This document shows positions 1 through 64,000 of a stretch of DNA of 64,000 bases, piece after piece. Both the position numbers and the translations under genes were made by a program. This stretch comes from Oscillospiraceae bacterium (GTDB taxonomy: Bacteria > Bacillota > Clostridia > Oscillospirales > Acutalibacteraceae). Positions within the stretch are counted from its first letter, which is position 1. Each line of letters begins with the position of its first letter. The notes under the pieces were generated by a model. It was not told where the DNA came from. It ran no database searches and saw nothing but the letters and a program-made list of their open reading frames with translations. The stretch lies in the NCBI GenBank assembly GCA_015066385.1, contig SVOJ01000002.1, forward strand, positions 124,001 to 188,000, given 5' to 3'.

Positions 1-360
1 AAGGTGTGCCGGTGAAAAAGCAAGAGCCGGCAACAGTTTTTGTCGGAGATTCAAAGACAGCAGATCCGTTGCCGTGATTGCCCAACAAATATTTGCGCCC
101 CCCTGGTCGATAACAGCCGTTTCAAATCCGTTTTCTCTGCCATCATATCGGGAAGGCAGTGTGTTTTGCATTGGGAGTGCTGAAAACAACATCGGTTGGT
201 GTTCTTTGGTTATCGTTTCCGCCAAAGGGGTATTTTGCCAATACAGATTCCCGTCAGGATCCGTTTTCAGCGAAGCAACAGGCAGTTGTGTTGCAAAAAC
301 TTGCAACGGACACATTGCCAATATTAAAATGAGAATGATAAAGGTGAAAAAACGTTTCAT
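1..360 (-). CDS. Secreted papain-like (C1A) cysteine protease, N-terminal part
   Basis: The reading frame is open from an ATG at 360 to the left edge, so only the first 120 residues are present. Residues 1-23 form a signal peptide (basic start, long hydrophobic core, V-F-A at the cleavage site). Residues 71-100 read LPSRYDGRENGFETAV followed by DQGGANICWAI, matching the start of mature C1A peptidases (LPxxYDxR, then the oxyanion Gln and catalytic Cys in QG-x-CW). Clostridial proteins of this kind are secreted or surface proteases, often with later binding domains, but the catalytic His and Asn and the C-terminus lie outside the window. A strong terminator separates it from the gene upstream, so it probably has its own promoter, which I did not identify. 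Confidence 0.75.
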   Translation of the reverse strand, partial: MKRFFTFIILILILAMCPLQVFATQLPVASLKTDPDGNLYWQNTPLAETITKEHQPMLFSALPMQNTLPSRYDGRENGFETAVIDQGGANICWAITATDLLSLNLRQKLLPALAFSPAHL

Positions 361-380
361 TTTACGCACGCCCTTGTAAC

Positions 381-407
381 AAAAAGCCGCCCACAGGCGG
401 CTTTTAA
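381..407 (-). terminator. Rho-independent terminator after the secreted Cys-repeat gene
   Basis: A perfect 10-bp stem (382-391 with 396-405, loop CACA) runs into a T-rich tract on the minus strand. It lies four bases beyond the stop of the 411-863 gene and before the protease gene. Confidence 0.85.
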
Positions 408-410
408 AGA

Positions 411-863
411 TTAAGCAAAAATGGCTTTAATCCATGCAATGATGTTGGCGAAGAAAAGTTTCAGCCATTCATACGGACTCAAACCTGTGTCTTCTTTCTT
501 CTCGAATACATAGTCGCAAGAATCACAGACACGATCGCCATCCGCATCAGCATGTGCTGTCATGGAAACAGTATCTGTTTCAACACCGCCGCAGATACGG
601 CAGGTTCTTTTTGCAAGACCGGTCTGTGTGCAGGTTGCCTCTGCAAGAGATTCCCATTCACCGTAAATATGGCCGTTTGCGGGGACATTGATCTGTTCAA
701 TGCGATCTCCGCACAAACCGCAGACAAACTCCGTATATCCCGGCTCGATACAGGTGGGCGAATGATACGTTGCATCATATTCATGTGCACATTCCGCACC
801 GGCCATCATGCCGAATGATGCAAGCAAAAGGACGCTCAAAAAAACGGATAAAATCTTTTTCAT
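411..863 (-). CDS. Small secreted protein with CxxC repeats and an amphipathic C-terminal tail
   Basis: A 150-residue protein of unknown function. Residues 1-23 are a signal peptide. Two repeats of the form H-x-Y...PTC-x5-G...CxxCG follow (about 26-53 and 66-93), and a third CDSCDY motif sits near residue 115; such Cys-pair repeats are common in clostridial extracellular proteins and probably bind metal or form disulfides. The last 25 residues form an aromatic, amphipathic stretch (EWLKLFFANIIAWIKAIFA) resembling the tails of two other secreted proteins in this window. The ATG follows GGAGG at good spacing. It has its own promoter and terminator, so it is a single-gene unit. Exported location is well supported; the role is not. 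Confidence 0.75.
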   Translation of the reverse strand: MKKILSVFLSVLLLASFGMMAGAECAHEYDATYHSPTCIEPGYTEFVCGLCGDRIEQINVPANGHIYGEWESLAEATCTQTGLAKRTCRICGGVETDTVSMTAHADADGDRVCDSCDYVFEKKEDTGLSPYEWLKLFFANIIAWIKAIFA

Positions 864-899
864 CAGACATTCCTCCGAAAATTAAAATAATACACTTAA

Positions 900-928
900 A
901 ATATATCAAAAAAACGCAGTGCTGTCAA
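900..928 (-). promoter_or_regulatory. Sigma-A promoter of the secreted Cys-repeat gene
   Basis: On the minus strand TTGACA (923-928), a 17-bp spacer and TATATT (900-905) lie upstream of the ATG at 863, just beyond the galT stop codon. Confidence 0.8.
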
Positions 929-933
929 CTCTT

Positions 934-2430
934 TTATTTTGCATTCACATGTGCAATAAAACGTAGGAATGCATTCTTGCCGTCTTCGTTGCGTGCATAA
1001 ACACCTGCGTGTTCAAGCACCTTTGCAAATACGATACCGACTTCCTTTTTAAGAATTGCATCCGCATTTTCTACAGAAAAATCAGAATAATTTTTCTTGA
1101 TTTCTTCAGCCCATTCGGCGTGCTTGGCAGTTCGTTCATCGGCAAGAAGATCTTCCCCATTCACCATTTTTTCAGCAAGAACTGCAAGTTCTTCCTTGAG
1201 TCTTGCGGGAAGAACGGCAAGCCCCATGACTTCAATCAGGCCGATGTTTTCTTTCTTGATATGATGCAATTCGGCATGGGGGTGATAAACACCGAGCGGA
1301 TGTTCTTCTGTTGTGATATTGTTACGAAGAACCAGATCAAGCTCAAATTTACCGTCACGCTTTCTTGCAATGGGGGTTACGGTGCTGTGCGGCGTGCCGT
1401 CGGTTTCGGCAAAAATGAAAGCATCCTTATCCGTGTATGAGCGCCATTTGGTAAGAATCTTATCGGCAAGGTCAACGAGTGCATCCGTATTGTCTGAAGA
1501 AAGACGAATGACTGACATCGGCCAACGGACAATACCGGCTTTGACATTGTCAAAACCATCAAACTGCAGTTCGGTTTCAATTTCTGCTCTTGCCATGGCA
1601 AACTCATAATTACCGCCCTGAAAATGCTCATGCGCGAGAATGGAGCCGCCGACAATGGGAAGATCCGCATTTGAACCGATGAAATAATGCGGAAACAATG
1701 TGACAAAGTCTAGCAGTTTTCTGAATGCACTGCGGTCAATGACCATGGGAACATGTTTGGCATTCAGTGCAATACAGTGTTCATTGTAATATACATAGGG
1801 TGAATACTGCATAAACCAATCACCGCCGCCGATGTGAAGCGGCAGAATGCGATGGTTTTCTCTTGCGGGGAAATTGAGATTGCCTGCAAAGCCTTCACAT
1901 TCACGGCAGAGCATGCACTTGGGATAACCGCTTTGCGGCTTGTTCTTTGCCGCGGCAATGGCTTTGGGGTCTTTTTCGGGCTTGGAAAGATTGATGGTGA
2001 TATCAATTTCACCGTATTCACTGTCGGCTGTCCACTTGACATCCTTGGCAATGCGGCTGCGGTTGATATAGTTGGTATCCCCGCTGAAAGTATAGTACCA
2101 ATCGGTTGCCTTTTTGGGATCTTCTTCATACAAAGCATTGAATTTTGCAATGACTTCGGACGGTTTGGGCGTTATCATGCCCATCAGTTTTGCTGTAAAC
2201 AAATCATAGGCGGCAATACCGTCATCAATGACACCTCTGCTGACGGCATCCTTGGTCAGTGCATCGAGAATGTCTTCGATTTTTTCGGACACTTCGCCCG
2301 TTACAGTATCGTCATAGCTTTCAAGATCAAGCACCCACAGAAGACTGTTGACTGCCCATGCCTTGTCGGATTCGGCGATGAATCCTTTTGCAATAGCATA
2401 TTCAACAAGTTTTTTGATGTAAATATCCAT
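934..2430 (-). CDS. galT: UDP-glucose--hexose-1-phosphate uridylyltransferase (class II GalT)
   Basis: A 498-residue cytoplasmic enzyme of the Leloir pathway, exchanging UMP between UDP-glucose and galactose 1-phosphate. Size and sequence match the Firmicute class II GalT family (about 490-510 residues), not the 350-residue class I. The active-site segment is GGSILAHEHFQGG, with the HxH nucleophile region expected of this class, and LPLHIGGGDWFMQYSPY is also typical. The start is the ATG at 2430 behind GGAGGCAAAAC; an earlier in-frame ATG at 2466 would overlap the upstream gene and lacks that site. It lies 13 bp after the ceramidase-like gene and probably shares its promoter. The several galactosidases in the window would supply its substrate. 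Confidence 0.95.
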   Translation of the reverse strand: MDIYIKKLVEYAIAKGFIAESDKAWAVNSLLWVLDLESYDDTVTGEVSEKIEDILDALTKDAVSRGVIDDGIAAYDLFTAKLMGMITPKPSEVIAKFNALYEEDPKKATDWYYTFSGDTNYINRSRIAKDVKWTADSEYGEIDITINLSKPEKDPKAIAAAKNKPQSGYPKCMLCRECEGFAGNLNFPARENHRILPLHIGGGDWFMQYSPYVYYNEHCIALNAKHVPMVIDRSAFRKLLDFVTLFPHYFIGSNADLPIVGGSILAHEHFQGGNYEFAMARAEIETELQFDGFDNVKAGIVRWPMSVIRLSSDNTDALVDLADKILTKWRSYTDKDAFIFAETDGTPHSTVTPIARKRDGKFELDLVLRNNITTEEHPLGVYHPHAELHHIKKENIGLIEVMGLAVLPARLKEELAVLAEKMVNGEDLLADERTAKHAEWAEEIKKNYSDFSVENADAILKKEVGIVFAKVLEHAGVYARNEDGKNAFLRFIAHVNAK

Positions 2431-2443
2431 GTTTTGCCTCCGC

Positions 2444-3886
2444 TTATTTCTGTGCATCACGCACACGTTTCATCATGCCGCTGAACACTTTTTCCATGGT
2501 ATCGGTTGTAAGATAACCGAGTGAATTGGTTTCGTGGTAATGATGGCGGTCAAAACGGTCGTGCCAGGTATTCAGATACGCCTGCGTAGGATGCAGAACA
2601 AAGTCATTCTTTGCAACCATATACCCCGTCATATCATTCGTGACACCGAAAACAACGAGATTAGCATCATCTGCAATTTCGGCAAGCGGTTTCGAGTTGA
2701 TATCAGCGGGAAGTCCCGTTGCAGAGTGTTCGGCATCGGCATAACCGCCGTAAATATTTTCGGGGAATGCTTCACCGGGGATCATAAGGATCTGTCGGGA
2801 CCCGATTTTCAGATAGGTCATTTCGGTAATCAGAGCCATGCCCAGTTCGCCCTGCGGGCAAGGTGCTTTTACACTTGAGACAGCACCGATGGTGGGCATA
2901 AGTGCAAGCAGACAGTTGTCAACAGGAGCATAGTAAGGCTGACGAAGGACGGTAATTTCAGAATTGAGCAGTTCGTCATTGTCGATCTTCCATGCGGCAT
3001 CACCGAGGATCTGACCGCCACGCATGGTACGTTCGGTACGGTCTTCGGCAACAGACGGAGCGATGTCCACAGCGGCAATGGCACCGACAGCAAACAACAC
3101 ATTGACCTTTTTGGTTTCGTTGATTCTGCGGCGCATGTAGCAGGGATAATCGGCACTGATAAGAGTGTTGTCACCACCCATGGTGTTGGGGTGCGCACTG
3201 TAGTTCATAAACCATGTTTCGGCACTGCCGTCTGCAGGAACAAAGCGCAGTCTTGTCAGCTTATCACTGCAGAAGATGGGTTCTCTGTGGTCTTCGATGG
3301 CTTCGGGAACACTGATATCACCCATATACAGATTTCCGACGGTACGGTTCTGCCATGCTTCGATTGCAACTTTTTTAAGAGCGGCAAAGAGCTGTTTTTG
3401 ATAGGACTTGTCTTTGCCTGACAACGGAAGCGGTCCCCAATAACCGACGGTATCGATGCTTGCATGGGTATGGGAACAGGAAATGCTGATGTTTTTGCAT
3501 CCCTTTTCGGCACAAAAATCTGCAAGAGAAGCACGGACTTCGTTGACATCGTATCCCGTAAGACCGATCACATCTGCACACAGAAGCAAAATGCCTTCAC
3601 CTTCTTTGCAACCGAGCCACATGGCACTGACGGTTGTGGGATCTTTAACACCTGTTACGGGATGATTGATTCTGTAGCCTGCAATATAATACTTCTTTGT
3701 ATCGACATCGGCCGGCATCACTTCTGCACTCGAAAAACCGCAGATAAACGTATTATCGTCTTCATTTTTCATAATGCTCGGTGCGACTTCGGGCAGGGGG
3801 TCCGCTTTTTCTTTTGCGGCAAGTCGTTTTGTGCTCAGATGAATGATACCGCCGAGTGCTTTGGTAGCAAGATCAAGAATTTCCAT
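2444..3886 (-). CDS. Neutral/alkaline ceramidase-like protein, no signal peptide
   Basis: A 480-residue protein resembling the N-terminal catalytic domain of neutral/alkaline non-lysosomal ceramidases. Supporting motifs are the GYRINHPVTGV start of the domain, ISCSHTHASIDTVGYWG (zinc-ligand HTH segment), NYSAHPNTMGGDNTLISADYP and the late GEAFPENIYGG. Known members cleave the N-acyl bond of ceramide outside the cell. This one has no signal peptide or membrane segment and lacks the C-terminal immunoglobulin-like domain, so it is probably cytoplasmic and its substrate may differ. The ATG follows GGAGG; galT follows 13 bp after the stop. The link to galT suggests a glycoconjugate or sugar-derivative role, which is inference. 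Confidence 0.7.
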   Translation of the reverse strand: MEILDLATKALGGIIHLSTKRLAAKEKADPLPEVAPSIMKNEDDNTFICGFSSAEVMPADVDTKKYYIAGYRINHPVTGVKDPTTVSAMWLGCKEGEGILLLCADVIGLTGYDVNEVRASLADFCAEKGCKNISISCSHTHASIDTVGYWGPLPLSGKDKSYQKQLFAALKKVAIEAWQNRTVGNLYMGDISVPEAIEDHREPIFCSDKLTRLRFVPADGSAETWFMNYSAHPNTMGGDNTLISADYPCYMRRRINETKKVNVLFAVGAIAAVDIAPSVAEDRTERTMRGGQILGDAAWKIDNDELLNSEITVLRQPYYAPVDNCLLALMPTIGAVSSVKAPCPQGELGMALITEMTYLKIGSRQILMIPGEAFPENIYGGYADAEHSATGLPADINSKPLAEIADDANLVVFGVTNDMTGYMVAKNDFVLHPTQAYLNTWHDRFDRHHYHETNSLGYLTTDTMEKVFSGMMKRVRDAQK

Positions 3887-3927
3887 ATTATATTTCCTCC
3901 GAAAAGTACTTAAATTATATTTGTTTT

Positions 3928-3956
3928 ATTATAGCACTGTTTTCGTCGTTTGTCGA
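3928..3956 (-). promoter_or_regulatory. Promoter of the ceramidase-like/galT operon
   Basis: On the minus strand TCGACA (3951-3956), a 17-bp spacer and a perfect TATAAT (3928-3933). Confidence 0.75.
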
Positions 3957-3990
3957 GTAGAAAAGTATTATTTTTTTGTTTTAAGAAATA

Positions 3991-4019
3991 TTGACCTGTC
4001 AGCAAAACAATGGTACAAT
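3991..4019 (+). promoter_or_regulatory. Promoter of the GH38 alpha-mannosidase gene
   Basis: TTGACC (3991-3996), 17-bp spacer, TACAAT (4014-4019), 23 bp before the ATG at 4042. It is divergent from the ceramidase-like operon promoter. Confidence 0.75.
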
Positions 4020-4041
4020 AGAACAGATTGGAGGTTTACAA

Positions 4042-7000
4042 ATGAAAAACACAAAAAAGAAAATTTACACGGTTGCAACGGCACATCTGGACACCTCATG
4101 GCTGTGGCACTTTGAAAAAACGATCTCCGACTTTTTACCCCGTACAGTATACGACAATGTGAAATTGTTTGAAAAATATCCCGATTATAAATTCAATTTC
4201 GAGGGCTCATACAGATATGAACTGCTGGAAGAATATTATCCCGAGCTGTTTGAACAGGTAAAACACTATGCAGCAAAGGGACAATGGAACCCCTGCGGCA
4301 GTTGCTATGAAAACGGCGATGTCAACACTCCTTCGCCGGAAGCCCTATGGCGCAACATTCTGTACGGAAACACATATTTTGAAGACACTTTCGGCAAACC
4401 GACAACGGACATTTTTCTGCCTGACTGCTTTGGCTTCGGCAAAGCCTTGCCTTCCGTTGCCGCTCATGCAGGCTTAACGGGTTTTTCTACTTCAAAACTG
4501 ACTTGGGGCTGCGGCGAGGATATCCCCTTTGACATCGGCAGATGGAAAGGCACAGACGGAAATGAAATCTTTGCCGCGCTGAAAACAGGTGCTTACACAA
4601 ACGGTTATCTGGCTTTGCGCAATCACGCAAATCTGCAGAAAAAACTCAAGGAAAACAAAGTCAATTATAATCTTGATTGCACCTTTGTTTATCACGGCAC
4701 AGGTGACAGAGGCGGTGCACCGTCCGAACAATCCGTCCGCGCTGTCGTGAAAGAATCAAAAAAGAATGACAAGAGTGACATTGCCGTTCTTTCTGCCTCT
4801 GCACAGGAATTTTTTGAAGATCTTGCCGCGTTGCCGCAGGAACAAAAAGATATGTTTCCCGTATTTGACGGTGAATTGCTTCTGACCGAACACGGGGTTG
4901 GCAGTTATACATCCCGCGCTGTTTCCAAGCGTTGGAACAGAAGAAATGAACTGTTGGCTGATGCCGCAGAGCGAAATGCAAGTGCCGCATTTGCATTGGG
5001 ATACTGCGATTATCCGCAGGATATGTTCGATGCGGCATGGAAACGGGTCATTGCACATCAGTTCCATGACGATATTACGGGCACATCTTTCCAGACTTGC
5101 TACAAGCGCAACTGGAACGATTATGTGCAAAGCATGAATGTATTTTCCAATGCATACACGGCCGCTGTGCAAGTACTCGCAAATGAACTGGACACTTCGT
5201 TTGTAAAAGGAATTCCCGTTGTTGTTTCCAACCCCGTACAAGGTGTTCATGAACGCAAACAAACCGTCAGTGTCCGTCTTCACAGTAAAAATGCGGACTT
5301 CGCAAGAGTTTTCGATTGCGACGGCAATGAAGTCTATTCGCAGATTGCCGAACGCAAAAACGGTCGTATGACTGTTTTGTTCAGTGCGCAAGTTCCGTCC
5401 TGCGGGCTGAAGGTATATGATGTCCGTCTTTCCGATTCAGGTTGCAGAATCGAAAACAATCCAATCAAAGCAACAACACACACGCTTGAAAATGAAAGAT
5501 ATTTCGTAAAAATAAATGCCGACGGCGACATTGAAAGCATTGTGGACAAGCAGTTAAAAAAGGAATTACTCCATGCTCCGATCCGCATTGCAATTCATGA
5601 TAATGTTCATTCCAAAATGTGGCCCGCATGGGAGATCAAGTGGGATGACATCAATTCCGCCGCGTGCGATTATGCACAAAAACCCGCCATCCGTATAACG
5701 GGATTCGGCCCTGCGAGAGGCGCTGTCGAAATCACCCGAACCATCGGCAATTCCACATTCAGGCAGATTTTATCGTTGGATGCCAACGGCGGATTTTTGC
5801 AGATTGAAAACGAAACTGACTGGCAACACGAAGCATCATTGTGCAAAATTGAATTTCCGCTTGCAAACAAAAATGCCTTTGCGGAATACGATATCGGCAT
5901 CGGTACAGCCAAAAGAGCCACCAACACGCAACGTCTGTTCGAAGTGCCCGCACAGCGTTGGGCCGGCATCCGCGAAACGGACAGTGATTTCTGCATTGCC
6001 GTTTTATCGGATTCCCGAAGCGGTTGGGATAAACCCGATGCCGACACATTGCGACTGACCTGCATGCACACGCCGCTTTCCGCCTACCGATGGGAATGTT
6101 CGCAACATCTGATGGAATTCGGTCTCAACCGTTATTCATTTGCCCTTTATGCCGACTACGGCAATGTACAGCAGGCGGCTGACGAATTCAATCAACCCAT
6201 GCACACCTTTGTAACCAATGTGCATAAAGGTAAAAAAGGCAACTGTTTCTCTTTTGCAAACATCAGCAATGACAATGTGCGCATCAGTTGCATCAAAAAA
6301 GCACACAAAGACGACAAGCTCATAGTCCGTCTTGCTGAGACCCAAGGGCTTGACGCGGATGATGTCTGTTTGTCTTTCTGCACTCCCGTCCTTTACGCCG
6401 CCGAAGTCAACGGTGTTGAAAAATTCATCGCAGATACGGCCATTACAAACGGTAAACTTCATTTTTCAATGCGAGCAAATGAAATCCGAACATTTTCCGT
6501 TGCCCTGCAGAAAGAATGTACCGATGCGAAAATACAGACTGAAATTCTGTCATTGCCGTATAATGCAGTGGCAGTAACGGACAATGCAAACCGTGCCAAG
6601 AGCACTTTGCCGGATGCAATTTCCGTTCCGAAAGAAATTCTTCCCGAGCAAATCCTGTGTGCGAACAGAGAATTCAGATTGCAGAAAAACGGTTTTTCTG
6701 CGGTACAATGCAAAGGACAAACCATTGAATTGCCTGCAGAAAATGAAAATGTTTCTTTCCTGTTGACTTCTCTGTCCGGTGACACAACGGCTGTTTTCAA
6801 GACGGATGAAACAGAGGTGCCGGTCAAAGTCTGCGATTGCTTCGAAGCGATCGGCACATGGGATCTGATCGGCATGGGCGAAACGGGATATATAAAACAA
6901 CAACCGCTCGGCTTTACTGCCACACATACGCACAATCCGGACGGTGATATGATTGCAAAACAGTTTTATATTTTCACCGCCTGCATACCGACCTGCAATG

Positions 7001-7317
7001 CAAAAACACTGACATTGCCCGACAATGAAAACATTCTGATTTTTGCGGGCACAAGCGACAATGTGCAAAACAGATTGTTTGCGGCGGATGAACATTTTGA
7101 CAGCCTTGAAAAAAGGCCGTACAAATATTTATTGAACGAACGCGCCATCAAAAAAACCGCACCGAATAAGTTTGAAAGCAAAGTCATTCGCATGTATGAC
7201 CGTGAAAAAGTGTTTTACGGCGATTTCGGTATCGGTGCTACCGCAGTGCAACGCGCACAGGTGTATTATTCTGTCAAATCCGTACTCAATCTCGAAAAAA
7301 AGAAAAAAGACAAATAA
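4042..7317 (+). CDS. GH38 alpha-mannosidase, cytoplasmic
   Basis: A 1091-residue glycoside hydrolase removing alpha-linked mannose from oligosaccharides. The N-terminal catalytic domain begins with ATAHLDTSWLW (residues 12-22), where His15 and Asp17 match the zinc ligands; LPDCFGFG (126-133) carries the nucleophile candidate Asp128; HQFHDDITGTS is the later GH38 signature. The rest is the usual beta-rich C-terminal region, and total length fits the family. No signal peptide is present, so substrates must be imported. The start is the ATG at 4042 behind GGAGGTTTACAA; the open frame extends 17 codons upstream without a ribosome site. It is a single-gene unit between its own promoter and a terminator. 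Confidence 0.9.
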   Translation: MKNTKKKIYTVATAHLDTSWLWHFEKTISDFLPRTVYDNVKLFEKYPDYKFNFEGSYRYELLEEYYPELFEQVKHYAAKGQWNPCGSCYENGDVNTPSPEALWRNILYGNTYFEDTFGKPTTDIFLPDCFGFGKALPSVAAHAGLTGFSTSKLTWGCGEDIPFDIGRWKGTDGNEIFAALKTGAYTNGYLALRNHANLQKKLKENKVNYNLDCTFVYHGTGDRGGAPSEQSVRAVVKESKKNDKSDIAVLSASAQEFFEDLAALPQEQKDMFPVFDGELLLTEHGVGSYTSRAVSKRWNRRNELLADAAERNASAAFALGYCDYPQDMFDAAWKRVIAHQFHDDITGTSFQTCYKRNWNDYVQSMNVFSNAYTAAVQVLANELDTSFVKGIPVVVSNPVQGVHERKQTVSVRLHSKNADFARVFDCDGNEVYSQIAERKNGRMTVLFSAQVPSCGLKVYDVRLSDSGCRIENNPIKATTHTLENERYFVKINADGDIESIVDKQLKKELLHAPIRIAIHDNVHSKMWPAWEIKWDDINSAACDYAQKPAIRITGFGPARGAVEITRTIGNSTFRQILSLDANGGFLQIENETDWQHEASLCKIEFPLANKNAFAEYDIGIGTAKRATNTQRLFEVPAQRWAGIRETDSDFCIAVLSDSRSGWDKPDADTLRLTCMHTPLSAYRWECSQHLMEFGLNRYSFALYADYGNVQQAADEFNQPMHTFVTNVHKGKKGNCFSFANISNDNVRISCIKKAHKDDKLIVRLAETQGLDADDVCLSFCTPVLYAAEVNGVEKFIADTAITNGKLHFSMRANEIRTFSVALQKECTDAKIQTEILSLPYNAVAVTDNANRAKSTLPDAISVPKEILPEQILCANREFRLQKNGFSAVQCKGQTIELPAENENVSFLLTSLSGDTTAVFKTDETEVPVKVCDCFEAIGTWDLIGMGETGYIKQQPLGFTATHTHNPDGDMIAKQFYIFTACIPTCNAKTLTLPDNENILIFAGTSDNVQNRLFAADEHFDSLEKRPYKYLLNERAIKKTAPNKFESKVIRMYDREKVFYGDFGIGATAVQRAQVYYSVKSVLNLEKKKKDK

Positions 7318-7325
7318 TAAAAAAT

Positions 7326-7366
7326 ATCCGCAGGAGAGCAAAATAAAAACTCTTCTGCGGATTTGA
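7326..7366. terminator. Terminator between converging genes
   Basis: A 13-bp stem with one mismatch (7326-7338 with 7350-7362) lies between the mannosidase stop and the stop of the minus-strand zinc-ribbon gene. T-rich flanks on both strands suggest it serves both. Confidence 0.7.
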
Positions 7367-7368
7367 TT

Positions 7369-7869
7369 TTACTTTTCACCGAACAACACACGCACCTCAA
7401 ACAGTTTCCCGCAAGCGGGGCAACGGGTCTTGTGTTTGCCTTTTTTCTTTGCAAGTCTTAAAACAGCTTTGCAGTCGGGGCATTTTTTATAAATATGATC
7501 GCGATCCTGCATTTTGCGTACAAACATGCGCGCTTTCGGCTTTGTTTTTTCGGCTTGTTTATGAACATACGGTTGCCAATTTCCCCACCATCGCATAAAG
7601 ACCTCATTTTCCTTTGCACGGCGGGAAATATTTTTTGAAAGAGAGCGGAAGATGGTAACTGCAAAGATAATCAGGGAAAGAATATACAGTGCATATCTTA
7701 TTTTATAAAGCACGACTGATTTTGTCAAAAAAACAAGAAAACGGAGAAAGAACCCGAGTACAACAAGCAAAATATAAAAAAATGATAAAAAGCGATTGAG
7801 CGTATCATTACCGTATCTGCCGTACATAAAACGGTTATATGATTCCTGTAAACGATAGATAAAGTTCAT
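7369..7869 (-). CDS. Membrane protein with C-terminal zinc ribbon
   Basis: A 166-residue protein of unknown function. Two hydrophobic helices (about 29-50 and 54-75) anchor it in the membrane. A basic linker follows, then a C-terminal zinc ribbon with CPDC (near 131) and CPAC (near 153), which should face the cytoplasm. It ends a three-gene minus-strand run after a DUF5685 gene and a J-domain gene, starting 21 bp after the J-protein stop behind GGAGGTTATTGA. The neighbours suggest protein folding or assembly at the membrane, but nothing in the sequence proves that. Confidence 0.75.
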   Translation of the reverse strand: MNFIYRLQESYNRFMYGRYGNDTLNRFLSFFYILLVVLGFFLRFLVFLTKSVVLYKIRYALYILSLIIFAVTIFRSLSKNISRRAKENEVFMRWWGNWQPYVHKQAEKTKPKARMFVRKMQDRDHIYKKCPDCKAVLRLAKKKGKHKTRCPACGKLFEVRVLFGEK

Positions 7870-7890
7870 TCAATAACCTCCAAAAAAAAA

Positions 7891-8595
7891 TCAGCAACAA
7901 AAGAACGGGAAACATGAGCCGCCATATCCGCCGTTATTGCAAAAACAATTCATAAAATTACAAAGCAGATTGGTCAGGAACAAACCTAAACAAAACTTAT
8001 TCACACGCAACTGTGGCATTCCATAGCGGGACTGTCCTGTTGCACGGTAACGTAATCCCGCATTCTCCATGCGCTCAACAAGATCCGAATAACGCGGATT
8101 ATCGGGATCCATTTCAGCAGCTCTTTTTGCATAATCCATACCGAGAACGATATTCCCCGCGCCGTAATTTGCAATAGCGGCAAGATAATACCATTCGGCA
8201 GTTCTGTCCGATACGGCATTGAGTATCTGCAAAGCCTCTGCATAACGGCGGACATTGATGAGTATACGTACCTTCCCCAAAGTATCCGAAGTGTGATCGG
8301 AATAAGAACTGTAGGTGCCGCCAAACGGATTGAATCCGCCGAACGGATCATACGAAGTGCGTCTGCCGTAAGCTGAACCATAGAAATTTCCGCTCCCGCC
8401 CGGACGGTTGCCTGCTCCGTTCGGATTTTTGATACGATCGTAAGCAGCATTGATTTCGCTCATTTTTTTGGCGGCTGTTTCATCACCGGGATTCAGATCG
8501 GGATGATATTTTTTTGCAAGTTTGCGGTAAGCTTTGGTCACTTCGTCTTCACTTGCACCGGGTGCAACACCGAGGATTTTATAAGGGTCATCCAT
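7891..8595 (-). CDS. J-domain (DnaJ-like) protein with TPR-like middle and Cys-rich tail
   Basis: A 234-residue protein. Residues 2-60 are a J domain ([17 protein letters not shown], then [10 protein letters not shown] with the HPD motif that stimulates Hsp70). A Gly/Phe/Tyr-rich linker spans about 60-100, a TPR-like helical pair ([20 protein letters not shown] to [12 protein letters not shown]) about 105-170, and the last 35 residues are hydrophobic with eight cysteines, ending FPFFCC. It lacks the zinc fingers and substrate domain of true DnaJ, so it is a specialised co-chaperone. The ATG overlaps the last codons of the DUF5685 gene (ATGGATGA), indicating translational coupling. Client unknown. 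Confidence 0.85.
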
Positions 8596-9412
8596 GTCGC
8601 TTATTCGCCTCCTGCTGTTTTAAAATTTCCGCTTTTGTCCAAACACCCGAATAAAGAATGTTTTCACACAGATCTTTGTCTTTTTTGACAGGCAATTCTT
8701 CAAATAATTCTGCACATTGTGCCATCTGAAGCTGCAGAATCGGCAGAATTTGTTCCCTGCAGTAACGGACAAGGGGATTGTATTTTTGCTGTTTGATATC
8801 TTTTTTCAGATCGGCAAAAGCATCCATCAGATAAATGAATCTGCCGAGCGCGCAACCGAAATCATATAATTTTTCACCAAGCTCGTTTTCTTCAAAACGA
8901 AAAAGTTCACCCAACAACGCACCGAAAATATTGGCAGGAATATCGGGATCGGCTTCATCACGTTTTTCCGCTTCGTGCAAATCATGCAAGCATTGCTCAA
9001 TAACAGAAATCTGCCGCGGATACAACTGCTTGCTCAATTGCAAACCTTTTCCGAGCAATTGTGCCTGTGCTCGGGATTTTAAACTTTTATCATCCTGCCA
9101 GTCATCCAAAAAATTATAGTACGCAAGCGCAATATTCATATCAGCCGCATAGTCGGTAAATGTATCTGTTATAAACTCCCGCTTTTTTATGGGATGCGCA
9201 ACACAGGAATCTGCTTTTTGCTGTAAAATTTCTCCGTCATAAACGGATGAAAGAACAATCAGAAGAAACACAAGGTCATACGTCAGGGCGATTCTTGCGG
9301 CACTGCCGTGGCGCTCTCCGATTTTTCTGCACAGCCCGCAATAAAGCGCACGGTAACGGCAAAGTTGTTCAGTTGTTAATTTTTCACTGTTTGCAACGAC
9401 ATATCCGAACAC
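8588..9412 (-). CDS. DUF5685 family protein
   Basis: A 274-residue, mostly helical protein matching my recollection of DUF5685, found in Clostridia and of unknown function. The family signature is at the start: [11 protein letters not shown] then [17 protein letters not shown], whose CxxC pair may bind metal. I place the start at GTG 9412 because GGAGGAGGAATTCT precedes it at ideal spacing and family members begin MFGY; the in-frame ATG at 9430 lies inside that ribosome site's upstream flank. Its end overlaps the J-domain gene by 8 bp, so it leads a three-gene operon with the J protein and the membrane zinc-ribbon protein. Confidence 0.8.
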
Positions 9413-9453
9413 AGAATTCCTCCTCCGCAAGTTTTTCAGACATATTAAAAGAT

Positions 9454-9482
9454 ATTATACCTTATTTTTCCTTAAAAATCAA
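9454..9482 (-). promoter_or_regulatory. Promoter of the DUF5685/J-protein operon
   Basis: On the minus strand TTGATT (9477-9482), 17-bp spacer, TATAAT (9454-9459). Confidence 0.7.
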
Positions 9483-9511
9483 TTGCAATCCGTCTGTATT
9501 CTTGTTATACT
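9483..9511 (+). promoter_or_regulatory. Promoter of the nitroreductase/alpha-galactosidase operon
   Basis: TTGCAA (9483-9488), 17-bp spacer, TATACT (9506-9511). It sits back to back with the divergent DUF5685 promoter. Confidence 0.75.
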
Positions 9512-9549
9512 GAAAATAATTAAACTCTTTTTTAACGGAGGATAAAAAT

Positions 9550-10071
9550 ATGAATCAAACCATTCAGGATTTAAAACAGCGTCGCAGTGTACGTCAGTTC
9601 AAAGACGAGCAGGTCTGTGAAGAACTGCTTGACATTGTACTTGAAGCCGGTACTTTTGCGCCGACCGGCATGAACCGTCAATCTCCTTTGATGGTTGCCG
9701 TGCAGAACAAAGAAACGATTGAAAAATTAAGAAAGATGAATGCCGCAATTCTCGGCAATCCCGATGCAGACCCGTTTTACGGCGCACCGACAATTATTGT
9801 CGTATTTGCCGACAATAATGTGCGCACTTTCCGAGAAGACGGTTCTCTTGTGATCGGTAATCTCTGTAATGCGGCACATGCCGTTGGCTTGGGGGCATGC
9901 TGGATTCACCGTGCGAAAGAAGAATTTGAAACCGAAGAAGGCAAGGCACTCATGAAAGAATGGGGTGTTGCCGAAAATTATGAAGGTATCGGACACTGCA
10001 TTCTCGGCATTCCCGCCGTGATTCCCGAAACAAAACCGCGAAAAGAAAATTACATCATAAAAATCAAATGA
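9550..10071 (+). CDS. Nitroreductase family FMN-dependent oxidoreductase
   Basis: A 173-residue cytoplasmic flavoprotein. RRSVRQFKDEQV (about 12-23) is the FMN-phosphate-binding N-terminus, FAPTGMNRQSP (37-47) the second family signature, and the late G-I-G-H-C-I-L-G-I-P strand completes the fold. Length fits the short, dimeric nitroreductases that use NAD(P)H to reduce nitro compounds, quinones or other acceptors; the true substrate cannot be read from sequence. The ATG follows an AACGGAGG site. The alpha-galactosidase gene starts 10 bp downstream, so the two are co-transcribed. Confidence 0.88.
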   Translation: MNQTIQDLKQRRSVRQFKDEQVCEELLDIVLEAGTFAPTGMNRQSPLMVAVQNKETIEKLRKMNAAILGNPDADPFYGAPTIIVVFADNNVRTFREDGSLVIGNLCNAAHAVGLGACWIHRAKEEFETEEGKALMKEWGVAENYEGIGHCILGIPAVIPETKPRKENYIIKIK

Positions 10072-10081
10072 GAGGTACATT

Positions 10082-12262
10082 ATGGCTATTTTTTTTGACA
10101 GCGAAAACAGGATTTTCAAACTTGATACCGCAACATCGAGCTATCTTATTGAGATTTTTGAAGAAAACTATCTGCTGCACTTGTATTATGGTGCAAAAAT
10201 TCCCGACACAAACTTAAATGCCCTGCGTTCGCGTTCGACCTATGCTTCATTCAGTGCGGGCAACGAAAACATTCCGTTCTGTGATTTTTCGGCAGACACA
10301 TGGCCGATGGAATACGGTTGCAACGGGTGCGGGGATTTCCGCATTTCTGCATTGCAGATCAAAGACAAAACAGGTTGCAATTCCACCGACATCCGCTATG
10401 TTTCACATGAGATTTTTGACGGCAAGCCTGCACTGCCCGGTCTTCCCTGTCTTTACACAAATTGCGACAGCGAAGCACAGACCCTTGCCATCAAGACCCT
10501 TGACAAAGTCAGCGGTGCCGAAGTGACCCTTTATTACACCGTATTTGAAAACCTTGGAGCAATGACCCGTTGGGCGGTTATCAAGAATACATCCGACACA
10601 GCAATGGACATCGAACGCAGCATGAGCCTTTGCCTCGATCTGCCCGAAATGAACTATGATCTCATTTCCCTTTACGGCAGACACAACAAGGAACGCACCG
10701 TTGAACGCAGACCACTTGCACATGGTATTCAGGGTATTGCAAGCAAAAGAGGATCGTCGAGTCATCAGCAGAATCCATTCATTGCACTTTGCGACAACAC
10801 CGCTACCGAAGACAGCGGCAACGCATACGGTTTTAATCTTGTTTATTCCTGCAATTTCCTTGCTGAAGCGGAAGTGGATTCCAACTGCGGAACAAGAGTG
10901 ATCATGGGCATCAATCCGTCCTCTTTCGGCTGGCACCTTGAAGCAGGTGAAGCATTCTGTACCCCCGAAGCCGTTATGGTCTTCTCTGAAGAAGGTCTTG
11001 GCGGCATGAGCCGTATTTTCCACAAACTGTACAACAAACACCTCATCCGCGGTGAATGGAAAGAAAAGAAACGCCCGCTGCTGATCAACAGCTGGGAAGC
11101 CGCTTATTTCAGTTTTGATGATGACAAACTCGTTGCATTTGCCGAAAAAGCCAAAGAACTCGGCATTGAAATGCTTGTTATGGATGACGGTTGGTTTGGT
11201 AAGAGAAATGACGACCATTCATCTTTGGGTGATTGGTATGTCAACACAGATAAACTCAAAGGTGGTCTTGACAGTCTTGTTAAGCGTGTCAATGCACTCG
11301 GTCTTAAATTCGGTATCTGGTATGAACCCGAGATGATCTCCCCCGACTCTGACCTTTACAGAGCACATCCCGACTGGTGCATTCATGTGGCAGGCAGAGA
11401 ACGCTCGATCGGCAGACAGCAGTATGTTATAGACTTTTCCAGAAAAGATGTCCGCGAAGCCATTTACAAGCAGATGTATGATGTTTTGTCTTCCACAAAA
11501 ATCGACTATCTGAAATGGGACTTCAACCGCAACATTACAGAAGCGGGCAGTGCATTACTCCCTGCCGAAAGACAAAAAGAATTCTTCCACCGTTTTGTCA
11601 TGGGTACATATGAAATCATGGACAGACTGACTAAAGATTTCCCCGCAATGCTTCTTGAAAACTGCTCGGGCGGCGGCGGACGTTTTGATCCCGGAATGCT
11701 TTACTATTCTCCGCAGATCTGGACGAGCGACAACACAGACCCCATCGAAAGACTTTCCATTCAGTTCGGCACTTCGCTGTGCTATCCCGCATCCACCATG
11801 GGTGCCCATGTTTCTGCCTGCCGCAGAACAGGCTATGACACAAAAGGTGCGGTTGCACTGTGGGGCACATTCGGTTATGAACTCGACCCGACTAAGCTGA
11901 GTGCAGAAGATGCATTCAGAGTCAAAAGACAGATTTCGGAATATCACGAATACTACGATCTGATCCGCAACGGTGACCTTTACCGCATCAAAACACCCGA
12001 AGAAGACGGGTTCGACTGTGCATGGGAATTTGTTTCCGAAGACAAATCCGAAGCCCTGCTTACGGTCATTGTTATGCGCAGAGATGCCATGAAGAATCAC
12101 ATCGTCCGTTTCAAGGGGCTTGATCCCGAAAAGATGTACGAGTGTGACATTGACGGTGAGGAATACCACGGACAGACACTCATGAAAGCAGGCATCAACT
12201 TCTCGCAACAGCATTGGAATGACCACGAAGTGATCCGCATTCATGTAAAGGAAGTGAAATAA
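10082..12262 (+). CDS. GH36 alpha-galactosidase
   Basis: A 726-residue cytoplasmic enzyme releasing alpha-1,6-linked galactose from raffinose-family sugars or galacto-oligosaccharides. Its length and layout (N-terminal beta-supersandwich, central TIM barrel, C-terminal beta domain) fit tetrameric bacterial GH36. The nucleophile lies in YLKWDFNRNIT (Asp near 480) and the acid/base in WTSDNTDPIERL (Asp near 548); MDDGWFGKRNDD and ENCSGGGGRFD are further GH36 signatures. No signal peptide. It follows the nitroreductase by 10 bp and precedes the FAH-family gene by 1 bp. Released galactose could feed the class II GalT at 0.9-2.4 kb. Confidence 0.93.
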   Translation: MAIFFDSENRIFKLDTATSSYLIEIFEENYLLHLYYGAKIPDTNLNALRSRSTYASFSAGNENIPFCDFSADTWPMEYGCNGCGDFRISALQIKDKTGCNSTDIRYVSHEIFDGKPALPGLPCLYTNCDSEAQTLAIKTLDKVSGAEVTLYYTVFENLGAMTRWAVIKNTSDTAMDIERSMSLCLDLPEMNYDLISLYGRHNKERTVERRPLAHGIQGIASKRGSSSHQQNPFIALCDNTATEDSGNAYGFNLVYSCNFLAEAEVDSNCGTRVIMGINPSSFGWHLEAGEAFCTPEAVMVFSEEGLGGMSRIFHKLYNKHLIRGEWKEKKRPLLINSWEAAYFSFDDDKLVAFAEKAKELGIEMLVMDDGWFGKRNDDHSSLGDWYVNTDKLKGGLDSLVKRVNALGLKFGIWYEPEMISPDSDLYRAHPDWCIHVAGRERSIGRQQYVIDFSRKDVREAIYKQMYDVLSSTKIDYLKWDFNRNITEAGSALLPAERQKEFFHRFVMGTYEIMDRLTKDFPAMLLENCSGGGGRFDPGMLYYSPQIWTSDNTDPIERLSIQFGTSLCYPASTMGAHVSACRRTGYDTKGAVALWGTFGYELDPTKLSAEDAFRVKRQISEYHEYYDLIRNGDLYRIKTPEEDGFDCAWEFVSEDKSEALLTVIVMRRDAMKNHIVRFKGLDPEKMYECDIDGEEYHGQTLMKAGINFSQQHWNDHEVIRIHVKEVK

Positions 12263-12263
12263 A

Positions 12264-13112
12264 TTGCGTTTATATACTTTAAAAACAGCGGACGGTATTT
12301 TCCCCGCAGTGGAAGGCTCCAACAAAACCGCCCACCGCCTTCCCTTTGACGATATGAATGCCCTGATTGAAAGCGGAAAAGTTTTTGAATATAAACATCT
12401 TTGCAACGAAATCGGCAAATTTGACCTTACAAATACTGAAATTCTTGCCCCCATTCCGCAGCCGAAACAGGATATTCTGTGCCTCGGTATCAACTATGCC
12501 GCACACGCAGAGGAATCCGCAAGGTTCAAGAAAGAGGTTTTTGAAAAGGACAGACAGTATTCGGTCTATTTTTCTAAACGGGTCAACGAAGCCGTCCCCG
12601 ACGGTGGTGCAATTCCCTATCCGACCGTTGACACACAGATCGACTACGAAGCCGAGCTTGCATTCGTCGTCGGCAAAGATGCAAAAAATGTCAAAAAAGA
12701 GAATGCAAAAGAATATGTGTTTGGTTACACAATTATCAATGATGTCAGTGCACGAAGTCTGCAACAAAGACACAAGCAGTTTTACTATGCAAAAAGTCTG
12801 GACGGATTCACTCCGATGGGACCTTGCATCGTAACTGCCGATGAAGTTGATTTTGAACCGCAGTTGAACATACGCAGTTATGTCAACGGTGAATTAAGAC
12901 AAAACAGCAACACGTCCCTGCTTCTTGCAGGCATCGGGCAGATTCTCGAGGACCTGACCGAAGGTATGACACTGAAGACCTGTTCGATTATTTCCACAGG
13001 CACACCGTCCGGTGTCGGCATGGGCTTTGTTCCGCCGAAATTCCTTGTGCCCGGTGATGAAGTGCGCTGTGAAATTGACGGCATCGGCAGTCTTACAAAC
13101 AAATTCATATAA
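12264..13112 (+). CDS. Fumarylacetoacetate hydrolase (FAH) family protein
   Basis: A 282-residue cytoplasmic metalloenzyme of the FAH superfamily. The C-terminal catalytic domain shows CLGINYAAHAEES (about 74-86), DYEAELAFVVGK (metal-binding Asp/Glu) and the late ISTGTPSGVGMGF. The family includes ureidoglycolate lyase, acylpyruvate hydrolases and oxaloacetate decarboxylases; the exact reaction is undetermined. The start is TTG at 12264, with AAGGAAGTG just upstream inside the end of the alpha-galactosidase gene; no ATG gives the full conserved N-terminus. The 1-bp gap shows operon membership, and fba follows from its own promoter. Confidence 0.85.
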   Translation: MRLYTLKTADGIFPAVEGSNKTAHRLPFDDMNALIESGKVFEYKHLCNEIGKFDLTNTEILAPIPQPKQDILCLGINYAAHAEESARFKKEVFEKDRQYSVYFSKRVNEAVPDGGAIPYPTVDTQIDYEAELAFVVGKDAKNVKKENAKEYVFGYTIINDVSARSLQQRHKQFYYAKSLDGFTPMGPCIVTADEVDFEPQLNIRSYVNGELRQNSNTSLLLAGIGQILEDLTEGMTLKTCSIISTGTPSGVGMGFVPPKFLVPGDEVRCEIDGIGSLTNKFI

Positions 13113-13119
13113 AAAAGAC

Positions 13120-13148
13120 TTGCACATTGCAAATAAATGTAATATAAT
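13120..13148 (+). promoter_or_regulatory. Promoter of fba
   Basis: TTGCAC (13120-13125), 17-bp spacer, perfect TATAAT (13143-13148), 36 bp before the fba ATG. Confidence 0.8.
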
Positions 13149-13184
13149 TTGTGTTTGGAAAATAAAAATCGGAGGTAAATTAAA

Positions 13185-14048
13185 ATGCTTGTTTCCGCAA
13201 AAGAAATGCTCACTAAGGCAAAAGAAGGCAAATATGCCGTAGCACAGATCAACATCAACAACCTTGAATGGACCAAGACCGTTCTGCAGACCGCACAGGA
13301 ACTCAACTCTCCCGTTATTCTCGGTGTTTCCGAAGGTGCGGCTAAGTATATGTGCGGTTTCAACACTGTCGTTGCTATGGTCAACGCAATGATGGATACC
13401 CTCAAGATCACCGTTCCCGTTGCTCTTCATCTTGACCACGGTACTTATGAAGGTGCTTATGCCGCTCTGGAAGCAGGTTTCTCTTCCATCATGTTCGACG
13501 GTTCTCACTATCCGATTGACGAAAACATTGCAAAGACAAAGCAGCTCATTGCTGATGCAGGTGCAAAGGGCGTTTCCATCGAAGCAGAAGTCGGTGCAAT
13601 CGGCGGTGAAGAAGACGGCGTTGTCGGCAGCGGCGAAGTCGCAGATCCCGATGAATGCAAAATGATCGCTGACCTCGGCGTTACCATGCTTGCAGCAGGC
13701 ATCGGCAACATCCACGGCAAATATCCCGAAAACTGGGCAGGACTCAACTTTGATGTTCTTGCAAAGATTCAGGAAAAAACCGGCACCATGCCCCTCGTTC
13801 TCCACGGCGGCACGGGTATCCCTGCTGACATGATTCAGAAAGCCATCTCCCTCGGCGTTTCCAAGATCAATGTCAACACCGAACTGCAATTGAGTTTCGC
13901 AGCAGCAACCCGCAAGTACATCGAAGAAGGAAAAGACCTTGCAGGCAAGGGCTTCGACCCCAGAAAACTGCTTGCTCCCGGCTGTGCAGCAATGCGTGAA
14001 ACCGTGATCGAAAAGATGACCCTGTTCGGCTCTGTCGGCAAGGCATAA
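13185..14048 (+). CDS. fba: Class II fructose-bisphosphate aldolase
   Basis: A 287-residue zinc-dependent aldolase that splits fructose 1,6-bisphosphate to dihydroxyacetone phosphate and glyceraldehyde 3-phosphate in glycolysis. HLDHGTYEG (about 84-92) holds the catalytic Asp and zinc His; the IEAEVGAIGGEEDG segment, GIGNIHGKYP (second zinc His) and LHGGTGIP (third zinc His) follow in family order, and SKINVNTELQ is the C-terminal phosphate loop. Length is typical of Firmicute FbaA. It has its own near-consensus promoter and GGAGGTAAATTAAA before the ATG, fitting high expression. Its stop overlaps the start of the next gene (TAATG). Confidence 0.97.
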   Translation: MLVSAKEMLTKAKEGKYAVAQININNLEWTKTVLQTAQELNSPVILGVSEGAAKYMCGFNTVVAMVNAMMDTLKITVPVALHLDHGTYEGAYAALEAGFSSIMFDGSHYPIDENIAKTKQLIADAGAKGVSIEAEVGAIGGEEDGVVGSGEVADPDECKMIADLGVTMLAAGIGNIHGKYPENWAGLNFDVLAKIQEKTGTMPLVLHGGTGIPADMIQKAISLGVSKINVNTELQLSFAAATRKYIEEGKDLAGKGFDPRKLLAPGCAAMRETVIEKMTLFGSVGKA

Positions 14049-14506
14049 TGACGAAACACGAAGAAAAAGCAGTAGCCCTCTTTAAAGAGGGCTACAACTG
14101 TGCACAGGCTGTTTTTGCGGCATTTTCGGATCTGACAGGGCTTGACGAACAAACAAGCGTTCGACTTGCTTCCTCCTTCGGCGGCGGTTTCGGCAGACAA
14201 AGAGAAGTCTGCGGTGCTGTCAGCGGAATGATGATGGCAGCAGGTATGCTGTTCGGCTATGACAGTCCGACCGATAATGTGTCCAAAAAAGACCACTATG
14301 CCCTTGTGCAGAGTCTTATGAAACAATATGCCGACAGCAACGGCTCTTACATTTGCAAAGAGTTGTTAGGACTGGCAGACAAGGAAAATACAGACCCGAC
14401 TCCGACACTACGTACACAGGGATTTTATCAGAAAAGACCTTGTTCGGAATTAGTGGGTGAAGCGGCAAGATTGCTTGATGAATACATCGAAAGCAAATCT
14501 GAATAA
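14048..14506 (+). CDS. C_GCAxxG_C_C family redox-like protein
   Basis: A 152-residue protein matching the C_GCAxxG_C_C family, named for its cysteine pattern. The sequence shows GYNCAQAV (Cys17), CGAVSGMMMAAG (Cys near 58, the GCAxxG core), a Cys near 102 in YICKELLG and a final Cys in RPCSEL near 139. The conserved cysteines suggest metal or redox chemistry, but the function is unknown. Its ATG overlaps the fba stop by one base, so it is translationally coupled to fba. A terminator follows the stop. Confidence 0.88.
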   Translation: MTKHEEKAVALFKEGYNCAQAVFAAFSDLTGLDEQTSVRLASSFGGGFGRQREVCGAVSGMMMAAGMLFGYDSPTDNVSKKDHYALVQSLMKQYADSNGSYICKELLGLADKENTDPTPTLRTQGFYQKRPCSELVGEAARLLDEYIESKSE

Positions 14507-14520
14507 TGAATAAACAGTAA

Positions 14521-14563
14521 AAACTGACTTCTCATAAAAGTGAAAAGTCAGTTTCTTTTTTAT
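14521..14563 (+). terminator. Terminator of the fba operon
   Basis: A 10-bp stem (14521-14530 with 14545-14554) is followed by TTTCTTTTTTAT-type sequence on the plus strand. It overlaps the end of the converging minus-strand gene. Confidence 0.8.
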
Positions 14564-17500
14564 CTCATAATATCTTTTACAATTTCCGCAAGGTCTTCAT
14601 CCGTGAACACTACGGGATAACCAAGGGATTTGACTTCATCCTGTGCACGGTCAACAATAAAAGCAATATCACTGTTTTTAAACTGCACATCATCAAGAAG
14701 ATGCAAATGCGCAATCAGTTCGTCGCATTTTGCAACAAAGATTTCTGCGGCTGTCAAAGTCGAAGTTCCGTCATCAGCAAATCCGCAAACTACTGCGAGT
14801 TCTGCAAGCGGTTTTGCAATATGCGGCAAGCTTGCACGAAGAACCGGCACAAAAGCGGCGGCGATGGCAACACCGTGCGGCAGATGGCAAAGTTCACCGA
14901 GCCTGTGCGCAATAGCATGGATGTAGCCCGTGCTGATTCTGCGGAAAGCCTTCCCCGCAATATAGGCGGCCTCAAGCATATTCTGTCGTGCGGGAAGATT
15001 TTCGGGATCCGCACAGACAGTCGGTAAATTTTCAAAAATCATCTTACACGCTGTCGGAGCATTTTCTTTGTCTTCGGGGAAATCTTCTGCAAACAGACTG
15101 CAATATGCTTCTACGGCGTGGCTGAGCGCATCAATACCCGTTGCGGCAGTCATCTTTGCAGGCAGACCGAGTGTAAAAGAAGCATCCGATGCAATGACCC
15201 GCGGTAAGAATTTATCACTGAGATAGGGTGTTTTTTGCTGTTTTTCTTCGTCGGTCAGCACCGCAAAAACAGTCACTTCCGAACCCGTACCTGCAGTTGT
15301 GGGAACGGCATAAAACGGGACAGCGGGAGCCGGTTCTGCAAACAGACCACAGACGGTATCGGGCGATTTGCCGGGATTTCCCGCACACAAAGCACAAACC
15401 TTTGCACAGTCGAGCACCGCACCGCCGCCGACGGCAAGCACACAATCGCAGTCATTGTCAACATACATCTGCAAAGCTTTCTGCACACTGTTTACGGTCG
15501 GCTCGCCCGGGATGTCAACAAACACACAAGCGGAATCAAATTCTGCAAGAAGCGTTTTTATTTTTTCAAATTCCAATGCAAGCGGGAACGTGACAACAAG
15601 AGGGCTTCTGATTCCGTCTTCTTTCATTTTTACACAAAGATCCGCAACCGCGTTCTCCCCGATCAGCAAGATGCTGTCAGGCAACTGCACCTTGCGCAGG
15701 GTACTGACAAACAATTTCTGAATGGGGGTCATGGTCGCTTTGCCAGTGTGCATCGGCTTGATTTCATACTTTTCTTCCGGCAGACAGTTATTGCCGACCG
15801 TAAGATAGTTATATTCGGGAATGCTCCATGAAAGGCCAAGTGCGTTCATCCTTTGCAAGGTAAAATCGCAGAAAGTTTCAATGTTTGCGCTTCTGCCCGA
15901 AATGAGCATATAGAACATATAAACATGAATGTCGCGGTCATCGGTGTTTGCAAAGGCAGTTTCGATGAGCGCAAGCGGTGACACTTTTTTGTAAGGTACA
16001 CCAAGATATTTAAACAGATTTTCGGTGGACAGATAATTGGGATTCATCAGATGATAAATCTCGTTTACTCTGCCGGACATTGCAAGTCCGACAAAGGCTT
16101 TTGCGCATTCGTCAACAGCGGTCAGATCCATCGGATATTTGTCCGCCACACTGCTGAGAAGACCGAGTTTGACCATGGCATGAATGCGGTGTAAAAAACC
16201 GTTATCGTTGGTGTTGATCTGAAAAACACCATCCGTGGTTCGCCATGTCAGATTACCAATGCGGTAGATATTGCTCTGCAAGCCTTCCTTACGGGCGACA
16301 AGCACCGCTTCTTCGGCTCTGTATTTGCTGTGGATATACACATTTTCCGTGAATTTCTGCCCGATATCAAGGGTGAATTCATCAAATTTTGCGGTTTTGT
16401 CCGTTTGCGGGACAGTCGCTGCACCGTGAACACTGACAGTGGAAGTATGATGCAAAACGGCATTGGCTCGCTTTGCAAAATCAATACAATGTACCGTTCC
16501 GTCCACATTTGTTTTCTTTAAATCGGTATAATCGCCCGCATGATGTACATTGGCGGCAACATGAAAAACAGCATCAATGGTTCGGCAAAGTTCATTGTAT
16601 TGCACTTCGTTAATGCCGAGGTTCTCTTTTTCGATATTACCGATCACGATATGTACACGGTCAAGCGGTAATGAATTGAAGTAATATTTTATCTGTTCGT
16701 GAAATCTTGTTTCACTTCGCACAAGGCAGTACACATCGACATTTTTTGCAAGCAATTCTTTGAGGATATGAATGCCGAGAAATCCCGTTGCTCCCGTCAG
16801 AAGAATATTTTTGTATTCGCCTGCGGCACTTCCCTGCCCCGCTGTTTCGGCGATGACGGCATTGATACCCGTCACCGCGCGGTCCTCCTGCGCATTTTCA
16901 GTTTCAAGCACAGCTGCAAGTTCACCGAGCACGGGATGGTCATAAACAAGTTGTGTGCCGATATGCAGGCTGACGGCAAGCTCGGTGGCAGACAGGCTGT
17001 CGCCGCCCAAGGCAAAAAAGTTTTCATTCATGCCGACTTTTTCTTTATTGAGCACATCGCAGACCGCCGCACAAACACGATTTTCCGCAGGTGTGGACGG
17101 CAGAACAAATTCTTCCTTTTTCGTGGGTTTTCCGCCCGTTCGTTTAATTTTGGAAGACGCAGTGCGCTCAAACGGTGTATCACGCAGAGTAAATTTTGCA
17201 ATGCGTTGAAAAGAGGCAAGATTTTCATTGACTGTATTAAGAATATCCCGCATAACGGCTTCGGGATCGGTGATTCCCTGCTTGCGGATATACTCCGCAT
17301 TCGGGAAGATTTCCACACAAATCATGCCGGATTCCCCATAAGCAATTACTTCCTGCACAAAGGGAATATTGGCAAAGCGTTCTTCCAGAAACTCTGCAGA
17401 TACATTTTCGCCGTTGTCAAGCAGGATCAGATTTTTGCATCGGCCTGTAATAAACAGAAACCCTTCTTCGTCAATGTATCCGAGGTCGCCCGTATGAAGC

Positions 17501-18657
17501 CAGCCGTCTTCAGTAAAGGCTTCTTTTGTGGCGGCTTCATTTTTATAATATCCCATCATAACCCCTGCCCCTTTGGCAAGGATTTCACCGTTTGCGATTT
17601 TCACCTGCATACAGGGGATCGGCTTGCCGACAGACCCATGCTTCCAATAAGTGACCGTATTGTTTGCAATGACGGGTGAGCATTCCGTCATACCGTAACC
17701 ATTGAGCACAATCATTCCCGCCTGCGTATAACGGGCATTGTAAGCCGCTTCCAACGGTGCTCCGCCCGAAACGATTTTCCCGCAACCGCCCAGAAATTCT
17801 TTGACAGCATCGCTTTCTTCCATGTCGGCTTTTGATTTTGCATAACGCAGTGCGCCGCCCATGAGTTTGTTTGCAATCAGTGGTACACAGACAATACTCT
17901 GCGGTTGAAAAAGACGGATATCATTGAGCAGATTGTTCATATTGTCGTTGACACATACGGTTGCACCGCGGAAGATAATTTTTGTGATATTGGTCGTAAA
18001 ACAGTAGGCATGATTGATCGGCAAACAGCAAAAAACGCGCGGTGCCGTGTCGTACTCCCACACACTCATGGCACTGTTGACAAGGTTATGCTGATTGAGC
18101 ATAACTCCTTTCGGGAATCCCGTCGTGCCGGAAGTAAAAAGAAGGGTACAGAAACGCATAGGGTCAGGTTCCCCGTAAAAAACACCCGCATTGTCTGCAA
18201 GTACAGAAGAAAAGGATTCCACATAATCCGCTGAAACTGCATCGTCCATGGAAATGAACAGTTTTACGCGAGGCAGTTTTTCATGCAGTAAACGACAAAG
18301 ACTTTCGTGCTTTTTGTCGAAAACCAACACATCCGTATCACCGAACTCACACAGTTGACGGTTCATATCGTCCGTTTCATTTGCAGCAAGCGGAATAATG
18401 ACACTATCTGCAGCGACAGTGCCGAAATAAGTAACGATCCATTCAAAACAAGTCGGGCCGACCACTGCAACGTGCGCGCCTTTCATGTTTCGATTTTCAA
18501 GCAATCGGCTGAACGCATCGCTCGCCGCCTGCAGTTGCAGATAGGTCTTGTTTGCAACCGATCCGTTATCCTTAAAAAGAAGAAAATCATTTTCAGGATA
18601 CCGATCGGCCGCAAAGTCGATCATATTTTTCAAGGTTTTAATATCTTTCAGTTCCAT
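14560..18657 (-). CDS. Four-domain fusion: adenylation, carrier, thioester reductase, iron alcohol dehydrogenase
   Basis: A 1365-residue cytoplasmic protein. Domain order (numbered from ATG 18657): AMP-binding/adenylation about 5-510 (FTSGTTGFPKG near 175, GYGMTECSP, HTGDLGYIDEEG); acyl-carrier domain 525-590 with phosphopantetheine Ser in GGDSLS near 554; NAD-binding thioester reductase 615-965 (TGATGFLG near 621, Tyr774-x3-Lys778); iron-dependent alcohol dehydrogenase 980-1365 (GGGAVLDCAK, Asp1176/His1180, His1247, His1261, the four iron ligands of the FucO family). Known carboxylic acid reductases stop at the aldehyde; the added dehydrogenase should reduce it to an alcohol. All key residues look intact. 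The ATG lies just after the upstream GatD-like stop with a weak ribosome site; an alternative TTG at 18666 overlaps that gene. Substrate unknown; the adenylation domain looks acyl- rather than amino-acid-type, and there is no condensation domain. Confidence 0.88.
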   Translation of the reverse strand: MELKDIKTLKNMIDFAADRYPENDFLLFKDNGSVANKTYLQLQAASDAFSRLLENRNMKGAHVAVVGPTCFEWIVTYFGTVAADSVIIPLAANETDDMNRQLCEFGDTDVLVFDKKHESLCRLLHEKLPRVKLFISMDDAVSADYVESFSSVLADNAGVFYGEPDPMRFCTLLFTSGTTGFPKGVMLNQHNLVNSAMSVWEYDTAPRVFCCLPINHAYCFTTNITKIIFRGATVCVNDNMNNLLNDIRLFQPQSIVCVPLIANKLMGGALRYAKSKADMEESDAVKEFLGGCGKIVSGGAPLEAAYNARYTQAGMIVLNGYGMTECSPVIANNTVTYWKHGSVGKPIPCMQVKIANGEILAKGAGVMMGYYKNEAATKEAFTEDGWLHTGDLGYIDEEGFLFITGRCKNLILLDNGENVSAEFLEERFANIPFVQEVIAYGESGMICVEIFPNAEYIRKQGITDPEAVMRDILNTVNENLASFQRIAKFTLRDTPFERTASSKIKRTGGKPTKKEEFVLPSTPAENRVCAAVCDVLNKEKVGMNENFFALGGDSLSATELAVSLHIGTQLVYDHPVLGELAAVLETENAQEDRAVTGINAVIAETAGQGSAAGEYKNILLTGATGFLGIHILKELLAKNVDVYCLVRSETRFHEQIKYYFNSLPLDRVHIVIGNIEKENLGINEVQYNELCRTIDAVFHVAANVHHAGDYTDLKKTNVDGTVHCIDFAKRANAVLHHTSTVSVHGAATVPQTDKTAKFDEFTLDIGQKFTENVYIHSKYRAEEAVLVARKEGLQSNIYRIGNLTWRTTDGVFQINTNDNGFLHRIHAMVKLGLLSSVADKYPMDLTAVDECAKAFVGLAMSGRVNEIYHLMNPNYLSTENLFKYLGVPYKKVSPLALIETAFANTDDRDIHVYMFYMLISGRSANIETFCDFTLQRMNALGLSWSIPEYNYLTVGNNCLPEEKYEIKPMHTGKATMTPIQKLFVSTLRKVQLPDSILLIGENAVADLCVKMKEDGIRSPLVVTFPLALEFEKIKTLLAEFDSACVFVDIPGEPTVNSVQKALQMYVDNDCDCVLAVGGGAVLDCAKVCALCAGNPGKSPDTVCGLFAEPAPAVPFYAVPTTAGTGSEVTVFAVLTDEEKQQKTPYLSDKFLPRVIASDASFTLGLPAKMTAATGIDALSHAVEAYCSLFAEDFPEDKENAPTACKMIFENLPTVCADPENLPARQNMLEAAYIAGKAFRRISTGYIHAIAHRLGELCHLPHGVAIAAAFVPVLRASLPHIAKPLAELAVVCGFADDGTSTLTAAEIFVAKCDELIAHLHLLDDVQFKNSDIAFIVDRAQDEVKSLGYPVVFTDEDLAEIVKDIMR

Positions 18658-18662
18658 TTTTA

Positions 18663-19385
18663 TCAACCGATTCCCGTACGTTTGGGATCCTTGAACTCTG
18701 CAAGGCGAATTTCGTAGGCTTTCAGTGCGACATCCTCAAAGGGGATTTTCACATCAGCACCTGCACTTTCAAGGAAGAATCTTGTGAATTTCGGATTCAT
18801 AACAAGTAAAGGTCCGATAATATAAGTGGCATACAGATTGTTCTTGTGAATGCCTTCAAGTTTTGCACCGGGGCAGATCCCCGTACCGCGTTCGACGGTG
18901 ATAAAACCGTATTCTTCAGGCAGGCCATAGGTGTGCCCAAACTGCGTTTTGAAGCCGATGATATCACTGCCGCAGCCGTTGCCGAGAATACTGCAAAAGA
19001 AACGCTTGTTCATCACAAGATCGACATGGCACGGAAACAGGCCGAGTGCTTTATATGTTTTTTCGGTTTTGTTATCCACTTCGAGCACATGGATGTATTC
19101 ACCCAGCACATCCACACTGTTGCCCGTAAACAGAATATGCACACCGTCTTCAATAAGCTGTGCAAAACGGTCTTTATAGGGCATCAGAGCATCAATTATG
19201 CGAAGCTGATTGCGTTCCGTGGTTGCCCCCATGTAAATAATATCGGGGGTATTGTCTGCAAAATAAGGCTTGTCCTGCAGGTCGGTGCAGATAAATTCAG
19301 CATCGGGCAGGCAACGGCGCAGATATTCGGCATTAAATTCATCGCCGTAAAGATATGCCTTTTCAAAAAGGATTTCAACCGTCAT
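18663..19385 (-). CDS. GatD-like class I glutamine amidotransferase fold, catalytic residues missing
   Basis: A 240-residue protein that aligns by eye along its length with GatD, the subunit that feeds ammonia from glutamine to MurT. GatD landmarks are recognisable but altered: the catalytic Cys94 motif (ICGGYQFLG in S. aureus) reads FTGNSVDVLG here, with Thr87 in place of Cys, and the catalytic His189 motif (TYLHGP) reads TYIIGP with Ile190. It should therefore be unable to hydrolyse glutamine. The frame is intact and the fold-defining IEDG and GPLL segments persist, so it looks like a maintained pseudoenzyme. Its start overlaps the MurT-like stop (ATGA) and the large fusion starts right after it, so all three are coupled. 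Confidence 0.75.
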   Translation of the reverse strand: MTVEILFEKAYLYGDEFNAEYLRRCLPDAEFICTDLQDKPYFADNTPDIIYMGATTERNQLRIIDALMPYKDRFAQLIEDGVHILFTGNSVDVLGEYIHVLEVDNKTEKTYKALGLFPCHVDLVMNKRFFCSILGNGCGSDIIGFKTQFGHTYGLPEEYGFITVERGTGICPGAKLEGIHKNNLYATYIIGPLLVMNPKFTRFFLESAGADVKIPFEDVALKAYEIRLAEFKDPKRTGIG

Positions 19386-20764
19386 TTACGTTCCCTCCCG
19401 AATTCTTCAATTTTTTCTTCCAGTTCTTTGCGCAGTTTCATCTGTTCGTCATATACATACAGTTCAAACAGCATAATAAAGGTCGGTGCTTTGCTGAAAT
19501 CTGCAATTTTGGTAATATCAAACGGTTCGTGGAAAGTGGTCATGCGATCTTCGGGCACACCTGCCAGCAGCAGACGGTATTTCATATCTTCCGCACGGAA
19601 ACCGGAAATATAGATATGCTTGACGGAATCGTCAGCAAGACGTTCGAGGTCTGCTTCGTAATACCAGGTCAGATTTTCGCAACCGATTTTAATTTCCACA
19701 TTGTCGTCCAGGAACATAAAGACGGACTTGTCGCCTTCGATCTGCTTGACATAATTGCTGACAACAGAAAGCGCAACGGGGTTGAGTCCTTTGACTACGT
19801 GGCTGATGAATTTGACATCGCCGATCTGTTTTTCATAGTAACGGGAATCAGTTACTTTGATATTCTTGAGAGATTTTGCAATCTGTTCGGGAGTGAGGCC
19901 GAGTTCCAGAAGAAGTGAAATGGCGGCAATTTCGTTATAAACATTGAAAGCACTTGCCTGAATCAAAGGATAAGTAAAGGCTTTGCCGTTGTGTTCGGCA
20001 TACAGTTCTTTTTTCTGTGCATCAATGCCCGTTACGATATGATCGGATTCCGGATTCTGCAGACCGCAGGACGGACAACGGAAGTGACCGATGTGGTGAT
20101 AACGGCGGAATGTGAATTCCGGCACACCGCCGCAAACGGGACAATAACCTGCATCGTTGATAATGTTGGGTTCCCCTGCCGACTCACCTTCCAACGGAAG
20201 AACACTGAAATGAATACGGCGGTTGCTGCCGTCAATACGCACACGAGAACCGATGACATCATCGGCGTTGAGAATCAGTACCGTATCATCGGGAACGGCA
20301 TTGGTGATGATATCCGAAATAAAATCAGGATGTGCATTGCGTTTGCAGGAATCGCGGAACAAGTCAACCACGATCAGATAATCGGGATGGATATTTCTGA
20401 AAATACGGGTGGAACTGCGTTCATCAACTTCAAGAACACAGTCGTCATATTTGCAACGATTAAAAATCGTGACACCGCGGGTCATTGTGACGGCAATACC
20501 GTTTTCGGTGTTGGAGCCGAATTTATTATCCAACACCGTATAACCGTTGGTACGAAGTGCATCTTCCAGCAGATTGCAAACGGTTGATTTCCCGTTTGTG
20601 CCCGTTACACAAAGAATGTGTTTGGGCTTTTTGAGATAGCGTATATAATCGGGGCAGATGTGCAGTGCGATTCTGCCGGGGGTGTGCGAAGCACGTCTGC
20701 CGAGTAAACGCAAGCCCGTATAAGTTGCCTTGCACACAATAAATGCGATAATGAACCTTAACAT
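19382..20764 (-). CDS. MurT-like Mur ligase (with DUF1727 C-terminal domain)
   Basis: A 460-residue ATP-dependent Mur ligase family protein. Order: N-terminal hydrophobic helix 1-20; central ATPase with P-loop TGTNGKST (54-61) and VLEVDERSS; a four-Cys zinc ribbon inserted at 208-233 (CPVCG, CPSCG), diagnostic of MurT; C-terminal MurT domain from about 320. Canonical MurT with GatD amidates the D-Glu of lipid II. Here the C-terminal W-I-W-D motif, whose Asp helps the GatD active site, reads WYYE (367-370), matching the loss of catalysis in the partner gene. ATP site and zinc ribbon look intact, so ligase activity with another nucleophile is plausible. The ATG follows AGGAGAATAAAAA; 25 bp separate it from the flavoprotein gene, with no terminator. 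Confidence 0.82.
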   Translation of the reverse strand: MLRFIIAFIVCKATYTGLRLLGRRASHTPGRIALHICPDYIRYLKKPKHILCVTGTNGKSTVCNLLEDALRTNGYTVLDNKFGSNTENGIAVTMTRGVTIFNRCKYDDCVLEVDERSSTRIFRNIHPDYLIVVDLFRDSCKRNAHPDFISDIITNAVPDDTVLILNADDVIGSRVRIDGSNRRIHFSVLPLEGESAGEPNIINDAGYCPVCGGVPEFTFRRYHHIGHFRCPSCGLQNPESDHIVTGIDAQKKELYAEHNGKAFTYPLIQASAFNVYNEIAAISLLLELGLTPEQIAKSLKNIKVTDSRYYEKQIGDVKFISHVVKGLNPVALSVVSNYVKQIEGDKSVFMFLDDNVEIKIGCENLTWYYEADLERLADDSVKHIYISGFRAEDMKYRLLLAGVPEDRMTTFHEPFDITKIADFSKAPTFIMLFELYVYDEQMKLRKELEEKIEEFGRERK

Positions 20765-20789
20765 TTTTTATTCTCCTGATATTAAAAAA

Positions 20790-21338
20790 TCAAATTCTTA
20801 ATTTTGCGGCTTCTTCAGCCGATGCCAGCACGTCAGCCTCAACCGAATGCTTGTCCGTATTCGGAGCGAACACGGTTTTTTGCAACACAAAGCCCGCATA
20901 GCGACAAGCAGTCTGTATCTGCTTCTGAATGATTTCAACACTGTGCAAGCCTGATCGCCCCGCACTCAAAAGCAAAATGCATGGACGGTCGGTTTTTGCA
21001 AAAAGTTTTTCTTTTCGCATTTCAGATGCTTCATAATAACGCTGAAAACGATCCAACACCGCCTTTGCGGGGGCAGGTACGGAATAGTTATAAACGGGCA
21101 CAGCCCAGACAAGCACATCCGCTTTGCGCAACAGCATGTCCATTTCATCGAGATCCGGAAAACGGCATCGATCCGCCGTTTGGCAGGCATTGCATGCCAT
21201 GCAGGGTTTTGGCTGTATCTCATACAGATTCAATTGTGTAACCGTTGCATCTGCCAAAAGACCGCTTTTAAAAGCATCAATCAGCATCGCCGTATTCCCG
21301 TTCGGGTGCGGCGATGCGTTGAGAATCAATACATTCAT
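20790..21338 (-). CDS. Flavodoxin-like NAD(P)H-dependent oxidoreductase
   Basis: A 182-residue flavoprotein of the NADPH-dependent FMN reductase/flavodoxin-fold family. The N-terminal VLILNASPHPNGNT (about 3-16) binds FMN phosphate; CMACNACQTADRC (near 45-57) is a cysteine motif seen in iron-sulfur-flavoprotein-like members; VWAVPVYNYSVPAPAKAVLDR is the flavin-ring loop. It could donate electrons or reduce quinones. The start at ATG 21338 overlaps the stop of the upstream isomerase (TAATG), so the two are coupled; an upstream in-frame ATG would lie inside that gene. No terminator separates it from the MurT-like gene, so it may belong to the same pathway. Confidence 0.85.
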   Translation of the reverse strand: MNVLILNASPHPNGNTAMLIDAFKSGLLADATVTQLNLYEIQPKPCMACNACQTADRCRFPDLDEMDMLLRKADVLVWAVPVYNYSVPAPAKAVLDRFQRYYEASEMRKEKLFAKTDRPCILLLSAGRSGLHSVEIIQKQIQTACRYAGFVLQKTVFAPNTDKHSVEADVLASAEEAAKLRI

Positions 21339-22165
21339 TACCAGCCGAGTTTTTTCAGGAATGCACGGCTGATTTCGGCACACTGCAGTTCTTCATGCCC
21401 CTTGTCGGGCTGATCCTGTTCAACAACGACCCACTGTGCACCCGCTTTTTCGGCGGCTTCAAGAATGGCGGGCATATTCTGCACACCGCTTCCGACGGGT
21501 TTGAAGCTGAATGCATCTTCACTTGCCTGTTCTTCATCGTCATCAATGCCGATCAAAGCATACAGTTTCTGCGGTTTTTCCTTGCCCTGCATCACAAAAT
21601 CTTTCAGATGCACAACAGGGGCTCTGCCTGTATATTTCAGCACATATTCTGCGGGATTTTCGCCGCCGACATTGACCCAGCAAGTGTCAAGTTCGGTCGC
21701 AAGCAGGTCTGCACTGATGGTATCGTACATCACGTCAAGGCCGTATTTTTCACCGAGTTTCACAAATTCAAAATCATGGTTATGGTAAAGCATCAGAAGA
21801 CCCTGCTTTTTGCATTCGGCACCGATGGCGGCCATTTCTTCAAGGGTCTTTTCAAAATCGGCAAAACCGGGCCTGCGTTCTTCGGGAAGATAGGGAATTA
21901 CAATAAAACGGCAACCGATTTCCTTGTATTTTGCAATGGTTCCTTCTGTATCTGCAAGCAGTTCATCCAACGGGACATGGGCTGAAACGGGATCCACACC
22001 TGCGGCGGCGCAGATTTCTTTCACCTGCTGTGCGGTATGGTCAAAAAGCCCTGCAAATTCAACACCCTGATAGCCCAAAGCGGCAACCTTGCGGATAGTT
22101 CCTTCAAAATCTTTTTCCATTTCGTTGCGTACGGAATATAACTGTAAAGCGACAGGCAATGACAT
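21338..22165 (-). CDS. Sugar phosphate isomerase/epimerase (xylose isomerase-like TIM barrel)
   Basis: A 275-residue cytoplasmic TIM-barrel protein of the AP-endonuclease-2/sugar isomerase family. Features: LQLYSVRNEMEKDFEGTIRK at the start, GVEFAGL, LLMLYHNHDFEF near 145 with metal-binding residues, WVNVGGENPAEYVLKY and VVHLKDF. Members isomerise or epimerise sugars, keto-inositols or similar compounds using a divalent metal; the substrate is not readable. It is the first gene of the minus-strand run that continues through the flavoprotein, MurT-like, GatD-like and four-domain genes. ATG preceded by CGGAGGTATTTTTTATT. Confidence 0.87.
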   Translation of the reverse strand: MSLPVALQLYSVRNEMEKDFEGTIRKVAALGYQGVEFAGLFDHTAQQVKEICAAAGVDPVSAHVPLDELLADTEGTIAKYKEIGCRFIVIPYLPEERRPGFADFEKTLEEMAAIGAECKKQGLLMLYHNHDFEFVKLGEKYGLDVMYDTISADLLATELDTCWVNVGGENPAEYVLKYTGRAPVVHLKDFVMQGKEKPQKLYALIGIDDDEEQASEDAFSFKPVGSGVQNMPAILEAAEKAGAQWVVVEQDQPDKGHEELQCAEISRAFLKKLGW

Positions 22166-22195
22166 AATAAAAAATACCTCCGTATATTTTTATAT

Positions 22196-22224
22196 ATTAT
22201 ATCATACCTGTCGCCATTTTGCAA
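22196..22224 (-). promoter_or_regulatory. Promoter of the isomerase/flavoprotein/MurT-like operon
   Basis: On the minus strand TTGCAA (22219-22224), 17-bp spacer, perfect TATAAT (22196-22201). No other clear promoter or terminator appears before 14560, suggesting one 7.6-kb transcript. Confidence 0.75.
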
Positions 22225-22227
22225 GAT

Positions 22228-23304
22228 TCACTTGTGATTTTCAATAACTTGCACGAGTGCTTTTGCACAAAGATGTGCAGCATACAATGCTTCGTCCAAT
22301 GTGTTGGCATCGCTCCCGACTTCAAGAAGCAACGCATTCTTCGCAATATCCATATTGTATTTTCGTTGACAGAAATATAACGGCCGCATCAGCCCTTCAT
22401 ACAGTTCGCTTGCGGTATCCTGCAATTCCAGAGCAAAACGCAGATTGTATTCCCACTCGGGAAAATCCGTAATCTGCCCCTCTTGCGTTCCCGTAATAAT
22501 CATAACCTGTGCGGCTTTTTTGCCGTCAATTTCCACGATGGGTTTTCCGCGGCTTGTGTCGGAATAATAAAACGCATCGCGGTGTACATCCAGCACAATC
22601 TGTATGGACGGATTTTCGGCAAGAATTTTTTCAATGCCTTCTCTTGACCGTGCATAAGCTCCGTTGTACTGTGTGTCATAGACGGTGGTGTCGTGAATTA
22701 CACCGATGCCTGCATTTTCCAGAACGGACTTTATTTCTGCACCGACACGGATCATATTGCGGTCTTGTGCCTCGCTTCGCGTTTCATAAGCATTCCAGAA
22801 TCCGCCGTTGTCGGACAATAAATAACTTTCACTTGTGTGTGTATGGTAAATCAGCACCAAAGGTGCTTGCATATCTGTAATCTGTAAATCTGCTCCGAGG
22901 GAAAGCAGATTTACAAAATCGGGTTGTTGTGAAGCGGTTGCATTGCGCACCGCGGCATTACAGACAAAATCGGTTGCACCTGCCGTGCTGAAATCGTCAG
23001 CCAGCACAGCACCGTCCTCTTCCTGCATGGCAAAAACGGCAAGGTATTCTGCCTCCATTTTCGCCACATCGGACGGTGTTTCGTAAAAAGAGGTTGTTAT
23101 ATCCGCTACGTCTTCTTCCTCGATGTTTTGTTCGTTTTCTGCCGCAAGTTCGGTTTGAGCAACAATCGGAAAAACTGCCTGCAGCAAATGGATGGGGATA
23201 TCCGAACACAAAAACCGTACAGTGCCAAAAAGCAAAAGAATTCCGAAACAGAAATAACAGATTCCGAAAATGCGTCGTACATATTTTTCTTCCATGCCGT
23301 ACAT
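22228..23304 (-). CDS. spoIIP: Stage II sporulation protein P (septal peptidoglycan hydrolase)
   Basis: A 358-residue membrane-anchored amidase/endopeptidase that, with SpoIID and SpoIIM, thins septal peptidoglycan for forespore engulfment. One transmembrane helix lies near the N-terminus (about 9-30); an acidic linker follows; the SpoIIP catalytic domain (about 140-355) shows LIYHTHTSESY and LDVHRDAF with zinc His residues, and a late LLEVGSDANTLDEA (zinc Glu). Start at ATG 23304 behind GGGGGACAGTAT; an upstream in-frame ATG at 23337 has no such site. It lies 50 bp after gpr, an arrangement known in Clostridia, and marks the organism as a spore former. Confidence 0.93.
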   Translation of the reverse strand: MYGMEEKYVRRIFGICYFCFGILLLFGTVRFLCSDIPIHLLQAVFPIVAQTELAAENEQNIEEEDVADITTSFYETPSDVAKMEAEYLAVFAMQEEDGAVLADDFSTAGATDFVCNAAVRNATASQQPDFVNLLSLGADLQITDMQAPLVLIYHTHTSESYLLSDNGGFWNAYETRSEAQDRNMIRVGAEIKSVLENAGIGVIHDTTVYDTQYNGAYARSREGIEKILAENPSIQIVLDVHRDAFYYSDTSRGKPIVEIDGKKAAQVMIITGTQEGQITDFPEWEYNLRFALELQDTASELYEGLMRPLYFCQRKYNMDIAKNALLLEVGSDANTLDEALYAAHLCAKALVQVIENHK

Positions 23305-23355
23305 ATACTGTCCCCCTTTTGCTTCATTTATATGCATTGCAGAAAAGGATATGCT

Positions 23356-24219
23356 TCAGACAATCGACAGCAATTCCTCTGCGGTCAGATTTTTCTGCAA
23401 AGCGCAATTGATAGCAAGAGAGATCAGTTTTGCAGCCGAATCGGTTACGGTGTCAATCTCACGTGGCGAAACCATCATATTTTCAAATTCTGTTTCTTCA
23501 CACGGATTCTGAACACCTGTCACATCCTGCGCCAGACTGCAGGCATCCACAACAGTCGGCACACCGACGGCTATGACGGGAATGCCGATGGTTCGTCGGC
23601 TGATTTCTTTCCGATGATTGCCGACGCCCGATCCGGGAGAAATACCCGTATCACAGATCTGCACCGTCCGTGCAAGACGTTTTGCACTTTTTGCCGCAAG
23701 CGCATCAACGGATATGACCGCACAAGGCTTGATTTTTTGTGCAACAGCAGTTATAATCTCTGCAGCTTCAATACCGGTGCAGCCCAACACCCCGGGACTT
23801 AACACCGCAACGGGTCGCAAAGCCCCGAGACCGATTTGCCGTTGCAGATTTTCTTCAATATGGCGGGTAGCAAAAATAAAATCGGCACATTTCGGGCCCA
23901 ATGCATCGGGCGTTATGGCTGTATTACCGAGTCCGACAACCAACACCAACCCTGCAGACGGAAGAAGTGATCGCAAAATCTGTACCAAAGCATCCAATCT
24001 GCCGTCGGTCAATTCACGACTTACGGTGAATGCGGGAACTTCGACCGTAATATACGTTCCGATCGGTTTACCGATTGTTTTTTCCCCTTCATCATTGAGC
24101 ACTTTTATCTCGGAAACAGAGGTTGAACAGACTTCATATGTGCGATGACTTACCCCATTGAGGTCTTTTGTTCCGACAATTTGTGCACGCTCCAATGCAA
24201 GATCGGTTCTGAACAGCAA
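23356..24219 (-). CDS. gpr: Spore germination protease GPR
   Basis: A 287-residue aspartic-type protease that degrades small acid-soluble spore proteins at germination. Diagnostic stretches: FRTDLALERAQIV (start), TYITVEVPAF, VVGLGNTAITPDALGP, RPVAVLSPGVLGCTGIEAAE, ISVDALAAKSAKRL and ISPGSGVGNHRKEI. I place the start at TTG 24219 because GGGGAG lies 6 bases upstream and the conserved region begins there; no ATG sits closer than 24330. The pro-region is shorter than in B. subtilis GPR. Divergent from rpsT, upstream of spoIIP. Confidence 0.92.
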   Translation of the reverse strand: MLFRTDLALERAQIVGTKDLNGVSHRTYEVCSTSVSEIKVLNDEGEKTIGKPIGTYITVEVPAFTVSRELTDGRLDALVQILRSLLPSAGLVLVVGLGNTAITPDALGPKCADFIFATRHIEENLQRQIGLGALRPVAVLSPGVLGCTGIEAAEIITAVAQKIKPCAVISVDALAAKSAKRLARTVQICDTGISPGSGVGNHRKEISRRTIGIPVIAVGVPTVVDACSLAQDVTGVQNPCEETEFENMMVSPREIDTVTDSAAKLISLAINCALQKNLTAEELLSIV

Positions 24220-24301
24220 ACAAATCTCCCCTTTCTGCAAAGATTTTTGTCTTTTGCGCGTTTTGTATGCAAAAAAATTAAAAATTTCGAAAAAAAAGGT
24301 A

Positions 24302-24330
24302 TTGCATTTTTTGTTTATTCGTGGTAACAT
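24302..24330 (+). promoter_or_regulatory. Promoter of rpsT
   Basis: TTGCAT (24302-24307), 17-bp spacer, TAACAT (24325-24330), about 47 bp before the rpsT ATG. Confidence 0.65.
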
Positions 24331-24376
24331 TATCAGGTATAAAACAAGTGTAATCAGTAAGGAGGTGCAAAATCAG

Positions 24377-24631
24377 ATGCCCAACATTAAGTCCGCAAAA
24401 AAGCGTGTTCTTGTCAACAAGACCAAGCAGGCTCGTAACAAGTCCGCTAACTCTGCGCTCAAGACTGCTCTTAAGAAAGCTAACGTTGCAATTGAAACCA
24501 ACGCTGCTGACAAAGAAGCTGTTGTTGTTGCTGCTATCAAAAAGGTCGATCAGGCTGCTGCCAAGGGACTGATCCATAAGAACAATGCAGCACGCAAAAA
24601 GTCTGCTCTTACCAAAAAACTCAATGGCTAA
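24377..24631 (+). CDS. rpsT: 30S ribosomal protein S20
   Basis: An 84-residue, lysine- and alanine-rich helical protein beginning MPNIKSAKKRVLVNKTKQ, the classic S20 start, with AARKKSALTKKLNG at the end. It binds 16S rRNA early in small-subunit assembly. The ATG at 24377 follows GGAGGTGCAAAATCAG. The place between gpr/spoIIP and downstream genes is a known clostridial arrangement. A small membrane-protein gene follows 69 bp later before the terminator. Confidence 0.98.
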   Translation: MPNIKSAKKRVLVNKTKQARNKSANSALKTALKKANVAIETNAADKEAVVVAAIKKVDQAAAKGLIHKNNAARKKSALTKKLNG

Positions 24632-24700
24632 GGCACTTTTGCTGCATTCCGGTCTGCGCACGGCGTTCAACATATTTTTCTGAAAGGACGGTTATCAAAC

Positions 24701-24868
24701 ATGAAAAAAGCTCTTAAGATTGTTGCCATCGTACTTGCCATTGCTGCTGCTATTGCTGCTATCTATGTCATCGTAACGAAAGTCATCAAAAAGAACCAGA
24801 ACACTTCGGAAGAAAATTACGTTTCCTGCTCCTGCGAAGAAGAATTCGCTTCGGAAGCAATTGCGTAA
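24701..24868 (+). CDS. Small single-pass membrane protein (55 residues)
   Basis: A short gene not matching any family I recognise. The ATG at 24701 follows AAGGACGGTTATCAAAC. The product starts MKKALKIV, has a strongly hydrophobic Ala/Ile helix (about 5-27), a basic stretch TKVIKKNQ that should fix the N-out or hairpin topology, and an acidic tail with CSCEEEF near the C-terminus. It lies between rpsT and a strong terminator with no promoter visible, so it is probably co-transcribed with rpsT. Codon use matches neighbours, which supports a real gene. Confidence 0.65.
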   Translation: MKKALKIVAIVLAIAAAIAAIYVIVTKVIKKNQNTSEENYVSCSCEEEFASEAIA

Positions 24869-24883
24869 AACGCTGTCGAATGA

Positions 24884-24922
24884 GCAAACGGACACTCTCA
24901 GGAGTGCCCGTTTGCTTTTTTT
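24884..24922 (+). terminator. Terminator of the rpsT transcript
   Basis: A long GC-rich hairpin (GCAAACG...CGTTTGC arms, 24884-24915) followed by a run of seven T. Confidence 0.9.
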
Positions 24923-24968
24923 ATTCAACAAAAAAAGTGAAGAATCCGTAAGGACCCTTCGCTTATAT

Positions 24969-25754
24969 TTAATCACAATCCATATATATGACATCCTGCT
25001 CAATTGTCGGAGCTTCGGAAACAAATTCGTCGGTTGCAGTTTCCGATGCAATTGCATCTGCACGGATATTGAGATCGGAACCTTTCATCTCGGTTTCAAA
25101 TTTCACGAGGTCATTGATGACCTTTATATAATAAGTATCCTTCAGAGGATAAATATCAATACAATTTTCATTGACCGAAGCAATCTGAGCCTCCGAATAG
25201 TTACCGTCTTCAGCAAGAACAATCCGGACATAGGCGGCAATCACCTGTACATCAAGCCCCAGATGTCTGCAGATATCCTGCACGGATGCCTTGCAATCTT
25301 TTTCAAGATCATAATAATATACCGAATGGGAATACGCACCGCCCGCGTGCAACATAACCGTTGCCACAGATGTGCGGATGATTGCATAGTTGTCATCTTC
25401 AGACACGGAATACGTAAACCCGTAAGAAAGTTCACCTGCATCTTCCGCATTGGCATAAGCAAGATATTTATTGTACTCTGCTTCAATTTCCGCGTTGATA
25501 TTTTTGGCATCTTCACTGTCGCGGTCTATAGCAGGACAGAGGAATAAGCCGGTATAATAAGTGCAAGCACCGCCGCACTGTTCACAAGCATACTTCTTTT
25601 CTGTTTCTGCGGCAACAACAACGGCAGGCGTTTTTTCGGTTTTAACACTTGTGCTTTCAGTTGTCGGTTCAGTCGGTTCTGCGAAATCTGCAGCACAAGC
25701 CGACAACAAAAGAACAACACTCAACGAAAGAATAAAAGCAATCACCTTTTTCAT
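24969..25754 (-). CDS. Predicted lipoprotein of unknown function
   Basis: A 261-residue exported protein. Residues 1-19 are a lipoprotein signal with lipobox LLSAC (Cys20). A Thr/Glu-rich linker (to about 45) is followed by CEQCGGAC near 57 and a mixed alpha/beta domain with NAEIEAEYNKYLAYAN and YSVSEDDNYAIIRTSV; its layout loosely recalls extracellular domains such as DUF3298/RsiV, but I cannot assign it firmly. The start is ATG 25754 behind GAGGTGTGTGAAA. It has its own promoter. Surface-exposed sensing or binding is possible; no enzyme motif is seen. Confidence 0.75.
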   Translation of the reverse strand: MKKVIAFILSLSVVLLLSACAADFAEPTEPTTESTSVKTEKTPAVVVAAETEKKYACEQCGGACTYYTGLFLCPAIDRDSEDAKNINAEIEAEYNKYLAYANAEDAGELSYGFTYSVSEDDNYAIIRTSVATVMLHAGGAYSHSVYYYDLEKDCKASVQDICRHLGLDVQVIAAYVRIVLAEDGNYSEAQIASVNENCIDIYPLKDTYYIKVINDLVKFETEMKGSDLNIRADAIASETATDEFVSEAPTIEQDVIYMDCD

Positions 25755-25783
25755 TTTCACACACCTCACATTTTTACTATTGT

Positions 25784-25813
25784 ATTATACTTCTTTTTTT
25801 CAGGCCATGTCAA
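25784..25813 (-). promoter_or_regulatory. Promoter of the lipoprotein gene
   Basis: On the minus strand TTGACA (25808-25813), 18-bp spacer, TATAAT (25784-25789). Confidence 0.8.
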
Positions 25814-25874
25814 TTATTTTTCACAAACAGCGATGATTTCCGAATTACAAATTATAACCGAAAGAGAAAATATC

Positions 25875-25903
25875 TTGTAAATGCTTTTAATGTATGGTAT
25901 TAT
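25875..25903 (+). promoter_or_regulatory. Promoter of the GH35 beta-galactosidase gene
   Basis: TTGTAA (25875-25880), 17-bp spacer, TATTAT (25898-25903), 30 bp before the ATG. Confidence 0.7.
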
Positions 25904-25933
25904 AAAATCCAACAAAACAACACGGAGGATATT

Positions 25934-27685
25934 ATGGCTGTATTTGAAATCAGAGATGATGCTTTTTATTTTGACAATGAACCGATGCAGATTTTGTCAG
26001 GTGCAATTCATTATTTCCGCATTTTGCCGCAGTATTGGGAAAACAGACTGCGAAAGCTTGCCGCCTGCGGACTGAACACGGTTGAAACGTATGTGCCGTG
26101 GAATCTGCATGAACTGCACGAAAATGAATTTGACTTTTCGGGTATTCTTGATCTTGAAAGATTCCTTGAAATTGCACACAGCCTTGGTCTGAAAGCTATT
26201 GTGCGTCCGAGCCCTTACATCTGTGCAGAATGGGAATTCGGCGGTCTTCCTGCATGGATTCTCAAATACAACTGTGCATTGCGTTGTTCCGATCCTGTTT
26301 TCCTTGAAAAAGTCGGCAGATACTATGATGCACTTATTCCCCGCATAGCCCGTTTGCAGTGCACCAAAGGCGGTCCTGTGATCGCCATGCAGATCGAAAA
26401 CGAATACGGCAGTTACGGCAATGACAAGGTTTATCTCAACTTCCTTGCCGACAAAATGCGTGAAAACGGTATTGAAGTTCCGCTGTTCACTTCCGACGGT
26501 GACTGTGACCTGATGCTGACAGGCGGCACATTGCCCGATGTATTCAAAACCGTCAACTTCGGTTCCAACCCGAAGCCTCGTTTTGAATGCTTACGCCGTT
26601 ATCAGCCGACAAAACCGCTGATGTGCACGGAATTCTGGAACGGCTGGTTTGACCACTGGTTTGAAGAGCATCACACCCGCACCGACGATGATACCGCCGA
26701 ATGCTTTAAGGAAATGCTTGACATGGGTGCTTCCGTCAATTTTTATATGTTCCACGGTGGCACGAACTTCGGTTTCACGGCAGGTGCAAACTGTCCGAAT
26801 TACATGCAGTATGAACCCACTGTCACAAGCTATGACTACGACTGTTTGCTGAGCGAAGAAGGCTATATCACAGACAAATACCTCGCTTGTAAAAAGGTGC
26901 TTGAAGACAGAGGCATTACAAGCGACATCACGTTTGAACCCGATCAGCCGCCCGTCAGTTTCGGCACGGTCAGTTTCACACAATCCGCACCGCTTCGTTC
27001 GCAGTTGGATTGTCTTGGTGTAAAACATTACAGCCCGAGCGTAAAATCCATGGAAGATCTCGGTCAGAATTTCGGTGTGATTTATTATAAGACCAATGTT
27101 GCCAAAGTCGGTTCGCACCCCATATTCATGCGTGATGTACATGACAGAGCACATGTCTGGATCAACAACGAATATCAGGAAACCGTTTGGAGAAACGATG
27201 CCAATGCAACGGGTGTCCTTGATTTTGACAAAGACGAAAATACGCTTGAAATCATGGTAGAGGCGATGGGCAGAACCAACTACGGTCCGTGGCTGGTTGA
27301 CAAAAAAGGGATTTCACAGGACATTGCCGTCGGTCAGCAGTTCCAGTTCGGCTGGGAAATCGTTTGCATGGAACTTGACGACATTTCCAAGGCACAACTC
27401 AATAATGTTGCCGAAATGAAAGAAAACGAACCGACGATTCTGCGCGGTTTTATTGACATTGACTCTCCTGCCGACACCTATTTCAAGGGCGACGGTCTGC
27501 ACAAGGGCATTGTGTGGGTAAACGGTTTCAACATCGGCAGATACTGGCTTGATGCAGGCCCGCAGAAAACCTTGTTTATCCCCGGCGGCTTGCTGAAAGA
27601 AGGCACAAATGAAATCACCGTGCTTGAATTCGACAAGGCAGATACCATGCAGATTGAACTGACAGATACAAGAGATCTCGGATAA
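25934..27685 (+). CDS. GH35 beta-galactosidase
   Basis: A 583-residue glycosidase that removes terminal beta-galactose. The N-terminal TIM barrel has the GH35 entry motif ILSGAIHYFRILPQYWENRL, the acid/base Glu in QIENEYGSYG (near 157) and the nucleophile Glu in CTEFWNGWFDHW (near 233); beta-sandwich domains fill the C-terminal 250 residues, ending with the FNIGRYW / FIPGGLLKEGTNEI pattern typical of the family. No signal peptide, so it acts in the cytoplasm on imported oligosaccharides. ATG preceded by CGGAGGATATT. Single gene between its own promoter and a shared terminator. Confidence 0.95.
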   Translation: MAVFEIRDDAFYFDNEPMQILSGAIHYFRILPQYWENRLRKLAACGLNTVETYVPWNLHELHENEFDFSGILDLERFLEIAHSLGLKAIVRPSPYICAEWEFGGLPAWILKYNCALRCSDPVFLEKVGRYYDALIPRIARLQCTKGGPVIAMQIENEYGSYGNDKVYLNFLADKMRENGIEVPLFTSDGDCDLMLTGGTLPDVFKTVNFGSNPKPRFECLRRYQPTKPLMCTEFWNGWFDHWFEEHHTRTDDDTAECFKEMLDMGASVNFYMFHGGTNFGFTAGANCPNYMQYEPTVTSYDYDCLLSEEGYITDKYLACKKVLEDRGITSDITFEPDQPPVSFGTVSFTQSAPLRSQLDCLGVKHYSPSVKSMEDLGQNFGVIYYKTNVAKVGSHPIFMRDVHDRAHVWINNEYQETVWRNDANATGVLDFDKDENTLEIMVEAMGRTNYGPWLVDKKGISQDIAVGQQFQFGWEIVCMELDDISKAQLNNVAEMKENEPTILRGFIDIDSPADTYFKGDGLHKGIVWVNGFNIGRYWLDAGPQKTLFIPGGLLKEGTNEITVLEFDKADTMQIELTDTRDLG

Positions 27686-27702
27686 AAGAACAAAAAACAA
27701 TT

Positions 27703-27745
27703 CCCGCCGTACGGAACTGAAATTTCCGTACGGCGGGTTCTTCTT
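27703..27745. terminator. Bidirectional terminator between GH35 and GH2 genes
   Basis: A perfect 14-bp stem (27703-27716 with 27724-27737) between converging stops, with T-rich sequence on the plus side and an A-rich stretch on the other. Confidence 0.9.
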
Positions 27746-27750
27746 GCTTT

Positions 27751-30012
27751 TTATTTCTTCGGGATTTTGTTGAGTTTTGCGTTGATGGCAAGCAACTCTT
27801 CTCGTGTGAAAAGTCCCTTTGCCATGGAACTGGCACGTTTAATGGAGAAGCCTGCAAGCATCTTCCACAGACCGCTGAGCATACTCTTGCTGACCTTGAC
27901 ACCACTCAGATTAAAGCCGGCAACTTCACCGCCGCCGTTGCCTTTTTTGCTCTTCATTTTCTTTACAAGCATTATCACAACGGAAAGAAGAGCCATCTTA
28001 CCCTTTGCGGTTGCGGCAATTTCACCGATGGTATCGTTGATGGAAAGATAACCGTCGGGGGTGGTGATGTCAAACCAGTTGATGACATCGCCTTCTTCTT
28101 TGAGGATATAATCCTCATTCGGCGTGTCAACCTTGCGGATAGCGCTTTCGTCGGAAAGACCGCCTGCGACAGCCTTGAGTGCAGTTTCTCCGACATTCTT
28201 CACATCAAAATAGAAGAACGGATATTTGCCCTTTTTCTGCTTGCCGACAGATTCGCCGTTTGCAAACAACTCAACTTCTTCACAGTTGGAATAGACCGTG
28301 ACTTTTGTCACATCTTCCACGCGGTCAATATAACGTTTGGAGCAGATGTGCACCATGGGCTCGGGATTGAGCCATGCTTTATAAGCATAGAAGGAGTCTT
28401 TCTTATACTTTCTGTCGAAAGTAACAAGACCCTTGTGGTTCATGCCGTCTTCGCCACCTTCGCTTCTGGCATCTGCGGCAAAGTCAAACATATTCCAGAC
28501 ATGGGTTGCCCAAAGATAGGGTCTGTCAGCAATCTGTTTGATGAGTTCTTCATGGTAGAAGGACTGATATTCTTCCGTATAGTCACCCTGTGTGGGCTTG
28601 GAAGTGTGCCAATTGAGTGCTTCACAGCCGTATTCACTCAGACCGATGGGACAGTCGGGATATTTTGCATGGAATTCATCAAACCACGGACCGTTCATTT
28701 CAGTCGTGCCGCCGTACCAGCCGAAATAGTGGTTGTAAGACACAACATCAGAAATGTGAACATATTCTTCATTGATATCACAAACAGAAACCGCAGCGAT
28801 GGTGGTCGGACGGGTCTTATCCATGTCATGACAGAGTTCGTTGAGCATTTTGTGATTCTTGATAAGGCTTTCATCAGCCGCACCGCCGATGGAAATTTCA
28901 TTGGAAAGACCCCATACGCAAATGGACGGATGATTATAGTTCTGTGCAATGAGTTCTTTCATCTGCGACTTGGTATTGTCATAACCATTGGGCATGTGGC
29001 GGGAAATATAGGGAATTTCTGCCCAGATGACCATACCGTATTCATCGCAAAGGTCATAGAACACCTGTGAATGCTGATAGTGTGCAAGACGGATGGTGTT
29101 TGCACCAACCTCCTTGATCAGTTCCATATCTTCCTTGTGATGTTCGGGAAGCAAAGCATTACCGATGCCGGGTCTGTCCTGATGGCGGGAGACACCGCGA
29201 AGCGGATATTCTTTGCCGTTGAGGATAAAGCCTTTCTGCGGATCGATTTTAAAGGAACGGCAGCCGAAACGGGTGCTGATACAATCGACTTCTTTGCCAT
29301 CATCAAGCAGAGTTGCTTTCATTGTGTAAAGATAGGGATCGACCGTACCGTGCCACAGATGCACATTTTCAATTGTAAGTTTTGCTTCGGGATGTTCATC
29401 GTCTTCTGCAAAAGCAGTGAGGATGACTTCCCCGTTATCAATGATATCAAAACGGACTTTGCCGTCGCAGAATGCTTTTACTTTAACAATGGCATCAGTG
29501 CCTTTGATTTCGGGTGTCACCTGCATGCCGGGCGCACCGTAATAATCAAGGTCAAAATGCTTTTTGCTGACAGCAATAATACTGACATCACGGTAAATAC
29601 CGCCGTAAAACGTAAAGTCTGCCATCTGCGGATAAACGCGGTCATTGGCAGAGTTGTCAACCTTAACAACAAGCAGGTTTTCGTCTTTAATGTCCTCGAC
29701 TTTTGCACGGAAGGTGGAATAACCGCCGTCGTGTTTTATAAGGCTTTTGCCGTTGAAGAAAACTTCGCTCGAGGAATTGACACCGTCAAACTGAAGATAA
29801 AACACTTCACCTTCCGGGAAATCAGACTTGGCAAGTGTTTTTGCAAAATAGCAAGTACCTCTGTAATAGTCATTGCCGCCGTCCTGACCGTCTTTTTCAT
29901 TCCAAGTGTAGGGCAGATTTTTTTGTTCCCAATCGGTCGGAACGCTTGCGGGCACAGCTTTTGCTGTTTTTGAAAAAAGCCAGTTGTCGTTGATTATTTT
30001 GATATTTCTCAT
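27751..30012 (-). CDS. GH2 beta-galactosidase/beta-glucuronidase-like glycosidase
   Basis: A 753-residue cytoplasmic GH2 enzyme. Sugar-binding jelly roll 1-180 (YYRGTCYFAKTL, FDGVNSSSEVFFNGK), immunoglobulin-like domain 180-275, TIM barrel 275-575 with RGVSRHQDRPG, acid/base Glu in WGLSNEISIGG (near 400) and nucleophile Glu in LSEYGCEAL (near 470), then a beta domain to about 640. The final 110 residues form an extra region with a hydrophobic helix (MALLSVVIMLVKKMKSKK), a Gly-rich linker and helices ending NAKLNKIPKK. Most GH2 enzymes lack this tail, although I recall related tails in clostridial ones. Start ATG 30012 follows GGAGGACAGT. Specificity for galactose versus glucuronate is not certain. 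Confidence 0.88.
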   Translation of the reverse strand: MRNIKIINDNWLFSKTAKAVPASVPTDWEQKNLPYTWNEKDGQDGGNDYYRGTCYFAKTLAKSDFPEGEVFYLQFDGVNSSSEVFFNGKSLIKHDGGYSTFRAKVEDIKDENLLVVKVDNSANDRVYPQMADFTFYGGIYRDVSIIAVSKKHFDLDYYGAPGMQVTPEIKGTDAIVKVKAFCDGKVRFDIIDNGEVILTAFAEDDEHPEAKLTIENVHLWHGTVDPYLYTMKATLLDDGKEVDCISTRFGCRSFKIDPQKGFILNGKEYPLRGVSRHQDRPGIGNALLPEHHKEDMELIKEVGANTIRLAHYQHSQVFYDLCDEYGMVIWAEIPYISRHMPNGYDNTKSQMKELIAQNYNHPSICVWGLSNEISIGGAADESLIKNHKMLNELCHDMDKTRPTTIAAVSVCDINEEYVHISDVVSYNHYFGWYGGTTEMNGPWFDEFHAKYPDCPIGLSEYGCEALNWHTSKPTQGDYTEEYQSFYHEELIKQIADRPYLWATHVWNMFDFAADARSEGGEDGMNHKGLVTFDRKYKKDSFYAYKAWLNPEPMVHICSKRYIDRVEDVTKVTVYSNCEEVELFANGESVGKQKKGKYPFFYFDVKNVGETALKAVAGGLSDESAIRKVDTPNEDYILKEEGDVINWFDITTPDGYLSINDTIGEIAATAKGKMALLSVVIMLVKKMKSKKGNGGGEVAGFNLSGVKVSKSMLSGLWKMLAGFSIKRASSMAKGLFTREELLAINAKLNKIPKK

Positions 30013-30050
30013 ACTGTCCTCCTGCATTGATATTTACATGTATCTTTTTT

Positions 30051-30079
30051 ATTATATCGTAAAAGAAAATAATTTGCAA
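30051..30079 (-). promoter_or_regulatory. Promoter of the GH2 glycosidase gene
   Basis: On the minus strand TTGCAA (30074-30079), 17-bp spacer, perfect TATAAT (30051-30056). Confidence 0.75.
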
Positions 30080-30104
30080 CTGTTTTAATTATCATTCTTT
30101 ATAT

Positions 30105-30129
30105 ACCACATTTTTGAGCAAAATGTGGT
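30105..30129 (-). terminator. Hairpin after the NamZ-like gene
   Basis: A 9-bp stem (30105-30113 with 30121-30129) directly after the stop at 30131. The T-run on the minus strand is weak, so termination may be partial. Confidence 0.5.
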
Positions 30130-30130
30130 T

Positions 30131-31291
30131 TTAATACAAAAAATATTGCTTGCGAACTGCATCAAATTCCGCGCATTTTTCCTTTTGCTCTGCAAGAAAA
30201 GCGGCAACATCAAAATCCGCCGACAAAATCCGCTTTGTGCCCGCAAGCAAAGGAAGATCAGGAGAAAGCGCAAATTTATCCGGATGGACTTTGCGGATCG
30301 CTTCAAAAAGATATAAAACAGTTGCATACATATTCACATTTTGTTTGTTACTGATATGCAATTGCATCCCCTGACAGACTTCACCCTCATAGTCGCTGAA
30401 AGTCGGGACAAATTCACAAGGACGAAATACAAGTCCGACAAAGTTTTTCTTGGCTTCTTCGGACAGATCAAACAAAACGGAAAGTACTTTTTCCGTTTGC
30501 AACCATGGTGCCCCGAACTGTTCAAACGGTTTGGTCGTTCCTCTGCCTTCGGATATATTGGTGTCTTCAAACAAACAAGTTCCGCTGTATAAAAATACAG
30601 TATCCATTGTCGGCATATTCGGTGAAGGCGGTACAAAAAGAAGATCGGTGTCTTCAAAAACATACGCTCTTTGCCAGCCTTCGCATCGAAGAACATGAAG
30701 TTGTATATCTATGCAAAACAGATCCTTATACCACAAAGCAAGTTCCCCCACCGTCATACCGCTGACAACGGGTTGTCCCGGAGCTCTGCCGACATCGGAA
30801 AGACAGTCGCATTCAAGGCAACATCCCTGCACCGTAACTCCACCGAGGGGATTGACACGATCAAGCACAACAAACGGAATGCCGACATCAGCACACAGTT
30901 TCATGGCATCAAGCATGGTGTGTTGATAAGTATAATATCGGATTCCTATATCCTGAATATCAAACAGCAGAATATCAATTTCCGACAATGCTTTTTGTGC
31001 CGTCTGCAGACAGTCTGTTTTACCGTAAAGATCATAAACGGGCACCCCCGTCTGCGGATCAACAAACACCTGATTATCAAAACCGCCTGCCTGTGCAGCG
31101 GCGGAAAGTCCGTGTTCGGGACTGAACAAAGCGCAAAGACGGTATTTTTCTGCAAGCACATCAGCCGTCCGGCGTAAGTCTTTCGTAACACCCGACACAT
31201 TGGTCAGCAGTCCGAGCCTTTTACCGCCGAGCAAATCTTTTACTTCTTGCGAGTCAAGCAAGTCACAGGCATTGAAAAGTGTATATTTCAT
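30131..31291 (-). CDS. namZ: NamZ-like exo-beta-N-acetylmuramidase (DUF1343, GH171)
   Basis: A 386-residue protein of the DUF1343 family, now known from B. subtilis NamZ to release MurNAc from the non-reducing end of peptidoglycan fragments. Signatures: LLGGKRLGLLTNVSGVTKD, LFSPEHGLSAAAQAGG (near 55-70), DIQDIGIRYYTYQ (near 115), VLDRVNPLGG, PSPNMPTMDT, EGRGTTKPFEQFGAPW and FRPCEFVPTFSDYEGE. Unlike the exported B. subtilis enzyme, no signal peptide is visible, suggesting recycling of imported muropeptides or release by lysis. ATG follows GAGGTGATATCGG; own promoter. Confidence 0.88.
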   Translation of the reverse strand: MKYTLFNACDLLDSQEVKDLLGGKRLGLLTNVSGVTKDLRRTADVLAEKYRLCALFSPEHGLSAAAQAGGFDNQVFVDPQTGVPVYDLYGKTDCLQTAQKALSEIDILLFDIQDIGIRYYTYQHTMLDAMKLCADVGIPFVVLDRVNPLGGVTVQGCCLECDCLSDVGRAPGQPVVSGMTVGELALWYKDLFCIDIQLHVLRCEGWQRAYVFEDTDLLFVPPSPNMPTMDTVFLYSGTCLFEDTNISEGRGTTKPFEQFGAPWLQTEKVLSVLFDLSEEAKKNFVGLVFRPCEFVPTFSDYEGEVCQGMQLHISNKQNVNMYATVLYLFEAIRKVHPDKFALSPDLPLLAGTKRILSADFDVAAFLAEQKEKCAEFDAVRKQYFLY

Positions 31292-31310
31292 CCGATATCA
31301 CCTCAATTTA

Positions 31311-31339
31311 ATCATATCATACATACACGTTTTATGCAA
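31311..31339 (-). promoter_or_regulatory. Promoter of the NamZ-like gene
   Basis: On the minus strand TTGCAT (31334-31339), 17-bp spacer, TATGAT (31311-31316). Confidence 0.65.
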
Positions 31340-31340
31340 G

Positions 31341-31366
31341 AAAAAAACCGTCCGCAAAGCGGACGG
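31341..31366 (-). terminator. Terminator of the rubrerythrin gene
   Basis: A perfect 8-bp GC stem (31348-31355 with 31359-31366, loop AAA) followed on the minus strand by seven T. Confidence 0.9.
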
Positions 31367-31381
31367 CAGTACAGAACAAAA

Positions 31382-31927
31382 TCAATAATTCTTTGCGTTG
31401 ACTTCAAAGTAAGCCTGCGGATGGGCACATACGGGGCAGACTTCGGGAGCCTTCATACCGACGGCGATGTGACCGCAGTTGCGGCATTCCCAGACCGTTA
31501 CACTGCTCTTTGCAAACACTTCCTGTGCTTCCACATTGTGAAGCAGAGCACGGTAGCGTTCTTCGTGTTCCTTTTCAACAGCGGCAACAGCACGGAATTT
31601 AGCAGCAAGAGCTGTAAAGCCTTCTTCTTCGGCTTCCTTGGCGAATGTTGCATACATATCGGTCCATTCGTAGTTTTCCCCTTCGGCGGCGGCAAGCAGA
31701 TTTTCAGCCGTGGAGCCGATGCCCTTGAGTTCTTTGAACCACATTTTTGCGTGTTCTTTTTCGTTATCGGCGGTCTTCTGAAAGATAGCAGAAATCTGTT
31801 CAAAACCTTCTTTTTTTGCAACACTTGCAAAATAGGTGTACTTGTTTCTGGCTTCGCTTTCACCGGAAAAAGCAGCTCTGAGATTCTGTTCGGTTTTTGT
31901 ACCTGCATAAGGATTTGCATTGTTCAT
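31382..31927 (-). CDS. rbr: Rubrerythrin
   Basis: A 181-residue cytoplasmic diiron protein that reduces hydrogen peroxide, protecting anaerobes. The N-terminal four-helix domain carries the diiron ligands in [26 protein letters not shown] and [15 protein letters not shown]; the C-terminal rubredoxin-like domain has CRNCG (near 147) and CPVC (near 163). Length and order are those of classical rubrerythrin. It has a near-consensus promoter, GGAGG site and strong terminator, so it is a highly expressed single gene. Confidence 0.97.
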
Positions 31928-31967
31928 TTTTATTACCTCCGTTTACCGTCAGAACGGTTTTTTTTCT

Positions 31968-31996
31968 ATTCTACAGTATAGTCAAAAAATTGTCAA
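31968..31996 (-). promoter_or_regulatory. Promoter of rubrerythrin
   Basis: On the minus strand TTGACA (31991-31996), 17-bp spacer, TAGAAT (31968-31973). No obvious PerR-type operator was identified. Confidence 0.85.
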
Positions 31997-32063
31997 TAAT
32001 ACAATAGTAAAAAACAGATAAAATATCTTATTTTTTGACATTCAACATTGTTAAAAATATTCA

Positions 32064-32092
32064 TTGACAAATTACTATATGCATGTTAGTAT
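32064..32092 (+). promoter_or_regulatory. Promoter of the first T-box operon
   Basis: TTGACA (32064-32069), 17-bp spacer, TAGTAT (32087-32092). Transcription should start near 32100, at the head of the leader. Confidence 0.85.
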
Positions 32093-32099
32093 ATATAAA

Positions 32100-32373
32100 A
32101 ATCGAATAGTAAATGCGATGACGAAGAATGTCGAAAGCAAAAGTCTTCAGAAAGCAGACGGGTGATGCAAGTCTGCGGCGGATGTTTTCATACGGCTGTC
32201 ACTTCCGAGCAGGTGTTCCGAACAGTAATATCAGTAAGAGCATCCGTAACCGCTGCGTCAAAGCGGAAGGCTTGTCAGAGCCGTAGAGCGGCATCGAAAG
32301 ATGCAATTTGAGTGGTACCGCGGGAATTTTTCTCGTCTCAGAATCAATTTTCTGGGGCGTTTTATTTTTTTAA
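32100..32373 (+). promoter_or_regulatory. T-box leader, probable valine (GTC) specifier
   Basis: The stretch before the 32397 gene is a T-box riboswitch, which reads uncharged tRNA and then prevents termination. Seen: the T-box core AGTGGTACCGCGG at 32311-32323; a distal Stem I hairpin GCAGAC...GTCTGC enclosing GGGTGATGCAA; and a terminator stem CGTCTCAGAA with TTCTGGGGCG (about 32334-32361) followed by TTTTATTTTTTT. By the spacing of the B. subtilis glyQS leader (codon, six bases, GAGC), the specifier is GTC at 32198-32200, a valine codon followed by A. Valine regulation fits the VOR genes downstream. T-box identity is firm; the codon call is inference. Confidence 0.88.
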
Positions 32374-32396
32374 TACCCCCCGAACAGGAGGAAAAA

Positions 32397-34664
32397 ATGA
32401 ACACTGCAACCGGCAACAAACTGAATGAAATTGCAGCACGTATCCGTGAAATGCGAGAAGTCAGCGGACTGAGCGTAAATGAAATGGCAACTTTGACGGA
32501 TGTTACTGCACAGGAATATATTTCCTATGAAACAGGTGCGGCGGATTTTCCGTTTACATTTTTGCACAAATGTGCCATCGCATTCAACCTTGAAATCGCT
32601 AACCTGCTTGAAGGTACAACTCCGAAACTGACTTCGTACACCGTCACAAGAAACGGCGGCGGTCTTGAAACCATCAACGAATCGGGTATTCTCATGAAAA
32701 ACCTTGCAGCACAGTTCAAAAACAAGATTGCTGTACCGTACATGACCCGTTATGAGTATCATCCCGAACAGCAGAACAAACCCATTCATGTCACCACGCA
32801 CGGCGGTCAGGAATTTGACTATATTATCAGCGGCAGTCTGAAAATTCAGATCGGTGCACATACGGAAGTGCTGAATGCGGGTGACTCCATTTTCTATGAC
32901 AGTTCCACGCCGCACGGCATGATCGCAGTCAACGGCGAAGACTGCCATTTCATCGCCTTTGTTATTCCGGGTGAAAAGAGCGAAGAAAAGAAAGCAATTG
33001 AAACCATCATCAGCTCCGTCAAACGCGACAGACTGGTCTGTGAAAAATACATTCATACCACCGAAAACGAAAAAGGTACCTGCACGGACATTTCGTTCAG
33101 CAACACCGAAAACTTCAACTTCGGTTTTGATATTCTCGATGAAATCGCCCGTGTCAAACCCGATCAGTTGGCCCTGCTTCATCTGGATGCAGACAAGAAC
33201 GAAAGAAGATTCACCTTCTCTGATCTCAAGCGTGCTTCCAATCAGACGGCAAACTATTTCCGTTCATTGGGTATCAAAAAAGGCGACAAAGTCATGCTCG
33301 TCCTCAAGCGTCATTATCAGTTCTGGTTCTGTATGATGGCACTCAACAAACTCGGTGCGGTTGCCATTCCCGCCACCAACATGTTGCAGGAACATGACTT
33401 TGAGTATCGTTTTAACGTCGCAAACATTGATGCTCTTGTCTGCACGGCAGACGGTGACACCGCAATGCATGCCGAAAAAGCTGCAGCAAAATGCGATTGC
33501 GTGAAGAATCTGATTCTTGTCGGTGGTTCCCGTGAAGGCTGGCACGATTTTGACAATGAATATTCTTTATATACAGGCAAATTCGACAGACCTGCCGATG
33601 CCGCCTGCGGTGAAGACCTGATGCTGATGTTCTTCACTTCCGGCACATCCGGCAACCCAAAACTGACCATGCACAACTTCATGTATCCGCTCGGTCATTT
33701 CATCACCGCCAAATACTGGCACAATGTTAACCCCAACGGTCTGCATCTGACCATTGCCGATTCCGGCTGGGCAAAGTGTCTGTGGGGTAAACTCTACGGT
33801 CAGTGGCTCTGCGAAGCCCCCGTTTTCGTTTACGACTTCAACCGCTTTGATGCACACGATATTCTTCCCCTGTTTGCAAAATACAAGATTACAACATTCT
33901 GCAGTCCCGCAACGATGTACAGAATGCTCATCAAGGAAGATATGACAAAGTATGACTTCTCTTCCGTGGAACATGCATCCATGGCAGGCGAAGCACTCAA
34001 CCCCGAAGTATTCCGTCAGTTTGAACGCGAAACGGGACTGAGTATCATGGAAGGCTTCGGTCAAAGCGAATCGACCCTTATCATCGGTAATCAGGTCGGT
34101 CAGTCACATAAAATCGGCTCCATGGGTAAACCCGTTCCGCTGTATGATGTTGACATCGTGGATTCCGATGGTGTTTCCTGTCCCGTTGGTGTTTCCGGCA
34201 ATATCGTCATACGCACACCGAAACTCGGATACCCTTGCGGTCTTACCATGGGTTACTATCAGGATGACGAAAAGACAAACGAGGTCTACCACGACGGCAT
34301 GTACTTTACGGGCGACGTTGCATGGCGAGATGAAGACGGCTTCTATTGGTATGTCGGCAGAAGCGACGATGTAATTAAATCTTCGGGCTACCGCATCGGG
34401 CCGTTTGAAATTGAAAGCGTTATCATGGAACTTCCCTATGTTCTGGAATGCGGCGTCTGTGCCGCTCCCGATGAAGTCAGAGGGCAGATCGTTAAGGCAT
34501 GTATCGTGCTGACCAAGGGTACCGAAGGCACTGAAGAACTCAAAAAAGAAATTCAGAACTATGTCAAGACCCATACCGCACCTTATAAATATCCGAGAAT
34601 TGTTGAATTCCGCGAATCCTTGCCCAAGACCACCAGCGGCAAGATTCAGAGAAACAAACTGTAA
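32397..34664 (+). CDS. HTH-cupin-acyl-CoA synthetase fusion
   Basis: A 755-residue protein. Residues about 5-72 are an XRE-type helix-turn-helix (IREMREVSGLSVNEMATLTDVT), about 120-190 a cupin barrel (HVTTHGGQEFDYIISGSL, DSSTPHG), and 225-755 an AMP-forming medium-chain-type acyl-CoA synthetase (FFTSGTSGNPK near 411, EGFGQSEST, YFTGDVAWRDEDG, KTTSGKIQRNKL with the catalytic Lys). HTH plus cupin is the layout of small-molecule-responsive regulators, here fused to the ligase. The ATG at 32397 follows AGGAGGAAAAA. It is first in a T-box operon with VOR genes, so a branched-chain acid such as isobutyrate is the likely substrate; that is inference. Confidence 0.88.
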   Translation: MNTATGNKLNEIAARIREMREVSGLSVNEMATLTDVTAQEYISYETGAADFPFTFLHKCAIAFNLEIANLLEGTTPKLTSYTVTRNGGGLETINESGILMKNLAAQFKNKIAVPYMTRYEYHPEQQNKPIHVTTHGGQEFDYIISGSLKIQIGAHTEVLNAGDSIFYDSSTPHGMIAVNGEDCHFIAFVIPGEKSEEKKAIETIISSVKRDRLVCEKYIHTTENEKGTCTDISFSNTENFNFGFDILDEIARVKPDQLALLHLDADKNERRFTFSDLKRASNQTANYFRSLGIKKGDKVMLVLKRHYQFWFCMMALNKLGAVAIPATNMLQEHDFEYRFNVANIDALVCTADGDTAMHAEKAAAKCDCVKNLILVGGSREGWHDFDNEYSLYTGKFDRPADAACGEDLMLMFFTSGTSGNPKLTMHNFMYPLGHFITAKYWHNVNPNGLHLTIADSGWAKCLWGKLYGQWLCEAPVFVYDFNRFDAHDILPLFAKYKITTFCSPATMYRMLIKEDMTKYDFSSVEHASMAGEALNPEVFRQFERETGLSIMEGFGQSESTLIIGNQVGQSHKIGSMGKPVPLYDVDIVDSDGVSCPVGVSGNIVIRTPKLGYPCGLTMGYYQDDEKTNEVYHDGMYFTGDVAWRDEDGFYWYVGRSDDVIKSSGYRIGPFEIESVIMELPYVLECGVCAAPDEVRGQIVKACIVLTKGTEGTEELKKEIQNYVKTHTAPYKYPRIVEFRESLPKTTSGKIQRNKL

Positions 34665-34670
34665 GAAAAA

Positions 34671-35351
34671 ATGCAATATAAACGAGTTAACATAATAGCC
34701 GGACATTACGGCAGCGGCAAAACGAACATTGCCATTAACCTTGCAATGAAAATGAAAGAAGACGGAAAAGATGTTGTGTGTGCAGACCTCGACATTGTAA
34801 ACCCGTACTTCCGTTCCAAAGATGCAAGATGTGCGCTTGAAAAAAAAGGGATTGGCATGATCGCCTCCGAATATGCGAACACAAATGTCGATATGCCCGC
34901 CATGCCGAGTGATGCGTATTCCATGTTCGACAACAAATCCCGATATGCAGTCATCGATCTCGGCGGTGACGATGTCGGTGCCGCCGCACTCGGAAGATTC
35001 CGAAATTCCATTTTAGATGAAAATGATTATGATTGCTTCTGGGTGGTCAATCCGTTCCGACCTTTGACGAGAACGGTTGAACTTGCCATGGAAGCAAAAG
35101 AAGAAATTGAAGCCGTGCTCGGTTTTCGATTCACAAAAATCATCAACAATGCAAACTTAGGCGACGAAACAACGCAGGAAGATGTACTCGGCTCGGTCGA
35201 ATACATAAAACGCCTTTCCGAATTAAGCGGTCTTCCCGTTGCGTTCACCGCCTGTAAAGAAGAACTGTTTGCAGAGCTTGAAAACAAAATCGTAAATTTA
35301 TTCCCCGTTACGCTTTATCTGCGCCAGGGATGGAATAAAAAAGGAGAATGA
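34671..35351 (+). CDS. CobQ/ParA-like P-loop NTPase of the VOR operon
   Basis: A 226-residue nucleotide-binding protein of the MinD/ParA/CobQ class. The P-loop is GHYGSGKTN (about 11-19), followed by DLDIVNPYFRS (switch-like Asp near 44) and AVIDLGGDDVGAAALG (Walker B region). It lacks membrane segments and metal motifs. It starts 7 bp after the synthetase gene and overlaps the ferredoxin gene region (ATGACT), so it belongs to the operon. A metal-cofactor or assembly role, as in related iron-sulfur loading NTPases, is possible but untested. Confidence 0.8.
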   Translation: MQYKRVNIIAGHYGSGKTNIAINLAMKMKEDGKDVVCADLDIVNPYFRSKDARCALEKKGIGMIASEYANTNVDMPAMPSDAYSMFDNKSRYAVIDLGGDDVGAAALGRFRNSILDENDYDCFWVVNPFRPLTRTVELAMEAKEEIEAVLGFRFTKIINNANLGDETTQEDVLGSVEYIKRLSELSGLPVAFTACKEELFAELENKIVNLFPVTLYLRQGWNKKGE

Positions 35352-35353
35352 CT

Positions 35354-35560
35354 ATGGCAAAAGTAACATTCAATGAAGAAAGATGTAAAGGCTGCGGTCT
35401 TTGTGTCGGTGCTTGCCCGAAAAAGATCGTCGCATTACTGACAGACAAAATCAATGCCAAGGGCTACCATCCGGCAGGCGTTACGGATATGGACGCCTGC
35501 ATCGGCTGTGCATTCTGCGCAACCATGTGTCCGGACTGCGTGATCCGTGTTGAGAAATAA
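35354..35560 (+). CDS. 4Fe-4S ferredoxin subunit of 2-oxoacid:ferredoxin oxidoreductase
   Basis: A 68-residue ferredoxin-like subunit with two 4Fe-4S motifs: CKGCGLCVGACPKK (near 11-24) and CIGCAFCATMCPDC (near 47-60). It should carry electrons between the thiamine-dependent subunits and ferredoxin. I chose ATG 35354 because GGAG lies 7 bases upstream; ATG 35348 abuts that site and overlaps the previous stop. The alpha-subunit gene follows 12 bp later. Confidence 0.92.
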   Translation: MAKVTFNEERCKGCGLCVGACPKKIVALLTDKINAKGYHPAGVTDMDACIGCAFCATMCPDCVIRVEK

Positions 35561-35572
35561 GGAGGAAGAGCA

Positions 35573-36637
35573 ATGGCAAACAAAGTAATTATGAAAGGTA
35601 ATGAAGCAATGGCAGAAGCCGCGACCCTTGCAGGCTGCCGCCACTACTTCGGTTATCCCATCACTCCCCAGACAGAAGTTGCCGCTTACATGGCAAAGAA
35701 AATGCCCAAAATCGGCGGCACATTTTTACAGGCTGAAAGCGAAATCGCCGCTATCAATATGGTTATCGGTGTTGCATCCGCAGGCAAAAGAGTTATGACC
35801 TCCAGTTCCAGCCCCGGAATCTCGCTCAAAAGTGAAGGTCTTTCCTATCTTGCAGGTTGCGACCTGCCTGCACTGATCGTCAACGTACAGCGCGGCGGCC
35901 CCGGTCTTGGCGGCATTCAGCCCTCACAGGCTGACTATTTCCAGGCAACCAGAGGCAGCGGCCACGGTGACTATCACCTGCTCGTTTTTGCACCCTCTAC
36001 CGTGCAGGAAATGGTAACGCTGACTGTTAAAGGTTTTGAACTTGCAGACAAATACCGCATGCCCTCGATGCTTCTTGCAGACGGCACACTCGGTCAGATG
36101 ATGGAACCCGTTGTGCTTGACATCGGCGAAGTTAAAACATACGAAAAGCCCTGGGCTTTGACAGGCACAGAACTGAAAAGAGAACATAACATCGTAAATT
36201 CCCTGTTCCTGCAGCCGGAAGAGCTTGAACAGGTCAACTTCGCACGTTACAAGATGTACGAAGAAATCGAAGCAACCGAAGCGATGTATGACACCTATCT
36301 TATGGACGATGCAGATATCTGTATTGTTGCATTCGGTATTGCCGCACGCGTTTCCAAGAATGCCATTGATGCTGCCCGTGCAGAAGGCATTAAGGTCGGC
36401 ATGATCCGCCCCATTACCCTTTGGCCGTTTCCGAAGAAGCCGCTTCTTGAAGCAGCGGATAAGGTAAATTCCTTTATTTCGGTTGAACTTTCCATGGGCC
36501 AGATGATCGAAGACATTGAACTTGCAATCCGTTGCAAGAAGCCTGTTTCGCTTTGCAACCGTGTCGGCGGTATGATTCCGACCACAGAAGATATTCTCAA
36601 CTCCATCAAAAAAGCCGCAAAAGGAGGTAACGCATAA
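35573..36637 (+). CDS. vorB: 2-oxoisovalerate:ferredoxin oxidoreductase subunit VorB
   Basis: A 354-residue subunit matching VorB (3-methyl-2-oxobutanoate dehydrogenase) from its start KVIMKGNEAMAEAATLAGCR and FGYPITPQTEVAAYMA, through SSSSPGISLKSEGLSYLAGC and GGPGLGGIQPSQADYFQATRGSGHGD. It holds the pyrimidine-binding half of the thiamine site. VOR interconverts branched-chain 2-oxoacids and acyl-CoA with ferredoxin, in either direction. Closely related KOR enzymes use 2-oxoglutarate, so substrate is not fully certain. The stop overlaps the next ATG by one base. Confidence 0.9.
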   Translation: MANKVIMKGNEAMAEAATLAGCRHYFGYPITPQTEVAAYMAKKMPKIGGTFLQAESEIAAINMVIGVASAGKRVMTSSSSPGISLKSEGLSYLAGCDLPALIVNVQRGGPGLGGIQPSQADYFQATRGSGHGDYHLLVFAPSTVQEMVTLTVKGFELADKYRMPSMLLADGTLGQMMEPVVLDIGEVKTYEKPWALTGTELKREHNIVNSLFLQPEELEQVNFARYKMYEEIEATEAMYDTYLMDDADICIVAFGIAARVSKNAIDAARAEGIKVGMIRPITLWPFPKKPLLEAADKVNSFISVELSMGQMIEDIELAIRCKKPVSLCNRVGGMIPTTEDILNSIKKAAKGGNA

Positions 36638-37386
36638 TGGTAGTATTCGACAGACCGCACGCATTGGCGGACATTCCTCTGCATTACTGCCCCGGATGCA
36701 CACACGGTATTATTCACCGTCTTGTAGCCGAAGCACTTGACGAACTCGGCATTGAAGGCAAGACCATCGGTGTTGCTCCCGTCGGCTGTTCCGTTTTTGC
36801 TTATAATTATTTCAACTGCGACATGGTCGAAGCCGCACACGGCAGAGCACCCGCAGTTGCTACGGGGCTGAAAAGAGCAGACTCCGATAAAATCGTGTTC
36901 ACCTATCAGGGTGACGGCGACCTTGCATCCATCGGTACCTGCGAAACCGTTCATGCCGCCGCAAGAAACGAAAACATCACCATTATTTTCGTCAACAACG
37001 GCATTTACGGCATGACAGGCGGTCAGATGGCCCCGACTTCCCTGCCCGGTCAGGTCACACAGACCTCACCTTACGGCAGAGATACCGACACGGTAGGCTA
37101 TCCCGTTAAAGTCGTTGAAATGCTTTCTCAGCTTGACGGTGCAAGCTATCTTGAAAGAGTTGCTGTCAACAACGTCAAGAACATCAAGGCTGCAAAGAAA
37201 GCCATTAAGAAGGCATTCCAGAATCAGATGGAAGGCAAAGGTTTCTCGCTGATTGAAGTTCTTTCCGCATGCCCGACTTACTGGGCATTGGAACCCACCA
37301 AGGCACTTGAAAGACTTGAAAACACAGTTATTCCCTACTATCCGCTCGGTGTCTATAAAGACAGATTTGCAAAGGAGGAAGAATAA
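36637..37386 (+). CDS. 2-oxoacid:ferredoxin oxidoreductase, thiamine-pyrophosphate-binding subunit
   Basis: A 249-residue subunit binding thiamine diphosphate: HYCPGCTHGIIHRL at the start, VAPVGCSVFAYNYFNCD, and the thiamine-binding motif YQGDGDLASIGTCE (near 88-101) with FVNNGIYGMTGGQMAPTSLPGQ. With VorB it forms the active site. TAATG overlap with vorB and a 2-bp gap to the gamma subunit show tight coupling. Confidence 0.93.
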   Translation: MVVFDRPHALADIPLHYCPGCTHGIIHRLVAEALDELGIEGKTIGVAPVGCSVFAYNYFNCDMVEAAHGRAPAVATGLKRADSDKIVFTYQGDGDLASIGTCETVHAAARNENITIIFVNNGIYGMTGGQMAPTSLPGQVTQTSPYGRDTDTVGYPVKVVEMLSQLDGASYLERVAVNNVKNIKAAKKAIKKAFQNQMEGKGFSLIEVLSACPTYWALEPTKALERLENTVIPYYPLGVYKDRFAKEEE

Positions 37387-37388
37387 TT

Positions 37389-37919
37389 ATGACAACAAAA
37401 CTCCTGATTGCAGGTTTCGGCGGGCAGGGTGTTCTGTTCATCGGCAAATTCCTCGCTTACGCAGGCCTGATTGAAGACCGTGAAGTCTGCTGGATGCCCA
37501 GCTACGGCCCCGAAGTACGCGGCGGCACATCCAACTGCGGTGTCACTTTGAGTGATGAGCCCATCGGCTCTCCCGTTGTTGACCATCCCGACATTCTGAT
37601 TGCACTCAATCTTCCCTCCCTTGACAAGTTTGAAGGTGCAGTCGAAAAAGACGGCAGCATTTATGTCGACTCCTCTCTGATCGAAAGAAAGGTTGAAAGA
37701 GAAGATGTAAAAGCTTTCTATATTCCCGCAACCAAACTTGCCCGCGATACAGGGCTTTCCGCAAACATGATCATGCTCGGCTACTTGCTGAAGACGAGCA
37801 ATGTCATGCCCTATTCCCTTGCCGAAAAGGTTATTGAAAAGATCGTTCCGCCCACTAAGCAGCATCTGATTGAAGGTAACCTGAAAGGTATTGAATACGG
37901 CTACAACTACTGCGAATAA
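37389..37919 (+). CDS. 2-oxoacid:ferredoxin oxidoreductase gamma subunit
   Basis: A 176-residue subunit of the pyruvate/ketoisovalerate oxidoreductase gamma family. It begins KLLIAGFGGQGVLFIGKFLAYAG, then WMPSYGPEVRGGTSNC and SPVVDHPDILIALNLPS. The gamma domain is thought to bind CoA and complete the VOR complex. ATG 37389 follows GGAGGAAGAATAATT. A terminator-like hairpin follows the gene. Confidence 0.93.
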   Translation: MTTKLLIAGFGGQGVLFIGKFLAYAGLIEDREVCWMPSYGPEVRGGTSNCGVTLSDEPIGSPVVDHPDILIALNLPSLDKFEGAVEKDGSIYVDSSLIERKVEREDVKAFYIPATKLARDTGLSANMIMLGYLLKTSNVMPYSLAEKVIEKIVPPTKQHLIEGNLKGIEYGYNYCE

Positions 37920-37926
37920 ACAGACC

Positions 37927-37956
37927 GAAAGCGCCGCTTTTGCGACGCTTTCTTTC
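37927..37956 (+). terminator. Hairpin after the VOR genes
   Basis: Arms GAAAGCG (37927-37933) and CGCTTTC (37946-37952), extended by CGC/GCG around a TTTT loop. The following T-run is short, so it may attenuate rather than stop transcription into the thioesterase gene. Confidence 0.55.
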
Positions 37957-37972
37957 AATGAGGTAAAAAGAT

Positions 37973-38383
37973 ATGCTGACTCTTGAACAAGTAAGAATGA
38001 TTATGGAAAAGGACCGCTATGCAACCGAACAGACGGGTATTGTCATTGATGAAATCGGTCCCGATACCGCCGTTTGTTCCATGCAGGTAAAGCCTCACCA
38101 CCTGAATGCTTACGGCACGGTGATGGGCGGTGCTATCTTTACACTTGCCGATTTATGTTTTGCTGCGGCCGCAAACAATTCAGGCGAATATATCGCCATG
38201 TCTTTTGAGTGTAATATTACATTCTTGCGTGCAACCCGCAACGGCACCCTGCACGCAACTGCCGTTCCGCTGAAAATCGGACGCAATATCTGCTTCTATC
38301 GCATTGATATTACGGATGATGAAGGCACATTAACGGCACAGGCTTCCGTGACAGGCAGCAGACAGGCGGTCGGACAGAAATGA
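37973..38383 (+). CDS. PaaI-family hot-dog thioesterase
   Basis: A 136-residue hot-dog-fold protein. LNAYGTVMGGAIFTLADLCFAAAAN (about 42-66) is the PaaI signature, with the catalytic Asp in LADL and the helix that binds CoA. Such enzymes hydrolyse acyl- or aryl-CoA esters. Placed 53 bp after the VOR genes, it could release stalled acyl-CoA from that pathway, but its overlap (ATGA) with an rRNA methyltransferase gene argues equally for housekeeping. Confidence 0.88.
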   Translation: MLTLEQVRMIMEKDRYATEQTGIVIDEIGPDTAVCSMQVKPHHLNAYGTVMGGAIFTLADLCFAAAANNSGEYIAMSFECNITFLRATRNGTLHATAVPLKIGRNICFYRIDITDDEGTLTAQASVTGSRQAVGQK

Positions 38384-39606
38384 AAAACAACAGAAACTAC
38401 CCGGTGGTGACCGTCAGCAAAAAAGGGGCTCTGCAAGTGCAGAACGGGCATCCATGGATTTACGGCTCTGATACAATTTCTGTTTTCGGCGATGTCAAAA
38501 ACGGAGATATTGTGGATGCAGTTACCGAAAAAGGCACCTATCTCGGTTCGGGGCTGTACAACGACAACTCCAAAATTTTAGTCCGTATTCTGTCCAAAAA
38601 TGCAAACGACCGCTTTGATGAAGCGTTTTTCACACGCAGAGTCCGCTATGCATTGCAATACAGACTGTCTGTTATGGGAAATGATACGGATTGTTTTCGT
38701 GTTATTTTCGGAGATTCCGACGGACTTCCCGGCTTTATTTGCGATAAGTTCGGGGATGTGCTTGTGACACAGACCATGTCATACGGCATGGAATTGAGAA
38801 AACCGATCCTTTTCAATGCCTTAAAAACTGAACTGTGCAATGCAGGCTTTACTGTTTCTGCCATTTTTGAAAGAAATGACGTTGCCGTGCGTGAAAAAGA
38901 GGGACTCACTCTCGGCAAAGGGTATGTGGAAGCTGACGACCTCGGCACAAAGGAAGACAACAAAGTTATCATCAATGAAAACGGCGTTCTGTATGAGGTT
39001 GACTTTGAAAACGGACAAAAAACGGGATTTTTCCTTGACCAAAAATACAACCGTCTTGCCGCCTCCAGAATCGCCCCGGGTAAAAATGTGCTTGATTGCT
39101 TTACGCATACGGGTTCTTTTGCTTTGAACTGTGCAAAAGCCGGTGCTAATAGTGTGACGGCTCTCGACATTTCGGCTGATGCAATTCAGACGGCAAACAG
39201 AAACATTGCCCTGAACGGATTCACCAATATGCAGACAAAGACGGTGGATGTATTTGACTTCCTGACCGCCCTTGACAATGAACACAAAAAACCGTTTGAT
39301 TATATTATTCTCGACCCTCCGGCATTCACAAAAAGCGGCTCGACCGTACAGAGTGCATACAGAGGATACAAAGAAATCAACCGCCGAGCCATGCACCTGC
39401 TTCCCCGCGGCGGCTTCCTTGCAACCTGCTCTTGCTCGCATTTTATGCCCGAAGATCTGTTCTGCAAAATGCTCAGAGATGCCGCACACGATGCAGGGGT
39501 TTCGCTTTTACAGGTCGAAGCAAGACAACAGGCCCCCGATCATCCCATTCTGTGGGGTGTACCGGAGACCTCGTACTTAAAATTTTATATTTTTCAGGTG
39601 TTATGA
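38380..39606 (+). CDS. RlmI-like 23S rRNA cytosine-C5 methyltransferase
   Basis: A 408-residue SAM-dependent methyltransferase. An N-terminal PUA-like domain (KGALQVQNGHPWIYGSDT, to about 80) precedes the RlmI-type linker (GFICDKFGDVLVTQ) and a Rossmann methyltransferase domain: GQKTGFFLDQKYNR (near 212), VLDCFTHTGSFAL (near 236), YIILDPPAFTKSG and LATCSCSHFM with the catalytic Cys. RlmI methylates C1962 of 23S rRNA in E. coli; the exact target here is assumed. It overlaps the thioesterase gene by 4 bp and its end overlaps the converging trmB by 13 bp. Confidence 0.9.
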   Translation: MKNNRNYPVVTVSKKGALQVQNGHPWIYGSDTISVFGDVKNGDIVDAVTEKGTYLGSGLYNDNSKILVRILSKNANDRFDEAFFTRRVRYALQYRLSVMGNDTDCFRVIFGDSDGLPGFICDKFGDVLVTQTMSYGMELRKPILFNALKTELCNAGFTVSAIFERNDVAVREKEGLTLGKGYVEADDLGTKEDNKVIINENGVLYEVDFENGQKTGFFLDQKYNRLAASRIAPGKNVLDCFTHTGSFALNCAKAGANSVTALDISADAIQTANRNIALNGFTNMQTKTVDVFDFLTALDNEHKKPFDYIILDPPAFTKSGSTVQSAYRGYKEINRRAMHLLPRGGFLATCSCSHFMPEDLFCKMLRDAAHDAGVSLLQVEARQQAPDHPILWGVPETSYLKFYIFQVL

Positions 39607-40274
39607 TTGAAAACCGCTTCCAAGCGGTAAATCGGCATATTCTTACGCAGGAACTTGGCTTCATATTCGGTAATGATGTTGCCTTCAAATTCTGAATTGT
39701 GCAAATCGAGTGAGATGTTTTTGAGTTTTACACCGTAAGCGGAAAACTGCTCAATGGAATATTCAAAGAAGTGCATATTGTCCGTCTTTTGATGAATTTC
39801 GCCGTTTGCGACAAGGCAATGCGAATAAATCGGCATGAATTTGAGATTCGTAAGTCTGCGGTTTTCGTAACGGTTTTTCGGAAATGGGCAGGAATGATTC
39901 AGATAAATGCGATGAATACTGCCGGCAGGAATGTACTTTTCAAGCAGTTCCGCACCGCATCGCATGAAGTATATGTTCGGAACGTTTTCTTCCATGACAG
40001 ATTCGCAGGCTTCGATGATGACATTACTGTTGACTTCGACTGCAATGTAGTTGATATCGGGATTGCGTTTTGCAAGTTCAAGCACAAATCGGCCCTTGCC
40101 GCAACCGATTTCCATTTCAACGGGATTATCATTGCCGAAAATGGCCTTGTAATCAAGTAATTCTTTTCTTTTGACGATCTCTCTGTAATCCTCGTCCGTC
40201 TTTTCCACATAAAGCATTCTGGAAAGGCAAGAGAGTTTGCGTTCGTCATGATTTTTGATTCTTCTCATTCTCAT
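39594..40274 (-). CDS. trmB: tRNA (guanine-N7)-methyltransferase, variant catalytic motif
   Basis: A 226-residue TrmB family enzyme, which makes m7G46 in tRNA. The SAM site is EMEIGCGKGRFVLELA (about 51-66), then YIAVEVNSNVI and the C-terminal TEYEAKF that contacts tRNA. The usual catalytic motif NFSDPWPKxRHxKRRLT appears as NHSCPFPKNRYENRRLT, so the conserved Asp is Cys. Clostridial relatives vary here, so it may still be active. ATG 40274 has GGTGA upstream; a second ATG two codons later is possible. Divergent from the AlaX gene with 58 bp between. Confidence 0.92.
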   Translation of the reverse strand: MRMRRIKNHDERKLSCLSRMLYVEKTDEDYREIVKRKELLDYKAIFGNDNPVEMEIGCGKGRFVLELAKRNPDINYIAVEVNSNVIIEACESVMEENVPNIYFMRCGAELLEKYIPAGSIHRIYLNHSCPFPKNRYENRRLTNLKFMPIYSHCLVANGEIHQKTDNMHFFEYSIEQFSAYGVKLKNISLDLHNSEFEGNIITEYEAKFLRKNMPIYRLEAVFNHNT

Positions 40275-40332
40275 TCATATCACCGTGCACTATTTTAACG
40301 CAAAAAACTTTTTATGTCAACAGGTGAAAACA

Positions 40333-41484
40333 ATGACAGAAAAACTTTATTATAAAAACAGTAAATTATATACATTCTGTGCAACCGTGCTGTCCTGCGA
40401 AACAGCCGGAGACCGTTTTTTATGCGTTCTTGATAAGACCGCATTCTTCCCCGAAGGCGGCGGACAGAAGGCTGACACCGGAACGATTGACGACGCAAAT
40501 GTGCTGGATGTGCAGGAGAAAAACGGCATGATCATCCACACGACCGACAAGCCGCTCACTGCAGGCACCACGGTACACGGTGCACTCAACGAGGAACAGC
40601 GTTTTCGCAGAATGCAGAACCACACCGGTGAGCACATTTTTTCGGGTGTGGTACACAATGCGTATGGCTACACAAATGTCGGCTTTCACATGGCAGACGA
40701 TTGCATGACGGTGGATTTTGACGGTATTCTGAATGCGGAACAACTCAAAGAGATCGAAGATGAATGCAACCGTGTCATTGCAAAAAATGTAAATGTGAAC
40801 TGCATTTTTCCGACCGCAGAAGAGCTTGCAAATCTTGACTACCGTTCCAAACTGGAACTGACGGAAGATGTTCGACTTGTTGAAATTGAAGGTGTGGATC
40901 TTTGTGCCTGTTGTGCACCGCATGTGGAAATGACAGGCGAAGTGGGCATTCTGAAAATCCTGGATTGCATGCCCCACAGGGGCGGTACACGCATTACACT
41001 TGTGTGCGGATTGGATGCTTTTGAACATCTGCGCACACATTACAACTGCAATCGCAAAGTTTCTGCCCTACTCTCCGCAAGAGCAGTCGAAACACCGCAG
41101 GGTGTGGAAAAATTGCAGGAGGATATAGTATCGCTCAAAAGAGAAATCACCGCATTGCAGACAAAAATAAACCGTCAGCTTGCAGACGGAGTCAAACAAA
41201 CGGACGGTTCGGTTGTTTTGTTTGTGCAGGATGCAAAGGCTGACGATATGCGCTCTCTTTGCAATCTATGCATTGAAAAGTGCGGTCAGATGATGTGCGT
41301 TTGCAGCGGCAATGACGAAACGGGGTATTCCTACATCATCGGCTCGGCAACCATCAATCTGCGTGAAAAATCAAAGGAAATCAATGCGGCACTCAACGGC
41401 AGAGGCGGCGGTCAGCCGACCATGATTCAAGGCTCATTCAAAGCCACCCAAGAAGAAATTATTTCATTTTTCAATCAACCGTAA
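40333..41484 (+). CDS. AlaX-like alanyl-tRNA editing protein (long form)
   Basis: A 383-residue stand-alone editing factor that removes Ser or Gly misloaded on tRNA-Ala. FFPEGGGQKADTG (about 37-49) is the AlaRS second-additional-domain start, HTGEHIFSG (near 96) supplies two zinc His, and CACCAPHVEMTGEVG the Cys and His that complete the site; a C-terminal DHHA1-type domain ends GRGGGQPTMIQG. Start ATG 40333 follows AGGTGAAAACA; upstream in-frame codons lie in the trmB promoter region. Its end overlaps the converging phosphoesterase gene by 14 bp. Confidence 0.9.
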   Translation: MTEKLYYKNSKLYTFCATVLSCETAGDRFLCVLDKTAFFPEGGGQKADTGTIDDANVLDVQEKNGMIIHTTDKPLTAGTTVHGALNEEQRFRRMQNHTGEHIFSGVVHNAYGYTNVGFHMADDCMTVDFDGILNAEQLKEIEDECNRVIAKNVNVNCIFPTAEELANLDYRSKLELTEDVRLVEIEGVDLCACCAPHVEMTGEVGILKILDCMPHRGGTRITLVCGLDAFEHLRTHYNCNRKVSALLSARAVETPQGVEKLQEDIVSLKREITALQTKINRQLADGVKQTDGSVVLFVQDAKADDMRSLCNLCIEKCGQMMCVCSGNDETGYSYIIGSATINLREKSKEINAALNGRGGGQPTMIQGSFKATQEEIISFFNQP

Positions 41485-42670
41485 TTTCTGCTGTCAAGGG
41501 CTTTTCACTTCTGTTTTTCCAGAAGCCCTGTGCGAAGATTTCAGCCACATACTCGCCTGCCTGCACATCTTTGAATGTGACCGAGCAGGTTTCGGGCATG
41601 GTATATAAATAGTAATGCGACCAAACGGCGGCCTGTTTTTCGACAGTGCCGTCTTTTTTATTGCGCAGACGGATGATGTAATCATCCACCATGTCTTCGT
41701 CGATCTTTGCCTGCGTGAAGCGGATGCAAAGACCGTCTTCCGTTTTTTCGTATTCCACCTTTGCAGCATCTGCAAAATACGGTTTTACGGTTGTTTTATA
41801 ACGGTCATCCGTATAAACAAATGAAGTCGGTTCCCAAGGTGTTTCAATCAGGCGGTCACACGGGAAGAAATTGCCGGTCAGCACATCCATTGCCTTGACA
41901 AGCACGGCACCTTCTGCATTGACTTCCACAATGAGAAACTGTGCCTGCTCATCGCAATCGGGCGGTACGGTGCCGTAAATTTTGTCGAACTCATCGAGTT
42001 CAAAATAACTGAACGAACCGGTGCCGAGGCAGGTGAAATGGCGCTGATGAATGCTTCTCGGGTCATTGACGGGAGCATGGGAATGTCCGGAAAAGTCGAT
42101 GATCTGCGGATAGTCCATCATAATAGCGGTCAGGTCATCCTCACCCCAGTTGATGGAACCTGCAACGGTATCGGTGATATGCGGATGCTGGAACACAAAG
42201 ATGGGCTTTTTCGGATCGTCTGCAGCCGCTTTTTTCAGTTCCTCACGCAGCCAGTTCTGCTTTCCTTCTCTGAAACGGCAGCCATCCTCGGTGGAAACGG
42301 AAATACAATGAAATCCTTTGAAAATCTTGTGTGTGTCGGGTTCCATATTATAAATAGTATGGAGTCTGTCATAAGCACCCTGCTGACCGTCAGTCTTGAA
42401 TTCGTGGCTTGCAAGCATGAGCGTGCGTTCGGTTTCGGGAGAAAGACATTCATCCATCAGATCGCGGAAGGTCAGCATCTCCCATTCGGAGCCGCTGTTT
42501 GCAAAGTCACCGACTGCAAAAAAAGCATCGATTATATTATAAGGCTGTGATTTTGCATATTCATAAGCAAATTTCATGCCTTTTCTGTAACGTTCAATCT
42601 GATAATCATCCTTCTGAATATGAATATCACTTGTAACGATCATTCTCAATACAGGTGTAAAATCAGCCAT
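41471..42670 (-). CDS. Cytoplasmic metallophosphoesterase
   Basis: A 399-residue calcineurin-like phosphoesterase. Metal motifs in order: VTSDIHIQ (DxH, near 13-20), VGDFANSG (GD, near 51), ASHEF in place of the usual GNHE (near 87), FQHPHITD (near 160) and GHSHAPVN (near 195). The Asn-to-Ser change in GNHE is unusual and could lower activity. C-terminal beta-rich domain of about 130 residues, no signal peptide. The substrate is unknown. ATG follows AGGAGGAAACT. It may share a transcript with ileS, but a terminator lies between. Confidence 0.85.
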   Translation of the reverse strand: MADFTPVLRMIVTSDIHIQKDDYQIERYRKGMKFAYEYAKSQPYNIIDAFFAVGDFANSGSEWEMLTFRDLMDECLSPETERTLMLASHEFKTDGQQGAYDRLHTIYNMEPDTHKIFKGFHCISVSTEDGCRFREGKQNWLREELKKAAADDPKKPIFVFQHPHITDTVAGSINWGEDDLTAIMMDYPQIIDFSGHSHAPVNDPRSIHQRHFTCLGTGSFSYFELDEFDKIYGTVPPDCDEQAQFLIVEVNAEGAVLVKAMDVLTGNFFPCDRLIETPWEPTSFVYTDDRYKTTVKPYFADAAKVEYEKTEDGLCIRFTQAKIDEDMVDDYIIRLRNKKDGTVEKQAAVWSHYYLYTMPETCSVTFKDVQAGEYVAEIFAQGFWKNRSEKPLTAEITVD

Positions 42671-42680
42671 AGTTTCCTCC

Positions 42681-42713
42681 TAAAAAGCAAGGGGATGTTC
42701 AGCACATCCCCTT
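42681..42713 (-). terminator. Terminator of ileS
   Basis: A perfect 10-bp stem (42689-42698 with 42704-42713) followed on the minus strand by GCTTTTTAG. Confidence 0.85.
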
Positions 42714-42720
42714 TTTGAAT

Positions 42721-45700
42721 TTAGATTTTTTCTACGCCGAAGTTGATTTCTTCGCCGTTGATATCCCAGGCCTTGACATAGCCTGCAGGCTGTGCATTGG
42801 CTACGGAATCGGCAAGAGCAACCTTTGCAATGCGGTCGGTGTTGGCAAGAAGCAGTGCGGTCATGCTTTCATTTGCAGAGAATGTAACCTTGATATGATC
42901 GGTCACTTCAAAACCTGCTTCTTTACGCATAGTCTGCACCTTGCTGATGATTTCATTGACATGACCTTCTTCGATGAGTGCATCGGTCAGATTGGTATCA
43001 AGAGAAACGGTGACACCATTATCGGACAGCGAGAAAGTGCCTTCCTTCTGTGAGCAGGAAATAAGAAGATCATCCACGGTCAGTTCGACCTTACCGCTTG
43101 ACAAATCCAGAACGATCATACCGTTGGCATCAAGTTCACGCTTTGCGGCATTGCCGTCAATAGTTGCAAGAGCATTGCGGATGTCGTTGAGTTGTCTGCC
43201 GTATTTCGGACCAACGGTCTTGAGCTGTGGCTTGAAGACATAAGTCAGCAATCCGTCAGCATCGTCGATGAATTCAACAGTCTTGACATTGAGTTCATCA
43301 CGGATGATTTCAAGATAGGTTTCATCGAGGGTTTCGTTGCAGGCAACGGAAAGCAGGGCCAAAGGCTGTCTGTTCTTGCGGTTCGCACCGTTTCTTGCAC
43401 TTCTGCCGAGCACAACGATCTGCAGAACGAGATCCATTGCTTTTTCGAGATCTTTGTCGATGAACTTTTCATCCACCGTCGGGAAGTCGCAGAGATGGAT
43501 GCTTTCGGGAGCATCATTATAAATGTTGCAGACAAGATTGCGGTAGATTTCTTCGGTCATGAACGGAATCATGGGAGCCGCCGCCTTGCTGATGGTAACA
43601 AGTGCGGTGTAAAGGGTCATATAAGCATTGATCTTGTCCTGTGTCATTTCCTTGGACCAGAAACGCTCGCGGCAACGGCGGACATACCAGTTACTCATTT
43701 CATCCACAAAGCTGTCGAGTGCACGGGCGGCTTCGGGAATTGCATAGTTTCCAAGCTGTTTGTCAACTTCTGCAACGGTAGAGTTAAGTCTGGACAACAG
43801 CCATTTGTCAATAACACTCAGTTTGGAAAGATCAAGTTCATACTTGGACGGATCGAACTTGTCAATATTGGCATAAAGCACATAAAAAGCATAGGTATTC
43901 CAGAGCGTGCCCATGAACTTTCTCTGTCCTTCGAGAACCGCCTTGTCATAGAAGCGGTTCGGAAGCCACGGAGCAGAGTTGGTGTAGAAATACCAACGGA
44001 TAGCATCTGCACCGAATTTTTCAAGTGCATCAAACGGGTCAACGGCATTGCCCTTGGATTTGGACATCTTCTGACCGTTTTCATCCTGCACAAGTCCGAG
44101 AACGATAACATTCTTATAAGGTGCTTTGTCAAACAGCAAGGTGGAAATGGCAAGAAGCGAATAGAACCAGCCTCTTGTCTGGTCAACGGCTTCGGAAATA
44201 AAGTCTGCCGGGAACTGCTGTTCAAACAGGTCTTTATTTTCAAACGGATAATGATGCTGTGCAAAGGGCATGGCACCCGAGTCAAACCAACAGTCAATAA
44301 CTTCGGGAACACGTTTCATTTCTTTTCCGCATTCGGGGCAACGGATGGTAACAGCATCAATATAAGGACGGTGCAGTTCAATGTTGTCAGGGCAGTTATC
44401 GGACATGGACTTGAGTTCTTCCACGCTGCCGATGCAATGTCTGTGACCGCAACCGCATTCCCAGATGTTAAGCGGAGTACCCCAGTAGCGGTTTCTGGAA
44501 AGTGCCCAGTCCTGAACATTTTCAAGCCAGTCACCGAAACGTCCCGTGCCGATGCTTTCGGGAATCCAGTTGATGGTCTTGTTGTTTGCAATCAGACGGT
44601 CTCTGACAGCAGACATTTCAATGTACCAGCTTTCACGGGCATAATAGATAAGAGGAGTGTCACAACGCCAGCAATGCGGATAACTGTGTTCAAAAACGGG
44701 AGCAGAGAACAATCTGCCGACGGTTTCAAGGTAAATAAGAACCTGCTTGTCTGCATCCTTGCAGAACATACCCTCCCACGGGGTTTCTTTTGTCATACAG
44801 CCCTTGGCATCAACAAGCTGCACAAAGGGCAGTTTGTAGCGTCTGCCGACACGGTTATCGTCTTCACCGAATGCGGGAGCAAGATGAACAACACCCGTAC
44901 CGTCTGTCAGTGTAACATATTCATCACAGCAGACAAAATAAGCATCGTCACGTCGGTCGATAAAATCAAACAGAGGCATGTACTTCTTGTATTCAAGATC
45001 TTTACCCTTCATGCGTTCAAGGATTTCATAGTCACCGTCGATGACACTCAGAAGTCCTTCTGCAAGATAGTAAACAAACTCGCCGTTACGAATTTTGACA
45101 TAATCATATTCGGGATGTACGCAAAGTGCAACGTTGGACGGCAGGGTCCAGGGAGTGGTTGTCCATGCAAGAATGTAAGCATCTTCATCCATGACCTTGA
45201 AACGGACAATGGCAGAACGTTCTTTGACATCCTTATATCCCTGTGCCACTTCGTGCGAAGACAGCGGAGTGCCGCAACGAGGGCAATAAGGGACGACCTT
45301 GAAGCCCTTGTAAAGAAGCCCCTTATCCCAGATCTGACGAAGTGCCCACCATTCGGATTCAATGTAGGAATCGTGATAGGTTACATAAGGATTATCCATG
45401 TCTGCCCAGAAACCGACGGTTCCCGAGAAATCTTCCCACATGCCTTTGTATTTCCAGACACTTTCCTTACATTTTTCAATGAAAGGGGCAATGCCGTAGT
45501 TTTCAATCTGTTCTTTGCCGTCGATGCCGAGCAGTTTTTCAACTTCAAGTTCAACGGGCAGTCCGTGGGTATCCCAACCTGCTTTACGCGGTACCATAGC
45601 ACCCTTCATGGTGTGATAACGCGGGATCATATCTTTGATAACACGGGTCAGCACATGGCCGATATGCGGCTTGCCGTTTGCAGTCGGGGGACCGTCATAG

Positions 45701-45828
45701 AACACATAAGAGCCGCAACCTTTTCTCATTTCTGTACTCTTGCGGAAAATGTCATTTTCACGCCAGAATTTTTCCGTTTGTTTTTCGCGCTCAACAAAGT
45801 TGAGTTCGGTTGACACTTTGTTGTACAT
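42721..45828 (-). CDS. ileS: Isoleucyl-tRNA synthetase, type 2 (eukaryote-like)
   Basis: A 1035-residue cytoplasmic class I aminoacyl-tRNA synthetase. Features: VFYDGPPTANGKPHIGHV (HIGH motif near 50), KAGWDTHGLPVELEVEKLLG, the CP1 editing domain (WTTTPWTLPSNVALCV), WFDSGAMPFAQ, KMSKSKGNAVDP (KMSKS near 595), then the anticodon domain. Length and VELEVEK are those of the type 2 IleRS, which is usually resistant to mupirocin. Start ATG 45828 follows GGAGGTAGT; the open frame runs 72 codons further without that site and into the divergent promoter. No T-box precedes ileS itself. Confidence 0.96.
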   Translation of the reverse strand: MYNKVSTELNFVEREKQTEKFWRENDIFRKSTEMRKGCGSYVFYDGPPTANGKPHIGHVLTRVIKDMIPRYHTMKGAMVPRKAGWDTHGLPVELEVEKLLGIDGKEQIENYGIAPFIEKCKESVWKYKGMWEDFSGTVGFWADMDNPYVTYHDSYIESEWWALRQIWDKGLLYKGFKVVPYCPRCGTPLSSHEVAQGYKDVKERSAIVRFKVMDEDAYILAWTTTPWTLPSNVALCVHPEYDYVKIRNGEFVYYLAEGLLSVIDGDYEILERMKGKDLEYKKYMPLFDFIDRRDDAYFVCCDEYVTLTDGTGVVHLAPAFGEDDNRVGRRYKLPFVQLVDAKGCMTKETPWEGMFCKDADKQVLIYLETVGRLFSAPVFEHSYPHCWRCDTPLIYYARESWYIEMSAVRDRLIANNKTINWIPESIGTGRFGDWLENVQDWALSRNRYWGTPLNIWECGCGHRHCIGSVEELKSMSDNCPDNIELHRPYIDAVTIRCPECGKEMKRVPEVIDCWFDSGAMPFAQHHYPFENKDLFEQQFPADFISEAVDQTRGWFYSLLAISTLLFDKAPYKNVIVLGLVQDENGQKMSKSKGNAVDPFDALEKFGADAIRWYFYTNSAPWLPNRFYDKAVLEGQRKFMGTLWNTYAFYVLYANIDKFDPSKYELDLSKLSVIDKWLLSRLNSTVAEVDKQLGNYAIPEAARALDSFVDEMSNWYVRRCRERFWSKEMTQDKINAYMTLYTALVTISKAAAPMIPFMTEEIYRNLVCNIYNDAPESIHLCDFPTVDEKFIDKDLEKAMDLVLQIVVLGRSARNGANRKNRQPLALLSVACNETLDETYLEIIRDELNVKTVEFIDDADGLLTYVFKPQLKTVGPKYGRQLNDIRNALATIDGNAAKRELDANGMIVLDLSSGKVELTVDDLLISCSQKEGTFSLSDNGVTVSLDTNLTDALIEEGHVNEIISKVQTMRKEAGFEVTDHIKVTFSANESMTALLLANTDRIAKVALADSVANAQPAGYVKAWDINGEEINFGVEKI

Positions 45829-45895
45829 ACTACCTCCAAAAAAGCGCTCCATATCGTTACAAATATGCGCGCATACATATTCCATAATATCATGG

Positions 45896-45924
45896 ATGAT
45901 AGCATATATATTTAAAAATGTCAA
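45896..45924 (-). promoter_or_regulatory. Promoter of ileS
   Basis: On the minus strand TTGACA (45919-45924), 17-bp spacer, TATCAT (45896-45901). Confidence 0.8.
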
Positions 45925-45934
45925 GAAAAAATAC

Positions 45935-45963
45935 TTGACTTTGCAAAGTCGGTGTGATATAAT
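45935..45963 (+). promoter_or_regulatory. Promoter of the second T-box operon
   Basis: TTGACT (45935-45940), 17-bp spacer, perfect TATAAT (45958-45963), back to back with the ileS promoter. Confidence 0.85.
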
Positions 45964-45969
45964 TCCACC

Positions 45970-46243
45970 AATAAATAAAGGCTGTGAAGGAATTACGGTC
46001 AGTACGGATTTTTCAGAGAGTTGACGGGTGCTGCAAGTCAACATTGAAGTACTGAACCGGTCTCGTTCCGGAGCTCAATTCCCTAACCCTCCCACGGAGT
46101 GCATAAGGAATTGCGGATCGCCCCGTTATCATGGCAAAAGGCTTGACTGAGCCTGTAAAGTGACCGTTGTAAACGGTAATTAGGGTGGTACCGCGGATTT
46201 TTATTCGTCCCTGAGGTTTTTATCCTCAGGGGTTTTATTTTTA
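45970..46243 (+). promoter_or_regulatory. T-box leader, probable leucine (CTC) specifier
   Basis: A second complete T-box leader. Seen: base-stem arms GGAATT and AATTCC; E-loop AGTA in CAGTAC, which pairs with GTACTG; AGAGAG followed by a distal hairpin TTGAC...GTCAA enclosing GGGTGCTGCAA; core AGGGTGGTACCGCGG (46182-46196); terminator stem 46209-46216 with 46224-46231 followed by TTTTATTTTTATT. With the glyQS codon-six-GAGC spacing, the specifier is CTC at 46062-46064 (leucine), GAGC at 46071-46074. The LeuA-like gene downstream agrees. TTC, a few bases on, is the alternative (Phe) and does not fit the spacing. Confidence 0.9.
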
Positions 46244-46264
46244 TTCAAAAAGGAGTTCAAACAG

Positions 46265-47665
46265 ATGAAAAGAATCAGAATTGCAGATGAAACACTCAAA
46301 GCTGCTTCCCGCAAAAGGGACATAAGCCTTACTTTCCGTGAAAAAACGGAAATTGCAAAGCTACTGGAAAAAGCGGGTGTTGATTACATTGAACTGCCTG
46401 AAATTTATGATGTAAAAACAGATACACTTCTTGTCAAAACCGTCAGCGCGGTCATTCGCAAGGCTTGCGTTGTGCTTCCTGTGGGTCATTCTGCACAAGA
46501 AATCGACCTTGCATGGAGTTCACTGAGAAATGCCGCAAAGGCAAGATTGCAGGTCTGTGTGCCGGTTTCCCCCGTACAGATGGAATATTTCTGCCACAAA
46601 AAAAGCAGTGCCGTGTTGGAAATGATCGGTGAACTCGTTGCAAAATGTGCTTCCCTTTGCAATGATGTTGAATTTGTTGCGGAAGATGCGACCCGCAGTG
46701 AACCCGATTTTCTTTCTGCCGCCATTGAAAAAGCCGTTGCAGCAGGTGCAAAAACAATCACCATCTGCGACACTGCAGGCACGATGATGTCTGACGAATT
46801 TGCCGTGTTTATTACAAACCTTGACATACCCGCAGGTATTGCACTCGGTGTTCGTTGTTCCAATGCAATGGATATGGCTTGTGCCTGCACAGCCGCAAGC
46901 ATTCGAGCAGGTGCCGATGAAATTCAGACTGCCGTTGCAGGTTTTGATGCTCCTGCCCTGTCGAGCATTGCACAATTATTCAGATTAAGAGGCGATTCCT
47001 GTGCCGTCACCAGCGGGCTTGACCACACAGGCTTGCAGAGAATTGAAACGCAGATCATCAATTTCATTCGCCACAGGCAGGAACAACTCTCCAAAGCGGA
47101 AGAAAACGATATTTTTGCAAACGGAGTTCTGCTTACAAAATCCGACGATGCGGCAACTGTTGCAAAAGCCGTCAAAAAACTCGGCTATGACCTTTCCGAC
47201 GATGACAATGCAAAAGTTTTTGAAGCATTCAAAACCGTTGCCGCAAAGAAAAACGTATCCCTGAAAGAACTCGATGCCATTGTGGCTTCTGCCGCCATGC
47301 AGGTACCTCCCGTTTACCGCATGAAGAGCTATGTAAGTAACTCGGGCAGTGATATCATTTCCTCTGCAACAATCGAAATAGAGAAAAACGGAACCATTCT
47401 GCACGGAATCAGCATGGGGGACGGCCCGATTGATGCGGCATTTATGGCAATTGAGCAGATCATCGGCGTACACTATGAACTAGACGATTTCCGTATCCGC
47501 TCCATTACCGAAGGCAGAGATTCCGTCGGCAATGCCATCATCCGCCTGCGTGCAAACGGTAAACTGTATTCCGGCAACGGCATTTCCACCGATATCGTCG
47601 GTGCATCCATCCGTGCTTATCTTAATGCACTCAACAAAATCGTTTATGAAGAGGAGAAAAACTGA
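46265..47665 (+). CDS. LeuA-like pseudoenzyme with intact-looking leucine regulatory domain
   Basis: A 466-residue relative of 2-isopropylmalate synthase. The TIM barrel (about 1-260) is recognisable (REKTEIAKLLEKAGVDYIE, EDATRSEPDFL, ITICDTAGT) but every metal-site motif is changed: TLRDGEQ reads TLKAASR (10-16), HCHND reads RCSNA (197-201), and GERAGN reads GFDAPAL. The metal Asp and both metal His are therefore lost. The C-terminal LeuA dimer domain (about 350-462), which binds leucine in true LeuA, is well preserved (GDGPIDAAFMAIEQI, GKLYSGNGISTDIV). It should not catalyse condensation and may act as a leucine sensor or partner. ATG follows AAGGAGTTCAAACAG; TGATG-type coupling to the next gene. 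Confidence 0.82.
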   Translation: MKRIRIADETLKAASRKRDISLTFREKTEIAKLLEKAGVDYIELPEIYDVKTDTLLVKTVSAVIRKACVVLPVGHSAQEIDLAWSSLRNAAKARLQVCVPVSPVQMEYFCHKKSSAVLEMIGELVAKCASLCNDVEFVAEDATRSEPDFLSAAIEKAVAAGAKTITICDTAGTMMSDEFAVFITNLDIPAGIALGVRCSNAMDMACACTAASIRAGADEIQTAVAGFDAPALSSIAQLFRLRGDSCAVTSGLDHTGLQRIETQIINFIRHRQEQLSKAEENDIFANGVLLTKSDDAATVAKAVKKLGYDLSDDDNAKVFEAFKTVAAKKNVSLKELDAIVASAAMQVPPVYRMKSYVSNSGSDIISSATIEIEKNGTILHGISMGDGPIDAAFMAIEQIIGVHYELDDFRIRSITEGRDSVGNAIIRLRANGKLYSGNGISTDIVGASIRAYLNALNKIVYEEEKN

Positions 47666-50178
47666 TGAAGCTTTCTTTTTCAACAAAGGGCTGGAATAAC
47701 ACAACATGGCAGGATTTTATTTCAAATGCCGTGGAAGCAGGTTTTACCGGCATTGAAATCCACAACATAAACGCACCCGAATTCAGCGAAAAAACAGGGC
47801 CTGCAAATCTGGAAATGGCCGCAGCAACTGTTCGCAATTTGATTGAAAACAAGCTCTGCATCCCCTGTATTGATGCACTTTGCGACATTGGTAATGCAGA
47901 AAAACTCGAAGAAAATATAACCGAAACCGCCTCTTGTATTACATATGCAAAGGCTTTGAAAGTACCTTACATCCGCATTCATGCACCCGCAGTTGATAAC
48001 GATGAATGCGTGGATGAAGCCGTATTCAATTATCTTACAAAAGCGGTTCCCATGGCAGAAGATGAAAACATCACACTGCTCATGGAAACAGCGGGTATTT
48101 ATTCCGACACAAAGAAGCTGTGTAATGTGCTCAACCGCTTTGCCTGTGACAATCTTGCTGTTCTGTGGGATGTGCACCACACATACAGAGATGCAAAAGA
48201 AGCCCCGGATCAGACCGTTACAAACTTAGGTGCATACATTAAGCATGTTCATTTCAAGGATTCCGAAGAAACGGAAAGCGGCTTGCAATATTGCCTTATA
48301 GGCGAAGGTACGCTGCCTGTTGATGAGATCCACAATGCACTGCGCACACTGAATTATGCCGGCTTCATTTCCCTCGAATGGGATCCCGAATGGATGCCCG
48401 ATCTGCAGGATCCATCCGTTATTTTCTCGCACTTTGTCAGCTACATGAGCATGTTTGAACAAGAACGCAAAACCAAGAGTCATCTGTACGACAACATGGC
48501 ACACACGGGCAAGTTTGTGTGGAAAAAGGAATCGCTTGTCAATATCACATTCCCGCAATTGCTTGACAAGATGGTCGAAGAATTCCCCGACCAGTATATG
48601 TTTAAATTCACGACCCTTGACTATACAAGAACCTATGCACAGTTCCGCGACGATGTGGATGAATTCTGCCGTGTGCTGATTTCCATGGGTGTCAAACCCG
48701 GCACGCATGTTACAGCCTGGGCAACCAACCTGCCGCAGTGGTACATTGCTTTCTGGGCTGTCACCAAGATCGGAGCGGTTCTGATTCCGATGAACACCGC
48801 ATACAAGATCCACGAAGCGGAATACATTCTGCGTCAGTCTGACACACATACGCTGATCATGATTGACGGTTTCAAGGATTCCAACTACAAAGAAATCATT
48901 CAGGAACTGTGTCCCGAGCTTGAAAACTTAAAACCCGGTGAAAAAATGCACTCGGCAAGACTTCCTTTCCTTCGTAATGTTATCACGATTGGTTTCCGCA
49001 TGAAAGGATGTCTGGAATGGAACGAAGCCCTGGCAAGAGCTGACCTCGTCAGTCAGGATGAAGTCAACCGCCTTGCCGCCGCAACGGATATTCACGATGT
49101 ATGCAACATGCAGTACACATCGGGTACAACAGGATTCCCCAAGGGTGTTATGCTGACCCATTATAACATCATCAATGACGGTAAGTGCATCGGCGACCGT
49201 ATGGATCTGTCCACTGCCGACCGCATGATGATACAGGTTCCTATGGTCCACTGCTTCGGTATGGTTCTTGCCATGACCGCATCCGTCACACACGGTGTTA
49301 CCATGATGCCTATTCCCTATTTTTCCCCGAAATCTTCACTTGCGTGCATCAACAACGAAAGAATCACCGTTTTCCACGGTGTGCCGACGATGTTCAACCT
49401 GATGTTCACGCATCCCGATTTTGCAAAAACCGATTTCTCTTACATGCGTACGGGTATCATGGCAGGTGCAAACTGTCCTCCCGAACTGATGCGTAAGGCG
49501 GCTGCCGAAATGAATATGACGGGCATTCTCAGCGTTTACGGTCTTACGGAAGCCTCCCCCGGTTGCACCATGGGTGAAGTCATGGAATCGCTTGATGACC
49601 GTGTTGAAACGGTCGGTAAGGCATTCCCCTACATCGAATGCAAAAATATTGACCCCGCAACGGGTGAAGATGTACCCGACGGTGTCAACGGTGAATTTGT
49701 CGTCAGAGGCTACAATGTCATGAAGGGTTATTACAAAATGCCCAAAGCAACAGCCGAAGCCATTGACAAAGATGGCTGGCTGCATTCAGGTGACCTGTGC
49801 TGTCGCGACGAAAGAGGCTATTATAAAGTTACAGGCAGACTCAAGGATATGATCATCCGCGGCGGTGAAAATATTTATCCCAGAGAAATCGAAGAACTGA
49901 TTCTCACCAATCCCAAGGTACATGATGTGCAGGTTATCGGCATTCCCGACCCGCGTTTCGGTGAAGAAATCATGGCTTGTGTGATTCTGAAAAAAGGTGA
50001 AACCTGCACCGAAGACGAAATGAAAAAGTTTGTTGATGCACACATGGCAAAACACAAAGTGCCCCGTTATGTGCATTTCATGAACGATTTCCCAATGAAT
50101 GTGGCAGGTAAGATCCTGAAATATAAGATGCGTGAACAAGCAGTTGAGCGTTTGAAAGCAATGGCTGAAAACCAATAA
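47665..50178 (+). CDS. TIM-barrel isomerase fused to acyl-CoA ligase
   Basis: An 837-residue fusion. Residues 1-260 form a xylose-isomerase-like TIM barrel with an intact metal set (Glu141 in LLMETAG, Asp169 in LWDVHHT, His194/His196 in HVHFKD, Glu238 in SLEWDPEW). Residues 285-835 form an AMP-forming acyl-CoA ligase: YTSGTTGFPKG (484-494), VYGLTEASP, WLHSGDLCCRDERGYYKVTGR and the C-terminal NVAGKILKYK with the catalytic Lys. I know no standard pathway with this fusion. It overlaps the LeuA-like stop by one base, so the pair is coupled under the Leu T-box. Substrate unknown; a branched-chain or aryl acid is likely from the neighbours. Confidence 0.88.
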   Translation: MKLSFSTKGWNNTTWQDFISNAVEAGFTGIEIHNINAPEFSEKTGPANLEMAAATVRNLIENKLCIPCIDALCDIGNAEKLEENITETASCITYAKALKVPYIRIHAPAVDNDECVDEAVFNYLTKAVPMAEDENITLLMETAGIYSDTKKLCNVLNRFACDNLAVLWDVHHTYRDAKEAPDQTVTNLGAYIKHVHFKDSEETESGLQYCLIGEGTLPVDEIHNALRTLNYAGFISLEWDPEWMPDLQDPSVIFSHFVSYMSMFEQERKTKSHLYDNMAHTGKFVWKKESLVNITFPQLLDKMVEEFPDQYMFKFTTLDYTRTYAQFRDDVDEFCRVLISMGVKPGTHVTAWATNLPQWYIAFWAVTKIGAVLIPMNTAYKIHEAEYILRQSDTHTLIMIDGFKDSNYKEIIQELCPELENLKPGEKMHSARLPFLRNVITIGFRMKGCLEWNEALARADLVSQDEVNRLAAATDIHDVCNMQYTSGTTGFPKGVMLTHYNIINDGKCIGDRMDLSTADRMMIQVPMVHCFGMVLAMTASVTHGVTMMPIPYFSPKSSLACINNERITVFHGVPTMFNLMFTHPDFAKTDFSYMRTGIMAGANCPPELMRKAAAEMNMTGILSVYGLTEASPGCTMGEVMESLDDRVETVGKAFPYIECKNIDPATGEDVPDGVNGEFVVRGYNVMKGYYKMPKATAEAIDKDGWLHSGDLCCRDERGYYKVTGRLKDMIIRGGENIYPREIEELILTNPKVHDVQVIGIPDPRFGEEIMACVILKKGETCTEDEMKKFVDAHMAKHKVPRYVHFMNDFPMNVAGKILKYKMREQAVERLKAMAENQ

Positions 50179-50205
50179 TTGCATTTCGATTCAAAAACTT
50201 CTTTG

Positions 50206-50234
50206 TTGACTTTTTGTAATAATAAATTTATAAT
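50206..50234 (+). promoter_or_regulatory. Internal promoter upstream of iorA
   Basis: TTGACT (50206-50211), 17-bp spacer, perfect TATAAT (50229-50234) in the 91-bp gap before iorA. It lets iorA-iorB-paaK-ACT be expressed apart from the T-box. Confidence 0.85.
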
Positions 50235-50269
50235 TTAAAGACGTGAAATACATAAAAAGAGGATATGCG

Positions 50270-51991
50270 ATGAAAAAACTGATGATCGGCAACGAAGCTG
50301 TTGCCAGAGGTATTTATGAAGCCGGTGTGAAAGTTGTTTCCAGTTACCCCGGCACTCCGTCCACGGAAATCACGGAATTTGCCGCAAAATATGACGAAAT
50401 GCACTGTGAATGGGCTCCGAACGAAAAGGTTGCAATGGAAGCCGCCTTCGGTGCATCCCTTGCAGGTGTTCGATCTGCTTGTGCCATGAAGCACGTCGGT
50501 CTGAACGTTGCTGCTGACCCGCTTTTCACCCTTTCATACACGGGTGTCAACGGCGGATTACTCATTTGCGTTGCCGATGATCCGGGCATGCATTCTTCGC
50601 AGAACGAGCAGGATTCCCGTCACTATGCAATTGCCGCAAAAGTACCGATGCTTGAGCCTGCCGATTCCGCAGAAAGCCTTGCATTTGCAAAGGCCGCATT
50701 CGACCTTTCCGAGCAGTTCGACACGCCCGTTATTTTGAGAATGTGCACGAGAATCGCCCACTCGCAGAGCATTGTTGATCTGGGTGAGCGTGAAGAAAAA
50801 GGCCGCATTGCATACACAAAGCAGGCGGGCAAAAACATCATGATGCCGGCCAATGCAAAACAGCGTCATCCTGTTGTTGAAGAACGCACACAAAAGCTGA
50901 TTGCATTTGCGGAAAATTGTCCTTTCAACAAGGTTGAAATGGGCGGCACAGAACTCGGCATCATCACATCGGGCACTTGCTATCAGTATGTCAAAGAAAT
51001 TTTCGGCGACAGCGTAAGCGTGCTGAAACTCGGTCTTGTCAATCCCCTGCCCGTAAAACTGATTACTGAATTTGCCGCAAAGGTTAACCGTCTTGTTGTG
51101 ATTGAAGAACTTGACGGCATCATCGAAACCCATTGCCGCAATCTCGGTCTTGCCTGCGAAGGCAAAGACTTGTTCACCCCGCTCGGTGAATACTCTCAGA
51201 AAAGCATTGCCAAAGTGTTCGGACTTGAAGAAAAGACGGGCTTTACTCCCGAATCTGCAATTCCCGTACGTCCGCCCGTCATGTGTGCAGGCTGTCCGCA
51301 CAGAGGTCTGTTCTATACGCTTTCCAAAAATAAAGTCACCGTTATGGGTGATATCGGTTGTTATACCCTCGGTGCACAGAAACCGCTTGATGCACTTGAT
51401 GCCGTTCTTTGCATGGGTGCATCCGTTTCAGGACTGCACGGCTTTAACAAGGCTCTCGGCAACGATGAAATGAAGACTTGTGCCGTCATCGGCGACTCCA
51501 CTTTCATGCATTCGGGCATTACGGGGCTTGTCAACATCGCTTATAATGACTCCCACTCTCTTGTTATTATTCTCGACAACTCCATTACGGGTATGACAGG
51601 ACATCAACAAAACCCCACCACAGGTTACAATATCAAGGGCGATCCTGCCGCAAAGATCGATCTCGAAGCCCTCTGCCGCGCTGTCGGCATCAAGCGTGTC
51701 CGCGTGGTGGATCCTTATGACCTGAAAGCCTGTGATACGGCAATTAAAGAAGAACTTGCCGCAGACGAACCGTCCGTCATTATTTCCAGACGTCCCTGTG
51801 TATTGCTTAAATCAGTCAAGGCAAAACCGCCCGTAAAAATTGACACAGACAAATGCCGTTCCTGCAAAATGTGCATGAAGATCGGTTGTCCCGCTATCAG
51901 CATGGTAGACGGCAAAGCACACATTGATGACACACTCTGTGTCGGTTGCGGTGTCTGCGAACAACTTTGCGCTTTCGGCGCGATCGAATAA
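50270..51991 (+). CDS. iorA: Indolepyruvate:ferredoxin oxidoreductase alpha subunit
   Basis: A 573-residue subunit interconverting arylpyruvates (indolepyruvate, phenylpyruvate, hydroxyphenylpyruvate) and aryl-acetyl-CoA. Features: VVSSYPGTPSTEITEFAAKY, ACAMKHVGLNVAADPLFTLSYTGVNGG, the thiamine-binding VMGDIGCYTLG and GDSTFMHSGITGL...DNSITGMTGHQQNP, and two C-terminal 4Fe-4S motifs (CRSCKMCMKIGCP and CVGCGVCEQLC). Start ATG 50270 follows AGAGGATATGCG; a preceding in-frame ATG at 50243 has no site. It has its own strong promoter. Confidence 0.95.
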   Translation: MKKLMIGNEAVARGIYEAGVKVVSSYPGTPSTEITEFAAKYDEMHCEWAPNEKVAMEAAFGASLAGVRSACAMKHVGLNVAADPLFTLSYTGVNGGLLICVADDPGMHSSQNEQDSRHYAIAAKVPMLEPADSAESLAFAKAAFDLSEQFDTPVILRMCTRIAHSQSIVDLGEREEKGRIAYTKQAGKNIMMPANAKQRHPVVEERTQKLIAFAENCPFNKVEMGGTELGIITSGTCYQYVKEIFGDSVSVLKLGLVNPLPVKLITEFAAKVNRLVVIEELDGIIETHCRNLGLACEGKDLFTPLGEYSQKSIAKVFGLEEKTGFTPESAIPVRPPVMCAGCPHRGLFYTLSKNKVTVMGDIGCYTLGAQKPLDALDAVLCMGASVSGLHGFNKALGNDEMKTCAVIGDSTFMHSGITGLVNIAYNDSHSLVIILDNSITGMTGHQQNPTTGYNIKGDPAAKIDLEALCRAVGIKRVRVVDPYDLKACDTAIKEELAADEPSVIISRRPCVLLKSVKAKPPVKIDTDKCRSCKMCMKIGCPAISMVDGKAHIDDTLCVGCGVCEQLCAFGAIE

Positions 51992-52004
51992 GGAGGTTAC
52001 AAAA

Positions 52005-52577
52005 ATGAATACAACCAGCATTATGATCGTCGGTGTCGGCGGACAGGGTTCGCTTCTCGCAAGCCGTGTACTCGGTAATCTTCTTGTAAACGAAGGCTAT
52101 GACGTTAAAGTTTCCGAAGTGCACGGCATGAGCCAGCGCGGCGGTTCCGTGGTTACTTATGTCCGTTTCGGCGACAGAGTTGCTTCCCCCATCATTGAAG
52201 AAGGTGAAGCAGATTTCATTATTTCTTTTGAAAAGCTCGAAGCAGCGCGTTGGGCAAAATGCCTGAAAAAAGACGGCAAAATCATTGTGAATACACAGGA
52301 AATTGATCCCATGCCCGTCATTACGGGTGCGGCCGTTTATCCGCATGATATTCTCGATGAGATCACCGCACAAGGTGCTTTTGTGGACGGATTGGATGCA
52401 CTGTCGCTTGCAAACGAAGCAGGTTCTTCCAAAGCGGTCAACATCGTTCTGATGGGCAGACTTGCAAAATATTTTCACATTGAATATGACAAGTGGATCG
52501 CACAGATTGAGCATCTTGTCGCTCCCAAATTTGTGGAACTGAACAAAAAAGCATTTGCACTCGGCTTTAACGCATAA
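52005..52577 (+). CDS. iorB: Indolepyruvate:ferredoxin oxidoreductase beta subunit
   Basis: A 190-residue partner of IorA, belonging to the oxidoreductase gamma/CoA-binding domain family. It begins [19 protein letters not shown] and has [19 protein letters not shown], the characteristic IorB motif. ATG 52005 follows AAGGAGGTTACAAAA, 13 bp after iorA. PaaK follows after a 28-bp gap. Confidence 0.95.
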
Positions 52578-52605
52578 TCAATTTTTATATAAAGGAATGG
52601 TTACT

Positions 52606-53916
52606 ATGAAAATGAAGTATTGGCAGGAGGAGATCGAAACCGCTTCACGCGAAACGCTCGATTCTCTTCAAAGCGAACGTCTTATTGCAACGGTCAAGAG
52701 AGTATATGAAAAAGTTCCCATGTACCGTCAACGCATGGACGAAGCCGGTGTTAAACCCGAAGACATCAAAAGCATCAAAGACATTACAAAACTTCCCTTC
52801 ACAACCAAGCAGGATCTTCGTGACACCTATCCTTACGGAATGTTTGCCGTTCCCATGAATGAAGTGGTGGAACTGCACGCTTCAAGCGGAACCACCGGCA
52901 AACAGGTTGTTGTCGGCTACACCGAAAAGGACGTTCACACCTGGGGTGAAATCTGTGCAAGAGCTCTTGTGGCAGCAGGTGCAGATGAAACCGATTTTGT
53001 GCATGTTTCTTACGGTTACGGTCTTTTTACCGGTGGTTTCGGCCTGCACTACGGTGCACAGCAGATTGGTGCAACGGCCATCCCTGTTTCTGCCGGTCAG
53101 ACAAAAAGACAGGTTACCATCCTTGAAGACTTCGGCTCGACCATTCTTTGCTGCACCCCATCGTATGCAATGACCATTGCGGAAGCGGTTGAACAGGCAG
53201 GCATTGATGCCGCAAAACTGCCGCTGAAAGCAGGTATTTTCGGTGCAGAACCCTGGACGGAAGAAATGCGTCAGTATATCGAAGATAAACTGAAAATCAA
53301 GGCTTATGATATTTACGGCCTTACAGAAGTTATGGGCCCCGGCGTTTCTTTCACTTGTGAGCATCAGTGCGGTATGCATGTCAACGAAGACCATTTCATC
53401 ATTGAAGTGCTTGATCCCGAAACCTTTGAACCTGTTCCCGACGGCACCATCGGTGAAATTGTTTTCACCTGCATCACAAAAGAAGCCTTCCCTGTTATCC
53501 GTTACAGAACCAAGGACCTCGGTTATGTCACCCGTGAAAAATGCGAATGCGGCAGAACCTTTGCCCGCATGAGCAAGATTCTCGGCAGAACGGACGATAT
53601 GCTCATCATCCGCGGTGTCAACGTATTCCCGTCACAGATCGAAACCGTTCTTCTTGAACAGGGTTATGCTCCCAACTATATGCTCATTGTTGACCGCGTG
53701 AACAATGCAGATACACTTGAAGTACAGGTTGAAGTCACACCCGAAATCTTCAGTGACAAGGCTGCTGCCCTCACTTCCTATGAAAAGAAGCTGCAGGTCG
53801 CAATCCGCGAGCTACTCGGTATCCAGGCTGCTGTCAAGCTGGTTGCACCCAACACCATCCAGCGCTTTGAAGGCAAAGCAAAGCGCGTCATCGACAACAG
53901 AAAACTGCACGATTAA
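52606..53916 (+). CDS. paaK: Phenylacetate-CoA ligase
   Basis: A 436-residue AMP-forming aryl-CoA ligase. Signatures: [35 protein letters not shown] (ATP loop near 93), [39 protein letters not shown] and [13 protein letters not shown], all as in PaaK. It makes phenylacetyl-, hydroxyphenylacetyl- or indoleacetyl-CoA. Next to iorAB, it could supply aryl-acetyl-CoA for reductive carboxylation, or run in the ATP-yielding fermentative direction. ATG 52606 lies after AAAGGAATGGTTACT. Confidence 0.94.
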
Positions 53917-53934
53917 GCTAAGGAGGAAATTATT

Positions 53935-54372
53935 ATGGCAATCAAGCAACTTTCCATCTTTGTAGAAAACAAATCCGGCGCACTTGCTGATATCACCGAT
54001 ATTCTTGCCGCCAACAGCATTGACCTGCGTGCACTTTCTATTGCAGAAACACAGGATTTCGGCATTCTTCGTCTGATCGTCAATGATACCGAAAAAGCCG
54101 CACAGGCTCTGCGCGACAAGAATTGCGTTGTCAATATCACGGAAATCTGTGCTGTTGCTGTGCCCGATGCCCCCGGCGGTCTTGCCGGTGTACTTCGTAT
54201 TCTTGCCGATGCCGACATCGTTGTTGAATACACCTATGCATTCATTTCCAACTCCAAAAAGGATGCATATGTTGTTCTTCGCATCAACGAACATGATATC
54301 GCAAAGGCTGAAGCATTGTTTTCCGATAAAGGCATTCGTGAAATCAACGAATGCGACATTCAATCTCTGTAA
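53935..54372 (+). CDS. Tandem ACT-domain protein
   Basis: A 145-residue protein of two ACT domains (QLSIFVENKSGALADITDIL at 5-24, and AVPDAPGGLAGVLRILADAD near 77-96) with no other domain. ACT pairs bind amino acids; such proteins are regularly found beside paaK and iorAB in anaerobes, where an aromatic amino acid is the likely ligand. No DNA-binding part is present, so it should act by protein contact, perhaps on PaaK. ATG follows AAGGAGGAAATTATT, 18 bp after paaK. Confidence 0.92.
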   Translation: MAIKQLSIFVENKSGALADITDILAANSIDLRALSIAETQDFGILRLIVNDTEKAAQALRDKNCVVNITEICAVAVPDAPGGLAGVLRILADADIVVEYTYAFISNSKKDAYVVLRINEHDIAKAEALFSDKGIREINECDIQSL

Positions 54373-54379
54373 AGGAAAA

Positions 54380-54403
54380 GGGCGGTCTTCTGACCGCCCG
54401 ATT
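54380..54403 (+). terminator. Hairpin after the paaK/ACT genes
   Basis: A perfect 8-bp GC stem (54380-54387 with 54392-54399, loop TTCT). The T-run is short (GATTTGATGTT), so termination may be partial and may allow read-through into the phosphoesterase gene. Confidence 0.55.
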
Positions 54404-54410
54404 TGATGTT

Positions 54411-55550
54411 ATGATACATTTTAAAAACGGCAAGCTGACCGTAATGCAGGTCAGTGATCCGCAGGATCTTTCTTTTGCAAATCACACCATGATCGCCATG
54501 CTTAATAAAGTATATGATCAGGTAAAACCCGACCTTGTTGTTTTTACGGGAGATAACGTTCTCGGTAATCATCTGCGTGATGCCCGCTTCGGTTCACGCC
54601 ATACCGTAAAAACGGATGCGGGTGAAAAAAGACGGATGATCAAGGCCATTGATCATATCATCGCCCCTCTCGAAAAAAGAGGCATTCCGTTTGTTTATAT
54701 TTTCGGCAACCACGATGACATGAACTGCCTTACAAAGCAGGAAATAGCTGAAATTTACAGCAGTTACCCCAACTGCGTGATGCCGACCGAAAAAGAATAC
54801 ATTCACGAAGTCGGAACTTGCTACATTCCCTTGTTTTCTTCCGACGAAGCAAAAGAGATTTTCCGTTTTTGGTTGTTTGATTCTGCATGGCAGGACAAAG
54901 CCGAAAAGAAAACTTATTCTTATGTAACCGAAGAAGCCGTTGCATGGTTCAAAAAGATAAGCAAAAAGACCAAAGAAACCGTAGGTACAATCCCGGGACT
55001 GCTCTTTATCCACATTCCGCTTCCCGAGCAAGTAAATCTGCTTGAAGAATGTCCCCCGCATGTCGGCGGTGTCATTGATCACCATTTATACGGTGAATCC
55101 GGAGAAAAGAAATTTTATCGCCTGAATCCGCATTTAGCAAGCGGTGATCTCGGAGAATATCCGTGTATGCTCGAAAAGAACACAGGTCTGTTCGATGCGG
55201 TTAAAGAGGACGGCACAATCAAGGCAATTGTGGCAGGTCATGACCATACAAACTGCTTTGACGGCACATGGAACGGGATTCGTATGATTCAAACAGCATG
55301 TGCATCCTTACGTTGTTACGGTGTCAAAAACCGCGGTGTGCGTATTTTTGAATTTGACGAAAATAAGCCCGAAAACTTCAGAACCTGTCATCTGATCTAT
55401 GATGATATTATGGGTACGGGATTTTGGGCACAGTTAAGATATTTGCTGGATGCGGACGGTTTGCAGAAATACAAATATTCCCTGTTGAGTGTAACAGCAG
55501 CCGCACTCATCGGCACGACTGCCGCAGTTGTTTACAAATTGAAAAAGTAA
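54411..55550 (+). CDS. DxQ-type metallophosphoesterase with C-terminal membrane anchor
   Basis: A 379-residue calcineurin-like phosphoesterase. Metal motifs: VSDPQDL (DxQ instead of DxH, near 13-19), FTGDNVLG (GD, near 45), FGNHDDMN (near 102), FIHIPLPE (near 200) and AGHDHTNC (near 275). A hydrophobic helix (SVTAAALIGTTAAVVYKL) ends the protein, so the catalytic domain should sit on the cytoplasmic side. ATG 54411 has no strong ribosome site, possibly because of the hairpin upstream. The convergent neighbour at 55610-56782 is a related, secreted DxQ enzyme. Substrate unknown. Confidence 0.85.
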   Translation: MIHFKNGKLTVMQVSDPQDLSFANHTMIAMLNKVYDQVKPDLVVFTGDNVLGNHLRDARFGSRHTVKTDAGEKRRMIKAIDHIIAPLEKRGIPFVYIFGNHDDMNCLTKQEIAEIYSSYPNCVMPTEKEYIHEVGTCYIPLFSSDEAKEIFRFWLFDSAWQDKAEKKTYSYVTEEAVAWFKKISKKTKETVGTIPGLLFIHIPLPEQVNLLEECPPHVGGVIDHHLYGESGEKKFYRLNPHLASGDLGEYPCMLEKNTGLFDAVKEDGTIKAIVAGHDHTNCFDGTWNGIRMIQTACASLRCYGVKNRGVRIFEFDENKPENFRTCHLIYDDIMGTGFWAQLRYLLDADGLQKYKYSLLSVTAAALIGTTAAVVYKLKK

Positions 55551-55560
55551 GTAAGAAAAA

Positions 55561-55600
55561 AGCGCTTGGTGATTTTCTCATCAAGCGCTCATTTTATTTT
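55561..55600. terminator. Bidirectional terminator between phosphoesterases
   Basis: A 12-bp stem with one G-T pair (55561-55572 with 55578-55589) between converging stops; T-rich on the plus side. Confidence 0.85.
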
Positions 55601-55609
55601 CAGAATGTT

Positions 55610-56782
55610 TTATACAATACCCTGAATAAAGCCAACAACTTTGACAAAAACATCAATGATAATGGCACAGAATTTGCCGAACAAAGCTTTGATCATGGAA
55701 GCATCTTTTGTGCCGTTGAGTTCTTCGGATTCACCGCTGAGAATAACATCCGAAATGCTGACAAGTTCATTCTTGTAATTCTCGGGATCATTTTCGTTGA
55801 TGGTCAGAATGCGGCAACCGCGGTTGGCATCATCACCGTAAGAATTGAAGGTTGCACCGGGAGTGTTGACGATATCAATACCCTTATAAGGTACGGTAAA
55901 GGAATTGATATGATCATGACCGGAGAAGGTTGCAATCACATCGCCGACTGCAAGGAATGCATCAAACTGACCGTAGTTGATTTCACCGGGGCACGGAAAT
56001 TCCATAACGATACCGCTTGTGATGCGGTCATACTGCGGGGTGAAAGAATAGGTCACCCCATCAACGGTCTTGGTGATGTCCGGCACCGCAAGTGCGTCCG
56101 GGTAGGGCTGGAACAGTGCGGGATAAGCTTCGCCGACAATGATGTGCTGGAAAGCCATTGCGGGAACAACTTCGCCGCCGTTGGCTGCAGCAAGTTCAGC
56201 GGCAGTCTGCTTGTACCATTCGATTTGATCTTCATGAACAGCGTCATAACCGCCGCCTTCAACATAGGTATTGGAGTCAAACGTCCAGATGTTGAACGCA
56301 TATTTACTGCCGTCGGAACTGAGAACGGGCAGATTGTGAGTGCCGACACCGAACAGTTCAGGAACGATGTCAACAGTCAAGCAATATTCACCGCCGTACT
56401 GCTGATAGTATTCCAACAGTTGTTCCTTATCAACACCCTGTTCATTGTCGTGATTGCCGAAGGTGACAGCAAAATAAGTTTCACTTTCAACAAAGGGGGT
56501 AACCAGTTCTTCAATGGCCTGTGCCTTTGTTTCTTTGGGGCCTACGGTGTTGTCGCCGCCGAGAACAACGATATCGGGATCATACTTTGCAATGGTGTAG
56601 CGGATGAAGGCAAGCATGGTTTCGCTTGCAGGGAAACCGTCCTGACAGTCGCACAGGTGCATAATCACAAATTCGCCGTTTTCATCAAACTGCAGTACAT
56701 CTGTGTTTTCCGTTGCAGTTACAGCAAATGCAAACGGCAGAACAAGACAAAGGGCTAAAATGACAGAAAGAACTTTTTTCAT
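55610..56782 (-). CDS. Secreted DxQ-type metallophosphoesterase
   Basis: A 390-residue exported phosphoesterase. Signal peptide 1-23 (MKKVLSVILALCLVLPFAFA core). Catalytic motifs: HLCDCQDG (DxQ near 42-49), LGGDNTVG (GD near 73), FGNHDNEQ (near 110), FQHIIVG (near 210) and SGHDHINS (near 290). Its last 25 residues form an amphipathic hydrophobic helix (CAIIIDVFVKVVGFIQGIV), like the 411-863 and CotH proteins. Homologous in layout to the convergent phosphoesterase, so the two are paralogues on opposite sides of the membrane. ATG follows AAGGAGTAAGAAAA; own promoter. Confidence 0.87.
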   Translation of the reverse strand: MKKVLSVILALCLVLPFAFAVTATENTDVLQFDENGEFVIMHLCDCQDGFPASETMLAFIRYTIAKYDPDIVVLGGDNTVGPKETKAQAIEELVTPFVESETYFAVTFGNHDNEQGVDKEQLLEYYQQYGGEYCLTVDIVPELFGVGTHNLPVLSSDGSKYAFNIWTFDSNTYVEGGGYDAVHEDQIEWYKQTAAELAAANGGEVVPAMAFQHIIVGEAYPALFQPYPDALAVPDITKTVDGVTYSFTPQYDRITSGIVMEFPCPGEINYGQFDAFLAVGDVIATFSGHDHINSFTVPYKGIDIVNTPGATFNSYGDDANRGCRILTINENDPENYKNELVSISDVILSGESEELNGTKDASMIKALFGKFCAIIIDVFVKVVGFIQGIV

Positions 56783-56812
56783 TTTTCTTACTCCTTTTAC
56801 TTTAATAAGAGT

Positions 56813-56841
56813 ATTTTACCATTTTCTTTTGATCTTGTCAA
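56813..56841 (-). promoter_or_regulatory. Promoter of the secreted phosphoesterase gene
   Basis: On the minus strand TTGACA (56836-56841), 17-bp spacer, TAAAAT (56813-56818). Confidence 0.75.
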
Positions 56842-56909
56842 AGTTTTTTTTAAAAATAGTATACAAATAATGTCTGTTTTTTTTGTACGAAAAGAGCAAT
56901 GAAAAAGTC

Positions 56910-56937
56910 TTGCGATATTTGCTGATTATGCTATACT
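56910..56937 (+). promoter_or_regulatory. Promoter of the 57-kb isomerase gene
   Basis: TTGCGA (56910-56915), 16-bp spacer, TATACT (56932-56937), 31 bp before the ATG. Confidence 0.6.
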
Positions 56938-56968
56938 GAAAATAGCAAATTTAAACGGAGGTTCTCTT

Positions 56969-57751
56969 ATGACAGATATTAAATTAGGCATTCAGCTGTA
57001 CACACTCAGAGATCATATTCAGAATGCGGATGATTTTGATGCAACACTCAAAAGATTGCATAATATGGGCGTCCGTGTGATTCAGATTTCGGGAATCGGC
57101 CCCATTGCTCCGCAAACCACGGCTGATATTGTCAGAAAATACGACATGGATGTTTGTGTCACACACAAGGATTTCAACAGAATGCTCAATGACCTTGATG
57201 CAATGATCGACGAGCACAAACTCATTGACTGCGACTGCATGGGCATCGGCGGTATGCCCGGCGATGCAAGGGAATCGGCTGAAGCGGTGCGTGCATTCAT
57301 TGCAAAGGCTACAGAAATCGGCAAAGCCATGCGTGCAAGGGGTGAACGCTTCTGCTACCACAACCACGATTTTGAATTCCAAAAAGTGGACGGTGAAAAA
57401 ACCATCATGGATATTCTGCTGGAAGAAACCGACCCCGATCTGTTCTGGTTTATTCCCGATGTGGCATGGATGCACTATGCAGGTGTGAACCCTGCCGAAT
57501 ATCTTGAAAAAATGAAAGGCAGAGTCAAGGTTCTGCATTTCAAGGATTACATCAAGCCCGACGGCGAGCGCAAGTTCTGTTCTTTAGGGCAGGGTCTTGT
57601 CAATCTGGAAGATTGCTACAGGGCTTGTCAAAAACTCGGCATTCCCTACATTGTTTATGAGCAGGACATTGATTGGGTAGACAACGACCCGTTCAAGGCA
57701 ACGGAAGAAAGTTGGGACTACATGAACAAACTTGCCGCAAAGTGTAACTGA
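56969..57751 (+). CDS. Sugar phosphate isomerase/epimerase
   Basis: A 260-residue TIM-barrel protein of the xylose-isomerase-like family. LGIQLYTLRDHIQNADDF at the start, RFCYHNHDFEFQ near 128 (metal site), WFIPDVAWMHYAGVNPAEYL and VLHFKDYIKPDGE. It resembles the 21338-22165 protein in motif order and may be a distant paralogue. Substrate unknown. It is a single gene with its own promoter, a CGGAGGTTCTCTT ribosome site and a strong terminator. Confidence 0.88.
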   Translation: MTDIKLGIQLYTLRDHIQNADDFDATLKRLHNMGVRVIQISGIGPIAPQTTADIVRKYDMDVCVTHKDFNRMLNDLDAMIDEHKLIDCDCMGIGGMPGDARESAEAVRAFIAKATEIGKAMRARGERFCYHNHDFEFQKVDGEKTIMDILLEETDPDLFWFIPDVAWMHYAGVNPAEYLEKMKGRVKVLHFKDYIKPDGERKFCSLGQGLVNLEDCYRACQKLGIPYIVYEQDIDWVDNDPFKATEESWDYMNKLAAKCN

Positions 57752-57770
57752 CAAACAAGTGAACAAAATG

Positions 57771-57808
57771 ACCGCAGACCATCGTTTTGAATGGTCTGCG
57801 GTTTTTTG
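57771..57808 (+). terminator. Terminator of the 57-kb isomerase gene
   Basis: A perfect 12-bp stem (57771-57782 with 57791-57802) followed by TTTTTTGC. Confidence 0.9.
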
Positions 57809-57834
57809 CATGGTTAATATTATTTTTTCACACA

Positions 57835-59883
57835 TCAATAGTGCAGTGCTCCGCATTCACAGAACTGATTTGTGCGGAATATTCTGTAAAAGAAACTGAG
57901 GATTGTCCATATAAAACGCATAAATCCGCTGTCACTGTGACAAATATGATCACAATCGGACAATGCCGGATTTTGTTCAACTTCTTTCCAAAGTGCGTAG
58001 AAGGTTTCTTTTTCGGAATTCAACTGCACACGTTCTCCCGCACTCCATTTCCCGCCACTGCCGTCTTCAGAAGTACTCCAACCGTCAAAAATCTTATCAC
58101 GGAAAGTAAATGTGCACGCAGGCAGTGTTATATAATCTCCGTTTTTGAAAATTTTATCATTGAACATACAGCCACTTGCACCATTCGCATCAAAAAAGAC
58201 ACGTACAGTCGATGCGGAAAAACCGCTGTCAAGAAACGCTTTCCTGTTCGCAATAAAGTCAATCAGTGTCGCATTGGTTTCATTCATATATGCCGATTCC
58301 ACTGCATCATAAGCATCCGTTGCATAATAATTCCAACGCACGCAGTTCATTACTGCCGACGGCAACAGTTCGTTCGCCTGTTGTCCGATATTGTTCAGAT
58401 ATGTTGCGGTGATCAATTGTGAAAACTCATCATTCCAATAACGGCAAGCAAGCTCAAAAAAGTCATCCTGTTTATAAAGTGCATTGAGAATTGTGGGGAT
58501 GGCACCATCGAATGCGTGTTGCGCCTGATAGTAAATCACACCTGCCCACCAACCTGTCGGATAACGGATATCTGTGCCGTATCTTGCCTCACTGCTTCCG
58601 AGAGCTTTATCGAAATCCCAGACGGGAGCAGCCCTGAACAGACCACTGTCCGCATCTTTACAGATATAAAAACTTGTCAATCCGGCATCAAGATTTTTGA
58701 CAAACTCCTGAAAAACATACATTTTCACAAAGGAGTCAACATCAATGTATTCCGTGTAATGTTTTCCTGCAGCATTGTAACCGTCTGCGGAAAATACAGC
58801 ATCTTCAAATTCCTGATAATACGAACTGATATATTGCACCTGTGCCTGCGAAGCATATTCCGGTGCTTTGAGAACAATGGGTTGCTTTCTGTCGGTCACA
58901 AAGCCGCTGACTTCTTCCGGATAACGGGTTGCAAGTTCATATTCAAGCAAATAACCGCCGGTGATATTCTCCGGATTATTAGGGATATTGACCCATTTCT
59001 GTGTACCTGCCTGCAATTTTGTGTAATCAGTTACCTGTGCACCGCCGAAAGAAAAAGAATCAAGATCATCCGTATTGACATCTTCCGTTTCAGACTCAAG
59101 ATCTGCAATTTCCACCCGACCGTCCCCGACTTCAACACTCTCACACAGCAGGTAGCTACCGTAATACTCATCATTGATATACAGATCCGTGAAAACATAT
59201 TCCGATGTAAATGCAAGCCCTGCCGTCTCTGCAAGTGCAAATGCAGTTGCATTGCGCAACATGGTTTTATCATAATAATTGGCAAGCAATGTCCATTTCT
59301 TTGCTTTATCCATGCCAAACAAGCTTGTCTTTTTGTCAAACTTGATATTATACGGTTTTTTTACATATCCCCATGTCGCATTGCCTCTTCCCTTGATATA
59401 AGAAAGTGCACTGTCTGTTACAATCGCACCATCATCTATAATGACAATATCAGCCTCTTCTTTGTGGGATTTATCAGCATGCACTGCCGCCATAGAACCG
59501 GATTTGGTTGTAATATGCACAGATGCAACATTCTCGGATGCAAACACAGACAAAACCTTTTCGTTTCCGTTGCATGAAATTACATATTCTCCGCTTGCTT
59601 CAAAAGAAACAAAATCGCCGCTCTGAACTTGTTTACCGTCAAGAAAAACGGCCTCTTTTGCATTAAAATCAAGAACAAGCGATGTCATCGGCACATCCGA
59701 CGGCATAAAAAGGTAGTACTTTCCGTTTGATTCACGGAATGCAACTCTGATCTGCTTATTATTGATTTCAAAAATAACACCAAGGTCCGTAACTTCTCCG
59801 TCGGCAGCACTGACAAACGAAACACAAAGGGATAAAATAACAATCGACACAATCACAAAAAGAACTTTTTTAAAGATTTTCAC
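57835..59883 (-). CDS. Secreted CotH kinase family protein with Cys-flanked C-terminal helix
   Basis: A 682-residue exported protein. Signal peptide 1-26. The CotH kinase domain (about 140-540) shows IKGRGNATWGYVKKPYNIKF, LLANYYDKTMLRNATAFALA, FTDLYINDEYYGSYLLCE, GYLLEYEL and APVWDFDKALG (metal Asp). CotH proteins are atypical protein kinases of spore coats or surfaces. Next comes an InlB/Listeria-Bacteroides-type repeat (about 560-640: VRVFFDANGASG to FYALWKEVE). The C-terminus is CDHICH, an amphipathic helix (FIWTILSFFYRIF), then CECGALHY. Start is GTG 59883, eight bases after GGAGG; the ATG at 59898 contains that site. Own promoter. Confidence 0.87.
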   Translation of the reverse strand: MKIFKKVLFVIVSIVILSLCVSFVSAADGEVTDLGVIFEINNKQIRVAFRESNGKYYLFMPSDVPMTSLVLDFNAKEAVFLDGKQVQSGDFVSFEASGEYVISCNGNEKVLSVFASENVASVHITTKSGSMAAVHADKSHKEEADIVIIDDGAIVTDSALSYIKGRGNATWGYVKKPYNIKFDKKTSLFGMDKAKKWTLLANYYDKTMLRNATAFALAETAGLAFTSEYVFTDLYINDEYYGSYLLCESVEVGDGRVEIADLESETEDVNTDDLDSFSFGGAQVTDYTKLQAGTQKWVNIPNNPENITGGYLLEYELATRYPEEVSGFVTDRKQPIVLKAPEYASQAQVQYISSYYQEFEDAVFSADGYNAAGKHYTEYIDVDSFVKMYVFQEFVKNLDAGLTSFYICKDADSGLFRAAPVWDFDKALGSSEARYGTDIRYPTGWWAGVIYYQAQHAFDGAIPTILNALYKQDDFFELACRYWNDEFSQLITATYLNNIGQQANELLPSAVMNCVRWNYYATDAYDAVESAYMNETNATLIDFIANRKAFLDSGFSASTVRVFFDANGASGCMFNDKIFKNGDYITLPACTFTFRDKIFDGWSTSEDGSGGKWSAGERVQLNSEKETFYALWKEVEQNPALSDCDHICHSDSGFMRFIWTILSFFYRIFRTNQFCECGALHY

Positions 59884-59921
59884 AACCAAAACCTCCACTT
59901 ACTTTTTATCTGTTCACAAAC

Positions 59922-59950
59922 AGTATAAAAAAAACAATTTGGCTTGTCAA
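59922..59950 (-). promoter_or_regulatory. Promoter of the CotH-family gene
   Basis: On the minus strand TTGACA (59945-59950), 17-bp spacer, TATACT (59922-59927). Confidence 0.8.
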
Positions 59951-59977
59951 TACTCATAATGTACAAAAAATATCCTG

Positions 59978-61174
59978 TCAATGATTTTCCGTCCCGAAAA
60001 TTTCTGTTAAAATTCTGTGTGCGGCTTCCTGTTTTGAAAGAATCGGAAGTTCGGTTTCTGCGTCTTTTGTTATCAGCGTGATAACGTTTGTATCCGTGCC
60101 GAAGCCTGCACCTTGTGTTCTGAGCGAATTGGCACAAATCATATCACAGTTTTTCTTTGTGAGTTTCTTTCTTGAGTTTTCAAGAACATTGTCGGTTTCC
60201 ATTGAAAAGCCACAGATGAATTGTCCGTCTTTTTTGTGTTCGCCGAGATAGGCAAGAATGTCCTTTGTGCGTTTAAGTTCAATTGCCATATTGCTGTCTG
60301 TCTTTTTGATTTTACCGTCAGCAACCGTAACAGGCGTATAATCGGCAACTGCAGCCGCCTTTATAATACAATCATATGCATGCATATTTTCCGTTACCGC
60401 ACAGAACATATCTTCTGCCGATTTTACTTTGACAGTCTTCACAAACATCGGCAATGCAACATCCGTATGTGCCGCCACGAGAGTCACATCTGCACCTCTT
60501 AAAACTGCCGCCTTTGCCAACGCAATGCCCATTTTGCCGCTTGAATGATTGGTGATGAAGCGCACAGGGTCAATGCTTTCTCTGGTTGCACCTGCCGTTA
60601 TAAGGATTTTTTTACCGGCAAGATCTTTTTTAAAAGCAATTTCTTTGAGGATATATTCAAGGAGTACACTTTCGTCCGGCATTCTGCCGTCCCCCGTATC
60701 TCCGTTTGCAAGCATACCGTGGTCAGGCTCAATGATTTCATAACCGAACTTTTTAAGTTTTTCAATATTATCCTTGACAATGGGATTGTGGAACATGTTA
60801 TGATTCATCGCAGGGGAAACAATCTTCTTGCAAGGACAAGCCATAACGGTCGTGGTAAGCATATCATCGGCAAGGCCGTTTGCAATTTTACCGATCACAT
60901 TGGCAGAAGCAGGTGCCACAAGCACAACATCTGCTCTTTTTGCAAGGGCTACATGTTCGACACTGAATTCAAAATTTCTATCAAAGGTATCGATCAGACA
61001 CTTCTGCCCCGTCAGCGATTCAAAGGTAATGGGATTTATAAAGTTTGTTGCATTCTGCGTCATAAGAACCTGCACATTGCAATGCAGTTTTTTCAACATT
61101 CTTGCAAGATTTGCGATTTTGTATGCGGCGATACTGCCTGTAACAGCAAGCACTACGGTTTTTCCATTCAGCAT
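59978..61174 (-). CDS. coaBC: Bifunctional phosphopantothenoylcysteine decarboxylase/phosphopantothenate-cysteine ligase
   Basis: A 398-residue coenzyme A enzyme. The N-terminal CoaC flavoprotein domain (1-180) has LAVTGSIAAYKIANLA, EHVALAKRADVVLVAPASAN with the catalytic His, and PAMNHNMFHNP. The C-terminal CoaB domain (185-398) has KILITAGATRESIDPVRFITN, SSGKMGIALA, IKAAAVADYTP and the late GFSMETDN. It converts 4'-phosphopantothenate to 4'-phosphopantetheine. ATG preceded by AAAGGATTGAGATT. Divergent from a putative pantothenate transporter and coaX, forming a CoA cluster. Confidence 0.96.
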   Translation of the reverse strand: MLNGKTVVLAVTGSIAAYKIANLARMLKKLHCNVQVLMTQNATNFINPITFESLTGQKCLIDTFDRNFEFSVEHVALAKRADVVLVAPASANVIGKIANGLADDMLTTTVMACPCKKIVSPAMNHNMFHNPIVKDNIEKLKKFGYEIIEPDHGMLANGDTGDGRMPDESVLLEYILKEIAFKKDLAGKKILITAGATRESIDPVRFITNHSSGKMGIALAKAAVLRGADVTLVAAHTDVALPMFVKTVKVKSAEDMFCAVTENMHAYDCIIKAAAVADYTPVTVADGKIKKTDSNMAIELKRTKDILAYLGEHKKDGQFICGFSMETDNVLENSRKKLTKKNCDMICANSLRTQGAGFGTDTNVITLITKDAETELPILSKQEAAHRILTEIFGTENH

Positions 61175-61243
61175 AATCTCAATCCTTTATAAAAAAAATT
61201 AAATTTGCTTTTAAAGTATAGCATATATTTGAAAAAAAAGATA

Positions 61244-61272
61244 TATACACAGCAAAAAAAATATGTTATACT
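61244..61272 (+). promoter_or_regulatory. Possible promoter of the ECF S component/coaX operon
   Basis: TATACA (61244-61249), 17-bp spacer, TATACT (61267-61272). The -35 element is weak. Confidence 0.45.
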
Positions 61273-61325
61273 GATGTTGTATTGTATCTCATTTGAGAAT
61301 AATAACAACTTCAGGAGGTCTTCAT

Positions 61326-61937
61326 ATGACTAAATCAAACGAAAAAGTTACAAGACTTGTATTGCTTGCATTGTTTACGGCAATCATGATCATCATGTCA
61401 ACTACTCCGCTTGGCTACCTCAACATTGGTCCTCTTGCTATCACTCTGAATGTGATTCCTCTCGGAATTGCGGCAATTGCACTGGGCCCCACAGGCGGGT
61501 TAGCCATGGGAGCCGTTTTCGGAATTACAAGTTTCCTGCAGTGCATCGGAGTTGGTGGCGTAAGTGCGATGGGTGCCGCGTTGTTTCAGCTGAATCCGAT
61601 TCTTGCATTCCTGCAACGCTTTGTGCCGAGAGTTCTCGACGGGCTTATCATCGGTCTGCTTCACAAATTCATGGTAAAAAGAATCGGTGAAAAAATTTCT
61701 TGCTTTATTACGGGCTTTCTTGCTGCATTTCTCAACACCCTGCTGTTTATGGGGGCTTTGGTTTTGCTGTTCGGCAACACGACTTACTTACAGGAATTGA
61801 TGGGCGGTAAAAATGTGATTGTTTTCATCTGCACTTTTGTCGGCATCAATGCAATTTTCGAAATTCTCGCAAGCACGGTTATAACAGGTTCAATCGGTTC
61901 TGTTCTTCATAAATCAAAAATAATAAAATTAAAATGA
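61326..61937 (+). CDS. ECF transporter S component, probably pantothenate (PanT-like)
   Basis: A 203-residue integral membrane protein with about six hydrophobic helices, starting after TKSNEKVTRLVLLALFTA with the LALFTA-type S-component helix 1 and PLGYLNIGPLAITLNVIP. S components bind one vitamin and dock on a shared energy-coupling factor. Position directly upstream of coaX and opposite coaBC points to pantothenate; sequence alone does not fix the vitamin. ATG 61326 follows AGGAGGTCTTCAT; coaX starts 10 bp after the stop. Confidence 0.82.
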   Translation: MTKSNEKVTRLVLLALFTAIMIIMSTTPLGYLNIGPLAITLNVIPLGIAAIALGPTGGLAMGAVFGITSFLQCIGVGGVSAMGAALFQLNPILAFLQRFVPRVLDGLIIGLLHKFMVKRIGEKISCFITGFLAAFLNTLLFMGALVLLFGNTTYLQELMGGKNVIVFICTFVGINAIFEILASTVITGSIGSVLHKSKIIKLK

Positions 61938-61947
61938 GGTAATAGTT

Positions 61948-62712
61948 ATGATTCTTGCGATAGATATCGGAAACACAAATATAGTAATCGGTTGTTTTGA
62001 TGATAAAAAAATTATTTTCCGTGAAAGACTTTCTACCAATCACACAGCCACCGTTCTTGAATATGTGGTAACAATCAAAACTGCATTTGAAATGAACGAT
62101 ATTAAAAAGGAGGACATTACCGGCTCCATTATTTCTTCGGTTGTGCCTGCTGTTACAAATACCGTTAAAACCGCTGTCGAAAAATATCTCAACATAACAT
62201 CCCTCATCATCGGCCCCGGCATCAAAACGGGCTTGAGCATTATGATCGACAATCCGAGCCAGCTCGGTTCCGACCTGGTTGTAGATGCTGTGGCAGGCAT
62301 CAGCGAATATACAACACCGCTTATTATTATCGACATGGGAACGGCAACCACCGTTTCGGTTATTGATGCAGACAAGCAGTATATCGGCGGTATGATTATT
62401 CCCGGTCTTGCAGTATCACACGATGCACTCATCAGCAGAACTTCCCAGCTTTCAAAAATTGCTTTTGAAAAACCGAAAAAAGTGATCGGAAGCAACACCG
62501 TTGATTGCATAAAAAGCGGCTTGCTTTACGGCAATGCAGGTATGCTGGACGGATTGATTGAAAGAATAAACGATGAACTCAAAGAAAAGTGCACGGTTGT
62601 TGCAACAGGCGGACTTTCCACTGTTATTGCCCCGCTTTGTAAAAATGAAATCATTATCGACGAAGATCTGTTGCTGAAAGGTCTTATGAAGATTTATGAA
62701 AAGAACAGTTAA
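61948..62712 (+). CDS. coaX: Type III pantothenate kinase
   Basis: A 254-residue ASKHA-fold kinase phosphorylating pantothenate, the first step of CoA synthesis. LAIDIGNTNIVIGCFDD (3-19) and IDMGTATTVSVIDADKQYIGG (near 126-146) bind phosphate and metal; GPGIKTGLSI and ATGGLSTVIAP complete the family pattern. Lower-affinity, K+-dependent type III enzymes are the usual form in Clostridia. ATG follows GAGGTAATAGTT, and a strong terminator follows. Confidence 0.96.
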   Translation: MILAIDIGNTNIVIGCFDDKKIIFRERLSTNHTATVLEYVVTIKTAFEMNDIKKEDITGSIISSVVPAVTNTVKTAVEKYLNITSLIIGPGIKTGLSIMIDNPSQLGSDLVVDAVAGISEYTTPLIIIDMGTATTVSVIDADKQYIGGMIIPGLAVSHDALISRTSQLSKIAFEKPKKVIGSNTVDCIKSGLLYGNAGMLDGLIERINDELKEKCTVVATGGLSTVIAPLCKNEIIIDEDLLLKGLMKIYEKNS

Positions 62713-62720
62713 AATCACAA

Positions 62721-62756
62721 AAACGGAATCCGCAAGTACGGATTCCGTTTTCTCAT
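62721..62756 (+). terminator. Terminator of the coaX operon
   Basis: A perfect 12-bp stem (62721-62732 with 62739-62750) followed by TCTCAT; the stem itself ends in TTT, and A-rich sequence on the left suggests it also serves the minus strand. Confidence 0.8.
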
Positions 62757-62793
62757 GGGTATTACGGGTATTACCTTTATTTAACAAACAAAA

Positions 62794-63783
62794 TCAGATG
62801 GAGATTTCCATTGCCGTGTTGTAAAGTTCGCGGTCAATGGCTTTCTTCATATTGAGGGCTTCGACGATATCATAATCGATGATATCTTCCTTCTTCATGG
62901 CGACAACACGGTTGCCGACACCGTTGAGAAGAAGATGTGTTGCATAAGAGCCCATCTGGCTGCCGACAACACGGTCTTTGACAGAGGGTGAACCGCCGCG
63001 CTGTACATGACCAAGCACGGTTGCTCTGCTTTCAACACCGAGAGTATGCTGAATGTACTTAGCAAGCGCATTGACACCATTGATACCCTGGGCTTCGAGT
63101 TTTTCGGTAATGCCTTCCGCAACAACAATGATGAAGTGCTTTTTGTCAGTCTTCATGGTGCGGCGCATACGATCAATAATATCACGTTCAATATTGAATT
63201 CAATTTCGGGAATGAGAATGGAGGTGGCACCGACAGCAATACCTGCATTCAGAGCCAGGAAACCTGCTCTTCTGCCCATGACTTCAACAACAGAGCAACG
63301 GTCATGCGATTCGGTGGTATCACGGATGCGGTCAACCATATCCATAATGGTGTTAAGGCAAGTGTCATAACCGATGGTGTAATCCGAGCAAGCGATGTCA
63401 TTGTCGATCGTTCCGGGAACACCGACACAGTTGATACCTCTGACGGAGAGATCTCTTGCACCTCTGAAAGAACCGTCGCCGCCGATGACAACGATACCTT
63501 CAATGTTGTTTGCCTTACATACTTCGATAGCCTTTGCCATACCTTCTTCGGTAGCAAATTCGGTGCTGCGTGCGGAATAAAGCATAGTACCGCCGCGATG
63601 AATAATATCGGAAACACTGCGCAGATTCATTTCATACATATCGCCTTCCATAAGGCCTTTGAATCCGCGGCGGATGCCGAGCATTTTTACATTGTTTTCA
63701 CAGCCTGTGCGAACTGCGGCACGGATTGCAGCATTCATGCCGGGGGCGTCGCCGCCGCTGGTAAGTACGGCAATTGTTTTCAT
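62794..63783 (-). CDS. pfkA: ATP-dependent 6-phosphofructokinase
   Basis: A 329-residue glycolytic enzyme that phosphorylates fructose 6-phosphate. Features: IAVLTSGGDAPGMNAAIRA (4-22), GIVVIGGDGSFRGA (near 98-111, ATP site), VGVPGTIDNDIACSDYTIGYDT (catalytic Asp in TIDND), VEVMGRRAGFLAL, and LGHVQRGGSPSVKDR. Gly after the GGDG (not Lys) fits ATP rather than pyrophosphate use. Start ATG 63783 follows CAGGAGGATCTACCC. Own promoter; a gene ends 119 bp upstream. Confidence 0.96.
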   Translation of the reverse strand: MKTIAVLTSGGDAPGMNAAIRAAVRTGCENNVKMLGIRRGFKGLMEGDMYEMNLRSVSDIIHRGGTMLYSARSTEFATEEGMAKAIEVCKANNIEGIVVIGGDGSFRGARDLSVRGINCVGVPGTIDNDIACSDYTIGYDTCLNTIMDMVDRIRDTTESHDRCSVVEVMGRRAGFLALNAGIAVGATSILIPEIEFNIERDIIDRMRRTMKTDKKHFIIVVAEGITEKLEAQGINGVNALAKYIQHTLGVESRATVLGHVQRGGSPSVKDRVVGSQMGSYATHLLLNGVGNRVVAMKKEDIIDYDIVEALNMKKAIDRELYNTAMEISI

Positions 63784-63827
63784 GGGTAGATCCTCCTGAA
63801 GGAATAATAACATTTTTTGTTCAATAT

Positions 63828-63856
63828 ATAATAGTCCGAATTGACTGTTTTGTCAA
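63828..63856 (-). promoter_or_regulatory. Promoter of pfkA
   Basis: On the minus strand TTGACA (63851-63856), 17-bp spacer, TATTAT (63828-63833). Confidence 0.85.
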
Positions 63857-63901
63857 GACTTAACAGTCCTTTATTTTCACAATTTGACACAAAAGCGACT
63901 T

Positions 63902-64000
63902 TTACAGCCTTGCGGCGACATTTTTTTCGCCCAATAAAGTGGCAAGACAGAAAGCAAGCGGTTCATTCCACTCGGTACACAGTCCGCTGGCAAAGTCATA
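63902..64000 (-). CDS. C-terminal end of an unidentified gene
   Basis: An open frame enters from the right edge on the minus strand and ends at TAA 63902-63904. Only 32 residues are visible, from YDFASGLCTEWNEP to the C-terminus LGEKNVAARL. Too short to identify. In Clostridia dnaE often precedes pfkA, but the visible residues do not let me claim that. Confidence 0.5.
   Translation of the reverse strand, partial: YDFASGLCTEWNEPLAFCLATLLGEKNVAARL

Follow-up and report, generated by a model that had tools for sequence, protein, structure and literature searches.

Introduction

The adenylation (A) and carrier domains of carboxylic acid reductases (CARs) spend ATP in the direction from acid to aldehyde, AdhE starts from acyl-CoA and works through an aldehyde dehydrogenase domain, and iron-containing alcohol dehydrogenases (ADHs) are reversible enzymes. 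Three systems are described as going further: some aldehydes are taken to alcohols by CAR reductase domains, with the purified NcCAR reductase domain reducing octanal and benzaldehyde (PMC10168641); ATRR of fungi and nematodes (A-T-R1-R2) converts glycine betaine to choline by way of the aldehyde on one polypeptide (PMC11050029); and FAR enzymes carry out the four-electron reduction of acyl thioesters, a single protein taking the thioester all the way to the alcohol (PMC7744569). The premise of a preliminary description of the gene considered here, that known CARs stop at the aldehyde, was thus too strong; because ATRR, FAR and over-reducing CARs precede it, the overall reaction is known in kind. 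A protein ending in an iron ADH was not found described: a literature search on the fusion, CAR-type enzymes, ATRR, four-electron reduction and ElbD, with most subscription journals outside its reach, gave no protein of the order adenylation, carrier (T), thioester reductase (R) and iron ADH among the matches listed, judged by titles and the openings of abstracts.

Domain organization and conserved residues

The window (the whole analysed stretch of 64,000 nucleotides) carries a four-domain A-T-R-ADH gene at 14560..18657 on the minus strand, encoding 1365 amino acids from an ATG start. An in-frame TTG at 18666 is an alternative start that overlaps the stop of the gene upstream and gives a single open frame of 1368 amino acids (14560-18666, minus strand); residue numbers and Pfam positions are counted here from the TTG. 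The domain search bore out the early claim of four domains in order on one 1365-residue chain, with each match above its curated Pfam cut-off: AMP-binding (residues 19-374, 194 bits against 29.9), PP-binding (530-568, 29.4 against 20.8), NAD_binding_4 (623-857, 158 against 20.1), Fe-ADH (1000-1160, 128 against 31.3) and ADH_Fe_C (1173-1366, 123 against 27).

The key residues that had been reported for all four domains were likewise found. The adenylation domain, including its C-terminal subdomain (17131..18645, minus strand; Pfam AMP-binding core 17545-18612; A10 lysine present), contains the motifs TSGTTGFPKG, HTGD and GRCK and the Lys of SSKIKR, and the phosphopantetheine carrier domain (16963..17079, minus strand; Pfam match) has its serine, Ser557, within LGGDSLS (codon 16996-16998). 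The thioester reductase domain (15802..16800, minus strand; Pfam NAD_binding_4 16096-16800), whose end at 15802 was set where the match of a relative lacking the ADH stops, contains GATGFLG and Tyr777-x3-Lys781 (codons 16336-16338 and 16324-16326). In the iron-containing ADH domain (14569..15669, minus strand; Fe-ADH and ADH_Fe_C) are found GGGAVLD and Asp1179, His1183, His1250 and His1264, which we take to be the metal-binding residues; the Asp/His stretches align to solved iron alcohol dehydrogenases. By sequence, the solved relatives of the first part are acyl-CoA ligases and CARs, those of the middle part a thiolation-reductase didomain and the AusA and MxaA reductases, and those of the last part methanol and propanediol dehydrogenases. 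The best structural matches of the A domain are FadD13 and similar ligases, with aryl and dicarboxylate ligases within about 2 Z units. Its A4 motif, LPINHAYCFTT, has His in all 19 live rows that cover it, in place of the Asp that holds the amino group in amino-acid NRPS adenylation domains.

These assignments were compared across an alignment of 22 sequences, comprising 20 live rows (the window, L009-L015, L143-L147 and L155-L161) and two degenerate ones (L162 and L163); the second piece of the G060 protein (L148) and an N-terminal fragment of L161, both outside the cluster, and the proteins of G220, G743 and G795 were left out. The checked catalytic positions are kept in every live row that covers them, and the domain order is common to all 20 as far as each reaches, so that the arrangement is more than chance. 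Between the window protein and L155 or L014, dN was 0.15-0.39 and dS 1.5-2.5 in six of the eight domain comparisons, dS being saturated in the other two (the A domain of L155 and the carrier of L014), with at least one usable dS for every domain. For the more distant L156, dN was 0.35-0.65, with dS saturated in three of four domain comparisons. The ADH domain diverges fastest: between the window protein and L155/L014 its identity is 59%, while that of A and R is 75-79%.

Distribution of the fusion

Within the genus the fusion is present in 15 of 26 genomes, whole in 12 and cut by contig ends in three (G212, G220, G204); two more have a degenerate relative and nine are without such a match, five of these nine being less than 90% complete. 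The G204 copy (L161 2-3574) is interrupted by one in-frame stop as well as by the contig end, and lies at the same locus that holds the dead relatives in other genomes. Nine of 397 family genomes match, two from the genus (the own genome and G210) and seven from outside it (G003, G743, G056, G174, G162, G795 and, over two contigs, G060), and the fusion is kept in five genera. Since it recurs in 15 of the 26 genus genomes and in seven others of the family, it is not an assembly accident. At the thresholds used, no fusion was found in the 390 other genomes of the class draw (391 with the own genome), where 12 have an A-only match, or in the 397 others of the phylum draw (398 with the own genome); the order draw (295 with the own genome) gave one A-T-R protein without ADH, in G1211, and four genomes with ADH-only matches. 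In the family, order, class and phylum draws, and in the scan for lone A domains, scoring was limited to the top one to three candidates of each genome, with E-value limits between 1e-60 and 1e-100. A named scan with six short peptides as query gave, among the best 80 of 409 confirmed places, seven with four domains (six whole, L013 cut), all from metagenome-assembled Clostridia; six of the seven (L010-L015) are already in the genus count. Remote fusions may have been missed by the draws and by the named scan. Spread by plasmids was rejected, as no record among 72,556 from plasmids contained a single place with 80% coverage of the T-R-ADH part.

Neighboring genes

The survey of the four-domain order called for by the preliminary description included its neighbors, and in the loci read out the clades share no conserved set of flanking genes, the neighbors having mostly been judged by clustering rather than by Pfam. 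Individual gene clusters are nevertheless found in more than one clade. AMP-binding genes lie near the fusion in L144 and L147 (Pfam), and L014 and L155 have genes belonging to that cluster; in L144, GH3, condensation-type and AMP-binding genes come after the fusion, and in L147 the AMP-binding gene directly precedes it. Unannotated clusters c9 and c10 recur in L010, L012 and L157, while c28 is common to L013 and L144 and c29 to L015 and L155. In L159, L160 and L161 the fusion and a class III aminotransferase gene (assigned by Pfam from the L163 copy) are divergently oriented, with an aldolase-like gene, named by eye, beyond the latter.

In the window the gene is preceded and overlapped by a GatD-like gene (18663-19385), which with a single-copy MurT-like gene (19382-20764) lies ahead of it; both score well under the curated lipid II amidation models. 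An operon with a link to peptidoglycan was rejected because tblastn (1e-15) against 22 further loci carrying the fusion or parts of it detected neither gene; several of these loci are short (4.6-8 kb), with limited flanks visible.

The own genome encodes a phosphopantetheinyl transferase-family protein of 216 amino acids, Sfp-type as inferred from its length, and PF01648 is present in 24 of the 26 genus genomes; a holo-protein is therefore possible. The transferase-family gene is grouped at L196 (7899-14656) with two small carrier-like proteins, named by eye, and AMP-binding ligases, possibly a further acyl-carrier pathway.

Related proteins and degenerate copies

The A-T-R protein of G1211 (L203 4529-7501; 990 aa) stops at the point where the ADH begins: its match to the fusion covers residues 29-952 of the 1365 at 40% identity, with the frame closing shortly beyond. 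When the complete fusion protein was run against the G1211 genome, no further match came up at E 1e-40, and thus no iron ADH. The protein occurs in one of 20 genomes of the family of G1211. Its gene sits behind a 7TM histidine kinase, a HATPase-like protein and a LuxR-type response regulator (L203 1-7501), an arrangement that would fit sensing or regulation of its product. The closest lone A domains are 37-41% identical (seven of 200 family genomes), with others at 38-41% in 12 of 391 genomes of the class. Each of the six loci read out, L149-L154, has a condensation-cluster protein next to the lone A domain, and in four a carrier-like ORF of 75-86 aa, named by eye, is listed as well; in L150 and L152 the ORF caller gives an antisense ORF where the carrier-like ORF is expected. 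The recurring group is a condensation-type protein and an AMP-binding ligase, mostly also with a free carrier, a hydrolase and a TetR-like regulator; gene names there are by eye, with Pfam run for L149 only. The simplest history runs from a carrier-loading ligase through A-T-R to A-T-R-ADH, the dehydrogenase having probably joined a pre-existing A-T-R enzyme; the alternative is that G1211 lost its ADH.

Two degenerate relatives, L162 (6167-9766; 1199 aa) and L163 (7961-11440; 1159 aa), are open frames that occupy the locus where other genomes have live copies, each divergent from an aminotransferase gene that shares 88-93% identity with its counterparts next to live copies. The two proteins themselves are only 26-28% identical to the live L159 and L160, and 28% to each other. 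Both are without the A-domain stretch holding A5 to A10 and have lost the reductase Tyr and Lys, keeping the reductase Ser near residue 742; the carrier Ser column has Ala in L162 and Pro in L163, where a Ser stands one place before, and of the four metal ligands L162 keeps none and L163 one His. Neutral decay should have broken these frames, and it is disfavored by the absence of in-frame stops from both, where 200 composition shuffles gave at least 22 and at least 28. Against the live copies dN is 0.91-0.97, about the dS of the neighboring gene (0.67-1.15), whereas their own dS is higher, at 1.55-2.55, giving a dN/dS of about 0.4-0.6 if the saturated values are trustworthy. In the tree they lie on very long branches, with unsure placement. 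These data fit a retained pseudoenzyme that evolves rapidly in place; replacement of the live copy by an older divergent lineage accounts at least equally well for the higher dS.

Proposed reaction and alternatives

The protein is probably a self-contained carboxylate-to-alcohol reductase, the most likely predicted product being a primary alcohol formed from a carboxylate other than an amino acid, perhaps from a fatty acid. Ser557 would be modified by a cellular phosphopantetheinyl transferase; with ATP, the A domain would form an acyl-AMP from a carboxylic acid other than an alpha-amino acid, of a class most like that of fatty-acyl and aryl ligases, and load it on the carrier; the reductase, with NADPH and Tyr777/Lys781, would free the acyl group as aldehyde, which the iron dehydrogenase domain would reduce to the primary alcohol. 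Direct hand-over of the aldehyde between domains is plausible. The acid-to-alcohol reading offered earlier from the domain anatomy is well supported at the level of predicted function: it draws on the domains, their order and residues, conservation, selection, the transferase gene and the ADH-less relative, and would extend from these to activity, direction, substrate, cofactors and aldehyde hand-over. A wider proposal, which we consider unlikely, is that neither the tethered acyl group nor the aldehyde formed from it is released on the way through carrier, reductase and iron dehydrogenase, and that the dead same-locus relatives in two sister species are selected, full-length, non-catalytic proteins, so that there would be a second, non-enzymatic role.

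The reductase might instead carry out the four-electron reduction by itself, or stop at the aldehyde, with the dehydrogenase serving another substrate or mopping up free aldehyde. The NcCAR precedent and the faster divergence of the ADH domain speak for this; however, the ADH residues are retained in the live rows covering them, dN in the ADH part is 0.37-0.39 against a dS of 1.6-2.5, and the five genera retain the fusion, so that we regard it as quite improbable. Still more remote is an oxidative dehydrogenase that feeds aldehyde from alcohol, leaving no route from acid to alcohol: reversibility of iron ADHs would allow it, but A and carrier domains, as established for CARs, spend their ATP on going from acid to aldehyde, and the T-R part matches reductive-release domains. 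A third alternative bears on purpose alone and leaves the chemistry of the preferred reading intact: the alcohol would serve a specialised metabolite or a signal, made with partners from other loci, and not a bulk lipid. The condensation-type proteins adjoining the closest stand-alone A domains (four or more of these loci also have a free carrier), the genes beside the fusion in L144 and L147, and the regulators ahead of the ADH-less relative point that way; L144 is, however, alone among the four-domain loci read out in having a condensation-type gene of that cluster, most neighbors there being clustered without Pfam, and this purpose is put forward as a tentative possibility.

If the carboxylate-to-alcohol chemistry is right, the protein would be a naturally occurring catalyst that takes free acid to alcohol unaided, which would interest biocatalysis, where CARs leave a reactive aldehyde. 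It would also suggest that uncultured Clostridia of gut and rumen make an alcohol that has gone unrecognised. The ADH-less and dead relatives allow direct tests of how the last step, and catalysis as a whole, was gained and lost.

Comparison with known systems

The suggestion that the product is a fatty alcohol for ether lipids had as its one basis the resemblance of the A domain to fatty-acid ligases. The ether-lipid link found no support: nothing pointing to ether lipids lies beside the gene in the four-domain loci read out, and the domain order of myxobacterial ElbD differs from that of the window protein (PMC9131029). FAR needs preformed acyl-CoA or ACP, and its description includes no A, carrier or iron ADH domain. 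No aldehyde dehydrogenase family, as in AdhE, is among the 12 Pfam hits of the window protein, which scores 172 bits with the AdhE model NF010378 against a cut-off of 951.

With CARs the protein shares the order of A, carrier and thioester reductase, the carrier Ser and Tyr-x3-Lys, and solved CARs match it by sequence; it adds a C-terminal iron ADH of about 370 residues, and reaches 150 bits with the NCBIfam CAR model NF041592, whose cut-off is 1300. That terminus has the features of an iron-containing alcohol dehydrogenase: the Fe-ADH fold, Asp and three His, and GGGxxxD. Like ATRR, it has four domains on one chain and a predicted conversion of acid to alcohol, whereas R2 of ATRR is a YdfG-like short-chain dehydrogenase and the window protein ends in Fe-ADH/ADH_Fe_C. 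Conversion of acid to alcohol on one polypeptide is thus already known, and the iron ADH terminus is, going by the literature matches listed, the new element.
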